Source: a virus
Virus record (IMG/VR): IMGVR_UViG_3300030116_006541
Location: 1-40,656 of that record
Length of the DNA: 40,656 nucleotides
Direction: 5' to 3' (one strand)
Shown here piece by piece: positions 1 to 40,656 of this stretch (the stretch's first letter is position 1; each line of letters begins with the position of its first letter). Position numbers and translations under genes: made by a program. The notes below the pieces were generated by a model. That model had not been told where the DNA came from. It saw nothing but the letters and a program-made list of their open reading frames with translations, and made no database searches.

Positions 1-67
1 CGCAAGAGGTATAACCTAGTGCGAGGCGCTGCGGAGGTATTATATTGTTACATTTACATTTAGTCAT
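1..67 (-). CDS. 5' part of a small minus-strand gene cut by the window edge
   Basis: An ATG on the minus strand at 67 opens a frame with no stop down to base 1, giving 22 residues that begin MTKCKCNNII. It starts 17 bases after the end of a 31-base promoter-like motif (84-114), the same short distance seen for two other minus-strand genes. Two Cys in a KCKC context are visible. The product is unknown, and the call rests on position and promoter spacing rather than homology. Confidence 0.4.
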   Translation of the reverse strand, partial: MTKCKCNNIIPPQRLALGYTSC

Positions 68-83
68 ATATATTTTTTATTAT

Positions 84-114
84 ATTATCTAGCTATAATC
101 GTATTAAGATTGTG
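84..114 (-). promoter_or_regulatory. 31-base promoter-like motif, copy 1
   Basis: Read on the minus strand this is CACAA-N5-ATACGA-N7-TAGATAAT, shared with 1386-1416, 2082-2112 and 2221-2251 at identical internal spacing. Twenty of the 31 positions are the same in all four copies. It lies between minus-strand genes, overlaps the last codons of the upstream gene and points at the ATG at 67. It lacks a standard -35 TTGACA or the Bacteroidetes TTTG element. A phage-specific promoter is the best reading; an operator or replication site remains possible. Confidence 0.65.
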
Positions 115-523
115 ATTTGTAATTCTTTAGATAATATTCTAGCATATAGTTTAATCTAGCAAGACCTGAATAGATTCTAGCTCTTGATATAGTGGTAAAT
201 TCTTTAGTTTCAGTACCATTTTTACCTAAGAATACCCACCTTTTCTTTCTTTTATATGTAGGATTTAGTTGATATGGTGAGTAGCAACCGTTTTGTTTTC
301 TAACATAGCCTGATTTAAAACACGCTAATCTTAATTTAGGAAACTGACTTGGTTTAACTCTTCCATACCTTGTTTTAGGCGCTAGTGAAGATACAGGAAA
401 TTCAAACTCTCTTGTACCATTTTCGTACTGTCTACGTGTAGTTACTTCTACTATTCCATGATCGAATAGCATTTCTGTGATAAAAGCTCTTTCTAAGAAC
501 TCTTGTTCTTCTTTGTAAGTCAT
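104..523 (-). CDS. hypothetical protein, 139 residues
   Basis: This is the largest of the minus-strand early-type genes. Its start is the ATG at 523, preceded by the leader ATAACTATG that also precedes the genes starting at 935, 1709 and 2033. The protein is basic in its middle part (a run near YKRKKRW around residues 88-93) and Tyr-rich near the C-terminus. Two Cys occur (near residues 68 and 80). No catalytic motif, signal peptide or membrane helix is visible, and I do not recognise the family. The gene upstream ends 2 bases away, suggesting cotranscription. A nucleic-acid or host-protein binding role would fit the charge, but that is only a guess. Confidence 0.7.
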   Translation of the reverse strand: MTYKEEQEFLERAFITEMLFDHGIVEVTTRRQYENGTREFEFPVSSLAPKTRYGRVKPSQFPKLRLACFKSGYVRKQNGCYSPYQLNPTYKRKKRWVFLGKNGTETKEFTTISRARIYSGLARLNYMLEYYLKNYKSQS

Positions 524-525
524 AG

Positions 526-756
526 TTATTTATTTAATTTAGTTATTTTTTTGCGTAAGTGTATTATGTATAGCAACATAATAATGATAGTAACTGGTTG
601 TACTACAATAAATAATAGTATATTTATAGCTTCATAACTTAAACCAGTTATGTCACCGATATAGTATAGTAAATCTACACAGTAGTCAAATACTTTATTT
701 ATAAAATCTGTACTGCAACCATTGTCACAAGTTACATAGTTATATTGCTTTTCCAT
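526..756 (-). CDS. small membrane protein, 76 residues
   Basis: The N-terminal half contains Cys residues (CDNGC near residues 10-14 and another near 26). The C-terminal half is a clear membrane segment, roughly residues 43-66 (INILLFIVVQPVTIIIMLLY), ending in a basic tail RKKITKLNK. This looks like a single-span inner-membrane protein, probably with the basic C-terminus in the cytoplasm. The leader before the ATG is ATTAATT with no Shine-Dalgarno site. It sits 2 bases from each minus-strand neighbour in the same cluster. Its function is unknown; early phage membrane proteins of this kind often interfere with host envelope functions, which is inference only. Confidence 0.65.
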   Translation of the reverse strand: MEKQYNYVTCDNGCSTDFINKVFDYCVDLLYYIGDITGLSYEAINILLFIVVQPVTIIIMLLYIIHLRKKITKLNK

Positions 757-758
757 AA

Positions 759-935
759 TTAATATATTCCGAAGTTTGCAGTTGCACCATTAGCTACATG
801 GTATATTACCATTGCTATTCCGCTGAAAGCTATTGTGCCTAGCGCAGTTAATACAGCATCCATAAACATATCAAATGGATGAGTGTTTGTTACATAGTTG
901 TACACTTTATTGTACGTAAATTTGATTTTACTCAT
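759..935 (-). CDS. small membrane protein, 58 residues
   Basis: This frame reads from an ATG at 935 (leader ATAACTATG) to TAA at 759-761. The protein starts MSKIKFTYNK and has a hydrophobic stretch at about residues 23-46 (FMDAVLTALGTIAFSGIAMV region), then ends near GATANFGIY. It therefore has one predicted membrane helix. The opening residues resemble those of the neighbour at 1192-1374, which starts MNKIKFTNYN. Spacing to the next gene is 2 bases. The frame, leader and tight packing support it as real; the function is unknown. Confidence 0.6.
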   Translation of the reverse strand: MSKIKFTYNKVYNYVTNTHPFDMFMDAVLTALGTIAFSGIAMVIYHVANGATANFGIY

Positions 936-956
936 AGTTATTATATTTAGTTAAAA

Positions 957-1199
957 TTATTTTTGATATTTCTTGATCCACTCGTAATCTTTTTGAAACA
1001 TAGAAGAATCTGGTGCATATTTATTCCATAAGTCTACTAATTCTTGCGTCCATCCGCCTTGTTCGTCGACTTTATCGCATATTATTTTGTACTGTTGTCT
1101 ACCACGTTCGTAGTATCTATTGTCGTCACTCATCATAAAGGTATGGTCGTGACACTCAAACATTTCTTCTAGTGTTAAATCTTGAAAGTATTTAGGCAT
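957..1199 (-). CDS. hypothetical protein, 80 residues
   Basis: A soluble, acidic-to-neutral small protein starting MPKYFQDLTLEEMFECHDHT. It is rich in aromatic residues (Tyr, Trp) and ends in DYEWIKKYQK. Cys and His occur in ECHDHTF near residues 15-21, which could bind a metal, but there are too few further ligands to claim it. Its first 8 bases overlap the end of the 1192-1374 gene, so the two are probably translationally coupled. I do not recognise the family. Confidence 0.65.
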   Translation of the reverse strand: MPKYFQDLTLEEMFECHDHTFMMSDDNRYYERGRQQYKIICDKVDEQGGWTQELVDLWNKYAPDSSMFQKDYEWIKKYQK

Positions 1200-1374
1200 A
1201 AGTGTTATTTTTTATAGTGTAAAATTCTTTAATTGAAACATACTTTTGGTCTGCTTTGTCGTAATATTTAGTATGTGGCCAACGGTGTAGCACTTTATTA
1301 CCCTCGCTTGTTGTTAAAATAACATTTTGAGGTTGACCGAGTGCATTGTAATTAGTAAATTTAATTTTATTCAT
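1192..1374 (-). CDS. hypothetical protein, 60 residues
   Basis: Starts at the ATG at 1374, only 12 bases beyond the end of the promoter-like motif at 1386-1416. If the motif is a promoter, this would be the first gene of its transcript, with a very short leader. The protein begins MNKIKFTNYNALGQPQN and is polar with several Tyr and Lys and no membrane helix. The N-terminus resembles that of the 58-residue protein at 759-935, which may be a shared N-terminal tag or chance. It overlaps the next gene by 8 bases. Function unknown. Confidence 0.6.
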   Translation of the reverse strand: MNKIKFTNYNALGQPQNVILTTSEGNKVLHRWPHTKYYDKADQKYVSIKEFYTIKNNTYA

Positions 1375-1385
1375 ATTTTATTAAA

Positions 1386-1416
1386 ATTATCTAACTATAT
1401 TCGTATTTAATTTGTG
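1386..1416 (-). promoter_or_regulatory. 31-base promoter-like motif, copy 2
   Basis: Matches CACAA-N5-ATACGA-N7-TAGATAAT on the minus strand with spacing identical to the other three copies. It overlaps the final codons of the upstream microgene (1407-1511) and ends 12 bases before the start at 1374. Its position in a gap between same-strand genes and its orientation support promoter function for the downstream minus-strand genes. Confidence 0.65.
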
Positions 1417-1511
1417 TAATAGTATTCAGTATATTCTTCAATTGTAACATATTTCTCTATTTCGTTACAGTAAATCATACCATCTATTACATGAAGTTCT
1501 TCAAATGTCAT
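1407..1511 (-). CDS. microprotein, 34 residues
   Basis: The frame runs from ATG at 1511 to TAA at 1407-1409. The product is acidic and aromatic, starting MTFEELHVID and ending EYTEYYYTN. It has one Cys (CNE near residue 15) and no membrane helix. It follows the same A/T-rich leader style (TTAATACTATG) as its neighbours and fills what would otherwise be a long empty stretch in a dense array. Its small size limits confidence, and the function is unknown. Confidence 0.45.
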   Translation of the reverse strand: MTFEELHVIDGMIYCNEIEKYVTIEEYTEYYYTN

Positions 1512-1515
1512 AGTA

Positions 1516-1578
1516 TTAAGATTTTAGTATTAAGTATAGCATTAGTAAGTATAATGCACCTGTGATTAATGATAGCAT
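1516..1578 (-). CDS. possible hydrophobic microprotein, 20 residues
   Basis: ATG at 1578 to TAA at 1516-1518 encodes MLSLITGALYLLMLYLILKS, a single hydrophobic helix long enough to span a membrane, with a terminal Lys. The leader ATAAATACTATG resembles the neighbours and there are only 4 bases to the next start. It could be a membrane micropeptide, or a chance frame in AT-rich DNA. Confidence 0.3.
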   Translation of the reverse strand: MLSLITGALYLLMLYLILKS

Positions 1579-1589
1579 AGTATTTATAT

Positions 1590-1709
1590 TTAGTAATTCA
1601 TATACACTACTTCATTTACATGAGTTCTTTCTTCAACAGTTAGAAGATTGTAGTGTTTACCATATAATCTAAACGCTACTTTTAATTTATATGTATTAAT
1701 ATGTGCCAT
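1590..1709 (-). CDS. microprotein, 39 residues
   Basis: ATG at 1709, preceded by the recurrent leader ATAACTATG, to TAA at 1590-1592. The product starts MAHINTYKLKVAFRLYGKHY and continues with a more acidic second half (VEERTHVNEVVY). It is basic at the N-terminus with no membrane helix. The shared leader is the main reason to accept it. The function is unknown. Confidence 0.5.
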   Translation of the reverse strand: MAHINTYKLKVAFRLYGKHYNLLTVEERTHVNEVVYMNY

Positions 1710-1742
1710 AGTTATATGTATTTATAGTGTTAAACATTTATT

Positions 1743-1788
1743 AGTTCTCGTGTGAGTAATCGAAACCCACCTCTGCTCCAAGACGAGA
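1743..1788 (-). ncRNA. tRNA-like acceptor/T-arm fold
   Basis: On the minus strand, TCTCGT (1788-1783) pairs with ACGAGA (1751-1746). Directly abutting its 3' half, GTGGGT (1770-1765) pairs with ACTCAC (1757-1752) around the loop TTCGATT (1764-1758), a T-loop-like sequence. Stacked end to end the stems give 12 base pairs, the same total as the acceptor plus T stems of a tRNA. The fold is followed by ACTA where a tRNA has NCCA. Only 12 bases replace the D and anticodon arms, and the usual G53-C61 pair is T-A, so this is not a normal tRNA. It could be an RNase P substrate mimic, a processing signal, or a relic of a tRNA 3' end. Confidence 0.45.
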
Positions 1789-1796
1789 TGAAGAGT

Positions 1797-1820
1797 AAAG
1801 ACTTATTACACTAAGTCTTT
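1797..1820 (-). terminator. 9-bp perfect hairpin at the end of the 75-residue gene
   Basis: AAAGACTTA (1797-1805) pairs perfectly with TAAGTCTTT (1812-1820) around a 6-base loop. The stop codon of the minus-strand gene at 1806-2033 lies in the loop. There is no long U tract on the minus strand, so it is a weak candidate terminator. Together with the fold at 1743-1788 it suggests a structured RNA tail or processing site. Confidence 0.4.
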
Positions 1821-2033
1821 ATCTCTAAGTACCATTGGTATATTGTTAGTAGCTGTGTAGCTTTTATACTTTAACCAACATGGTAATTTAGTTAGTGTAT
1901 CTTTCATTATTGAAAATACTTTGTCATGATTGTAAGTGATTTTATCACCTTTTTTATTAGTGAATTCAAATGTTACATTTTTGCCAATTAGTGATTGTCT
2001 TACAACAAATCTTTTTGTGATTAAGTTACTCAT
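1806..2033 (-). CDS. hypothetical protein, 75 residues
   Basis: Starts at the ATG at 2033 (leader ATAACTATG), 48 bases after the end of the promoter-like motif at 2082-2112. The protein begins MSNLITKRFVVRQSLIGKNV. It is basic and beta-like in composition (alternating FEFTNKKGDKITYNHDKV) and has no membrane helix. The last codons and stop lie inside a perfect 9-bp hairpin (1797-1820), and a tRNA-like fold follows it. The family is not recognised. Confidence 0.6.
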   Translation of the reverse strand: MSNLITKRFVVRQSLIGKNVTFEFTNKKGDKITYNHDKVFSIMKDTLTKLPCWLKYKSYTATNNIPMVLRDKDLV

Positions 2034-2081
2034 AGTTATAAAATTTAAGTGTTATTAATTATTATTATTTAGTTACATTAT

Positions 2082-2112
2082 ATTATCTAATACATATCGT
2101 ATTGAGTTTGTG
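2082..2112 (-). promoter_or_regulatory. 31-base promoter-like motif, copy 3
   Basis: Same CACAA-N5-ATACGA-N7-TAGATAAT layout on the minus strand as the other copies, but with the least conserved N7 block. It lies immediately downstream of the 24-codon frame at 2123-2197 and upstream of the 75-residue gene starting at 2033. Confidence 0.65.
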
Positions 2113-2122
2113 TAAAAGTATA

Positions 2123-2197
2123 TTAATTGTTTATATATAAAAAGTATTGTAGTAGTATTCCGCACTGTCTCTCAATATCTAAATTATTATAGTTCAT
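2123..2197 (-). CDS. possible microprotein, 24 residues
   Basis: ATG at 2197 to TAA at 2123-2125, encoding MNYNNLDIERQCGILLQYFL and four more residues. The start is 24 bases after the end of motif copy 4 (2221-2251), matching the short promoter-to-start distances of the other minus-strand genes. It would be the first gene of the leftward cluster, or a leader peptide. Its short length keeps the call tentative. Confidence 0.35.
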   Translation of the reverse strand: MNYNNLDIERQCGILLQYFLYINN

Positions 2198-2220
2198 TTA
2201 TATTATTTTACTTATAATAT

Positions 2221-2251
2221 ATTATCTATATATAGTCGTATCTAAATTGTG
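2221..2251 (-). promoter_or_regulatory. 31-base promoter-like motif, copy 4
   Basis: Fourth copy of CACAA-N5-ATACGA-N7-TAGATAAT on the minus strand, with exact spacing. It is the rightmost copy and so the likely entry point for leftward transcription from the divergent control region. Confidence 0.65.
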
Positions 2252-2440
2252 AAAATCTTAAATGAAAATATATTTAATATAATAATATAATAAATTAGTA
2301 CATGTAGAAAAGTAATAAATTAATATACAAAAATGAAATACATATGGGGGCTGGTGAAATAAAAATAAGTTTGTAATCACAAGGTGGCGACGAGGGGAGG
2401 GGGATAACACTTAACCCCAATATTTCTAATAACTTTTTTT

Positions 2441-2485
2441 GTGACACTAGCCTTATAGTATATCCTAGTAATAGGCTTTTGTCAC
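2441..2485. repeat. imperfect inverted repeat with GTGACA ends
   Basis: The left arm GTGACACTAGCCTTAT and the right arm, which reads GTGACAAAAGCCTAT on the minus strand, face each other across a short A/T spacer. The hexamer occurs a third time as TGTCAC just downstream (within 2546-2562). The arrangement looks like a set of binding sites for a dimeric regulator. Confidence 0.45.
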
Positions 2486-2499
2486 TATCTACCCCTTAT

Positions 2500-2522
2500 A
2501 AGATTATACTAAGTATAATCTT
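2500..2522. repeat. perfect 23-base palindrome (operator-like)
   Basis: AAGATTATACT (2500-2510) and AGTATAATCTT (2512-2522) are exact reverse complements around a single central base. The arm contains TATAAT-like sequence, and part of it (AAGTATAAT) repeats about 20 bases downstream. It lies about 70 bases upstream of the first rightward gene, so an operator overlapping a promoter is likely. As RNA it could also form a hairpin. Confidence 0.5.
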
Positions 2523-2593
2523 TAGGATAAGTATAATTAATAGCAGGCAACTGTCACATTTAAATAATTTTTTATCTGTGTAATTATTTCTAT

Positions 2594-2842
2594 ATGACAA
2601 CACCATTTAAGCTACGATCACATCCCTCTCCTTTTAAGCAGGATCTGTCTCCTAAGGCAGCAGCTGCTAAGAAGAAGCGTGATATTGCCGCTGCTAAAAC
2701 TAGCAAACGTAAGAAACGTAAAGCTGAAAACCAAAGAATAGGTCAGTCAAGTAATTACGACCTGCACCATAAACCAGACGGCACAGTAGTTAAAACCAGT
2801 GTTTCAAATAACCGCGACGTATGGAAACATAACGAGCGATAA
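2594..2842 (+). CDS. small basic protein, 82 residues
   Basis: First gene of the rightward operon. The N-terminal part contains SPFKQ and SPK (residues 12-20 region), short motifs that recur in other virion-type proteins of this window. Residues 20-46 form a highly basic Ala/Lys/Arg segment (AAAAKKKRDIAAAKTSKRKK), then a more polar tail with DLHHKPDGTVV. The basic segment suggests nucleic-acid binding or packaging with DNA. The HH in the tail recalls HNH nucleases, but the protein is too short and lacks the second half of that motif. Function unknown. The gap to the next gene is 23 bases. Confidence 0.7.
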   Translation: MTTPFKLRSHPSPFKQDLSPKAAAAKKKRDIAAAKTSKRKKRKAENQRIGQSSNYDLHHKPDGTVVKTSVSNNRDVWKHNER

Positions 2843-2865
2843 GTTTAACCAAAAACCAAATAATT

Positions 2866-3159
2866 ATGACTTATTTTTATTACAAGACTAGCACATTGTC
2901 TAGTCAACCACAGGTAACCGAAGATACCATTGCAGCATGGAAACATCTAGCTGACAAGAAAAACTGGAGAATAGTACAACTATCTAATGGGTATTATCAA
3001 ACCGAATACCAAGACATCGAAAACAAAGATGTATGGCACGATGTTACAAGACGTGAAACAATAGAATCTGCAGAAGCAGCTATTGATGGTAGCATCGAAC
3101 ACTACGCTAAAAAGTTAGAGTTTGTAAAAGGACCTAAAGTAGTTAAAACTTTTGAATAG
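2866..3159 (+). CDS. hypothetical protein, 97 residues
   Basis: Starts MTYFYYKTST. It contains a compact central region WRIVQLSNGYYQTEYQ followed by WHDVTRRETIESAEAAID and a helical Lys/Glu-rich end. The pattern (Trp, IVQLSNGYYQTE, DVTRRETI) resembles, from memory, a small protein family seen in uncultured marine phages; no function is known to me. It lies 24 bases before groEL in the same orientation, so it may be coexpressed with the chaperonin. No membrane helix or catalytic motif is seen. Confidence 0.7.
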   Translation: MTYFYYKTSTLSSQPQVTEDTIAAWKHLADKKNWRIVQLSNGYYQTEYQDIENKDVWHDVTRRETIESAEAAIDGSIEHYAKKLEFVKGPKVVKTFE

Positions 3160-3183
3160 GAATTTATAAATTAATATAATAAA

Positions 3184-4758
3184 ATGGAATTTAATCAACC
3201 TAGTGAGATCGTAAAAGATCTTAACTTTGGCGAAGATGCCAAAAGTAAAGTTATTAGTGGTGTAGATAAATTAGCACAAGCTGTTAAATCTACACTCGGA
3301 GCTTCTGGTAAGTGTGTAATATATGAAGATGCAAGAGGCAATCCGGTTATTACAAAAGACGGTGTAACAGTAGCAGAATCTGTTGTCTTATTAGACCCGG
3401 TAGAAAACATAGGCGCTACACTTATTAAAGAGGCAAGTAAAAATACGGTGAAAGAAGCAGGTGACGGTACTACAACAGCTATCGTCCTTGCTGAATCACT
3501 ATTAAAAGAAGTAAATAAACCTGAGTATTTAGGTGAATCAACAAGAAATATTAAAAATGGAATTAAATCAGCAGGTGAAAAGGTTATGGAGTACCTTTCA
3601 AAACACTCCAAAGCAGTATCTGGCACTCAGCTTACCAGTGTTTCGGAAATTTCATGTAATAATGATACGGAACTTGGTAGCATTATTGCGTCAGCTTACG
3701 AAAAAGTAGGTAAAGATGGCGTTGTTTTAATGGAAGACAGCGATACAGATGAAACTTATGCAGAAATAGTAGATGGTGTGCAGTTCGACAGTGGATTAAC
3801 ATCGACACATTTCGCAACAAATAAAGAAAAACAGGTAGCAGAACTACAAAATCCGGCAGTTTTAATAGTTTCATCCACAATACCTAGTATAAGAAAGATA
3901 CAAAGTATACTAGAAGCAGTAATAAAAGCAAAAAAACCGCTTTTAATCATTGCTCAAGTCGATCAACAGGTAAAATCGGCGCTTTTGATGAACAAAGTTA
4001 AAGGTAATATCGATGTCAATATCATAGATCCACCAGGTTTTGGTGCTGGTAAAGCAGATGTGATGGAAGATTTGGCATTTTTAACTGGCGCAACTGTTAT
4101 GAATGAAGAGTTGGGAGACGATTTAGATCTGATCCAGCCAGATTGTTTAGGCGAAGTGGTAAAATCTGTAACTAACAACAGAACTACAGTCCTAACAACT
4201 GGCGTAAATAAAGAAGATTTACAGGAAAGGATCAATACTGTTAAAAAATTACTTAAAAAAGAAAAAGAACCGTTTTTTAAGAAGAAATTACAAGAAAGAT
4301 TAGCTATGCTAACAGGTTATGTTGGCATAATCAAAGTAGGTGGCAACTCTAAAATAGAATTAAAGGAGAAAAAAGATAGAGTTGAGGATGCTATTTACGC
4401 AGTTAAGGCAGCTTTACAAGAAGGGATCGTCCCTGGCGGAGGAATTGCGCTGTTAAATGCTGCAAATAGTATAAAACCTGAAAATATAGGGGAGAAAATA
4501 CTAGTAGAAGCCATAAAATCTCCATTTTTAACCATTATGGACAACGCTGGTATTGAAAACTACGATATGCCTGACCTAAAAGGCGTAGGATATGACGTTA
4601 CAACCGGTAAAAGCGTCGATATGATCAAATCTGGAATCGTAGACCCCGCCTTAGTGACAAAAACTGCGTTAAAAAACGCAATTTCTGTAGTTTCTACTAT
4701 AATTTCCGCAAATTGTGTAATATCTAATATAAGAGTAGGACATGAAAGCGGTAAATAG
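3184..4758 (+). CDS. groEL: phage-encoded chaperonin GroEL (Hsp60)
   Basis: ATP-driven folding-chamber subunit. The full three-domain chaperonin layout is present in 524 residues (E. coli GroEL has 548). The equatorial N-part contains LGASG near residue 38 and ITKDGVTVAE with the Asp equivalent to D52. AGDGTTT has Asp94 (equivalent to D87). An apical domain follows, including PPGFGAGKADVMEDLAFLTG. The C-terminal equatorial part has RVEDA with Asp402 (equivalent to D398) and PGGG at 417-420. All three ATPase aspartates are therefore kept. It lacks the flexible Gly-Gly-Met tail and ends RVGHESGK, and the usual LGPKG is LGASG. The start has an AT-rich leader (AATATAATAAAATGG) and no Shine-Dalgarno site. 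The 3' end overlaps groES by 17 bases, so the two are coupled. The likely clients are this phage's virion proteins, which is inference. Confidence 0.97.
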   Translation: MEFNQPSEIVKDLNFGEDAKSKVISGVDKLAQAVKSTLGASGKCVIYEDARGNPVITKDGVTVAESVVLLDPVENIGATLIKEASKNTVKEAGDGTTTAIVLAESLLKEVNKPEYLGESTRNIKNGIKSAGEKVMEYLSKHSKAVSGTQLTSVSEISCNNDTELGSIIASAYEKVGKDGVVLMEDSDTDETYAEIVDGVQFDSGLTSTHFATNKEKQVAELQNPAVLIVSSTIPSIRKIQSILEAVIKAKKPLLIIAQVDQQVKSALLMNKVKGNIDVNIIDPPGFGAGKADVMEDLAFLTGATVMNEELGDDLDLIQPDCLGEVVKSVTNNRTTVLTTGVNKEDLQERINTVKKLLKKEKEPFFKKKLQERLAMLTGYVGIIKVGGNSKIELKEKKDRVEDAIYAVKAALQEGIVPGGGIALLNAANSIKPENIGEKILVEAIKSPFLTIMDNAGIENYDMPDLKGVGYDVTTGKSVDMIKSGIVDPALVTKTALKNAISVVSTIISANCVISNIRVGHESGK

Positions 4759-4999
4759 TTATATAATAGTAGAAAAAATTAAAGAAAAGCCTACTACTGT
4801 TGCAGGTTTAGAAATAACTGAAAAGTTAAACACTGACAACAGGTACTTAAAAGCTAAAATAATATCAATTGGTAACCTTGTAGAAGGCGTAAAGGAAAAT
4901 GATGTAGTTCATTATGATAAACACGCTGGGCATGGTATACAATGGAAAGGAAAACTATACTATGTTATTAGAATACAAGACATAGTTATAGTAGAATGA
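4742..4999 (+). CDS. groES: phage-encoded co-chaperonin GroES (Hsp10)
   Basis: Lid subunit that caps GroEL. It has 85 residues against about 95-97 in bacteria. The N-terminal strand NSYIIVEKI is followed by a mobile-loop segment, about residues 14-30, where TVAGLEI takes the place of the AGGIVL motif that contacts GroEL. Then come KAKIISIG (bacterial GEVLAVG), KENDVVHY (VGDIVIF) and the last strand LYYVIRIQDIVIVE (EYLIMRESDILAIVE). The canonical IVL tripeptide is changed to LEI, which may match the diverged phage GroEL. It starts inside the groEL end, and its stop overlaps the next start (ATGA at 4996-4999), so three genes are translationally coupled. Confidence 0.9.
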   Translation: MKAVNSYIIVEKIKEKPTTVAGLEITEKLNTDNRYLKAKIISIGNLVEGVKENDVVHYDKHAGHGIQWKGKLYYVIRIQDIVIVE

Positions 5000-5436
5000 A
5001 ATTAAGTGCACAAGATCTTAGGGAATTAAATTTATTTAAATATTACAGGCTCGTACGCAAATGGGCCTGTAAAACCTATGATTTAAAGGATGCTGACCTA
5101 GAACTCCTAGTTTATTTAGATTGTAAAGGTCGATTTACACGTAATGATTTTATTAACGGTGTTTATACCTATTCTTGGGATAAAAACCGTTGGGAACGTT
5201 TAAGACGTGAAGGTTGGATCGAAGCTTGGAGACATCGAAACAGAACAACAATTAAATATAGTATATACAAAACCTCATTTAAATGCAGTCAACTTATATC
5301 CCGTATATACAGAATCCTATTGGGTGAAGAGGACCTTCCCACATCAGAAAGAAATATTTTTTTTAACAACAAATCGTATACTGATAAGGTTTACAATAAA
5401 TCTATTAGTGACATGATACGAGACAAAGACAGATAA
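4996..5436 (+). CDS. predicted winged-helix (MarR-like) protein, 146 residues
   Basis: The first about 100 residues look like a winged helix-turn-helix: helix LNLFKYYRLVRKWACKTYDL, a helix starting ADLELLVYLD, then FTRNDF as recognition-type segment, SWDKNRWERLRREGWIEAWR and a basic beta-wing RHRNRTTIKYSIY. The rest is a helical extension (SQLISRIYRILLGEEDLP) with a polar tail. The pattern of a DLELL helix followed by a WERL..EGWI wing matches MarR-type regulators and, from memory, a small family common in marine phages. It is coupled to groES by a 4-base overlap. It could regulate the late operon or act as a virion-associated DNA-binding protein. The assignment is by eye. Confidence 0.6.
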   Translation: MKLSAQDLRELNLFKYYRLVRKWACKTYDLKDADLELLVYLDCKGRFTRNDFINGVYTYSWDKNRWERLRREGWIEAWRHRNRTTIKYSIYKTSFKCSQLISRIYRILLGEEDLPTSERNIFFNNKSYTDKVYNKSISDMIRDKDR

Positions 5437-5438
5437 TT

Positions 5439-5585
5439 ATGGCAAATCAAAGTACTATTAGTAATATATTCAATAGAGTACCATGCTGCATCTCTTCTGG
5501 AAAAGAGATAGCACCAATAGGTTACGCTAACTATACTGACGCAGATTGCGATTGTATTAAGTGTGACGATACTTGTAAAGAATAA
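5439..5585 (+). CDS. Cys-rich microprotein, 48 residues
   Basis: ATG at 5439 to TAA at 5583-5585, beginning 2 bases after the previous stop (leader TAATTATG). The product starts MANQSTISNIFNRVP. It has six Cys: 16, 17, 37, 39, 42 and 46, the last four arranged C-x-C-x2-C-x3-C. That spacing suggests a small Zn- or Fe-S-binding knuckle or a disulphide cluster. No homologue is recognised. The next gene starts 5 bases later, so the spacing and the filled gap support it as real. Confidence 0.6.
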   Translation: MANQSTISNIFNRVPCCISSGKEIAPIGYANYTDADCDCIKCDDTCKE

Positions 5586-5590
5586 TTACC

Positions 5591-6394
5591 ATGAACATTA
5601 TACAAAAAGTAAATAATAGGGAAATAACACCTAGGCATAACAATTATCAAGAAGTAACTGTGGATGCTAAAGGTAATGGACCTGTTATTAATTTTGATGG
5701 TGTACATGCTAGAACTGGTGGTTTAGCCGGTTTATCACCATTAAAACAAACATGGTTAGATAACATGCAAAAGGGATTAAGTGCTGCAGGTTGGATACCC
5801 GGTTGGGGTGCTGTTGCTGATTTAGGTAATGCTGTAATATCTGGTGGTAGATCTTTATATAGTTTAGCAAAAGGAGATACCGAAGGTGCTAAGAAGCATG
5901 GTAAAAATGTTTTATGGAATATTGGTTATGCAGTACCTGGACTTGAGTACGGTGTAAAAGGCGCTAAAGCAGGTACTAAAATATATAAAAATTTACGTAC
6001 AACTGGTAACCCTATACAATCATTTAGAAAAAACCCTATAAGATCTTCAGCTGAAGCTGGTCTTGGTGGTTTAGTAGAAAGCCAAACAGATTATTCACCA
6101 GGATCAGGTTATGATCCTTCTTTAATGAACATGCAAGATATTAAAGATATAAAACAATTTTTTAAAGAAGAGGGTTCAAATATCAAACAAAACGTTAAAG
6201 AAAACTTTCCACTAAAAAAAGTACCACTCAAGGATAATAGTACAATAAACCTTGATAGTTCATTTAAAGGTAAAAATCCTTTAGAAGGTTTTAAGATGAA
6301 TCCTACAAAAGGCAAAGGCGATAAACCAAATAAAAGTTGGCAAGCTAGTGATTATCAAAAATATTATGATAATATGAAAAAACAAAAAAATTAG
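5591..6394 (+). CDS. putative virion-associated protein with hydrophobic pre-toxin-like segment
   Basis: A 267-residue protein. It contains LSPLKQTW (about residues 48-55), one of the short SPLKQ-type motifs repeated in neighbours. A Gly/Ala-rich amphipathic or membrane-active stretch follows at about residues 63-115 (GLSAAGWIPGWGAVADLGNA and beyond), ending near YAVPGLEYGVKGAKAG. Such GxIPGxGxxxDL stretches resemble pre-toxin or ejection-protein membrane segments in other systems. The C-terminal third is Lys/Asn-rich and disordered-looking and contains GFKMNP. A minor virion protein delivered into or through the membrane would fit, but the family is not recognised. Confidence 0.55.
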   Translation: MNIIQKVNNREITPRHNNYQEVTVDAKGNGPVINFDGVHARTGGLAGLSPLKQTWLDNMQKGLSAAGWIPGWGAVADLGNAVISGGRSLYSLAKGDTEGAKKHGKNVLWNIGYAVPGLEYGVKGAKAGTKIYKNLRTTGNPIQSFRKNPIRSSAEAGLGGLVESQTDYSPGSGYDPSLMNMQDIKDIKQFFKEEGSNIKQNVKENFPLKKVPLKDNSTINLDSSFKGKNPLEGFKMNPTKGKGDKPNKSWQASDYQKYYDNMKKQKN

Positions 6395-6412
6395 TGTAAC
6401 CTATATATTATA

Positions 6413-6730
6413 ATGAGTATACCAATAACACAAAGAGCAAAATCAATACCTGTAATCGAAAAAGATCTAGAACCTGGTATTGTTGCTGAGGCTAACAACG
6501 ATATGAGTATTTATGTAGATAAAGACGCTTCACCTAAGAAAAAGGAAGAAGCTATTGCTCATGAGATGGTACATATAGATCAAATGCAACGTGGTGATTT
6601 AAATTACGACGATGATAATGTATACTGGAAAGGTAACACTTATTCAAGAGATGAAATGGAAGAGGGTGATAAACAATTGCCATGGGAAAAAGAAGCTTGG
6701 CAAGCTAATAAAAAATTTAACAAAAAATGA
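6413..6730 (+). CDS. mini metallopeptidase-like protein (HEMVH), 105 residues
   Basis: Residues 50-54 are HEMVH, a perfect HExxH zinc site preceded by EEAIA, as in gluzincin-type peptidases. A downstream WEKEAW at residues 91-96 offers a Glu (92 or 94) as third zinc ligand. This helix-plus-Glu core is about the smallest unit that could form an active site. The first residues are MSIPITQRAKSIP, sharing the x-P-I-T tag of the next two genes. Its last 4 bases overlap the next start (ATGA). It may be a virion-associated protease that trims structural proteins, or a non-catalytic relative. Activity is not shown. Confidence 0.6.
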   Translation: MSIPITQRAKSIPVIEKDLEPGIVAEANNDMSIYVDKDASPKKKEEAIAHEMVHIDQMQRGDLNYDDDNVYWKGNTYSRDEMEEGDKQLPWEKEAWQANKKFNKK

Positions 6731-6969
6731 AAGCAACACCAATAACGGCAAAAGCAAGCGCTTTAAAGCAAACATATAATCCAGATCTAGTAGCAGGAGC
6801 TTACAACTCTGCTAAAAAATTTCAAGATCATGGTAAAGATTTAGATCCTCAAGCCGAAGAAAAGCCTGAAAGTACTAATGATGCTTTAGCAGAACTTGAA
6901 ATAGAGCCTGAAAATAATAACGATGCAGATGATGTTGTCAATAATGAAACATCAGAATTAACAGAATAA
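6727..6969 (+). CDS. small acidic protein sharing virion short motifs, 80 residues
   Basis: N-terminus MKATPITAKASALKQTYNPD carries both the PIT tag and an SALKQ motif. Residues 24-42 read GAYNSAKKFQDHGKDLDPQ, closely matching residues 10-26 of the internal-virion-type protein starting at 36677. The C-terminal half is strongly acidic and low complexity (Glu/Asp/Asn rich). No enzymatic motif is seen. It overlaps the metallopeptidase-like gene by 4 bases. It looks like a short adaptor or cargo peptide for virion assembly. Confidence 0.6.
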   Translation: MKATPITAKASALKQTYNPDLVAGAYNSAKKFQDHGKDLDPQAEEKPESTNDALAELEIEPENNNDADDVVNNETSELTE

Positions 6970-6973
6970 AACT

Positions 6974-9130
6974 ATGAGTTCACCAATAACAAGAAGAGTG
7001 CAAAACGCACTACATATGAAGTCAGCATTAAAGCAGACTGAAGAAGAAAATAATCCTAATGTAACTACAGAGGATTTAGGTACCGTCGGTAATACTGACT
7101 CAGGTACAGTACAACAAGGTACGAGAACAACAACAACTAGTGAAAGCTATGTTCCTGGTCAAGATTTAAAAAGACTTAGCTACGACGAAGCTTGGGAGCA
7201 AGACCTAGAAGGTATACAAGGTATGTATCCTAACAAAGAAGCTTACATAGCTGATAGAGAAGGTCAAAGAGCAGTTGATCCAGAAGGATTTGAAGCTGAT
7301 TTAGTTAAAAAGACTGGTGTAAGCGGTGGACCTGGAACTGTTACAACTCCTGGCACTACTGTAATAAATGAAGATATTGTAGATAACTACGAAGATATTC
7401 CTTCAGAATATAGAAGACTTACTCAATTAGATGCTGGTAAAAACTACAGAGGTCTTAAAAAGGCTATGACTAGCGAAATGAAGTTGAGAAGAAAGCTTGG
7501 ACAGTATAAAGGTAAAGGCATGTCAAGAAAAGAAAGACTTGCATCTACTGATATAGGTAAACAAATTGCAGATATGAACTTTGAAGTTGCTGGTAATCCT
7601 TTCCAAGATAGAGCAGGAACAATGCATAAGAAAACATTTACTAATATAAATGATGATAGCTATAATGTTCCTAACTTAAATACTAATAACAATAACAATA
7701 ATAACAATAATAATAACAACAACAACAACAATTCAGGTTCTGGCGTTGGTATTAATCAGTCAAACTATAATGTAGGCGATGCTTCAAAAAATTTCTTAGA
7801 TAAAACTAACGAAATGATGAGTAATATCAAAATGCCTGATCTTGTTAGTAAGAGTGTCGATGCTGGCGGTAAGCTACTAGACAAAGCTGGTATTAATACT
7901 GGAGACGCAAGAAAAGATAAGTTAGTTGGTAAAATGATAGATTCTTATAACGAGGGTAATACGAAAAGAGGTGATAGGTTAAGAAACAAGTTAAAAAGAA
8001 AAAATCTTACTAACACACAAGTTGAAAAAATGAAAGAAGCAGAAAATTCACCTAACAAAATGAAAAACGACAAAAAATCAGATTATAGTCCATTCAAGAT
8101 GGGTGGATATGGTCACAAAAGAGACAGTGCCATAAAAATGGACGATTTATCAGGAGATGGTAAAATAACTAAAAAAGACGTACTTATTGGTAGAGGCGTT
8201 ATTGACAAAGACGGATCACCGTTAAAACAAAGTAGAGTGCAAAAAGCTAAAGAAGCAGCTGGAGGAATTGTTGATGGAGCTAAAGCCTTGTTTTCAAAAG
8301 GTAGAAAAGTTGTAGGTAGAGCAATAAGTGGTGATAAAAAACCAGGTAGAAAAAAAGGTAGTACTAATGTTGTAGACAATAAAACGGTTGTAAAAGATCC
8401 GGTTAAAACTACTACTACTACTACTAAGAAAAAACCTACCACTACTAAGAAAAAAGCTACTACTACCACTACTAAGAAAAAACCTAATACTAAGAAAACT
8501 ACTAGTACTACCACTAATAATAAAGTACCTAACAATACTAAAACTCCAACAAGTGGAGGACCAAGTAGAGGTAAAAGAGCAATGAACATAGGTAAAAGAG
8601 TTCTTGGTTATGGTGGTTTAGGTTATGTTGGAGCAAAAATGATGCAAGGACCAAGTATACCAGAAAATGTTAACATAACTCCTAGCTTAACTATTCCTGG
8701 TGGTGGAACTTCAACTTCACCTAGCACAACAACACCTGGTGGAAATAAAACTACACCACCTACAAACGTAGAAAGAAGACAAAGTAGAAAAATTACATTT
8801 AATAACGTAGAAAACCCACAATACAGTTCATCACCAAAAAGAGGTCCTCAAGCTGGTCCTGGTGATAAAGTTTCAACGTCAAACAACAGACAAGCTCAAA
8901 GAATTGAAAACAGAGATAAAAGAGCTTCTAATAGACAAAAACGTAGAACTGAAAATCTAGCAGAAAGACAAAAGAGAAGAAGTATGAGAAGAGCTAATCC
9001 TACTATTGTTGGAGGAGCAATGAGAAATACTTTTGGTGGTAAAACATACGATACTCAGATCAACAACATGAGAAAAAATTCACCTAATAAAATGAGTTCT
9101 GGGTTTAAAATGAAAGGATATAATAAATAA
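6974..9130 (+). CDS. large disordered virion-type protein with EF-hand loop and poly-Asn
   Basis: 718 residues, mostly low complexity. It starts MSSPITRRVQNALHMKSALK (PIT tag, SALKQ motif). A run of 16 Asn lies at 238-253, written with a mix of AAT and AAC codons. Residues 391-402, DLSGDGKITKKD, fit a dockerin/EF-hand calcium loop (D391, S393, D395, K397, T399, D402). SPFKMGGYGHKR precedes it and DGSPLKQS follows. A Thr/Lys repeat tract follows at roughly 475-530, then a possible short hydrophobic segment near GYGGLGYVGAKMM. The C-terminal part is very basic, ending SGFKMKGYNK. It is probably a minor capsid or ejected DNA-binding protein. The family is not recognised. Confidence 0.6.
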   Translation: MSSPITRRVQNALHMKSALKQTEEENNPNVTTEDLGTVGNTDSGTVQQGTRTTTTSESYVPGQDLKRLSYDEAWEQDLEGIQGMYPNKEAYIADREGQRAVDPEGFEADLVKKTGVSGGPGTVTTPGTTVINEDIVDNYEDIPSEYRRLTQLDAGKNYRGLKKAMTSEMKLRRKLGQYKGKGMSRKERLASTDIGKQIADMNFEVAGNPFQDRAGTMHKKTFTNINDDSYNVPNLNTNNNNNNNNNNNNNNNNSGSGVGINQSNYNVGDASKNFLDKTNEMMSNIKMPDLVSKSVDAGGKLLDKAGINTGDARKDKLVGKMIDSYNEGNTKRGDRLRNKLKRKNLTNTQVEKMKEAENSPNKMKNDKKSDYSPFKMGGYGHKRDSAIKMDDLSGDGKITKKDVLIGRGVIDKDGSPLKQSRVQKAKEAAGGIVDGAKALFSKGRKVVGRAISGDKKPGRKKGSTNVVDNKTVVKDPVKTTTTTTKKKPTTTKKKATTTTTKKKPNTKKTTSTTTNNKVPNNTKTPTSGGPSRGKRAMNIGKRVLGYGGLGYVGAKMMQGPSIPENVNITPSLTIPGGGTSTSPSTTTPGGNKTTPPTNVERRQSRKITFNNVENPQYSSSPKRGPQAGPGDKVSTSNNRQAQRIENRDKRASNRQKRRTENLAERQKRRSMRRANPTIVGGAMRNTFGGKTYDTQINNMRKNSPNKMSSGFKMKGYNK

Positions 9131-9136
9131 TAACCA

Positions 9137-9535
9137 ATGAGCAAACTATTAGCAAAGCTATTTGGCAATGCTGGAGGTGGAGTCGTTGACAAGCTTGCTG
9201 GTGTTGCAGATAGATTTATAAGAACAAAAGACGAGAAGGCTGAGTTTGAAAAAGAGATGACTAACATTATGATTCAAGCTGAAGCTGAAATGCAAAAAAA
9301 TGTAACTGATCGTTGGAAAGCAGACTTAGAACACGGTAACTGGTTAACTAGATCAGTTAGACCGCTTGTTCTTATATTTTTAATAGTTAGTACCGTGTTA
9401 ATGGTATTTATAGATAGTGGCTCTATAAACTTCAACGTTGATCAGAAGTGGACAGATTTACTACAATTAGTTTTGATAACAGTAATTGGCGCCTATTTCG
9501 GAGGTCGAAGTTTTGAAAAATTTAAAAAGAAATAA
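9137..9535 (+). CDS. holin (3-TM phage holin family)
   Basis: A 132-residue membrane protein that would form the inner-membrane lesion for lysis. The N-terminal about 60 residues form an amphipathic charged helix (RFIRTKDEKAEFEKEMTNIM). Then comes WLTRSVRPLVLIFLIVSTVL as a membrane helix at about residues 73-95, a short exposed loop (FIDSGSINFNVDQKW), and a second helix LLQLVLITVIGAYFGGRSFE ending in KFKKK. The NWLTRSVRPLVL and GAYFGGRS signatures are those of the 3TM-type (GTA/marine phage) holin family. No endolysin is recognised next to it. Confidence 0.8.
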   Translation: MSKLLAKLFGNAGGGVVDKLAGVADRFIRTKDEKAEFEKEMTNIMIQAEAEMQKNVTDRWKADLEHGNWLTRSVRPLVLIFLIVSTVLMVFIDSGSINFNVDQKWTDLLQLVLITVIGAYFGGRSFEKFKKK

Positions 9536-9537
9536 CT

Positions 9538-9885
9538 ATGCCTAAAATATCTAGAATACAAAACGATATTCAATTGTCAAAGGACGATAAATTACTAGGC
9601 AGTGATGTTACTGGAGCTACGAGAAATTATAAGCTATCAGATGTAGCTAATTTTTGCAACTTAGGTGGTTCTTACAAGCACAAGCAAAATAATTCATCTG
9701 CAACGTGGACAATAACACACAATTTAGATTTAGAAAATTATTTACCAAATGTTAGCTTAAAGTTATCAGGTGGTGGAATATATAACAACGTTCAAGCTTT
9801 GGGCGTTGTTACTTATATAAATAAAAACGAATTAACAATTAACTTTGCAGATCCAGCTAGTGGATATGCTTATGTTAAGAAATAA
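9538..9885 (+). CDS. small fibre/tail-tip domain protein, 115 residues
   Basis: Start leader AATAACTATG. After an N-terminal linker (MPKISRIQNDIQLSKDDKLL), the second half reads ATWTITHNLDLENYLPNV, then VVTYINKNELTINFADPASGYAYV. The W-x-I-x-HNL and LTINF...SGYAY signatures recur in phage tail fibres and distal tail proteins as a compact beta domain. It sits at the head of the fibre module. A receptor-binding or fibre-capping role is likely, inferred from the domain and position. Confidence 0.6.
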   Translation: MPKISRIQNDIQLSKDDKLLGSDVTGATRNYKLSDVANFCNLGGSYKHKQNNSSATWTITHNLDLENYLPNVSLKLSGGGIYNNVQALGVVTYINKNELTINFADPASGYAYVKK

Positions 9886-9890
9886 CAACC

Positions 9891-9904
9891 GCGAGTAGTC
9901 TCGC
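9891..9904 (+). terminator. short hairpin between fibre genes
   Basis: GCGAG (9891-9895) and CTCGC (9900-9904) pair around TAGT, six bases after a stop codon and 25 bases before the next start. It is short, with no clear U tract, so any termination or processing role is weak. Confidence 0.3.
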
Positions 9905-9929
9905 ACTTAAACATTAAACAACAAAAATT

Positions 9930-11747
9930 ATGGCAATACCTATTTTAAATCACATGGATTTCCACAAGTCGGGGGAAATCAAAAACGTGAGGCTACACAA
10001 CCAAGCGAGTAGTGGCGTTACGTCACCGGGGACTGGTCAAATATTATATGACTCAGGTACGGTAAAATACTATAATGGATCCTCGTGGGTATCATTAAGT
10101 ACAACATCAGGATCAATGAGTAGCTTCACTTTAACAGGTGACTCTGGCTCAAACCAAACAATAGAAGATGGAAACACATTAGATGTAGCTGGTGGTAACG
10201 GTATATCAACGGTCGTTGGTAATACTGATACAGTAACAGTAAATCTAGATGCAGCTATAACAACTATAACAAGTATATACAATACTTCATTAAAACTTGG
10301 TAGATCATCATCAACTGAATACATTGACTTTGCTACTGATAATGTAATTAAATTAATAGCTAACGGTGGTGAAGCAAGATGGAACGGATCTGCTTTTGTA
10401 CCAGGAACTGATGGAGCTAAAGATTTAGGATCAAGCACAAAAGAATGGCAAGATCTATATATCGACGGTACAGCAAACATTGACGCTTTAACTCTAACTA
10501 GTGGAACTACAGTTACAACAATATTAGATGAAGATGATCTGTCTACTGACTCAGACACTGCTTTAGCAACACAACAAAGTATTAAAGCTTATGTTGATGG
10601 TTCAGTTTTATCTCTAATCGATGAAGATGATATGTCTAGTGATAGTGCTACTCGTCCACCATCACAGCAATCAGTAAAAGCTTTCGTAGAAGGTGGTGCT
10701 GGTTTTACTGCTGAGAAAATACAGGATGTAGTTGGTGCGATGTTTACTGGTAACACAGAAACAAGAATTACTGCTACTTATCAAGATAGTGATGGAACTA
10801 TTGATTTAGTTGTTAATGATATGACAGCTAATGATGATGTAAACGTTAACGTTGCAAACTTAACAGCTAGACTTCCTCAAATTACAGAAAGTGTTACAAT
10901 TGGTGATGCGACAGATGTTACTGTAACAACATCAGGTAACTTAGTTGTAACTGGTGATTTAACTGTATCAGGTGATACTGTTTCAGCTAACGTAGCAACT
11001 TTAAATGTTGAAGATAAAAACATAACATTAAATCAATCATCAGGTGATTCTAGTTCTACAGCAAATGGAGCTGGTCTTACTATTCAAGATGCAGTAGATG
11101 CTTCAACTGATGCTACGTTATTATGGGATGCTACAAATGATGAGTTTGACTTCTCACACAAAATTACAGCGCCTAGTTTTGCTGGTAGTTTAATATTAGA
11201 CGGTAACACAATTAGTGGTATTGATGATTCTGGTGAGTTTACAAACGATGATAACCACATCATGACATCTGCAGCTGTTGAAGATAAAATATTAGGTTAT
11301 GGTTATACTACTGATGCAAATGTTACTCACAGACCTATTACTGCTGGTGGTAATACATTAGCTAATGGAGAAACTTTAGCTTTCACTGCAGGTTCAAATG
11401 TAACTATAACAGAATCAGGTGGTGCTGTAACAATAGCTTCTACAGATACAAATACTAACACTCAGTTAGATACTGCAGCTGCATTAATCGATGTAAGTGC
11501 AATGGCTGGTAACTCAACAGCTTCATTTACACACTCATTAGGTTCTAAAAACTTAATTGTACAACTGCATGATACAACAAGTGGAGAAGTTGTATACGCT
11601 GATATAGACCACACGAGTAATAACGCAATATCTGTAACATTTGCTAACACTGGTACTGAACTAGTAGCATTAGGTGTTGGAGATATTAGAGTTGTCGTAA
11701 TCGACGCTAAGAACGGATTATCTGACAAAACAGTAACTTACTCTTAA
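9930..11747 (+). CDS. tail fibre protein, 605 residues
   Basis: N-terminus MAIPILNHMDFHKSGEIKNV, with an anchor-like stretch resembling that of the next gene (MGIPVLGHLD). TGQILYDSGTVKYYNGSSWV (about residues 36-55) is a typical fibre beta motif. Two copies of a DEDDxSxDS...QQSxKA(Y/F)V block lie at about 200-225 and 230-255. GDLTVSGDTVSANVATLNVE and the segment after it form the common phage fibre shaft motif. A C-terminal part FTHSLGSKNLIVQLHDTTSG looks like the tip domain. It likely forms a trimeric fibre for host recognition. A stable GAAA-loop hairpin follows. Confidence 0.8.
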   Translation: MAIPILNHMDFHKSGEIKNVRLHNQASSGVTSPGTGQILYDSGTVKYYNGSSWVSLSTTSGSMSSFTLTGDSGSNQTIEDGNTLDVAGGNGISTVVGNTDTVTVNLDAAITTITSIYNTSLKLGRSSSTEYIDFATDNVIKLIANGGEARWNGSAFVPGTDGAKDLGSSTKEWQDLYIDGTANIDALTLTSGTTVTTILDEDDLSTDSDTALATQQSIKAYVDGSVLSLIDEDDMSSDSATRPPSQQSVKAFVEGGAGFTAEKIQDVVGAMFTGNTETRITATYQDSDGTIDLVVNDMTANDDVNVNVANLTARLPQITESVTIGDATDVTVTTSGNLVVTGDLTVSGDTVSANVATLNVEDKNITLNQSSGDSSSTANGAGLTIQDAVDASTDATLLWDATNDEFDFSHKITAPSFAGSLILDGNTISGIDDSGEFTNDDNHIMTSAAVEDKILGYGYTTDANVTHRPITAGGNTLANGETLAFTAGSNVTITESGGAVTIASTDTNTNTQLDTAAALIDVSAMAGNSTASFTHSLGSKNLIVQLHDTTSGEVVYADIDHTSNNAISVTFANTGTELVALGVGDIRVVVIDAKNGLSDKTVTYS

Positions 11748-11765
11748 TAGATAACAATAATATAT

Positions 11766-11787
11766 AGGCGGTGCGAAAGCACCGTCT
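11766..11787 (+). terminator. GAAA-tetraloop hairpin, likely terminator or processing stem
   Basis: AGGCGGTGC (11766-11774) and GCACCGTCT (11779-11787) form a 9-bp stem with one G-U pair and a GAAA (GNRA) loop. It lies 19 bases after the fibre stop codon. The downstream tract is mixed A/T (GTATTAATTTAAATA) rather than pure T, so it may terminate only partly or protect the mRNA 3' end. Confidence 0.6.
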
Positions 11788-11809
11788 GTATTAATTTAAA
11801 TATAATAAT

Positions 11810-12196
11810 ATGGGCATACCTGTACTAGGACACTTAGACATTAAAAATCCACCAACAACCGTTGCTAATTCATCTGGTACGCGTAGGTGCACACTTACAG
11901 ATAATAATAATTTTAAGTTTACATCTCTTAACGCGGCTACAACTGTACAGTTAGATGACTGTGAAAAAGTGTTAGGTCAGTCTGGTGTAATTGTAATTAC
12001 AAATGCTAGTTCTACTGGTTCTTTAAGTTTTTCATTAACCGCAAACTTTGGATCAGGTGCTTCTGCAAGTAACGTGTTAACACCCGGTGGATCAACAATA
12101 AGTTTTAATACCACAGCGAACGTTACGCATATGATTTCTTACTATGTTTCAGCAGATGATGCAGTTTTAGTAAATTATATTGGTATGTTTGCTTAA
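11810..12196 (+). CDS. small fibre-associated protein, 128 residues
   Basis: N-terminus MGIPVLGHLDIKNPPTTVAN resembles the start of the 605-residue fibre (MAIPILNHMD). This suggests a shared attachment peptide. The rest is a Ser/Thr/Ala-rich beta-type sequence (SGVIVITNASSTGSLSFSLT; VLTPGGSTISFNTTANVTHM) ending VNYIGMFA. Two Cys occur near residues 27 and 51. It sits between the main fibre and the repeat proteins after a hairpin, with AT-rich leader ATTTAAATATAATAATATGG. It is likely a decoration or fibre-tip protein. Confidence 0.6.
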   Translation: MGIPVLGHLDIKNPPTTVANSSGTRRCTLTDNNNFKFTSLNAATTVQLDDCEKVLGQSGVIVITNASSTGSLSFSLTANFGSGASASNVLTPGGSTISFNTTANVTHMISYYVSADDAVLVNYIGMFA

Positions 12197-12208
12197 TTGC
12201 AATGAAAT

Positions 12209-14464
12209 ATGAGATGGTTTTGGTCAAGATTAGACATATGGAATACTAGTAAAAACACTACTGTATCTACGAGTAAGTCAACGAGTACTACGTTTAACAC
12301 AAGTACTGCGACTACAACCACATATAATACTACTAAGTCAACTGATACAACTTGGCAAACTTCTAAAAATACTACTACAGTATATAACACTACGTGGGCT
12401 ACTTCTAGAACTACGAATACAATCACTATTACATATTATACAACTAGTAAAACTACTACCTGGTCTACTTCTAAAAGTACAAGTAGATCAACTACTACAG
12501 TAGTATCTACTAATAGAAATACAACAACAACATTTAATACCTCTTATAACACTAGTACTACAACTAAAAGAGCTACACAAAAAGACACTACGACTGTATA
12601 TACTACAACGTTTCAAACAAGTAGAATTACTGATAGGACTACAATAACAGTATTTAATACTAGTACAAACACAACCACAACGTTTAACACGAGTACTACC
12701 ACAACGTATACTACTACATTTAATACAAGCACAGTAACTACGTTTAACACGAGTAAAACTACCACGTGGTCTACAAGTAAGTCAACAACCACTATATATA
12801 ATACAAGTAGAAACACTACTACAGCTTTTACCACAGCGTATAATACTAGTACAACTACTAAAAGATATACATCAATAAACACTATAACGGTTTATGAGAC
12901 TGTTTATCAAACTCAAGCAAGTTTAGCAACTAGTAGAACAACTATAACTGTATTTAACACAAGTACAAATACGACTACTACGTTCAATACAAGTACGACT
13001 ACTACATACACAACGACGTTCAATACAAGTACAACTACTACATTTAACACGTCAAGAACAACCACTTGGGCTACTAGTAGATCTACTACTACCACTTGGG
13101 CTACAAGTAGAAATACTACAACTGCTTTTACTACGTCTTACAATACTAGTACAACCACTAAAAGATATACTAGTAGGTCTACGTCGACAGTGTATAGCAC
13201 AACTACTACATATAATACAAGTAGAACAACAACCTTTAATACTAGTACAGCGACAACAACAACATTTACAACAACGTGGGCAACAAGTAGAAGTACGCAA
13301 GAACAAAGAAGTACAACGACTACATATACAACAACAACTACCTTTAACACAAGTAAAAATACTATAGAAAAAAGGAGTACAACAACTGTATATAGTACAA
13401 CTACTACGTATAATACTAGTACTACTACTCAAACATCTAGATCAACTTCAAAATCTACAAGTAGGAGTACAACTACTGTTGTATCAACTAGTAGAAATAC
13501 AACTGAGTCAAGAAGTACGCAGACTATATACACAACTACAACCACATTTAGTACTAGCAGGAATACAACTGAATCAAGAAGTACTACAACTGTGTATACA
13601 GCGAGTACTGCATTTAATACAAGTACTACAACTCAAACGTCTAGAACTACATCAAAAACAACAAGTAGATCTACGACTACAACTTGGAGCACTAGTAGAA
13701 ACACGACGGAAAGTAGAAGTACAACAACCGTATATGTAGCTAGCACAACATTTAATACAAGTAGAACAACATATTTTACTACATCAACAGCTTATAATAC
13801 AAGTACCACTACTAAAAGAGCAACAAGTAAATCAACGAGTAGAAGTACTACCACAACTTGGGCAACAAGTAGAAATACAACTGAGAGTAGAAACACTACT
13901 ACAGTTTATAGTGTTACCACAACATTTAACACTAGTAAAACAACTACTACAACATATACAACGTATTGGAACACAAGTAGAACAACAACATTTGTAACAA
14001 GTAAAACTACAAGTACAGCTTATACTACATACTATAACACTAGTAGAACTACTACATTTAACACTAGTAGAACTACTACGTTTAATACGTCTAGAAATAC
14101 ATTTTCTCATAACACAAGTAGAACTACAGCTGAAAGTAGACAAACAGAATATAACACTACTACTAGTAGAAATACAACAACATACTATAATACAACATCT
14201 TGCTTCTCGTTCTATAGAGGTTCGTCTACTGTTATGAAAGCAGCGTTTGGCTGTATGGAAGCATGTCAAACAAGTGTTTATTCTAATGCAAGTTGGGCTA
14301 CATTAGGTGTAGGTAATTATTTATATTCAAATTCTAGTTGTACAACAGCAATGTCTAGTGGTTGGTGGCCAGTAAACGGAAGTCAAGCTTTCAGTGCTGC
14401 TAAAGTAGTATATGTAGGAGCTGGTGGTGTAATAACAAATATTTATAACTGTGATATATTTTAA
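12209..14464 (+). CDS. giant Thr/Ser/Asn repeat fibre (mucin-like), 751 residues
   Basis: After MRWFWSRLDIWNTSK, about 650 residues consist of repeats of an octapeptide-like unit, aromatic-NTS-x-TTT (for example FNTSRTTT), mixed with 10-residue variants. Charged residues are nearly all Lys/Arg between S and T. NTS and NTT make dozens of N-x-S/T sequons. A 100-residue higher-order repeat is visible at 12641-12940 and again from 12941. The C-terminal about 85 residues form a different domain with Cys (CFSFYRGSSTV, AAFGCMEACQ, LYSNSSC and a final NCDIF). The repeat could be a beta-rich fibre or a glycosylated mucin-like stalk with a receptor tip. The next gene, a methyltransferase-like protein, is 10 bases away. 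Confidence 0.75.
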   Translation: MRWFWSRLDIWNTSKNTTVSTSKSTSTTFNTSTATTTTYNTTKSTDTTWQTSKNTTTVYNTTWATSRTTNTITITYYTTSKTTTWSTSKSTSRSTTTVVSTNRNTTTTFNTSYNTSTTTKRATQKDTTTVYTTTFQTSRITDRTTITVFNTSTNTTTTFNTSTTTTYTTTFNTSTVTTFNTSKTTTWSTSKSTTTIYNTSRNTTTAFTTAYNTSTTTKRYTSINTITVYETVYQTQASLATSRTTITVFNTSTNTTTTFNTSTTTTYTTTFNTSTTTTFNTSRTTTWATSRSTTTTWATSRNTTTAFTTSYNTSTTTKRYTSRSTSTVYSTTTTYNTSRTTTFNTSTATTTTFTTTWATSRSTQEQRSTTTTYTTTTTFNTSKNTIEKRSTTTVYSTTTTYNTSTTTQTSRSTSKSTSRSTTTVVSTSRNTTESRSTQTIYTTTTTFSTSRNTTESRSTTTVYTASTAFNTSTTTQTSRTTSKTTSRSTTTTWSTSRNTTESRSTTTVYVASTTFNTSRTTYFTTSTAYNTSTTTKRATSKSTSRSTTTTWATSRNTTESRNTTTVYSVTTTFNTSKTTTTTYTTYWNTSRTTTFVTSKTTSTAYTTYYNTSRTTTFNTSRTTTFNTSRNTFSHNTSRTTAESRQTEYNTTTSRNTTTYYNTTSCFSFYRGSSTVMKAAFGCMEACQTSVYSNASWATLGVGNYLYSNSSCTTAMSSGWWPVNGSQAFSAAKVVYVGAGGVITNIYNCDIF
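12641..13180 (+). repeat. 100-residue higher-order repeat inside the first Thr-rich fibre
   Basis: Unit A (12641-12940) begins TITVFNTSTNTTTTFNTSTT and unit B starts exactly 300 bases later at 12941 with the same residues. About 80 of the 100 positions can be followed into B, ending near KRYTS, before they diverge. A partial earlier copy of the second half precedes unit A. Codons differ between copies although residues are kept. Confidence 0.75.
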
Positions 14465-14474
14465 AACTTAGATT

Positions 14475-15026
14475 ATGATAAACGAAAATTTAATAGCAGA
14501 ATATACGGGAACAAGCTTTTCAGTTACTAAAATAGACGGTGTATCTAGGTTGACATTTACTAACGGCAATGCTATTGATAATAAAGATCATTATGGCAAA
14601 GCTTTTATGGGTGAAGGCGCGGGACCATGGAGCGCAGATGTGCCTACATCTTTACCACATTTTAGAACTTTAGAAGGTATACCTGACTATCCTAATGTTT
14701 TAATATTAGGTTTAGGTTTGGGTTTATTACCTCAATATATTAAAGAAAACAAAGACTTTGTACAAGTTATCGACGTGGTTGATAACAATCAAGAGCTTAT
14801 TGACTATGTAGATTTTATTGATGATTCAATAAATGTTATAAACGCAGATGCGTATACATATACACCTGATAAAATGTATGATCTAATTATAGCTGATCTA
14901 TGGTGGCATTTTGAAATCACTAGTCAAAACAAGGAAGATTTAAAAACGAACTATGAGCCACATATAAACTACAATGGTAGATTATATATACCTATAGTTC
15001 CTCAAACATATATTAAAGTAGCTTAA
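14475..15026 (+). CDS. SAM-dependent methyltransferase-like (spermidine-synthase fold) protein
   Basis: 183 residues with a Rossmann-type core. Motif I is NVLILGLGLGLLP with Gly79, 81 and 83. An acidic post-I strand is VIDVVDNNQELIDYV (Asp100, Asp103), then VINADAYTY, and DLIIADLWW with Asp141 in the motif IV position. This resembles the spermidine synthase/methyltransferase superfamily, but the protein is shorter than a typical spermidine synthase (about 280-300). The N-terminal part GKAFMGEGAGPWSADVPTSL may shape the substrate pocket. It lies 10 bases after one Thr-rich repeat gene and 2 bases before the other, so it is probably made with them. The fibres are plausible substrates, though a small-molecule substrate is not excluded. 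Confidence 0.7.
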   Translation: MINENLIAEYTGTSFSVTKIDGVSRLTFTNGNAIDNKDHYGKAFMGEGAGPWSADVPTSLPHFRTLEGIPDYPNVLILGLGLGLLPQYIKENKDFVQVIDVVDNNQELIDYVDFIDDSINVINADAYTYTPDKMYDLIIADLWWHFEITSQNKEDLKTNYEPHINYNGRLYIPIVPQTYIKVA

Positions 15027-15028
15027 CC

Positions 15029-17062
15029 ATGCCATTAACTAGTAGATCCACAACAACTTATTTTGGTACTCTTACAAAGAGAGTTACGACTTATAATACC
15101 ACAACTACATATGGTACTAATAAGACTACTACGTTTAATACTAGTAGGACTACTACGTTTAATACTAGCAGAACAACTACTTTTAATACAGGTAAGGGAA
15201 CTAGTAGAAATACAACTACTAGCTGGAATACTAGTAGGACAACAACTTGGACTACGAGTAGATCGACAAGTAAAAGTACTACAACAACATGGGCTACTAG
15301 TAGATCTACTACAAAGAGTAAAACTACAACAACAACGTATACTACATCTACTACTTTTAACACAAGTAAATCTACAACAACAACGTTCAACACAACGTGG
15401 TTTACTGAATTTACAACAACATATAACACTAGTACATCAACAGTAACATTTAGAACAACTACGTTTAATACTAGTACAAATACTACAAAATCGAGGAGTA
15501 CTACAACAACATATACTACTAGTACGGCATTTAATACGTCAACAACAACGACAACAACATATACTACAAGTTGGACAACAACGTTTGGAACAACTACTAC
15601 GTGGAGTACTAGTAGAAACACAACAAAGTCAAGAAGTACTACCACAACTTATACAACTAGTACAGCTTTCAATACTTCTACAACTACTATAGAAAAAAGA
15701 AGCACAACTACAACGTATACAACTAGTACTGTTTTTAATACGTCTACAAGTACTACCACTACTTTTAATACTAGTTGGACAACTACATTTGGTACTACTA
15801 CAGCATACAATACGAGTACAACAACAACAGAAAGTAGGAGTACTCAAACTATATACACTACTAGTACTACATTTAATACTAGTACAACTACTGTAGAATC
15901 AAGAAGTACCACAACAGTATATAACACAACAACAACATTTAATACAAGCACTACAACTAGTAGAAGCACTAGTACAGTTGTGTCGACTAGTAGGACAACA
16001 ACATTTAATACCAGTACTACTACCACAGAAAGTAGAAATACAACGACAAGTTGGTTTACTGAGTTTATAACATCGTACAACACAAGTACTGTAACAAGTA
16101 AAACAACCACGACTACATTTAATACTAGTAAATCAACTACGACTACTTTTAACACAAGTACCACTACTACTTTTAATACTAGCAGAACTACCAGTTGGTC
16201 TACTAATAGAATTACATCTAGAACTACAACGTGGGCAACTAGCAAGTCAACATCTACTGTTGTAGAAACTCAAAGAGATACTAGTACTGTATATATAACA
16301 TATTGGAATACAAGTAAGAATACACAAACAATTACAATAACATCATGGTTTACTGAATTTGTTACTGCTTATAACACTAGTACAGTTACGTCAAAAACAA
16401 CAAGTACTACGTTTAATACAAATAAAAATACTACAACTACGTTTAATACGAGTACTACTACAACTTATAACACAACTAAGACAACTGTAGTATCAACAAA
16501 TAGAATAACAAGTAGAACTACTACTTGGGCTACTAGTAGATCTACATCAACTGTTGTTTCAACTCAAAAAGATACAACCACAGAGTATACGTCTTATTGG
16601 AACACAAGTAGAAGTACAAACACAATAACTATAACAACTTGGTTTACTGAGTTTACCACTACGTATAATACTAGTACAGCTACAACAAGACCAACTAGTA
16701 CCGTGTTTAATACTAGCACTAGTACAACAACTACATTTACTACTACTTGGAATACTAGTACTACAACGGTTTATAATACTCAGACTGATACTACTACTGT
16801 GTATACAACTACGTTTAACACTAGTACATCAACGTCGACAACGACTAAGACAATGTTTAATACTAGCACCACGACAACTACGACTTATAATACAACTAAG
16901 TCTACAACGACTGTCTACAATACTAGTACAAACACGACTACTACATTTAATACTAGCACAACTACTAAGTTTATAACTAACTGGTTTAGTCCACCGGGTA
17001 AAGCTATGGAAGGTTTATTACACACGTATGTTTATATAAGTGGTGGTAGATCTGGTAGTTAG
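15029..17062 (+). CDS. second giant Thr/Ser/Asn repeat fibre (mucin-like), 677 residues
   Basis: Starts MPLTSRSTTTYFGTLTKRVT and is repetitive almost throughout, with the same FNTSxTTT-type unit as the first repeat protein. A distinctive WFTEF(T/I/V)T motif occurs four times. The last three copies start exactly 294 bases apart (16049, 16343, 16637), bounding two 98-residue units that match at about 78 of 98 positions. The C-terminus is different: KFITNWFSPPGKAMEGLLHT followed by a Gly/Ser-rich end. There is no obvious N-terminal virion anchor. It lacks the Cys-rich tip of the first repeat protein, so the two may form a stalk pair or alternative fibres. Confidence 0.75.
   Translation: MPLTSRSTTTYFGTLTKRVTTYNTTTTYGTNKTTTFNTSRTTTFNTSRTTTFNTGKGTSRNTTTSWNTSRTTTWTTSRSTSKSTTTTWATSRSTTKSKTTTTTYTTSTTFNTSKSTTTTFNTTWFTEFTTTYNTSTSTVTFRTTTFNTSTNTTKSRSTTTTYTTSTAFNTSTTTTTTYTTSWTTTFGTTTTWSTSRNTTKSRSTTTTYTTSTAFNTSTTTIEKRSTTTTYTTSTVFNTSTSTTTTFNTSWTTTFGTTTAYNTSTTTTESRSTQTIYTTSTTFNTSTTTVESRSTTTVYNTTTTFNTSTTTSRSTSTVVSTSRTTTFNTSTTTTESRNTTTSWFTEFITSYNTSTVTSKTTTTTFNTSKSTTTTFNTSTTTTFNTSRTTSWSTNRITSRTTTWATSKSTSTVVETQRDTSTVYITYWNTSKNTQTITITSWFTEFVTAYNTSTVTSKTTSTTFNTNKNTTTTFNTSTTTTYNTTKTTVVSTNRITSRTTTWATSRSTSTVVSTQKDTTTEYTSYWNTSRSTNTITITTWFTEFTTTYNTSTATTRPTSTVFNTSTSTTTTFTTTWNTSTTTVYNTQTDTTTVYTTTFNTSTSTSTTTKTMFNTSTTTTTTYNTTKSTTTVYNTSTNTTTTFNTSTTTKFITNWFSPPGKAMEGLLHTYVYISGGRSGS
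16049..16636 (+). repeat. tandem 98-residue (294-base) repeat in the second Thr-rich fibre
   Basis: Two full units (16049-16342 and 16343-16636), each beginning SWFTEF and ending TITIT, differ at about 20 of 98 residues. A third unit starts at 16637 (TWFTEF) but diverges after about 20 residues. The exact 294-base phasing indicates tandem duplication or strong length constraint. Confidence 0.8.
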
Positions 17063-17118
17063 GTAGAAAAGTGTAATTATATGTAACTATTATAATACAA
17101 CAAATTAAATTTAATTAT

Positions 17119-18024
17119 ATGGAAATGTTTAATAAAAAAGAGCTAGATAATAGAATCGGCCCTTTAAAAAAAGAAAAAAGACTATACGAACTAGAAAACA
17201 TAGAAGGTTATGTAATTAGAAAGTGTAGCGAATATGGTATTGAGTCCAGCTATGATGTATTAGCTGAAGAAATGCCTTACTTTAAAACTATAGGATATAC
17301 TGAGTTTGCAGGTAATTTTTATTTACAACCTCTAAACTTTAAATTAAGAAACGAACAATTATCCGATGCGTGGAATAAAAATTGTGGTAAATGTCCAAAG
17401 CATGATTATGCTAGTTATTTAATAGATAATATACAAAATAATGTTGCTAATAAATATACTAACAGAAAACAACAATTTGATAAATATCCACCAAAAGACT
17501 ATTTAGTTGTTTTACCTGGATCTAACAAAATAAAAACAAATGTTTGTTTAAATAGGTTAAGACATATTAAAAAAATGCATGGTGATAACGTATATTTTAA
17601 GCCACATCCTATAACAACGCATCAAATTATAGGTGAACTAAAAGACTTTTTTGGTGAACAATGTATATTACCTAGAGATATTGATATGTACTACTATATG
17701 CAAAAAGCTAAAACAGTATATACAACACACATAAGTGAAAGTGCTGTATACGCAGCTGTTTTAGGTAAGAGAATAGAACCTATTGATGTATGGAATAATA
17801 TACAAAACGGATCTTTTTATACAATAAACAATTATTTATTTACTCACCAAGATAATATCAAAGAATTTATAAATAATAGCTTTTCTAATTTTGAATCAGG
17901 CATAATAAATCCTTGGTTAGAAAAAGATTGGAGGAGTAAAGTTGATAAGTATTTTGAGTATATAACAAAGAAGAGAGATAGTTATAAAGATTGGTTTATG
18001 GCCGATAACAAGAAAAAGAAGTAA
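17119..18024 (+). CDS. GT-B-like glycosyltransferase (capsule/teichoic-type), 301 residues
   Basis: The C-terminal half has the signature of GT-B enzymes of the KpsC/KpsS and CDP-glycerol transferase type. These signs are DYLVVLPGSNKIKTN at the start of the second Rossmann unit (about 127-141), VYFKPHPITTHQII with KPHP at 161-164, then AKTVYTTHISESAVYAAVLG with SES at 206-208 and GKR at 216-218. The N-terminal half is less clear and holds CGKC (89-92), possibly structural. The product would transfer a sugar or polyol from a nucleotide donor. It follows the fibre module after 56 AT-rich bases, so fibre glycosylation is the leading idea; modification of host surface glycans is an alternative. 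Confidence 0.65.
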   Translation: MEMFNKKELDNRIGPLKKEKRLYELENIEGYVIRKCSEYGIESSYDVLAEEMPYFKTIGYTEFAGNFYLQPLNFKLRNEQLSDAWNKNCGKCPKHDYASYLIDNIQNNVANKYTNRKQQFDKYPPKDYLVVLPGSNKIKTNVCLNRLRHIKKMHGDNVYFKPHPITTHQIIGELKDFFGEQCILPRDIDMYYYMQKAKTVYTTHISESAVYAAVLGKRIEPIDVWNNIQNGSFYTINNYLFTHQDNIKEFINNSFSNFESGIINPWLEKDWRSKVDKYFEYITKKRDSYKDWFMADNKKKK

Positions 18025-18075
18025 AAAGCGTGACAATTGCGTGATAATATAAACAAGTGAATTAAATTAAATAAT

Positions 18076-18351
18076 ATGGGAACAACATACAAGAAAAAAC
18101 AAAAAGCTAAAGCAACTCAAGTTACTAAAGATGAGTTAAAAACAATGCAAGATTATGTAGCAGCTATTAATCAAACGCAAATGCAGGTTGGTAGTTATGA
18201 GTATCAAAAAATACAATTGATACAAAAAATGGGTGCTTTAGAGAGTAAATTAACTGAGTTTAACACAGGTCTACAAAAAAAATATGGTAACGTAAGCGTT
18301 AACATTACTGACGGATCTATAAAAGAAAAAGTAAATGAGCCAGTTAATTAG
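18076..18351 (+). CDS. coiled-coil protein, 91 residues
   Basis: A basic N-terminus (TYKKKQKAKATQVTKDELKT) is followed by a long helix with heptad-like spacing, about residues 20-70 (YVAAINQTQMQVGSYEYQKI then LIQKMGALESKLTEFNTGLQ). The final stretch NVSVNITDGSI is strand-like. From memory, a similar coiled-coil gene is found in marine phages near the packaging genes. It overlaps the next gene by 17 bases. It could be a scaffold, chaperone or small terminase accessory; no function can be assigned. Confidence 0.6.
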   Translation: MGTTYKKKQKAKATQVTKDELKTMQDYVAAINQTQMQVGSYEYQKIQLIQKMGALESKLTEFNTGLQKKYGNVSVNITDGSIKEKVNEPVN

Positions 18352-18556
18352 AAAAATAAGTATAGGTAAAGACTATAAAAATGAAGCTATGCACTACTCC
18401 GTAAACCAAGAGGTTTATGGAGGGCATACTATTTGTGATATAGTTGAAGAAGACGATAAGTATAGCATATATATACAAAAAGGAGATGAAGTTATACCGT
18501 GGAAAGATTTTAATAAAAACATGGCTATAGCTGTAGAATATAATCTAGAGTATTAG
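18335..18556 (+). CDS. hypothetical protein, 73 residues
   Basis: The start lies inside the end of the coiled-coil gene (17-base overlap) and the stop shares one base with the next GTG start. It is compact, acidic and beta-like: MSQLIRKISIGKDYKNEAMH, then GGHTICDIVEEDDKYSIYIQ, then WKDFNKNMAIAVEYNLEY. No membrane helix or known motif is seen. Overlaps on both sides suggest strict coexpression with the double GroES-like protein. Confidence 0.6.
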   Translation: MSQLIRKISIGKDYKNEAMHYSVNQEVYGGHTICDIVEEDDKYSIYIQKGDEVIPWKDFNKNMAIAVEYNLEY

Positions 18557-19140
18557 TGAAAAGCGTATATAACTTTATTATACAACCTACTAAAAGCAGA
18601 TACAACAATACTAAAAAAATAGGTGATAAAGAGATTATTGTTAACACAGATATATTTCAACATCAATTTGTTAGTAGAGAAGCTAAAGTAGTTTCGGTAC
18701 CAACTTTGTTTAAAACAGATATAAACGTAGGTGACACTATAATAGTGCACCACAACGTATTTAGACGTTATACAGATATAAAAGGTATAGAAAGAGATAG
18801 TAAAGCTTATTACAAAGATAATTTATATTTTGTTTTTATTGATCAAATATTTGCTTACAAAAGAAATAATAAGTGGATACCACTAGATGATTACTGCTTT
18901 GTAAAACCTATTAAACCTTATGACATGTTTGACACAAACAAAGAGCAAGCGTTAATGGGTGTAATAAAATATACAAATAAAAATCTACCAGAAGTTGGTA
19001 GTTTAGTTGGCTTTACGCCAAACAGCGAGTATGAGTTTATTATAGATAACGAGAGGTTATATAGAGTAAGAACAAAAGACATTACAATTAAATATGAATA
19101 TCAAGGAAAAGAAGAAGAATATAATCCAAGCTGGTTATAA
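18556..19140 (+). CDS. tandem GroES-like (double Hsp10-fold) protein, 194 residues
   Basis: The GTG start at 18556 overlaps the preceding TAG by one base. Two consecutive segments each follow the GroES strand order. Domain 1 (about 4-101) has VYNFIIQPTKSR, a loop with GDKEIIV, REAKVVSV, INVGDTIIVHH and a closing strand LYFVFIDQIFAY. Domain 2 (about 112-181) has DYCFVKPIKP, MGVIKYTN, PEVGSLVGFTPNSEYEFIID and LYRVRTKDITIKY. The VGD-x-(I/V) turn and the final hhhhxxDI strand are the clearest GroES marks. The arrangement recalls chloroplast Cpn20, which has two fused GroES domains. It may act as a lid for the phage GroEL or as a packaging-linked protein of the same fold. The fold call is by eye; sequence identity to GroES is low. 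Confidence 0.5.
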   Translation: MKSVYNFIIQPTKSRYNNTKKIGDKEIIVNTDIFQHQFVSREAKVVSVPTLFKTDINVGDTIIVHHNVFRRYTDIKGIERDSKAYYKDNLYFVFIDQIFAYKRNNKWIPLDDYCFVKPIKPYDMFDTNKEQALMGVIKYTNKNLPEVGSLVGFTPNSEYEFIIDNERLYRVRTKDITIKYEYQGKEEEYNPSWL

Positions 19141-19369
19141 AGCTGTAGAAGAATTAGTAAAAGTAGCTAAAGAACCTATAGTTGATAGTGATGATGATAT
19201 TAGTGCTGATAGATTAAAAAATGCTGCTGCTACTAAAAAGTTAGCCATATTTGATGCTTTTGAAATACTTACACGTATACAAGAAGAAGAGAATATGTTA
19301 GAAAATAAACCAAAAGAAGAAAAGAAACAAGTTGCTTTTGGTGGTTTCGCAGAAAGAAGATCTAAGTAA
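19094..19369 (+). CDS. possible small terminase subunit, 91 residues
   Basis: A helical, charged protein directly before the large terminase, overlapping its start by one base and the previous gene by 47. The N-terminal helix NIKEKKKNIIQAGYKAVEEL is followed by an acidic loop VDSDDDISADRL and a second helix ATKKLAIFDAFEILTRIQEE, then a Lys/Glu-rich tail. The size, helical content and location match a small terminase or its accessory, but no classic HTH is obvious. A later start is possible because the overlap is long. Confidence 0.45.
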   Translation: MNIKEKKKNIIQAGYKAVEELVKVAKEPIVDSDDDISADRLKNAAATKKLAIFDAFEILTRIQEEENMLENKPKEEKKQVAFGGFAERRSK

Positions 19370-21579
19370 TGTACGAGCAAAATTTATGTAAAGTTGTAGA
19401 TCATATAAAGATCAATACAATTAAAAGACTTAATAAGTCTAAGAAATGGAAGTATGGATATAATAAAGAGCATGATGTTGTTATTATATCTAAAACTGGC
19501 ATGATAGGTGACGTTATTGAAATACAAAATTTAAAAATAGCATTACCTAAACAACCTAAAAACGTACATAAATTTGAGCATGACAAATGGCAAGTAACTC
19601 CATACCCAAAAGAATTACAAAGAATAAAAACTATATTTGACTGGAGAGAATATCCAGACGATTTTAAAGAAAACTACGCAGACTATATAGAAGAAGAGTT
19701 TGTAAAAAGAGAAGAAGGTTTCTGGTTTTATAATTTAGGTAAACCAACTTATATAACAGGAACACATTATATGTACCTACAATGGAGTAAAATAGATGTA
19801 GGTAATCCAGATTATAGAGAAGCAAATAGGTTGTTTTTTATATTTTGGGAAGCTTGTAAAGCAGATAACAGATGTTACGGTATGTGTTATCTTAAAAATA
19901 GACGATCTGGTTTTTCGTTTATGGCATCAGGTGAAACTGTTAATATGGCTACAATATCAAACGATGCAAGATTTGGTATATTGTCAAAAACAGGTGCTGA
20001 TGCTAAAAAGATGTTTACTGACAAGGTAGTTCCAATATCAGTTAATTATCCGTTCTTTTTTAAACCAATACAGGACGGTATGGATCGACCAAAAACAGAG
20101 CTAGCATATAGAGTGCCAGCTACTAAGTTAACAAGAAGAAAGTTAACTAGTAATGATAAAATAGAAGAGTTAGCAGGACTTGATACAACTATAGACTGGA
20201 AAAATACTGGTGATAATAGTTATGATGGTGAAAAGCTAAAACTACTAGTACATGATGAAAGTGGTAAATGGGAAAGACCTGATAACATATTAAATAACTG
20301 GCGTGTAACTAAAACAACATTAAGGTTAGGTAGTAGAATTATTGGTAAGTGTATGATGGGATCAACATCAAATGCCTTAGATAAAGGTGGTGATAACTTT
20401 AAAAAATTATACAATGATTCAGATGTTACTCAACGAAACCGTAATGGCCAAACTAATTCTGGCTTATACAGTTTATTTATACCAATGGAATGGAACTACG
20501 AGGGTTTTATTGATCAGTATGGTCAACCGGTTTTTAATACGCCTAAAGAAGAAAGATTAGATCCATGGGGAGACTTGATTGACATAGGTGTTATAGAGCA
20601 TTGGCAAAATGAAGCAGATGGTTTAAAAAATGATCAAGACGGTTTAAATGAATTTTATCGTCAGTTTCCTAGAACAGAGGAACATGCTTTTAGAGATGAA
20701 GCTAATAACAGTATATTTAACTTAGTAAAAATATACGAACAAATAGATTACAACGAAGAAACAAATCAAGGTGTTTCAACTGGTAATTTTCAATGGGTAA
20801 ACGGTATAAAAGATACAAAGGTTATGTTTTATCCAGATCCAAAAGGTAGGTTTAAAGTAAATTGGACGCCTAAACCTGAACTACAAAATAGAGTAGTAAT
20901 TAACAACGGTAGAAAATATCCGGGTAACGAGCACATGGGTGCTTTTGGCTGTGATAGTTACGATATATCTGGTACTGTAGATGGTAAAGGATCAAAAGGT
21001 TCTTTACATGGTTTAACTAAGTTTAGTATGGAAGATTGTCCACCTAGTCAATTTTTCTTAGAATACATAGCTAGACCACAAACAGCTGATATATTTTTTG
21101 AAGATGTTTTAATGGCATTAGTATTTTACGGTATGCCTTTATTGTGTGAGAATAACAAACCTAGACTTTTATATTATTTAAAACGTAGAGGATATAGAGG
21201 TTATTCAATGAATAGACCTGATAAAGTCTGGAATAAATTATCAACAGCAGAAAAAGAAATAGGTGGTATACCAAACTCAAGTGAAGATGTAAAGCAAGCT
21301 CACGCAGCTGCTATTGAGATGTATATACAAAATAATGTAGGTATTAGGCAAGATGGTTTGTGTGGTAACATGTATTTTAATAGAACATTAAACGATTGGG
21401 CTAGGTTTGATATAACAAAAAGAACAAAGTTTGATGCCACTATAAGTTCTGGGCTTGCTATAATGGCTTGTAACAAACATTTATACACGCCTTATGCAAA
21501 AATAGAAAAACAAAAGTTAAATATAAGCATATCAAGATATAAAAACAAAGGTATGAGATCAAAATTAATAAAACAATAA
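19369..21579 (+). CDS. terL: terminase large subunit (packaging ATPase/nuclease)
   Basis: 736 residues; it drives DNA into the prohead and cuts it. The ATPase has an atypical Walker A, LKNRRSGFSF (175-184), in the position of the RRRGKS-like loop of TerL enzymes. Walker B is LLVHDE (292-297), followed by SGKWERP. The nuclease domain opens with GAFGCDSYDISG, where Asp529 (and possibly Asp532) would bind metal, and continues to FFEDVLMALVFYGMP. Overall the order and spacing match a headful or crAss-like/marine podovirus TerL. The gene overlaps its predecessor by one base and is followed after one base by portal. The lack of a canonical GKT/S lysine-serine pair is notable. Confidence 0.85.
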   Translation: MYEQNLCKVVDHIKINTIKRLNKSKKWKYGYNKEHDVVIISKTGMIGDVIEIQNLKIALPKQPKNVHKFEHDKWQVTPYPKELQRIKTIFDWREYPDDFKENYADYIEEEFVKREEGFWFYNLGKPTYITGTHYMYLQWSKIDVGNPDYREANRLFFIFWEACKADNRCYGMCYLKNRRSGFSFMASGETVNMATISNDARFGILSKTGADAKKMFTDKVVPISVNYPFFFKPIQDGMDRPKTELAYRVPATKLTRRKLTSNDKIEELAGLDTTIDWKNTGDNSYDGEKLKLLVHDESGKWERPDNILNNWRVTKTTLRLGSRIIGKCMMGSTSNALDKGGDNFKKLYNDSDVTQRNRNGQTNSGLYSLFIPMEWNYEGFIDQYGQPVFNTPKEERLDPWGDLIDIGVIEHWQNEADGLKNDQDGLNEFYRQFPRTEEHAFRDEANNSIFNLVKIYEQIDYNEETNQGVSTGNFQWVNGIKDTKVMFYPDPKGRFKVNWTPKPELQNRVVINNGRKYPGNEHMGAFGCDSYDISGTVDGKGSKGSLHGLTKFSMEDCPPSQFFLEYIARPQTADIFFEDVLMALVFYGMPLLCENNKPRLLYYLKRRGYRGYSMNRPDKVWNKLSTAEKEIGGIPNSSEDVKQAHAAAIEMYIQNNVGIRQDGLCGNMYFNRTLNDWARFDITKRTKFDATISSGLAIMACNKHLYTPYAKIEKQKLNISISRYKNKGMRSKLIKQ

Positions 21580-21580
21580 C

Positions 21581-24016
21581 ATGGCTGAATCAGTTTTAAA
21601 AGGTGCTTTTCCTAGTCAAGTAGTTAGCGACATTGAAAAAGTAAGTCAGGAGTATGGCTTAAAAGTTGCTAAAGCTATAGAAAGCGAATGGTTTAGTAGA
21701 GACTCAGGTACTAATAGGTTTTTTAATAACCAAAATGAGTTTCACAAACTAAGACTATATGCTAGAGGAGAGCAGTCAATACAAAAATACAAAGATGAGT
21801 TGTCTATAAATGGCGATTTGTCTTATCTTAATTTAGACTGGAAGCCTGTACCTATTATACCTAAATTTGTAGATATAGTTGTAAATGGTATAGCTGAAAG
21901 AGCATATGATGTAAAAGCTTACTCACAAGATCCATATGGTGTTGCTAAGCGAACAGAATACATGGACTCAATATTAAGAGACATGGAAACAAAAGATTTA
22001 ACAGTATTTGCTGAAGAAGCTTTTGGTATAAGACTTACAGAAAACGATCCTGCACAGTTACCAGAAACTGAAGAAGAATTATCACTTCACATGCAGTTAA
22101 GTTATAAGCAAGAGGTTGAATTAGCTGAAGAACAAGCTATTAATGTTATATTAGAAGGTAACAATTACGAAAATATTAGAAAACGTATGTACTACGACTT
22201 AACTGTTTTAGGTATAGGTTGTGTTAAAAATACGTTTACAGAAACAGAAGGTATAAAAATAGATTATGTAGATCCTGCTAATCTAGTGTGGTCTTATACA
22301 GAAGATCCTTTCTTTGATGATTTATATTACATCGGTGAAGTTAAGTTAATACCTTTAAATGAATTAAAAAAGCAGTTTCCAAATATGACGCAAGAAGATA
22401 TGGAAGAAGCGTCTGGTGCTGGTTTTCAAAGTCGTGGTTTATTTAGATCACAAACAGAAGCAAATAACTTAGATAAAAACACTGTTCAAGTTTTATATTT
22501 TAATTATAAAACATACATGAACGAGGTTTATAAAGTAAAAGAAACATCTACAGGAGCTAGTAAGATTATAATAAAAGATGATAGTTTTAATCCTCAAATG
22601 AACCCTGCAGACGCAGAGTTTGAAGCAAGGTTTGGTAAAATATCTAGATCATTAGAAGTTTTATATGAAGGAGCATTAATAGTAGGTACTAACAAGTTAT
22701 TAAAATGGGAGTTAGCTAAAAACATGATGAGACCTAAAAGTGATTACACTAAGGTTAAAATGAATTATAGTTTAGTAGCGCCTAGAATGTATAAAGGTCG
22801 TATTGAATCTTTAGTTAGTAGAGTTACTACATTTGCTGACATGATACAGCTTACACATTTAAAACTACAGCAAGTTATGTCAAGGATGGTGCCAGATGGT
22901 GTTTATTTAGATGCTGATGGACTTGCGGAAATAGATTTAGGTAATGGTACTAATTATAACCCACAAGAAGCATTAAACATGTTCTTCCAGACTGGTAGTG
23001 TTATTGGTAGATCATTTACGCAAGAGGGTGATATGAACCCAGGTAAAGTGCCAATACAAGAAATACAAAGTGGTAATGGAGGAGCTAAATTACAGTCTCT
23101 AATACAAACATATAACTACTACCTACAAATGATCAGAGATGTCACCGGATTGAACGAGGCGCGTGACGCTAGTACACCTGATAAACAATCTTTAGTTGGT
23201 ATACAAAAACTAGCAGCTGCAAATAGTAATACAGCTACAAGGCATATATTACAAGCTGGTTTATATTTAACATCTGAAACAGCAACTGGTATTTCATTAA
23301 GAGTATCTGATGTATTAGAATACTCACCAACAAGAGATGCGTTTATACAGAAAATAGGTAATCACAATGTTGCTACGCTAGATGAAATGGGTGATTTACA
23401 TTTATATGATTTTGGTATATTTATTGAACTAGCACCAGATGAAGAAGAAAAGCAAATGTTAGAAAATAACATACAAACAGCTTTATCAGCTAGTTTAATT
23501 GATTTATCTGATGCTATAGATATTAGAGAAGTTAGAAGTGTAAAACTTGCTAATCAATTACTTAAAATAAGACGTAAGAAAAAATTAGAGCAAGATCAAA
23601 AAATGCAGCAAGAAAACATACAACAACAAGCTCAAGCAAATGCTCAAGCTCAACAAGTTGCTGCGCAAGCTGAAATACAGAAGAATCAAGCTATGGTAAA
23701 TACTAACTTACAACTTGAACAAGGTAAAGCTGCATTAGAAAAAGAAAGAATGATGCAAGAAGCTCAAGTTAAAAAAGAGTTAATGAATCATGAGTTTGAA
23801 CTTAACATGAAGCTAAAAGGCATGGAGCTTGATATAGCTAATAAAAAAGAAAAAGAAAAAGAAGATCGTAAAGATGAAAGGACTAGAATCCAAGCATCGC
23901 AACAATCTGAATTAATAGATCAAAGAAAAAGCGGAAAGCCACCTAAAAACTTTGAATCTGCAGGTAATGATATATTAGGTGGCGGTTTTGGATTGAACGC
24001 GTTTGATCCAAGATAA
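21581..24016 (+). CDS. portal protein, 811 residues
   Basis: It should form the dodecameric vertex ring for DNA entry and tail attachment. This is supported by the position between terminase and scaffold, the size (P22-class portals are about 725, T7 about 536) and sequence features. Those are an N-terminal helical domain, a central beta core (VYKVKETSTGASKIIIK; KMNYSLVAPRMYKGRIESLV), MIRDVTGLNEARDASTPDKQ, and a long C-terminal Gln/Ala/Lys/Glu-rich coiled coil (about residues 660-780) that would make the barrel. The MIRDVTGLNEA...D-x-Q-S segment is the best portal-like signature. The C-terminus is NDILGGGFGLNAFDPR. No cleavage motif is evident. Confidence 0.8.
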   Translation: MAESVLKGAFPSQVVSDIEKVSQEYGLKVAKAIESEWFSRDSGTNRFFNNQNEFHKLRLYARGEQSIQKYKDELSINGDLSYLNLDWKPVPIIPKFVDIVVNGIAERAYDVKAYSQDPYGVAKRTEYMDSILRDMETKDLTVFAEEAFGIRLTENDPAQLPETEEELSLHMQLSYKQEVELAEEQAINVILEGNNYENIRKRMYYDLTVLGIGCVKNTFTETEGIKIDYVDPANLVWSYTEDPFFDDLYYIGEVKLIPLNELKKQFPNMTQEDMEEASGAGFQSRGLFRSQTEANNLDKNTVQVLYFNYKTYMNEVYKVKETSTGASKIIIKDDSFNPQMNPADAEFEARFGKISRSLEVLYEGALIVGTNKLLKWELAKNMMRPKSDYTKVKMNYSLVAPRMYKGRIESLVSRVTTFADMIQLTHLKLQQVMSRMVPDGVYLDADGLAEIDLGNGTNYNPQEALNMFFQTGSVIGRSFTQEGDMNPGKVPIQEIQSGNGGAKLQSLIQTYNYYLQMIRDVTGLNEARDASTPDKQSLVGIQKLAAANSNTATRHILQAGLYLTSETATGISLRVSDVLEYSPTRDAFIQKIGNHNVATLDEMGDLHLYDFGIFIELAPDEEEKQMLENNIQTALSASLIDLSDAIDIREVRSVKLANQLLKIRRKKKLEQDQKMQQENIQQQAQANAQAQQVAAQAEIQKNQAMVNTNLQLEQGKAALEKERMMQEAQVKKELMNHEFELNMKLKGMELDIANKKEKEKEDRKDERTRIQASQQSELIDQRKSGKPPKNFESAGNDILGGGFGLNAFDPR

Positions 24017-24042
24017 TTTGTTTAATTATATAATATTATATT

Positions 24043-25305
24043 ATGGCTAAGAAAAAAACCGACGAGGTGGTTGAAGAAGTTCAACCTACTGAGTCAAAAA
24101 ACGAAAATAAAATTGAAACACCCAAAGAAGAGGGTGGTGATATGAAAGTTAAACTTCCTAAAATACCTAAGCAGTTTGTTAACAAAGATGATAACGAGCC
24201 TGCTAAAGTTGATTTAAGGAAGAAACCTGAAGCGGTTGAAGAAGAGGTTACAAAAGTAAACTTAGACGAACCAAAAGACGAGGTTGAAGAAAAACCTGTT
24301 GAAGAGGTAAAAGAAGAGGTACAGGAAGAAACACCTGTATTAGAAGAGGTTATTGAAGAAGAACCTAAAGCTAAAACTGAAGAAGAGGTTAAGCAAGAGG
24401 TTGAAGAAGAAGTCGAAAAACTACAAGAAAACGTAGAAGAGGCTGTTCAAGAAGCACAAGAAACAGGTCAACAACTACCAGAGAACATACAAAAAGTAGT
24501 AGAGTTCATGAATGAAACTGGTGGTAGTTTAGAAGATTACGTAAAGTTAAATCAAGATTTTAGTAATTACGATGACAATACTTTACTAAGAGAATATTTT
24601 AAGCAAACTAAACCACATCTAACAGATGATGAAGTTTCGTTTGTTATGGAAGATCTTTACTCGTGGGACGATGAAACCGACGATGCTAAAGATATTCGTA
24701 GAAAGAAATTAGCGTTAAAAGAGCAAGTTGCAAACGCTAAGAGCCATTTGGATGGCTTAAAATCCAGGTACTATGAGGAGATCAAGGCCGGTGTTAAGTT
24801 AACGCCTGATCAAAAAAAAGCCATTGATTTTTTTAATAGATACAATGAGGCAAGTGAGGAAAATCAAAAGGTAGTTGAGGAGCAAAGAAATGTATTTACA
24901 TCCAAAACAGAAAAACTGTTCAACGATGATTTCAAAGGTTTTGAATACAACGTTGGAGATAAAAAATACAGGTTCAATGTAAAAGATGCTGCTAAAGTTA
25001 AAAATAACCAAAGTGACATTAATAATTTTGTTGGTAAATTCTTAGATAAGAAACAACAACTTATGGATCCACAAGGTTATCATAAAGCTTTGTTTACAGC
25101 AAATAATCCTGATGCTATTGCAAATCACTTTTACGAACAAGGTAAAGCGGATGCTATTAAAGAAAGTATGGCAAAAGCTAAGAACGTTAATATGTCACCT
25201 AACATGACTCATACTAATAGTATAGAGAGTGGCGGTACCAAGTTTAGAGTGATTAGCGGAGATGATTCTAGCAAGCTTCGAGTAAAAATTAACAAAATTA
25301 ATTAA
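24043..25305 (+). CDS. scaffolding-type protein, 420 residues
   Basis: It lies between portal and major capsid protein, the usual place of a scaffold. About the first 140 residues are extremely acidic and repetitive (VEEKPVEEVKEEVQEETPVL); the DNA there repeats GAAGAGGTT-like units. The middle, 150-300, is helical (EDLYSWDDETDDAKDIRRKK; NAKSHLDGLKSRYYEEIKAG). The C-terminus is basic and Ser-rich (FRVISGDDSSKLRVKINKIN), as expected of a coat-binding tail. Leader TATAATATTATATTATGG is AT-rich. No protease motif is seen. A scaffold role is inferred from context and composition. Confidence 0.65.
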   Translation: MAKKKTDEVVEEVQPTESKNENKIETPKEEGGDMKVKLPKIPKQFVNKDDNEPAKVDLRKKPEAVEEEVTKVNLDEPKDEVEEKPVEEVKEEVQEETPVLEEVIEEEPKAKTEEEVKQEVEEEVEKLQENVEEAVQEAQETGQQLPENIQKVVEFMNETGGSLEDYVKLNQDFSNYDDNTLLREYFKQTKPHLTDDEVSFVMEDLYSWDDETDDAKDIRRKKLALKEQVANAKSHLDGLKSRYYEEIKAGVKLTPDQKKAIDFFNRYNEASEENQKVVEEQRNVFTSKTEKLFNDDFKGFEYNVGDKKYRFNVKDAAKVKNNQSDINNFVGKFLDKKQQLMDPQGYHKALFTANNPDAIANHFYEQGKADAIKESMAKAKNVNMSPNMTHTNSIESGGTKFRVISGDDSSKLRVKINKIN

Positions 25306-25324
25306 ACCTTAAAATTTAAAAACT

Positions 25325-26836
25325 ATGGCATTAGCTGGAACTGGTGCAGAATTAATGCACCTTACTCCTAGACCTGTAAAGGACTTATTTGGGAGTAATT
25401 ATTTAAACATCGCGGGTAACGATTTTAACTTCGCGAAACAGTTCCTTCCAGAAGTATATGAAAAAGAGGTAGAAAGATACGGTAACCGTACTATCTCTGG
25501 TTTCTTGAAAATGGTTGGCGCTGAAATGCCTATGGCTTCGGACGAAGTCGTATGGTCAGAGCAAGGCAGAATCCACGTAGCTTTTAACGATGTACAGATT
25601 GCACAAGACGATCACAGTAACTCTCAGTTTACTTTGATTGCTGACGCATCTGGTCCATCTGCTTTAAGACAGACTGCTGCACAAAAGAAGTCTTTACTTA
25701 AAGTTGGTGATACTATCGCTGTAAGTAAAAGTGGAAATACTGTTAAAGCTTATATCACTAGCATTCACGCTAGTAACGCAACTTTCGTAGCAGCACCTTA
25801 TAGTGTAGCTGATTTCTCTGCTGCAGGATCTGCATTTGATGCATCATCTGGAGCAATAACTGGAATTAAGTTATTCGTTTATGGTTCTGAATACGGAAAA
25901 GGAACTTCAGGAGTTGGTAATTCAATCGACGCTAAATTTGATTCTTTTAGTAATAAACCAATTATTCTTAGAGACAAGTATAGTGTAAACGGTTCTGACA
26001 CTGCTCAGATCGGTTGGGTTGAAGTAACTTCTGAATTAGGAACTTCAGGATACTTATGGTATCTTAAGTCTGAGCACGAAGCAAGATTAAGATTTGAAGA
26101 TCAATTAGAAATGGCAATGATTGAAGCTGAGAAAACTGCTTCTGGTGTAACTATTACTCCAGGATCATTATTCGGAGCTACAGGATTTAGCCCTAAAGGT
26201 ACTGAAGGTCTTTTCGCTGCTGTTGAATCAAGAGGTATTGTTTATAACGATGCTGACTTTGGTGATACTGGCTCAGGTGAAGGTATTGTAGAATTTGATA
26301 ACATCCTTAAAGAGCTTGATAAGCAAGGATCTATCGAAGAAAACATGATCTTCGCTAATAGAGATATTGCATTAGCAATTGACAAAATGTTAGCAAACCA
26401 AAATTCTTACGGAACTGGTGGAACATCTTATGGTGTATTCAACAACCAAGAGGATATGGCGCTTAACTTAGGTTTCTCTGGTTTCAGAAGAGGTTCTTAT
26501 GACTTCTATAAAACTGACTGGAAATACTTAAATGACAGCACTACAAGAGGTAACGCTGATGATGTAGAAGGTATTATCGTACCTGCTGGTACTTCTACTG
26601 TTTATGATCAAATTCTTGGTCAAAACGTAAAAAGACCTTTCTTACACGTTAGATATAGAGCTTCTGAAGCTGATGATAGAAGAATGAAATCATGGATCAC
26701 TGGATCTGTTGGTGGAAATTATACAAGTGATGAAGACGCAATGAACGTTCATTTCTTATCTGAGAGATGTTTATGTGTTCAAGCGGCTAACAACTTCGTA
26801 TTATTGAAGAAAACTGACGCAGTACATGGTGACTAA
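25325..26836 (+). CDS. major capsid protein, 503 residues
   Basis: The gene follows the scaffold and is closed by a strong UUCG hairpin. The protein starts MALAGTGAELMHLTPRPVKD and reads as a globular, Gly/Ala/Ser-rich beta/alpha coat protein (FLKMVGAEMPMASDEVVWSE; DNILKELDKQGSIEENMIFA; YGVFNNQEDMALNLGFSGFR). Codon choice differs from neighbours: TTC is used for Phe about as often as TTT, and ATC, AAC and GAC are frequent, while the flanking genes strongly prefer A/T-ending codons. This is the usual mark of a very highly expressed phage gene. It is probably the main client of the phage chaperonin, by analogy with T4, which uses gp31 with GroEL. Confidence 0.85.
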   Translation: MALAGTGAELMHLTPRPVKDLFGSNYLNIAGNDFNFAKQFLPEVYEKEVERYGNRTISGFLKMVGAEMPMASDEVVWSEQGRIHVAFNDVQIAQDDHSNSQFTLIADASGPSALRQTAAQKKSLLKVGDTIAVSKSGNTVKAYITSIHASNATFVAAPYSVADFSAAGSAFDASSGAITGIKLFVYGSEYGKGTSGVGNSIDAKFDSFSNKPIILRDKYSVNGSDTAQIGWVEVTSELGTSGYLWYLKSEHEARLRFEDQLEMAMIEAEKTASGVTITPGSLFGATGFSPKGTEGLFAAVESRGIVYNDADFGDTGSGEGIVEFDNILKELDKQGSIEENMIFANRDIALAIDKMLANQNSYGTGGTSYGVFNNQEDMALNLGFSGFRRGSYDFYKTDWKYLNDSTTRGNADDVEGIIVPAGTSTVYDQILGQNVKRPFLHVRYRASEADDRRMKSWITGSVGGNYTSDEDAMNVHFLSERCLCVQAANNFVLLKKTDAVHGD

Positions 26837-26854
26837 TCAATCATCTAAATAATT

Positions 26855-26886
26855 AAAGGTACGGGTGCTTCGGCACCCACACCTTT
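26855..26886 (+). terminator. UUCG-loop terminator after the major capsid gene
   Basis: AAAGGT (26855-26860) pairs with ACCTTT (26881-26886) and GGGTGC (26863-26868) with GCACCC (26873-26878). An AC/AC internal loop separates the two stems and a TTCG tetraloop caps the hairpin. ATTTTTATAAA follows. It is the strongest intrinsic terminator in the window and would set a high coat-to-downstream mRNA ratio. Confidence 0.8.
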
Positions 26887-26917
26887 ATTTTTATAAACTT
26901 TTTAATTATATTATATT

Positions 26918-27658
26918 ATGGACAATTGGGAAATAAAAGACAGACACTATATTTTGTCTGGTATAAAACAACCTTTGGTATTTACTGTACCAGGGAGACA
27001 TTCAAGAAAAAGACCTTTACTTTGGTGGGACGATAAAAAAGGAGAGCAGAGAGAACTAAGGTATGCAACAAACCAAAACTCACCGTTTGTTGATGAGCAA
27101 AAAGGTCAAATAACTCTTGGTAGGATTGTATTTAGAAATGGATCATTATATGTTCCGGCTAGAATGCAGAACTTACAAAAATTATTATCACTATATCATC
27201 CGTTAAAAGACAAAATGTATTACGAACATGATGAACAAGTGATAGCAGAAGATCAACTTGAGGTTATAAACTTAGAAGTTGATGCATTAATTGCAGCTAA
27301 ACAATTATCAGTAGATGAAGCTGAAGCTATTTTAAGAGTAGAATACGGTAACGCTGTATCTAAAATGACTTCAAAAGAAATACAAAGAGATATTCTATTG
27401 TTTGCTAAACAGAGATCAGCTTTGTTTTTACAATTAATGCAAGATGATGATGTTCATCTAAGAAACTTTGCAATAAAAGCTGTTGAAGCTAATATTATAA
27501 AGTTATCACAAGATAACAGATCATTCCAATGGGCAAGTAACGGTAGAAAGTTATTTGAAGTTCCTTTTGAAGAACACCCATACTCAGCTATATCTGCTTG
27601 GTTTAAAACCGATGACGGTTTAGAAGTAGTTAAAGCTATTGAAAAAAGATTACAATAA
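26918..27658 (+). CDS. structural protein of unknown function, 246 residues
   Basis: It lies between coat and neck genes, after the terminator and with the AT-rich leader TTTAATTATATTATATTATG. The N-terminal part is beta-like (HYILSGIKQPLVFTVPGRHS; LLWWDDKKGEQRELRYATNQ), followed by RIVFRNGSLYVPARMQNLQK. The second half is helical (VDALIAAKQLSVDEAEAILR; RDILLFAKQRSALFLQLMQD). No membrane helix or catalytic motif is seen. The location suggests a head-completion or head-decoration protein. I do not recognise the fold. Confidence 0.6.
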   Translation: MDNWEIKDRHYILSGIKQPLVFTVPGRHSRKRPLLWWDDKKGEQRELRYATNQNSPFVDEQKGQITLGRIVFRNGSLYVPARMQNLQKLLSLYHPLKDKMYYEHDEQVIAEDQLEVINLEVDALIAAKQLSVDEAEAILRVEYGNAVSKMTSKEIQRDILLFAKQRSALFLQLMQDDDVHLRNFAIKAVEANIIKLSQDNRSFQWASNGRKLFEVPFEEHPYSAISAWFKTDDGLEVVKAIEKRLQ

Positions 27659-27673
27659 TAATCACTTATAGAG

Positions 27674-27698
27674 GTAACCATCTCTATGAGGTGGTTAC
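27674..27698 (+). terminator. 10-bp hairpin with an alternative fold
   Basis: GTAACCATCT (27674-27683) pairs with AGGTGGTTAC (27689-27698), with one G-U pair and loop CTATG. ATAGAG (27668-27673) can instead pair with CTCTAT (27682-27687), which would break the larger stem. There is no U tract. It may end or process transcripts between the head and neck genes. Confidence 0.5.
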
Positions 27699-27717
27699 TT
27701 ACTATAAATAAATTAAT

Positions 27718-28452
27718 ATGGCAGTTAACGTAGACACAGTTTATCAAAGAGTATTAGCAATAGCAAATAAAGAACAAAGAGGTTATATAACACCTCAAGA
27801 ATATAACTTGCTAGCTAATCAAGCACAGCTTGAAATATTTGAACAATACTTTTATGATTTAGATCAATTTAGAGCAAAACCAGGAAACGACACTACGTAT
27901 TCTGACATGATCGATTTGATCGAAGAAAAAATAGATATTTTTGAAAAATACAGAATACCTATTCAACTACAAGATTCATCCGTAGAAAACGGATTATATT
28001 TATTACCTGACGGTTATTATCGTATGGGTGAATTATATTATCTATGTAATGGTAAATACTTAGAAATAGAAAAAATTCCTCAAAACGAAATACATCACAT
28101 CATAAACTCACCTTTAACAGAACCAACAATAAACAGACCTGTATATGTTAGAGCTACCGCTTTAACAGGAGATAACGATAGATTTGTACAGTTATACCCA
28201 ACAACTATAAACTCTGGTGTAGTATGTAATTACATATCTAGACCTAGTACAGTTGAGTGGTCTTATACAACTGTATTAGATGAAGCGTTATATAATGCTA
28301 ATAACAGTACAGACTTTGAACTACACATGTCTGAAGAAACAAATTTAGTAGTAAAAATATTAGAATTAGCTGGTATAATTATCAAGCAACAAGATGTATA
28401 CAGTATAGCTAATCAAGAAGAGGTACAAGATAAACAACAAGAAAAAGTATAA
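27718..28452 (+). CDS. neck/head-tail adaptor protein, 244 residues
   Basis: MAVNVDTVYQRVLAIANKEQ, then GYITPQEYNLLANQAQLEIF and EQYFYDLDQF is an N-terminal helical bundle that, from memory, is typical of the first neck (adaptor or ring) protein of marine podoviruses. It is followed by a beta-rich body (NGLYLLPDGYYRMGELYYLC; VVCNYISRPSTVEWSY) and a C-terminal helix (LVVKILELAGIIIKQQDVYS). The position after coat and before the larger neck protein agrees. It would sit under the portal. Leader TAAATTAATATGG has no Shine-Dalgarno site. Confidence 0.6.
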   Translation: MAVNVDTVYQRVLAIANKEQRGYITPQEYNLLANQAQLEIFEQYFYDLDQFRAKPGNDTTYSDMIDLIEEKIDIFEKYRIPIQLQDSSVENGLYLLPDGYYRMGELYYLCNGKYLEIEKIPQNEIHHIINSPLTEPTINRPVYVRATALTGDNDRFVQLYPTTINSGVVCNYISRPSTVEWSYTTVLDEALYNANNSTDFELHMSEETNLVVKILELAGIIIKQQDVYSIANQEEVQDKQQEKV

Positions 28453-28455
28453 TAA

Positions 28456-29625
28456 ATGGGATTACTAGGAACAACAACACAACAATCGTATTATAACCAA
28501 AGTAAAAGTTGGACAGGTGATGGCACTACAGTATCATTTAATGTAGCTGATTCAGATTTTCCTACAAGACCTACTCAACAAACACAGATAATAGTATTTA
28601 TTAATAATATAGAAATATCTAAAAGCAACTATAGTTATAATGGTACAGATCCAAATGACACTACAGCTGATGATAGTTATAATCTTGTTTTTAGTAACTC
28701 AGGTATAAACTCAACAGTACAAGCCGCGTCTGGTGCTCCCTTGGATGGTTTAGTTGTTACATTACAAGAAACAAATGCAGTAGAGCAATATGGTAATTAT
28801 CAATATATAGGTATACAAGATTTAGTAAACAACTTTATAATAGCATACGTTGGTTTAGATAAACTAATACATAAAGTAAAAAGAACTGATGTATTTTTTC
28901 ACGCGCAAAGATGTATAGCAGAACTTAGTTATGATACTTTAAGATCAGAAAAATCACAAGAAGTTGATATAGGACCTAACTTAACAATGATTTTACCACA
29001 AGATTATGTTAGTTATATTAAATTATCTAGATTAGATAGAGATGGTGTTGAACAACCTTTATATCCAGCTAGACAAACTAGCAACCCTACTTCGTTACTA
29101 CAAAATGATGATTATGGTTATTTATTTGATTCTGATGGTAGTTTACTTACACAAGCAGATTCAGCAACATGGGAACAGTATAAAACCGCTAGTGATCCAG
29201 ACGTATTAAACGATAACATAAACGAAGAAAATGATGATATAGATCAGACTTTTTTCTTAGGAGGTAGATATGGTATAAACCCAGAAAATGCTACATCAAA
29301 TGGTTTATTTTATATAGATCCAGTAAGAGGTAAAATAAACTTTAGCTCACAATTAAACGGTGAGACTGTAATATTAAAATATATCAGCGATACACTTGGT
29401 ACTGATGGCGAAATGCAAGTACACAAGTTTGCTGAAGAAGCAGTGTATAAATGGATTGCACACGCTATTTTAGCAACTAGAATAAACACACCTGAGTATC
29501 TTGTTGCAAGATTTAAAAAAGAAAGATTTGCTGCTATTAGATCAGCTAAGTTAAGATTATCAAATTATAAATCTGAAGAACTAGCTCAAATAATGAGAGG
29601 TAAATCTAAGCAGATAAAACATTAA
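28456..29625 (+). CDS. neck/tail ring protein, 389 residues
   Basis: Begins 3 bases after the previous stop. The N-terminal domain is KSWTGDGTTVSFNVADSDFP, then QTQIIVFINNIEISKSNYSY, a beta domain seen in phage tail proteins. The core DVFFHAQRCIAELSYDTLRS, then VDIGPNLTMILPQDYVSYIK is the strongest family-like signature I see, reminiscent of ring proteins in crAss-like and marine podoviruses. The C-terminal helices (FAEEAVYKWIAHAILATRIN) end in KSKQIKH. It would stack below the adaptor in the short tail. Confidence 0.6.
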   Translation: MGLLGTTTQQSYYNQSKSWTGDGTTVSFNVADSDFPTRPTQQTQIIVFINNIEISKSNYSYNGTDPNDTTADDSYNLVFSNSGINSTVQAASGAPLDGLVVTLQETNAVEQYGNYQYIGIQDLVNNFIIAYVGLDKLIHKVKRTDVFFHAQRCIAELSYDTLRSEKSQEVDIGPNLTMILPQDYVSYIKLSRLDRDGVEQPLYPARQTSNPTSLLQNDDYGYLFDSDGSLLTQADSATWEQYKTASDPDVLNDNINEENDDIDQTFFLGGRYGINPENATSNGLFYIDPVRGKINFSSQLNGETVILKYISDTLGTDGEMQVHKFAEEAVYKWIAHAILATRINTPEYLVARFKKERFAAIRSAKLRLSNYKSEELAQIMRGKSKQIKH

Positions 29626-29628
29626 CAT

Positions 29629-32600
29629 ATGCCAGAATTAAAACATCATTTTCGTGCAGGTAAAATGAATAAAGACCTGGACGAGAGATTAGTACCTAAT
29701 GGAGAATATCGAGACGCGCAGAACATAGAAATATCTACATCTGAAGGCGATGACGTGGGTAGTGTTCAAAACGTTGTAGGTAATACTAAGATAGTAGGTA
29801 AAACGTATGATTCTAATTCACAAAGCATAACTGCTAACTGGAGTGGTTTTGGTTTAACAAATGCTAAAACAATAGGTAGCGTAGTTGATAATGAGCATGA
29901 TAAAATATACTGGTTTGTAACAGCTGATAATGCTGACTGTATTATAGAATATGATGACGTAAAAGGTATAATATCACCTGTGCTTGTTGATACCAACGAT
30001 ATATTAAACTTTACATCAGATCAATATATAACAGGTATAAATGTTTTAGAAGGTATGTTACTGTGGACAGATAATAAATCTGAGCCTAAAAAAATAGATA
30101 TTAACATATTTAAATCAGGTTGTGCTGGTAATTTTACAACACATACTAAATATACAGGTGATATAATATTATCTACACAATTAAGTGCTGCATCTGCTTT
30201 TACAGAAGAACATATAACAGTTGCTAAACAAGCACCTATAACAGCGCCAACTTTAACAATGGCAAAATCAAAAAGAGGTGGTAATGGTACAGGTACTTCA
30301 CCTGTTATAGTTAGTAACTCTACAGCTGGTTTATTTGCTGATGCGGATGGTAATGGTAAACAGTCTGGTACTAGTGTAAATTTAAACTTTACTCCAGCTC
30401 CTAACTTTCAAGTCGGTGATATTGTTGTTTTAACAGCGCAATACGAAGAGCAAATATCTCAAATAAACTACGAGATAAAAGGTAGAATAACTAGTTTATC
30501 AAACGGAACACAAACAGCTAGTCTTAAAATATTAAGTATACCTGTTGAGGTTGCATACGTTCCTTTAGTATGGGAGGTATTATTAGAAGAAGACGACGTT
30601 ATCTTTGAAAAGAAGATGGTTAGGTTTGGTTATAGATGGAAATATACAAGTGGTGAATATTCTGTATTTTCACCATTTAGTGAATTAGCATTTTTACCAT
30701 CAACGTTTGAGTATTTATCATCAGATGGTTTTAACGTAGGTATGATAAATAATCTTAGAGATTTAAAAATAACAATACCTAGTAGTTATCCTGTTGATGT
30801 AGAAGAAATAGACATACTATATAAAGAGTCTAACGCTAACAATATATATGTTGTAGATACATTAAAAAGAGATTCATACAATAGTTTTGATTTAGAATAT
30901 CAGTTAAAGTCAGATCTTATTAGTAAAACTGTTGAAACAAATCAAATACTAAGACCATGGGATAACGTACCTAGAAAAGCAAAAGCTCAAGAAGTTACTG
31001 CAAACAGACTTATATATGGTAATTATTTACAACAATATAATATACCTAATTATAACTTACCTGATATAACACTATCAATAGATAATAACGATATAACAAC
31101 TGTAAAAGAACCAGAGCTTTCTATAAAAACGTTAAGAACATATCAAGCAGGTGTTGTGTATATAGACAAATATAATAGACAATCACCTGTGTTTACTAAT
31201 GATACAGCATCTATACAGTTACCAAAGAAGTTTGCTGACAAAGTAAATAAATTAAAAGTATCGTTATCAAATACACCTCCAGAGTGGGCAACTCATTTTA
31301 AATACTACATAAAAGAACCATCTAACGAGTATTATAATTTAGCTATGGATAGATATTATTTAGCTGAAGATGGTAACGTATGGTTAAGTTTTCCTTCATC
31401 TGAAAGAAACAAAGTACAAGAAGACATGTACTTGATATTAAAGAAACAGCATGATAGTGATGTTTTTGTTGAAGATAAAGCTAGATATAAAATATTAGAT
31501 ATACAAAATGAAGCACCAGACTTTATTAAACTTGTTAAAAGAGCAAACGCAGCTGTTGATTGTTTAGTACACGACTCTGGTATACCTCAAGTAGGTAGTA
31601 CATCATTTAAATTTAAAGGACCTGATCCTTTAGACAACCCTGGTTTTGCAGCAAGTTTTACATCTGATAACTTAATACAATTAATTGTTGCAGGAGGTAA
31701 ATCAGCTAAATACCAAGTTGTTAGTGGTGGTTATACAGGTGAAACAGATGGATCTGGAACTAATTCACATATATACTCTGTAACAGTAGGTGAGCCTTTA
31801 AAAGAAGGTGAAACACACTTAGATGGTTTAGCTGATGGCGATAGTATAACTATTGTAATGTATGAGGAAAAGTTTAAAAGAAAACCTGAGCATTACGGTA
31901 GATTTTTTGTAAAAATAAATAGAGACTCAGCTTTTGAAACTAATATTATAGATACATTTCAAACAGAAGAACAAGAGTGGGGTATAAAAACTAGTCAAAC
32001 AATAGATGCTAACAATGCTAATACAGGTGCTGGTAGCAGTATTGGTTCTGAGTCTTGGTTTGATACTTCTGACAGAAACTCTTCTCTTTATATAACACAA
32101 GCAAACAACGGGCATCCTAAAATTGGTAGAAATACATTTAAATTATATAGAGCTGGTGCACCTGGACAAGCACGTCCTAATAGAAGAAAGCATGATAAAG
32201 GTGATAGTATAAACGCATTTTTAAAAGCATTAGACACACCAGGTACATATATAAGATTTAAAAATAGTAGTGGTCAAACAGGTGAAATATATGAAATAAC
32301 TAATTCAGTTAGATATTATCAATATAGAAGGACATCTGGTAAAAAATATTTTAGTGCAAAAAGAAGAGAATATGTTGTAACGTTTAAGCATTGGAAAAAC
32401 GAAGGTAGTTATGAAGATTCATTTACTTTCCCTTCTTCTGGTACTAACTTCAACAATGCAATTAGTGAGATACAAATAATGGAGAAAGTTATTGATCAAG
32501 ATAACGAAATGCTCACTTCAACAAACCCAGCTATATGGGAGACAGAACCAAAAGAAACAACAGAGTTAGATCTGTATTATGAAACAGGTAGTACATACGC

Positions 32601-35600
32601 TATATCTCAACACGGTACTGAACATGAACTAGCTTTTAAAAATTGTTACAGCTTTGGTAATGGTGTAGAATCAGACAGACTTAGAGATGATTTTAACGCT
32701 ATTAAAATAGATAAAGGTGTAAAAGTATCTACAGTATTTGCTGAACAATATAAAGAAGAACAAAAGAAAAATGGTTTAATATACTCTGGTATATTTAACT
32801 CTACTAGCGGAACAAATAGGTTAAATCAATTTATACAAGGTGAAGCTATAACAAAAGATTTAAATCCACATTATGGTGGTATACAAAAATTACATGCTAG
32901 AAATACTGATCTAGTTGTACTATGTGAAGATAAATGTTTAAAAGTATTAGCTAATAAAGATGCTTTATTTGAAGCTGGTGGAAACGCACAGTTAACATCA
33001 ACAAATAGAGTGTTAGGTCAAACAATACCTTTTAGTGGAAACTACGGTATAAGTAAAAACCCTGAATCATTTGCTGAGTACGCTTTTAGGATGTATTTTA
33101 CCGATAAAAATAGAGGAGCTGTTATAAGACTTTCCATGGACGGTATAACACCTATATCTGATGCGGGTATGAGAGATTATTTTAATGATAATTTACCTAC
33201 CGCAAACAAACTTATAGGTAGTTATGATACTAAAAAAGGAGCATACAATTTAACCTTACCAACAACAACTGTTTGTTTTGATGAAAAAATAAATGGTTGG
33301 CCAAGTTTTAAATCATTTATTCCAGAAGCTGGTGTATCATTAAATAACAAATACTTTACTATGTATCAAGGTGAATTATGGATACATAATAATCCTGTTA
33401 GAAATAGTTTTTATGGTGCTGCTTCTGCACAATCATCAGTAACCTTATTAATAAATGATATATCTGAAACTATAAAAGGATTTAAAACGCTTAACTATAG
33501 TGGTAGTAGATCAAGAGTTTACACGTATGATTATGATAATGCTACAGAAACATTTACGCCAGGTTGGTTTGCTGAGTATATAAATACAGATCAACAAGAA
33601 GGTTTTGTAAAACAGTTTATTAAAAAAGAAAATAGATATTATAACAGTTTAAAAGGTGTAGCTACTCAATTATCTAATTTAGATAGTCAAGAGTTTAGTG
33701 TGCAAGGTTTAGGACAATTTACAGGTAGTTTATCTGGTGATGTTTCTTTATCTGATAGAACAGTAACTACTAATTTAACTGGTATTGCAAATGCTACAGT
33801 TGAAGCATTAACATTTGATGTAGAAGCTGGTCAAGAAATACACTCAACAAAAAGTAGTGGCACAATAACAATAACACCTAATACTGGTTTTACTTTAACA
33901 GCTAGTGATTTTAGTGTTTCATCTACTGGATCTTATGTTGATAGTGTTAGCTTTGCTCAAAGTGGAGATAATGTAATAGCAACTGTAAACTTTACAGATG
34001 GTGTTAACATGCCTACTAATGATTTAACTATTAATTTAGCTGTTACAGGTGACGCTGCTGCTATAGTATATAAACTACATGATCTTAATTTTGATATAAA
34101 TAACGATTCAAATATAACTGTTACAAAAACATATTCAGGTAGTAGTAATAAAACCGCTGAACCTGTAAATTCAGCAACTGGTTTTGAAGCTACATACGAT
34201 GGATCAACTTTTGAAACTGTAGCCACTGTTGAGTTTGATTTAGCATCAACACATGAGTTTAAAAGACCACCTCAATATAAAATATTAAAAGAAGATGACT
34301 TAATTGAAAGTCAATATGAAATTACTTATCAAGATAAAGATGCTAGTAATGCAGATATAACAATAGGTGTTGGTGGTAAAACATTAAACGATGTTGATAA
34401 AAGAATATTTACTGTAAAATATAAGTTTCCTGCTCAGGATACTAGTAAAGATAATATACAATTTAACGCTATATCTGTACAAAGACAAGCAACTCAAGAT
34501 AACAAAATAAACGGTTATAGATGGAACAGTACTAACACTGTAAGTAGATATGCACAAACAATAAACTTATATGTATATGGTTTTGAAGGTGCAACATTTA
34601 CATTAAAACAAGTTATAGATGGTGGAACTGCTAAGTACTGGGACGGTGATAGCTTTGAAACATCGTCTACAACTTTAACAATACCAAGTGGTGGTATTTA
34701 TACAATACCTGTAGAGTTTTTTGAAACATCAACTTCAAAAGCGTATGTGTTTACAATAGCAGGTGTAGGATCAACTTCATTGTTAAGTCCTTTAATGGGT
34801 AATGTATATAACACAGCTACACCACCTGTTGTACAAAATCCATTTACTATAAATCAATTTGCTGATGTTACTTTAACAGTAGCAGCAACAAGTAGTAATA
34901 TGACTGTTACGTCTAGTAACTTTACGCAAACATCTCAAGCATTATCTTCACCTAACGAAGAATCTGATGTAGCAAAATTAGATGTTACTTTTACAGCAAC
35001 AGCAACTGGTAATATATCTCAAGTAACAGATGCTGAAATAGAAGACTTTAGCAATTATAACTCTAACAATTTTAATTTAGAATTTGCTGCTAACTTACCA
35101 ACTATAAATAATGTTCCTGCAACAAAAACATTATCATACACAGGATCGATGCTTATTGATAATTATGGATCAGCTGACACAACTATGTCACTAAACTTAG
35201 ATAATTTCTTTAATGTTGCTGGTGGATCAGGTGGATCTATATTGTTAAACTCTGAAGTAACAGGTGCAGGCGGTGGATTTATAAATATTGGTAAATTAAC
35301 ATATAATGATGGTACTTACAGCACTACAAACGGTAAAGTGATACATGTAGGTACTGCAGACAACACGAGTATAAGTGGTACTGGTACAATATATGGTAAT
35401 TTCTTTGGCAATGGTATTAACGATATTACCTTAGCTATTACACCTGGTACTGGAAATACTGATACTGGAACATCATGCTTTGATAATATGACAATAACAA
35501 AAGGTACTTTATCTGGTAGTGATGCAAGTCAAGATTTAACGTACACTTGGACAGCTCAGTTTGATGAAACAATAACATCTAGTTCAATACCAGATTACAA

Positions 35601-35631
35601 CGTACAAGTAAGTTTAACTAATGAACCTTAA
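29629..35631 (+). CDS. giant tail/stabilisation protein, 2000 residues
   Basis: The N-terminus HHFRAGKMNKDLDERLVPNG, then EYRDAQNIEISTSEGDDVGS is the opening I recall from large tail-hub/stabilisation proteins of marine phages. The first about 1350 residues look like a beta-rich body with repeated phrases (LPDITLSIDNN; DNNPVRNSF-type loops). From about residue 1385 come Ig-like or carbohydrate-binding-type beta-sandwich segments (ALTFDVEAGQEI, SGTITITPNTGFTLTASDFS). More follow near residues 1740-1800 and up to the C-terminus. It is the largest protein in the window and probably forms the tail hub or muzzle with outward-facing domains. It is followed by a small partner after 6 bases. The function is inferred from N-terminal resemblance and location. 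Confidence 0.65.
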   Translation: MPELKHHFRAGKMNKDLDERLVPNGEYRDAQNIEISTSEGDDVGSVQNVVGNTKIVGKTYDSNSQSITANWSGFGLTNAKTIGSVVDNEHDKIYWFVTADNADCIIEYDDVKGIISPVLVDTNDILNFTSDQYITGINVLEGMLLWTDNKSEPKKIDINIFKSGCAGNFTTHTKYTGDIILSTQLSAASAFTEEHITVAKQAPITAPTLTMAKSKRGGNGTGTSPVIVSNSTAGLFADADGNGKQSGTSVNLNFTPAPNFQVGDIVVLTAQYEEQISQINYEIKGRITSLSNGTQTASLKILSIPVEVAYVPLVWEVLLEEDDVIFEKKMVRFGYRWKYTSGEYSVFSPFSELAFLPSTFEYLSSDGFNVGMINNLRDLKITIPSSYPVDVEEIDILYKESNANNIYVVDTLKRDSYNSFDLEYQLKSDLISKTVETNQILRPWDNVPRKAKAQEVTANRLIYGNYLQQYNIPNYNLPDITLSIDNNDITTVKEPELSIKTLRTYQAGVVYIDKYNRQSPVFTNDTASIQLPKKFADKVNKLKVSLSNTPPEWATHFKYYIKEPSNEYYNLAMDRYYLAEDGNVWLSFPSSERNKVQEDMYLILKKQHDSDVFVEDKARYKILDIQNEAPDFIKLVKRANAAVDCLVHDSGIPQVGSTSFKFKGPDPLDNPGFAASFTSDNLIQLIVAGGKSAKYQVVSGGYTGETDGSGTNSHIYSVTVGEPLKEGETHLDGLADGDSITIVMYEEKFKRKPEHYGRFFVKINRDSAFETNIIDTFQTEEQEWGIKTSQTIDANNANTGAGSSIGSESWFDTSDRNSSLYITQANNGHPKIGRNTFKLYRAGAPGQARPNRRKHDKGDSINAFLKALDTPGTYIRFKNSSGQTGEIYEITNSVRYYQYRRTSGKKYFSAKRREYVVTFKHWKNEGSYEDSFTFPSSGTNFNNAISEIQIMEKVIDQDNEMLTSTNPAIWETEPKETTELDLYYETGSTYAISQHGTEHELAFKNCYSFGNGVESDRLRDDFNAIKIDKGVKVSTVFAEQYKEEQKKNGLIYSGIFNSTSGTNRLNQFIQGEAITKDLNPHYGGIQKLHARNTDLVVLCEDKCLKVLANKDALFEAGGNAQLTSTNRVLGQTIPFSGNYGISKNPESFAEYAFRMYFTDKNRGAVIRLSMDGITPISDAGMRDYFNDNLPTANKLIGSYDTKKGAYNLTLPTTTVCFDEKINGWPSFKSFIPEAGVSLNNKYFTMYQGELWIHNNPVRNSFYGAASAQSSVTLLINDISETIKGFKTLNYSGSRSRVYTYDYDNATETFTPGWFAEYINTDQQEGFVKQFIKKENRYYNSLKGVATQLSNLDSQEFSVQGLGQFTGSLSGDVSLSDRTVTTNLTGIANATVEALTFDVEAGQEIHSTKSSGTITITPNTGFTLTASDFSVSSTGSYVDSVSFAQSGDNVIATVNFTDGVNMPTNDLTINLAVTGDAAAIVYKLHDLNFDINNDSNITVTKTYSGSSNKTAEPVNSATGFEATYDGSTFETVATVEFDLASTHEFKRPPQYKILKEDDLIESQYEITYQDKDASNADITIGVGGKTLNDVDKRIFTVKYKFPAQDTSKDNIQFNAISVQRQATQDNKINGYRWNSTNTVSRYAQTINLYVYGFEGATFTLKQVIDGGTAKYWDGDSFETSSTTLTIPSGGIYTIPVEFFETSTSKAYVFTIAGVGSTSLLSPLMGNVYNTATPPVVQNPFTINQFADVTLTVAATSSNMTVTSSNFTQTSQALSSPNEESDVAKLDVTFTATATGNISQVTDAEIEDFSNYNSNNFNLEFAANLPTINNVPATKTLSYTGSMLIDNYGSADTTMSLNLDNFFNVAGGSGGSILLNSEVTGAGGGFINIGKLTYNDGTYSTTNGKVIHVGTADNTSISGTGTIYGNFFGNGINDITLAITPGTGNTDTGTSCFDNMTITKGTLSGSDASQDLTYTWTAQFDETITSSSIPDYNVQVSLTNEP

Positions 35632-35637
35632 TAGATT

Positions 35638-35958
35638 ATGCCAGTAATAACAATGACTTTTCCACATGTTAACGACTCTGTACAGATAGGTGATACAACA
35701 TACTATCAAGCAGCTGGAACAACAAATATAACTGAAATGGGTACTGTAACAGCGTTAACATCAACAACTGTATCAACCAATATAGGTGGTACTACAACTA
35801 GACCAACAGCAAATGACTTTATATTATTTAGTAAAGACAGTAGATCAGCTGTATCAGCATTAAGAGGTTATTATGCTGAAGTTAAGATGGTAAATGATGA
35901 GACAACACAGTGTGAACTGTTTGATGTTGGAACTGAAATATTTGAAAGTAGTAAATAA
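35638..35958 (+). CDS. small structural protein, 106 residues
   Basis: Starts MPVITMTFPHVNDSVQIGDT and is beta-rich with Thr/Gly repeats (GTVTALTSTTVSTNIGGTTT), then LRGYYAEVKMVNDETTQCEL. No membrane helix. It follows the 2000-residue tail protein by 6 bases and precedes the internal virion proteins. It is likely a tail accessory or plug protein. The family is not recognised beyond being compact and beta-like. Confidence 0.55.
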   Translation: MPVITMTFPHVNDSVQIGDTTYYQAAGTTNITEMGTVTALTSTTVSTNIGGTTTRPTANDFILFSKDSRSAVSALRGYYAEVKMVNDETTQCELFDVGTEIFESSK

Positions 35959-35995
35959 TGTGTAATAATAATAACATAATAAAATATATAGAACT

Positions 35996-36664
35996 ATGAT
36001 AGGAATGGCAACCCAAGCAATAGGCGGATTAACTAGTATAGCTAGTGGAATCATCGGTGGTGGTAAAAGGAGAGCTGAGCAAAGAGCAGCTGAAAAAGAA
36101 CTAGCCATAAACAAAGCAAGATATGAAAACTTAGATACATCTAATCTTGCTGCTAATATGGAAAACACTTTTGAAGACCTTACAGTTAACACACAAGCCG
36201 CTGATTTTGCCGCTCAGCAACAACAAGCTACATTAGCAAACACAATGAGTGGTATGAACCAAGCAGCCGGTGGATCCGGTATAGCTGCTTTAGCGCAAGC
36301 TATGGCTGGTCAACAATCTGCAAACGCACAATCAGCCGCTGCTAGTATAGGTCAACAAGAACAAAGAAATCAAATGGCTGCTGCGAAAGGAGCTGCTAAT
36401 GTTCAATCAGCGCAAATACAAGGCGCACAAGCTGCTAGAGACGCAGAAGCTGCTAAAACAGAAACACTATTAGGTATGTCACAAAACAGATTAGCTGCAG
36501 CTAATGAAGCAAGAGCACAGGCAACATCAGCCATAACATCAGGTATTGGTAGTGTAGTTGGTGGTGTAGGTGGTGCATTACAAGCTGGAGGGCTTGGTGG
36601 AGAAGATGCTGCTGGTAATACGATAGGTTTTGGCGACGCACTTAAAGCTGGAATTGGTTTTTAA
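35996..36664 (+). CDS. internal virion protein (Ala/Gln-rich, gp14-like position)
   Basis: 222 residues. A hydrophobic Gly/Ala/Ile N-terminus (GMATQAIGGLTSIASGIIGG) and a matching hydrophobic C-terminal stretch (AITSGIGSVVGGVGGALQAG) flank a long Ala/Gln-rich helical middle (AAQQQQATLANTMSGMNQAA; KGAANVQSAQIQGAQAARDA). Such two-ended amphipathic, Ala/Gln-rich proteins are typical ejection proteins of podoviruses (T7 gp14 is 196 residues, P22 gp7 is similar in style). Leader ATATAGAACTATG. It starts the internal protein set with the next two genes. Confidence 0.65.
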   Translation: MIGMATQAIGGLTSIASGIIGGGKRRAEQRAAEKELAINKARYENLDTSNLAANMENTFEDLTVNTQAADFAAQQQQATLANTMSGMNQAAGGSGIAALAQAMAGQQSANAQSAAASIGQQEQRNQMAAAKGAANVQSAQIQGAQAARDAEAAKTETLLGMSQNRLAAANEARAQATSAITSGIGSVVGGVGGALQAGGLGGEDAAGNTIGFGDALKAGIGF

Positions 36665-36676
36665 AATTAAATAGAT

Positions 36677-37819
36677 ATGAGAGCAAATAAAGCATTAATA
36701 GAAGGAGCATATACATCAGCACCAAAGTTTCAAAACTATAGCATAGATCCACAAGGTGAAATGTCTAAACAACTACAGTTGAAACGTATATATGATGATA
36801 GAAACTTGCGTAGATATATAGAGCAACTACCACAAGGTGTCGAACTAGATAAAGTGCCTGGTAGTATGAGAGCACCAATATCTCAATACTTAAATTCAAG
36901 TAGAATGAGATATGGTATGTTAGCTAGGCAGCTTGCTAAAGCACCAGCAGGAACACCTCAGTATATGCAAATGAGAGAAGAGATGCTTGGTATACAAAGT
37001 AGTTATAAAAACTTAAGTACTGAGCTAGATAACTTTAAAAATTTAAAACAAGAGTTTTTACAAGACTTTGATGCAGGTATAATATCAAAAGGATCTGAAA
37101 CATCAAAACTAAAAGAATTATTTGCTAAAGAAGATTATCAAATTACCATGCAAGATGGTAGATTAAACTTTTTAATGGACGACGGTAGTTTTATGCCAGC
37201 CGCTCAGTTACCAACTTATTTTAATCAAAATGCAGAAGCTGTTGATGGTTTATTAAAGTTAAATCAACAAGCTTACAAAAACGCTTTACCTATAGATGAT
37301 AATTCAGACTATTTATATAGAAGACAGGTAAGACAGTTAGTAACTAAAAACGGTAGAGAAGGTATGTTATCATTAGCTACTGATCAATTTTTAGATCAAC
37401 CACTAATTGATATAGATAACCTTAACGATCCTAATTACTATTTATTAAAAGAAGAAAACCACGATCAACTAAGAGACTTTTTAGTTAATAATTGGATGGA
37501 AGGTATAAGCTCAGCTGCAAACGATGCTTACACTATGAAATCAAGATCTAGTAGAGTTGGTACAGGTATAGATATAAACCAAGCTTTACAAATATGGCAG
37601 TCAGGTGATTTATCACAATTAGGTAATCTATTACCTCTAAATAGTAAAATGAAAATAGACGGTTATGATGATGGAACATATGATATAAAGGTAGGTGGTA
37701 GAACAATGCCTTATGTTATAGATCCTAAAAATCCTCAACATTTACAATTATACATGAAGGCTTTAGGTTTACAAATGCCAAATGTTAATATAGGAAATAT
37801 CGATATTAATCAAATCTAA
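36677..37819 (+). CDS. internal virion-type protein, 380 residues
   Basis: Residues 10-26 are GAYTSAPKFQNYSIDPQ, nearly the same as residues 24-42 of the small protein at 6727-6969. The rest is mostly helical and polar (EQLPQGVELDKVPGSMRAPI; MREEMLGIQSSYKNLSTELD) and has no transmembrane helix. Internal position between the Ala/Gln-rich protein and the giant HELLH protein, with gaps of 12 and 3 bases, suggests an ejection protein. No enzymatic motif is seen. Confidence 0.6.
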   Translation: MRANKALIEGAYTSAPKFQNYSIDPQGEMSKQLQLKRIYDDRNLRRYIEQLPQGVELDKVPGSMRAPISQYLNSSRMRYGMLARQLAKAPAGTPQYMQMREEMLGIQSSYKNLSTELDNFKNLKQEFLQDFDAGIISKGSETSKLKELFAKEDYQITMQDGRLNFLMDDGSFMPAAQLPTYFNQNAEAVDGLLKLNQQAYKNALPIDDNSDYLYRRQVRQLVTKNGREGMLSLATDQFLDQPLIDIDNLNDPNYYLLKEENHDQLRDFLVNNWMEGISSAANDAYTMKSRSSRVGTGIDINQALQIWQSGDLSQLGNLLPLNSKMKIDGYDDGTYDIKVGGRTMPYVIDPKNPQHLQLYMKALGLQMPNVNIGNIDINQI

Positions 37820-37822
37820 CAC

Positions 37823-40656
37823 ATGGAAGAGTTATACAGACAAATGTATCTTAAATACGCTCCGAATTTAAGTGAGGACGAGCTGAATCAAAAGGTGTCT
37901 TACGCTATGACGCAGGATACAGATACTTTTGTAAACGCTTTTTACAACAAATACACAGGCGTAAATCCCACGCTACAACAATCAAACTACATAAAACAAC
38001 AAGATCCAGGCTTTTTTAGTCAAGCAGGAACATCTGGTGCTATTGGTTTAAGACAATTTATAATGGAACCTGTAGCTGCTATAGCTGAACAAGTTACTGG
38101 TGGTGTTAAAAACTTAGCTGATCAGTGGAAAAAAACACAAGCCGATGGTTTTCAAGCAGAAGATTTAGCTGCTTGGAACTGGGAAGAGTTAAGTACTGAA
38201 CAGCAAGTAGCTAATATGCAAGACCAGCAGATTAATGGTGTTAACTTAGGTTTTGGTAGAATGAAATCATCTAAGATGATACAAGATGAAGTTAAAGCAT
38301 TAATGGCTACACAAGTACAATACGACACTAGTATAACAGATGACTTTGCATCAGGTAATATAGGTCAAGGTATTGAAAGAGCTGTGTTGGGTGGTTTACA
38401 GTCTTGGCCAACTTATTTAGCTATGGCACATCCTGGCGCTTTAGCTGTGTTAGGTGGATTACATGCTGGTAAGAAGTTTAATGATGAGTTTAATAAAAAT
38501 CCTGAAGAACAAACAGGTTTATTATTATTAAACGCTGCTGGTACTGGATTAATAGAATTTGGTGGTGATTATCTAGTAAGAAGAGCTGTTATTAGCCCAG
38601 GTGTTAGACAATTTATAGGTGGTAACAGAAGTACTGCTGCTATAGATGCTGTTAGAGACATGGGATTAGGTGTTGCTGGTAGAATAATAAAAGCAATGGG
38701 TATGGAAGGCGCGACAGAAATGACTCAAGCATTTGCTGTTGATATATGGGATAGTGTAGATAAACTATACGGTACTGATATTAGAGTAGGTTTAGGTAAT
38801 GATAAAGAATATAAAAGATTATTTGGCGAGAACGGTGGTATAAATCCTTTTAATGGTAGTCGTAAAAAATGGCATGAGCTATTTGACGAAGGTATTATAG
38901 GTGCTGTAATGGGTGGTAACGTAAGATCTGTTACTGAGCTAGCATCACCTTCACAAGAAATTAGAGCAGAGATATTGTTTAGAACACAAGATGATAAACA
39001 ATATGTAAAGGATAAGTTTGATCAAGCGCAAGTTATACAAAAAGAACTTGAAGAAACAGAAGATGTACAAGTTATAGCAGAGCTTCAAAATAAACTAGAG
39101 GAAATAACCTTAGAAATAAAAACAAGAGCTAGTCAAGCTAGAAAGGTTATTAGACAAATGAAAGGTCAAGAACTTAGAAACTATGCTACAAACGTAGATA
39201 CTATAAGATCTGCAAACGAAGTATTAAATAAAGATAACATTGGTTCTGAAACTAGAAAAATACAAGAAAAGAAAAAAGCAGATGCTATAGCTAGAAATGA
39301 AGAGATATACAAAAACCATGTACATCAATCTTTAAATAACAACTTAGACGTATCACAAGCGTATGCTGATGCCGCTGGTCTTGAGCAAAAAGTTATAGAA
39401 AACGCTGATGATTATCAAAAAGCATATGAAAATTCTAACGCTGGTAAAAATCAATTTAGTGCTGATGGTTTCTTTATTGATGTAAGTAAATCTGACGGAT
39501 TTTTTGATGGTGCTGGTAGTTGGTATATAAATAAAGAACAAGCATTAAAAACAGAAGCTATATCAGTAGGATCACACGAGTTGTTACATGGTGTTATGAA
39601 GTCTACACTTAGAGATGCTAACGGTGTAATGACAAAAGAAGGTGAAGCATTACTAAAAAACTTCTATAAAATATTAACACCTAGTCAAAGAAGATATATA
39701 GATAAAAGATTAAACGAAGCTGGATATACAAAAAATCCTGATGGCACTGAAGTTGATTTTAAAGATTACGGAGAAGAATATTTAAACATGTTCTCTGATG
39801 GTATACAGTTAGGTGAAATAAAATACGATGAAGGCCTAATGACAAAAATAGGTAATTTACTTCAAGGTAAATTTTTAGATCGTAAAATAAATAAGAACTT
39901 TAGAACTGGTGAAGATGTTTATGACTTTATGAAAGGTTATAACAAAAGAATAAGAACTGGTAAAATTGATAAAGATATTGTTGATATGCTTAGACGAGGT
40001 GGTCAACAAGCTGGAGTTATGCAAAGATCTATTACACCTAGCGGTGATTTAATGGTTGATCTTGATAGTATGATAAAACCAAATCAAACTAAACAAGAGT
40101 TTCAAAATAACTTTCCTCCAGATCTAGCGCAGTATATATATGAAACAGATGCGTTAGATGGTTTAATAATGGAAAAAATTCAAGGTAAAGATATATATGG
40201 TTTATCAGAAAGAGAATTTAAAGAAGAAGTAAAGAGCGAAATAATACGTAAATCTTATCAAGAGTTTGATCCTACAAAAAACGAAAGCTTTTTTGGTTGG
40301 TTAACTGGTGTTAACAGATCTGGTAAAACTATAATACAATTAGCAGCTGGTAATATAAGTAATAGAGAAAAAGCTAAACAAGCAAAATCATTAGACGATC
40401 AAATACAAGGTAAAGAAGGTTCTACTATGACTCAGCAAATCGAAGACACATCGATGAATCCTGAAGAAGAGATGATTGCTGCTGAAGAACAAAGACAACT
40501 AGAGAAACAAGAAGATAATCTTAGAAGAGGACTTGGTATAAAAGAAAAAGGAGAACTATATAATGAAATACTAGATGCCAACGAAGCTGCATTATCAGGT
40601 GAGGTAGATCTAGATAATATAGAAAAAATATTAAACGATACCTTTGTTGCTAGATT
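37823..40656 (+). CDS. giant internal virion protein with HELLH metallopeptidase site (5' part)
   Basis: ATG at 37823, three bases after the previous stop, opens a frame with no stop to the window end (944 codons seen). The N-terminus MEELYRQMYLKYAPNLSEDE, then LNQKVSYAMTQDTDTFVNAF is helical. A hydrophobic Ala/Gly part lies near residues 185-290 (SWPTYLAMAHPGALAVLGGL; GLLLLNAAGTGLIEFGGDYL). Residues 585-589 are HELLH, with GEEYLNMF at 650-657 offering a Glu third ligand, so a gluzincin-like peptidase is possible. Long charged helices follow (RNEEIYKNHVHQSLNNNLDV lies before the site; EEQRQLEKQEDNLRRGLGIK after). This matches large podovirus ejection proteins that carry enzymatic domains. The 3' end is outside the window. 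Confidence 0.7.
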   Translation, partial: MEELYRQMYLKYAPNLSEDELNQKVSYAMTQDTDTFVNAFYNKYTGVNPTLQQSNYIKQQDPGFFSQAGTSGAIGLRQFIMEPVAAIAEQVTGGVKNLADQWKKTQADGFQAEDLAAWNWEELSTEQQVANMQDQQINGVNLGFGRMKSSKMIQDEVKALMATQVQYDTSITDDFASGNIGQGIERAVLGGLQSWPTYLAMAHPGALAVLGGLHAGKKFNDEFNKNPEEQTGLLLLNAAGTGLIEFGGDYLVRRAVISPGVRQFIGGNRSTAAIDAVRDMGLGVAGRIIKAMGMEGATEMTQAFAVDIWDSVDKLYGTDIRVGLGNDKEYKRLFGENGGINPFNGSRKKWHELFDEGIIGAVMGGNVRSVTELASPSQEIRAEILFRTQDDKQYVKDKFDQAQVIQKELEETEDVQVIAELQNKLEEITLEIKTRASQARKVIRQMKGQELRNYATNVDTIRSANEVLNKDNIGSETRKIQEKKKADAIARNEEIYKNHVHQSLNNNLDVSQAYADAAGLEQKVIENADDYQKAYENSNAGKNQFSADGFFIDVSKSDGFFDGAGSWYINKEQALKTEAISVGSHELLHGVMKSTLRDANGVMTKEGEALLKNFYKILTPSQRRYIDKRLNEAGYTKNPDGTEVDFKDYGEEYLNMFSDGIQLGEIKYDEGLMTKIGNLLQGKFLDRKINKNFRTGEDVYDFMKGYNKRIRTGKIDKDIVDMLRRGGQQAGVMQRSITPSGDLMVDLDSMIKPNQTKQEFQNNFPPDLAQYIYETDALDGLIMEKIQGKDIYGLSEREFKEEVKSEIIRKSYQEFDPTKNESFFGWLTGVNRSGKTIIQLAAGNISNREKAKQAKSLDDQIQGKEGSTMTQQIEDTSMNPEEEMIAAEEQRQLEKQEDNLRRGLGIKEKGELYNEILDANEAALSGEVDLDNIEKILNDTFVAR

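Follow-up and report, generated by a model that had tools for sequence, protein, structure and literature searches.

Motif A, a lineage-wide early promoter of uncultivated marine flavobacterial phages, and its probable sigma-type reading by host RNA polymerase

Which polymerase, and with which specificity factor, reads a phage promoter that bears no recognizable host element? The question is raised by an IMG/VR fragment of 40,656 bases from a podovirus-like phage (the whole fragment is called the window here), in which the pattern CACAA-N5-ATACGA-N7-TAGATAAT, i.e., motif A, has exactly four matches, all on the minus strand and with zero mismatches, at the positions listed in the initial annotation. 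The chance expectation is 0.04 (largest count 1 among 100 dinucleotide shuffles, with up to three mismatches allowed). The copies had been described as phage-specific promoters lacking the host -35/-33 element, and this description is well supported, with both the TTG at -33 and the TAnnTTTG at -7 missing from all four.

The early gene block on the minus strand (104..2033) contains the ORFs 104-523, 526-756, 759-935, 957-1199, 1192-1374 and 1806-2033, whose small products have no convincing PHROG or Pfam match and belong to no clear family; several of these genes are conserved in relatives, and the family of the first one, which encodes 75 amino acids (1806-2033), is found in eight of eight genomes. 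The outermost early promoter is the copy at 2221..2251 (-10-like GATAAT at 2221-2226), which precedes an ORF of only 24 codons starting at 2197; the site and this ORF start both have homologues in the relative G056. The copy at 2082..2112 (GATAAT at 2082-2087) lies upstream of the 75-residue gene, with the next minus-strand ATG about 48 nt on. The copy at 1386..1416 (GATAAT at 1386-1391; PWM 39.3) is predicted to drive ORF 1192-1374, and the copy at 84..114 (GATAAT at 84-89; PWM 37.7) is followed by an ATG at 67 and an ORF that runs off the contig; a homologous site is present in the relatives G001 and G056, where the same gene stands behind a copy. Three of the copies had been placed 12-24 bases from a start, in agreement with the next minus-strand ATG lying 16, 11 and 23 nt past the copies at 84, 1386 and 2221, respectively.

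Distribution and geometry of motif A

The window encodes groEL, a terminase, a portal and a muzzle-like protein. The terminase and portal are homologous to those of the Flavobacterium elemo phages, Maribacter phage Panino, Cellulophaga phages phi38:1 and phi18:3, Tenacibaculum Gundel and MW202828, with identities to these related isolates of 31-62% for the terminase and 42-54% for the portal. Hundreds of closer relatives are present in IMG/VR, from which seven near-complete ones (65-69 kb) were retrieved. The window itself is an incomplete contig, and the sigma gene discussed below lies outside its bounds. A scan of viral contigs found the exact pattern in 46 stretches and a relaxed pattern in more than 118; the carriers are uncultivated relatives with contigs of up to about 70 kb, and they form a large and common clade of uncultivated marine flavobacterial phages.

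Each near-complete relative has 6-11 motif A sites (up to two mismatches), on one strand only, in a block that begins beside the early/late divergence and continues into the early genes, each early gene or small gene group having one copy. Roughly three quarters of the sites lie mostly in non-coding DNA, which makes up 6-14% of these genomes. Occasional weak opposite-strand matches were seen in some other records. Rather than being scattered in both orientations, which the initial annotation would have counted against a promoter, 559 of the 563 sites gathered share the strand that predominates at their locus. Their consensus reads yACAAAcTAAATACGA-N8-(w)RGATAATATAAATR, and the logo is strong at ACAAA, TAAATACGA and GATAATA, with the N8 between; 54% of the phage sites match the scanned pattern exactly. 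Motif A is a real, lineage-wide early promoter. Neither it nor the second promoter class of these phages, class B, is described in the mostly open-access literature searched.

Conservation continues for about eight bases past GATAAT, and start codons are phased to this hexamer. The ATG follows after 6 bases in 121 sites, compared with one site at 5 bases and ten at 7 bases, and in these 121 sites the purine at base 7 is the A of the start ATG. Another 134 sites have an ATG 4 bases after GATAAT, nearly always with an immediate stop (mostly TGTAA), a register that makes base 7 a G. Across all 442 sites outside the leaderless 121, base 7 is A in 52% and G in 46% (98% purine), and base 6 is T in 66% and C in 9% (75% T or C), the pattern that would be expected of a -1/+1 initiator. 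Two of the four copies in the window depart from this pattern, with a T at the seventh base and G or A at the sixth. The phasing of ATG and purine at base 7 suggests that GATAAT acts as a -10 hexamer and that transcription starts (+1) at the purine about 7 nt on, which would often yield a leaderless mRNA. The usual -35 would be replaced by ACAAAcTAAATACGA at about -36 to -22, a putative specificity block. Counted as 16 bp from -37 to -22, this block is longer than a sigma region-4 contact, a point against the sigma-type reading. The geometry is thus best read as sigma-type. The offset from AATACGA to the G (about 10 bp, G25) fits a T7-type start; however, the base-7 purine and the ATG phasing favor the -10/+1 assignment, and a start at the G of GATAAT would leave that phasing unexplained.

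Host elements are similarly rare across the clade, with TTG near -33 in 4 of 563 sites and TAnnTTTG in 2 of 563. The host primary promoter, TAHHTTTG, has a near-invariant T-12 and TTTG (PMC6847099), and the motif A logo has G at -12. The host primary sigma is an unlikely reader of motif A.

A phage sigma factor and a second promoter class

A sigma-70-family factor is conserved in the relatives (PHROG 351 at 6e-23; Pfam regions 2 and 4). Its gene is present in every one of the 25 A-bearing contigs that are 59 kb or longer, and the nine A-bearing contigs without it are all shorter than 59 kb. In G001 the gene spans 62958-63725. It lies 0.6-2.9 kb downstream of the nearest motif A sites, and a search of its upstream region for a conserved host-type -7 promoter found none, suggesting that the first round of transcription needs either a virion-delivered factor or an unrecognized promoter. 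This sigma is the only recognized phage candidate for reading motif A; if it reads both classes, the two share its -10 preference. The co-occurrence of motif A, class B and the sigma gene could, however, simply mark one clade.

Class B, KTAAA-N14-TGTRAYTAT, emerged when the regions upstream of late genes and of the remaining early genes were searched de novo for dyads, and it is present in the window too. In 45 of 72 sites KTAAA and TGT are separated by exactly 14 bp. Start phasing is as in motif A, with the ATG at 6 nt in 13 cases and a purine at base 7 in 82%. There are usually one to three sites per relative, located at the head of the late operon, before the gene right after sigma and before one mid-late gene. 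In the window, the predicted late-operon promoter, TTAAA-N14-TGTAATTAT (2560..2587, plus strand), ends six bases before the ATG of ORF 2594-2842 and has a homologous position in G001, G056 and others. A second B-like element, TGTAACTAT (17082..17090, plus strand), stands ahead of ORF 17119-18024 with no clear KTAAA partner. Judged by its consensus, class B would be a textbook bipartite promoter with an extended -10, suited to a sigma with regions 2 and 4. Motif A and class B have in common a purine at -12, A-11, A-8, T-7 and an A/T-rich discriminator, features that set both apart from the TAHHTTTG of the host.

Between the early and late promoters of the window lies a 43-nt inverted repeat, GTGACA-n-TAGCC...GGCT-n-TGTCAC (2442..2484), whose position and spacing are conserved in relatives. 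The same repeat is found upstream of a gene for an HTH protein beside the sigma gene.

Candidate readers of motif A

The best explanation overall, which we hold to be probable, is that motif A serves as a dedicated early promoter for the host core RNA polymerase equipped with a sigma-type factor that is likely supplied by the phage. The parts of this explanation differ in strength. The promoter geometry makes it highly likely that the host core, rather than a T7-like enzyme, would read motif A in a sigma-type fashion. The supply of the factor by the phage is the weaker inference; most simply, it would be the clade's own sigma, with or without a helper on the upstream block, and the sigma itself is proposed as the reader only tentatively. 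Given the position of the sigma gene, downstream within the A-driven block, motif A promoters and sigma would be linked in a feed-forward loop; class B promoters, just past the sigma gene and heading the late operon, would in turn be opened by this sigma. With no conserved host-type -7 element ahead of the early block, the initial round may depend on a factor brought in by the virion. A bolder version, which we regard as doubtful, is that the clade starts infection from a unique promoter unseen by the unmodified host polymerase, producing leaderless early mRNAs with the help of a virion-carried specificity factor, be it an activator or the phage's sigma. If true, such a "virion sigma" would parallel the virion RNA polymerases known from N4 and the crAss-like phages.

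The initial annotation had instead suggested a T7-type polymerase encoded elsewhere in the genome. A T7-type or other phage-encoded polymerase, with its gene outside the window or its product in the virion, would read motif A from the G of GATAAT; nine bases past AATACGA there is indeed an invariant G, at the +1 position of T7, and the specificity block differs widely from every host consensus. There is also a precedent, in that crAss-like phages, which are related Bacteroidota phages, inject a giant RNA polymerase (PMC10136315), and the present clade has a virion protein of 2.4-3.7k amino acids. However, a search with PF00940 recovered T7 RNAP and N4 RNAPII as positive controls and nothing at E<=1 in the seven near-complete relatives (at the default threshold, nothing in 27 records), and PF00623 (beta'), a general rather than crAss-specific profile, found all 14 control genomes and no relative at E<=10. 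The D.D.D strings examined for the beta' catalytic motif of crAss-like and jumbo phages (DxDxD/DxDGD) are not conserved between relatives. Very large proteins occur in only two of the conserved families, the muzzle-like one and the giant virion protein, the first 944 residues of which close the window. The conserved blocks of the latter lie in its last (C-terminal) third and are mostly helical, including the C-terminus, except for an N-terminal alpha/beta segment with a HAD-like motif. As an RNA polymerase, this protein was rejected, with no sequence support from Pfam, PHROG or the PDB and no AlphaFold/Foldseek match, although the model is of low confidence (pLDDT 57). A start at the G also does not predict the base-7 purine or the ATG phasing. 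A phage polymerase is therefore considered quite improbable, and the likeness of AATACGA to T7 promoters appears coincidental.

It is likewise unlikely, though a little less so, that a host alternative sigma or a host activator with host RNA polymerase reads motif A, the phage having copied a host regulon. This reading would account for the early block having no conserved host primary promoter, so that something already present must act first, and exact motif A matches do occur in chromosomes of Flavobacteriaceae and other Bacteroidota before genes for small secreted proteins (L185, L189, L190 and L191). However, the non-phage matches amount to about four independent events, where chance alone would give about 11 in 100 Gb of A+T-rich DNA, and a survey of 299 Flavobacteriaceae genomes, allowing up to two mismatches, showed no excess of matches over a reversed control. 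An equally strict host regulon should have shown itself, given that more than half of the phage sites match exactly. A host regulon of motif A was rejected on these grounds, i.e., chromosomal matches within chance and no family-wide enrichment. The chromosomal sites before small secreted-protein genes remain a curiosity. That motif A is no promoter at all, the early block instead holding repeated sites for a regulator or repeated signals for translation or replication, is very improbable: the upstream block is long enough for an operator and the sites lie very near ATGs, but this reading is at odds with the strict -10-like hexamer, the initiator purine, the A-rich leader, the single orientation and the regular allotment of copies to early genes.

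Comparison with known systems

Pervagoviridae, Pachyviridae, the elemo phages, Panino and MW202828 have homologous terminases and portals and, as in the A-bearing clade, divergent early and late arms. Motif A and the sigma factor are absent from all six related records examined (elemo, Panino, MW202828, phi38:1, phi18:3 and Gundel), as is class B, except for one likely chance match in Gundel_1.

T7-type promoters have the form TAATACGACTCACTATA-GGG. Motif A resembles them in its AATACGA core and in the offset from it to the first invariant G, which is +1 in T7; it differs in the ACAAACT block reaching upstream to about -36 (a sigma register), in the downstream GATAATATAAAT with its initiator purine and in the lack of a recognized single-subunit polymerase. 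T4 middle promoters consist of a MotA box plus a -10, and the likeness is a long block near -30 in place of a -35, together with a -10 hexamer. However, no homologue of MotA or AsiA was recognized and no activator was identified in the clade, and motif A is by position the earliest class rather than a middle one. The sigma-ABfr promoters of Flavobacterium (PMC6847099) likely share the core enzyme with motif A and class B, and all are A/T-rich without a Shine-Dalgarno sequence; by comparison, motif A and class B lack the -7 and -33 elements, have a purine in place of T at -12, and add an upstream specificity block and the option of leaderless mRNA.

Motif A, the phage sigma and class B would together make a compact two-class transcription program in a large group of uncultivated marine phages, and motif A provides a strand-specific marker of roughly 30 bases for locating early genes in contigs. 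If confirmed, the program would illustrate a way for a phage to get round the divergent Bacteroidota sigma with no polymerase of its own, and it would offer an orthogonal promoter/sigma pair for flavobacterial genetics.

The closest parallel is with phiEco32 and 7-11, in which a phage sigma (phi32_gp36, SaPh711_gp47) serves the middle and late genes and host sigma-70 the early ones (PMC8948821). These are podoviruses of about 70 kb with an early/middle arm opposite the late arm, and their sigma reprograms the host core RNA polymerase at conserved promoters with starts 6-9 bp from the element, to which the predicted program of the A-bearing clade can be likened. The clade has the corresponding traits, namely a sigma-70-family factor and lineage-specific promoters (class B) ahead of middle and late genes. 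In contrast to phiEco32, the A-bearing clade has a non-host promoter dedicated to its early genes, strictly conserved and present in 6-11 copies, in addition to the second class before late genes.

Inverted repeat near the early/late divergence

An inverted repeat of 42–43 nt, TGTGACA-nn-AGCC...GGCT-nn-TGTCACA, is conserved between the window (2442–2484) and six related uncultivated viral contigs, i.e., G001 (2991–3033), G056 (41489–41531), G060 (3028–3070), G041 (2857–2899), G051 (64924–64966) and G044, which carries two copies (58461–58503 and 65381–65422). The repeat occurs at the divergence of the early and late arms and at a second place, closely 5′ of the gene for a 205-aa helix-turn-helix protein, which adjoins the sigma-70-family factor gene (sigma). 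It is possibly the operator or hairpin of an early-to-late switch. In G373, a motif A-bearing contig, a frameshift and stop codons disrupt sigma itself (55767–56520), reflecting either a real disruption or an assembly error.

Early-block and virion proteins

The 75-aa first early protein (1806–2033, minus strand) was found in 8/8 genomes, three of which carry two copies, and comparison with Pfam and PHROG gave no match; it is a candidate host-takeover or transcription factor. A 24-codon ORF (2123–2197, minus strand), 3′ of the outermost motif A promoter, may encode a peptide or act as a leader, and its start is kept in G056. tRNA-like sequences lie inside the early block of G044 (upstream of 62765), G043 and G060; a search of the window found none. 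At 37823–40654 (plus strand), the window encodes the N-terminal 944 aa of a 2.4–3.7k-aa virion protein that had no tblastn match among isolate phages. Its N-terminus is very divergent, while the conserved C-terminal third comprises a HAD-like motif followed by a helical part.

Motif A variants and chromosomal sites

Variant motif A sites, with GGGCACGA or AACACGA where AAATACGA is usual, occur in G043 (1538–2639) and G066 (C16), one genome having several of them, and their sequences indicate that the recognition block is drifting by lineage. Exact motif A also lies 5′ of small secreted protein genes (GYWKDN / GLWHSED) on Bacteroidota chromosomes (L185, L189, L190 and L191), with duplication inside two genomes. 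The independent events are no more numerous than chance predicts. The gene type common to these sites is odd despite that chance-level count.

What the first reader, a model, noticed from the sequence alone, without database searches (positions are those of the whole stretch)
12209..18024. Mucin-like repeat fibres packaged with a methyltransferase and a glycosyltransferase
Two giant Thr/Ser/Asn repeat proteins (751 and 677 residues) flank a SAM-methyltransferase-like gene, with gaps of 10 and 2 bases. A GT-B-like glycosyltransferase follows. The repeats offer dense hydroxyl and N-x-S/T acceptor sites. A self-contained phage cassette that builds a fibre and then chemically decorates it (methylation and/or glycosylation) would explain this arrangement. 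Seen: the repeats, enzyme motifs and gene order. Inferred: that the fibres are the substrates.
Basis: partly seen in the sequence, partly recalled or inferred. Interest (0 to 1): 0.85.

Follow-up and report, generated by a model that had tools for sequence, protein, structure and literature searches.

The report
Phage fibres with built-in sugar-coating enzymes
Marine phages encode threonine-repeat fibres always next to a sugar-transferring enzyme (and, in this lineage, a methyltransferase), and many relatives also make the sugar donor CMP-Kdo, so these viruses probably sugar-coat, and perhaps methylate, their own fibres.

Summary
In detail: two Thr/Ser-repeat proteins (751 and 677 aa) flank a SAM-dependent-enzyme gene and are followed by a GT-B glycosyltransferase, with gaps of 10, 2 and 56 bases. 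The repeat is not mucin-like (0-1 Pro in about 630 residues). It is a register-locked pattern with Thr invariant two residues after each bulky residue (97/97 four-residue units). In a scan anchored only on repeat DNA, 114/114 repeat genes with downstream sequence are followed by the GT or a methyltransferase. All 55 dereplicated gene pairs have a methyltransferase between them, of either of two kinds (or both), swapped during evolution. The repeat-GT pair, without this methyltransferase, recurs in unrelated phages (KVP40 and other vibriophages, Caulobacter phages, marine myophages). The GT model is closest to CMP-Kdo transferases and carries the (K/R)xHP motif of CMP-sialyl/Kdo enzymes. Relatives encode KdsA with or without KdsB, beside the GT in myophages and in a separate operon in the window's own clade. 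Best explanation: the phage attaches Kdo-type sugar to Thr/Ser of its own fibres, and the methyltransferase modifies fibre or glycan. The chemistry is inferred, not shown. Most testable: Caulobacter phages BL199/Lullwater and KVP40.0254-0256.

The parts
12209..14464 (+). Repeat fibre protein 1 (751 aa): N-terminal motif MRWFWSRLDIWNT, about 630 aa of register-locked Thr repeats, about 110-aa C-terminal non-repeat (tip-like) domain from about 14132
   Evidence: N-terminus conserved and C-termini variable among relatives, some with Peptidase_S74-like chaperone
14475..15026 (+). SAM-dependent transferase 'MT-A' (183 aa), spermidine-synthase-like Rossmann fold, probable methyltransferase; motif I about 14700-14724
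   Evidence: PHROG 15480 methyltransferase E 1.7e-5; alignment; AlphaFold2 pLDDT 83, spermidine synthase Z 13.5
15029..17062 (+). Repeat fibre protein 2 (677 aa): N-terminal MPLTSRST, repeats almost throughout, short C-terminal tail with no globular domain
17119..18024 (+). GT-B glycosyltransferase (301 aa), PHROG 26179/30602; invariant KPHP (17599-17610) and SES (17734-17742) motifs; predicted CMP-Kdo (or other CMP-sugar) donor
   Evidence: motif in literature

Best explanation
The four genes build and decorate a virion fibre. The two repeat proteins are long, probably beta-structured fibre shafts, with repeat 1 carrying a tip domain. In the infected cell's cytoplasm the GT-B enzyme transfers a CMP-activated acidic sugar, most likely Kdo, onto Thr/Ser hydroxyls of the repeats, much as Maf and FlmG enzymes O-glycosylate flagellin. 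The enzyme encoded between the two repeat genes then methylates the fibre (guanidino groups of the regularly placed Arg in phages with the GAMT-like version) or the attached glycan. In the window's phage CMP-Kdo would come from the host or from a kds operon outside this fragment. Shown: gene content, order, conservation, linkage, protein families, predicted GT and MT folds, phage kdsA/kdsB. Inferred: that the gene products are virion fibres, that they are the substrate, the donor, the linkage, the methyl target, and the benefit (shielding or stiffening the fibre, masking it from defence, or tuning adsorption).
For: (1) Universal linkage. A scan anchored on repeat DNA alone gave 72 repeat genes followed by the GT and 42 by an MT, 0 by neither (54 and 34 after dereplication). 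(2) All 55 dereplicated repeat-repeat pairs hold an MT: 32 type A, 19 type B, 4 both. Types A and B share only the Rossmann core, and the slot changed type at least twice on the GT tree: the window's type-A group sits beside type-B phages L008/L009 with starred support. Replacement by a second MT family without an empty state suggests a retained function there. (3) The repeat-GT pair recurs in unrelated phages with GTs about 20-25% identical: KVP40.0254/0256, Vibrio F86, D484, D479, Caulobacter autographiviruses and Cr30, marine myophages found by an independent Y/R period-4 pattern. (4) GT fold: KpsC/WbbB/KrkA Kdo transferases occupy the top 15 rows (Z 9.6-7.4), polysialyltransferase close behind; K-x-H-P invariant over 7 divergent GTs, the CMP-binding motif of sialyl- and Kdo transferases (PMC12887879). 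(5) KdsA with or without KdsB beside the GT in about 20 myophage loci in three gene orders, confirmed at NCBIfam cut-offs in those tested, and kdsB-kdsA with the same cupin, GT-A-like and GT29-like genes in the window's own clade (G001-G003, including the closest near-complete relative). (6) Precedent: Maf attaches Kdo or Neu5Ac to Ser/Thr of flagellin (PMC11339370); FlmG is a cytoplasmic O-GT in Caulobacter (PMC7591256). (7) MT-B matches guanidinoacetate methyltransferase (E 5e-12); the aligned Asp of ILxDTY (GAMT Asp134, PMC12471008) and WE are invariant.
Against: No virion or glycan data exist for any of these proteins, and that the repeat proteins are virion components is itself inferred from gene neighbourhood, fibre-like N-termini and the S74-like domain. 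The retaining Kdo-transferase nucleophile motif QxxxD is absent from the GT alignment, so it is not a GT99/107/140 enzyme and donor or stereochemistry may differ; TagF-like CDP-glycerol enzymes also score in Foldseek. kdsA/kdsB are missing from six of nine flavophage relatives searched and from KVP40, BL199, Cr30, F86, D484 and D479, so a host donor must be assumed there. MT type does not shift Arg/Lys content of the repeats, giving no support for Arg as target. MT-A resembles spermidine synthase. Within one phage clade, co-occurrence partly reflects shared ancestry.
Confidence: 0.6

Rival explanations
1. The GT glycosylates the fibre, but the donor is another CMP- or CDP-sugar (sialic, pseudaminic or legionaminic acid, or CDP-glycerol/ribitol) and kdsA/kdsB serve something else.
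For: (K/R)xHP is shared by sialyltransferases and Kdo transferases; polysialyltransferase Z 7.2; TagF in Foldseek; no QxxxD motif; Caulobacter hosts make pseudaminic acid; many phages in the set lack kds genes.
Against: KdsA/KdsB beside the GT in three gene orders and a shared gene set in two unrelated lineages; Kdo transferases are the top structural matches.
Confidence: 0.2
2. The GT and kds genes remodel the host's LPS (superinfection exclusion or receptor masking), and sit beside the fibre because both concern the receptor.
For: Kdo is an LPS sugar; LPS-modifying phage GTs are well known; GT29-like and GT-A-like genes accompany kds genes.
Against: Does not explain why the GT follows only this kind of repeat gene in unrelated phages and hosts, nor the MT always placed between the two repeat genes.
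Confidence: 0.12
3. The enzymes are linked to the repeats only by shared phage synteny; the repeat proteins are unmodified structural stalks.
For: The 55 pairs come from one phage clade; structural genes stay syntenic by descent; no MS data.
Against: The repeat-GT pair recurs in different genome contexts of unrelated phages, and the MT slot was refilled by a different MT family.
Confidence: 0.12
4. The slot enzyme (MT-A) is an aminopropyltransferase making a polyamine-like modification rather than a methyltransferase.
For: Spermidine/spermine synthases fill most of the top rows, Z 13.5-11.4.
Against: The DSxDP signature of spermidine synthases (own knowledge) is replaced by DLW[AW] or variants; the C-terminal part is missing; the same slot is filled by a GAMT-like methyltransferase in sister phages.
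Confidence: 0.06

Closest known systems
Mycobacteriophage virion glycosylation (glycans on capsid and tail-tube C-termini; Freeman et al. 2023, known here only through a citing paper, PMC12619734)
   Same: Phage GT thought to act on its own virion protein
   Different: Here a dedicated long Thr-repeat protein, a KxHP CMP-sugar-type GT, phage CMP-Kdo synthesis genes and a methyltransferase; other hosts; no shared proteins were looked for
Flagellin nonulosonate O-glycosylation by Maf (PMC11339370) and FlmG (PMC7591256)
   Same: Cytoplasmic CMP-sugar transfer to Ser/Thr of a filament protein; Maf can use CMP-Kdo
   Different: Phage fibre instead of flagellin; no TPR binding domain seen; GT only about 300 aa
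Retaining Kdo transferases KpsC (GT107), WbbB (GT99), KrkA (GT140)
   Same: Best structural matches (Z 9.6-7.4) and the HP motif
   Different: No QxxxD nucleophile motif; acceptor predicted to be protein, not glycolipid or O-antigen
Guanidinoacetate N-methyltransferase (GAMT) for MT-B of sister phages
   Same: Sequence match E 5e-12; WE and DTY residues kept
   Different: Phage gene, often fused to an intein/Hint-like domain; predicted protein substrate; not the version in the window
Peptidase_S74 (endosialidase chaperone) fibres
   Same: Repeat 1 of several relatives ends in an S74-like domain (E 5e-4, just under the cut-off)
   Different: The window's protein lacks it; the shaft is a Thr repeat

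Membership tests
CMP-sialyl/Kdo GT-B transferases | (K/R)xHP CMP-binding motif | tested here: met
   KPHP invariant in 34 close GTs; K-x-H-P columns invariant in 7 divergent ones; motif defined in PMC12887879
CMP-sialyl/Kdo GT-B transferases | Matching overall fold | tested here: met
   AlphaFold2 pLDDT 84.6; KpsC Z 9.6, rmsd 4.2, 213 aligned; Kdo transferases take the top 15 rows
Retaining beta-Kdo transferases GT99/107/140 | QxxxD motif with the nucleophilic Asp | tested here: not met
   No conserved QxxxD in the alignment; definition
CMP-sialyl/Kdo GT-B transferases | Activity with CMP-Kdo | not testable with these tools
   Only genomic context (kdsA/kdsB) available
Mucin-like PTS domain | Pro-rich, irregular S/T domain | tested here: not met
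   0 and 1 Pro in about 630 aa; register-locked Thr
Spermidine synthase (MT-A) | Fold | tested here: met
   Z 13.5, 163 aligned
Spermidine synthase (MT-A) | DSxDP active-site motif (own knowledge) | tested here: not met
   Replaced by DLW[AW] or variants in the alignment
DNA methyltransferase | [DNS]PP[YFW] catalytic motif | tested here: not met
   No PP dipeptide in the window enzyme; motif absent from the alignment
GAMT-like guanidino methyltransferase (MT-B of sister phages) | Sequence homology and catalytic Asp134 equivalent | tested here: met
   E 5e-12; D in ILxDTY invariant; Asp134 role
Peptidase_S74 fibre (repeat 1 of the window) | C-terminal S74 domain | tested here: not met
   No Pfam match for 12209-14464; matches of E 5e-4 to 4e-3 in L020, L070, L079, just under cut-off
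Phage virion glycosylation system | GT gene beside its virion substrate gene | tested here: inconclusive
   GT always follows the repeat gene, but virion location of the repeat protein is not shown
Phage virion glycosylation system | Glycan present on virion protein | not testable with these tools
   Needs mass spectrometry

The most novel reading that the evidence does not exclude
A widespread family of phage fibres whose repeat is an evolved O-glycosylation array: Thr at fixed positions carries Kdo put on by a cognate KxHP glycosyltransferase, with phage-made CMP-Kdo in some lineages, and the fibre is further methylated (Arg N-methylation in GAMT-type phages). This would be Kdo linked directly to a viral protein and a dual protein modification of a phage fibre.
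Probability: 0.35. Interest if true: 0.9.

Novelty: new variant of a known kind. Interest (0 to 1): 0.8.

Why it matters
It proposes a function for two PHROG families of unknown function (26179, 30602) and for KVP40.0254 and KVP40.0256. It predicts dense sugar coating of fibres in common marine phages, and it offers cultured systems where phage protein glycosylation can be tested directly. If true, it suggests why some phages carry kdsA/kdsB: to coat themselves rather than to alter host LPS. It would also supply a natural, regular acceptor peptide and enzyme pair for glyco-engineering.

Tried and rejected
An alignment of seven divergent GTs was too diverse for a viral scan, and single VS2 and Cr30 queries found nothing new. 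DNA-methyltransferase role: rejected, no [DNS]PP[YFW]. Asn-sequon N-glycosylation: not favoured, since Asn is replaced by Asp or other residues in Caulobacter and Vibrio repeats while Thr stays. Link of MT type to Arg/Lys content of the repeats: tested, none. Two pattern hits (L188, L191) were read in the wrong frame and are not repeats. kdsA '1 TGA' in G001-G003: reading the loci shows intact 254-255-aa ORFs that overlap kdsB, so no recoding. A PDB sequence search with the GT gave nothing useful. Structure of the repeat itself was not predicted: a monomer model of a probable trimer would mislead and jobs were capped. The MT tree counts include some loci cut before the upstream part, so the 'both MT' changes may be overstated.
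Full report
OBSERVATION. The window is a 40,656-base virus record. Its terminase is closest to an uncultured podovirus (62%) and to Flavobacterium and Cellulophaga phages.

THE REPEAT. Bulky residues (F/Y/W/R/K) are spaced by 4 or 6, far above shuffles, and Thr occupies the position two after each bulky residue in 51/51 and 46/46 four-residue units; neighbouring positions are mixed Ser/Thr/Asn/Ala. Codons are diverse. Ser is one base change from Thr, yet never found at the locked position, so Thr itself is selected, as an acceptor or as a structural residue. The alternation fits an extended beta strand with all bulky residues on one face (inference). Proline is nearly absent, so 'mucin-like' is the wrong model. 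Repeat 1 ends in a non-repeat domain; in several relatives this is followed by a Peptidase_S74-like chaperone, which in known fibres promotes trimer folding (own knowledge).

LINKAGE. GT-anchored loci all have a repeat gene just upstream where sequence exists. To avoid circularity I searched IMG/VR for the repeat DNA alone: of repeat genes with at least 1.2 kb downstream, 72 are followed by the GT and 42 by a methyltransferase, none by neither. All 55 dereplicated pairs hold a methyltransferase between them (one short overlapping ORF excluded).

THE SLOT ENZYME. Two kinds fill the same slot. MT-A (as here) has a spermidine-synthase-like fold. MT-B is related to guanidinoacetate methyltransferase (E 5e-12), keeps the catalytic Asp and the WE residues and often carries a C-terminal intein/Hint-like domain. 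Some phages have both. The two share only the Rossmann core. On the GT tree the window's MT-A group is nested beside MT-B phages, so the slot was refilled by a different family. The GAMT relation points to guanidino (Arg) methylation where MT-B occurs. The repeats contain regular Arg, but its amount does not follow MT type, so the target may also be the glycan.

THE GT. No Pfam family matches; PHROGs 26179/30602, function unknown. The AlphaFold2 model (pLDDT 84.6) is closest to Kdo transferases KpsC, WbbB and KrkA, with polysialyltransferase close behind. The (K/R)xHP motif that binds CMP in sialyl- and Kdo transferases is invariant; the retaining-enzyme QxxxD motif is not present, so it is a relative in mode of donor binding, not a member of GT99, GT107 or GT140.

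OTHER PHAGES. The GT is about 20-25% identical in Caulobacter phages, Cr30 and Vibrio phages, and sits directly after a Thr-repeat gene there (one small coiled-coil gene between in the Vibrio phages): BL199 gp042-gp043, Lullwater, Cr30 (a short T/Y-rich gene), KVP40.0254-0256, F86, D484, D479. A second, different repeat pattern (Y/R, period 4) hit four true repeat genes in two further phage types, each followed by the GT. These have no methyltransferase between repeats, so GT linkage is general and MT linkage is clade-specific. In DLP6 the GT relative was not next to a recognised repeat gene.

THE DONOR. In marine myophages the order is repeat - GT - kdsA - cupin - GT29-like (about 18 loci), and two other lineages carry kdsA and kdsB near the GT in different orders, in one case with KdsB fused to a methyltransferase domain. 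KdsA and KdsB are enzymes of CMP-Kdo synthesis. Three near-complete genomes of the window's own clade, including its closest near-complete relative, carry a separate operon JmjC-like - cupin - kdsB - kdsA - GT-A-like (- GT29-like), with cupin, kdsB, kdsA, GT-A-like and GT29-like homologous to the myophage genes; kdsB there is divergent (below the curated cut-off). Other phages would use host CMP-Kdo. Maf enzymes put Kdo on Ser/Thr of flagellin and FlmG is a cytoplasmic O-GT, so the proposed reaction has precedent.

VERDICT. Shown: anatomy, conservation, linkage, families, folds, kds genes. Inferred: virion location, substrate, sugar, linkage, methyl target, benefit. Novelty: phage virion glycosylation is known; this combination was not found in the papers searched (ten searches of an open-access library, so absence there is weak evidence). 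I rate it a new variant of a known kind with high interest, because cultured phages make it directly testable.

Noticed in passing
window 3184-4999: Phage-encoded GroEL (Pfam Cpn60, NCBIfam GroEL 476 bits) and GroES pair; a related podovirus MW202828 also has groEL and chaperonin 10.
   Followed up: partly
L008, L009, L011, L016, L018, L022, L028: GAMT-like methyltransferase fused to an intein/Hint-like domain; repeat 1 of these phages usually ends in Gly-rich CxRGC. Role unknown.
   Followed up: partly
L215 3852-5126: KdsB (CMP-Kdo synthetase) fused to a Methyltransf_23-like domain in one phage protein.
   Followed up: partly
L219, L220, L221: Flavophage operon of JmjC-like, cupin, kdsB, kdsA, GT-A-like (and GT29-like in two) genes, separate from the repeat cassette.
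   Followed up: partly
L216 5977-7026: Radical SAM enzyme between two repeat genes and the GT; KVP40 also has a radical SAM gene a few genes downstream of its GT.
   Followed up: no
L145 3-10187 and L193: Single repeat ORF of at least 3395 residues, cut by the locus edge.
   Followed up: no
L083 11980-12561: MT-B relative in a 635-kb uncultured phage, directly after three giant fibre-like genes, without Thr repeat or GT nearby.
   Followed up: partly
window 29629-35631: 2000-aa protein with a weak match to the crAss-phage muzzle C-terminal domain (E 0.007).
   Followed up: no
L186 (NHFY01000092): The same cassette sits in a contig binned as a Flavobacteriales MAG, weak host evidence.
   Followed up: no
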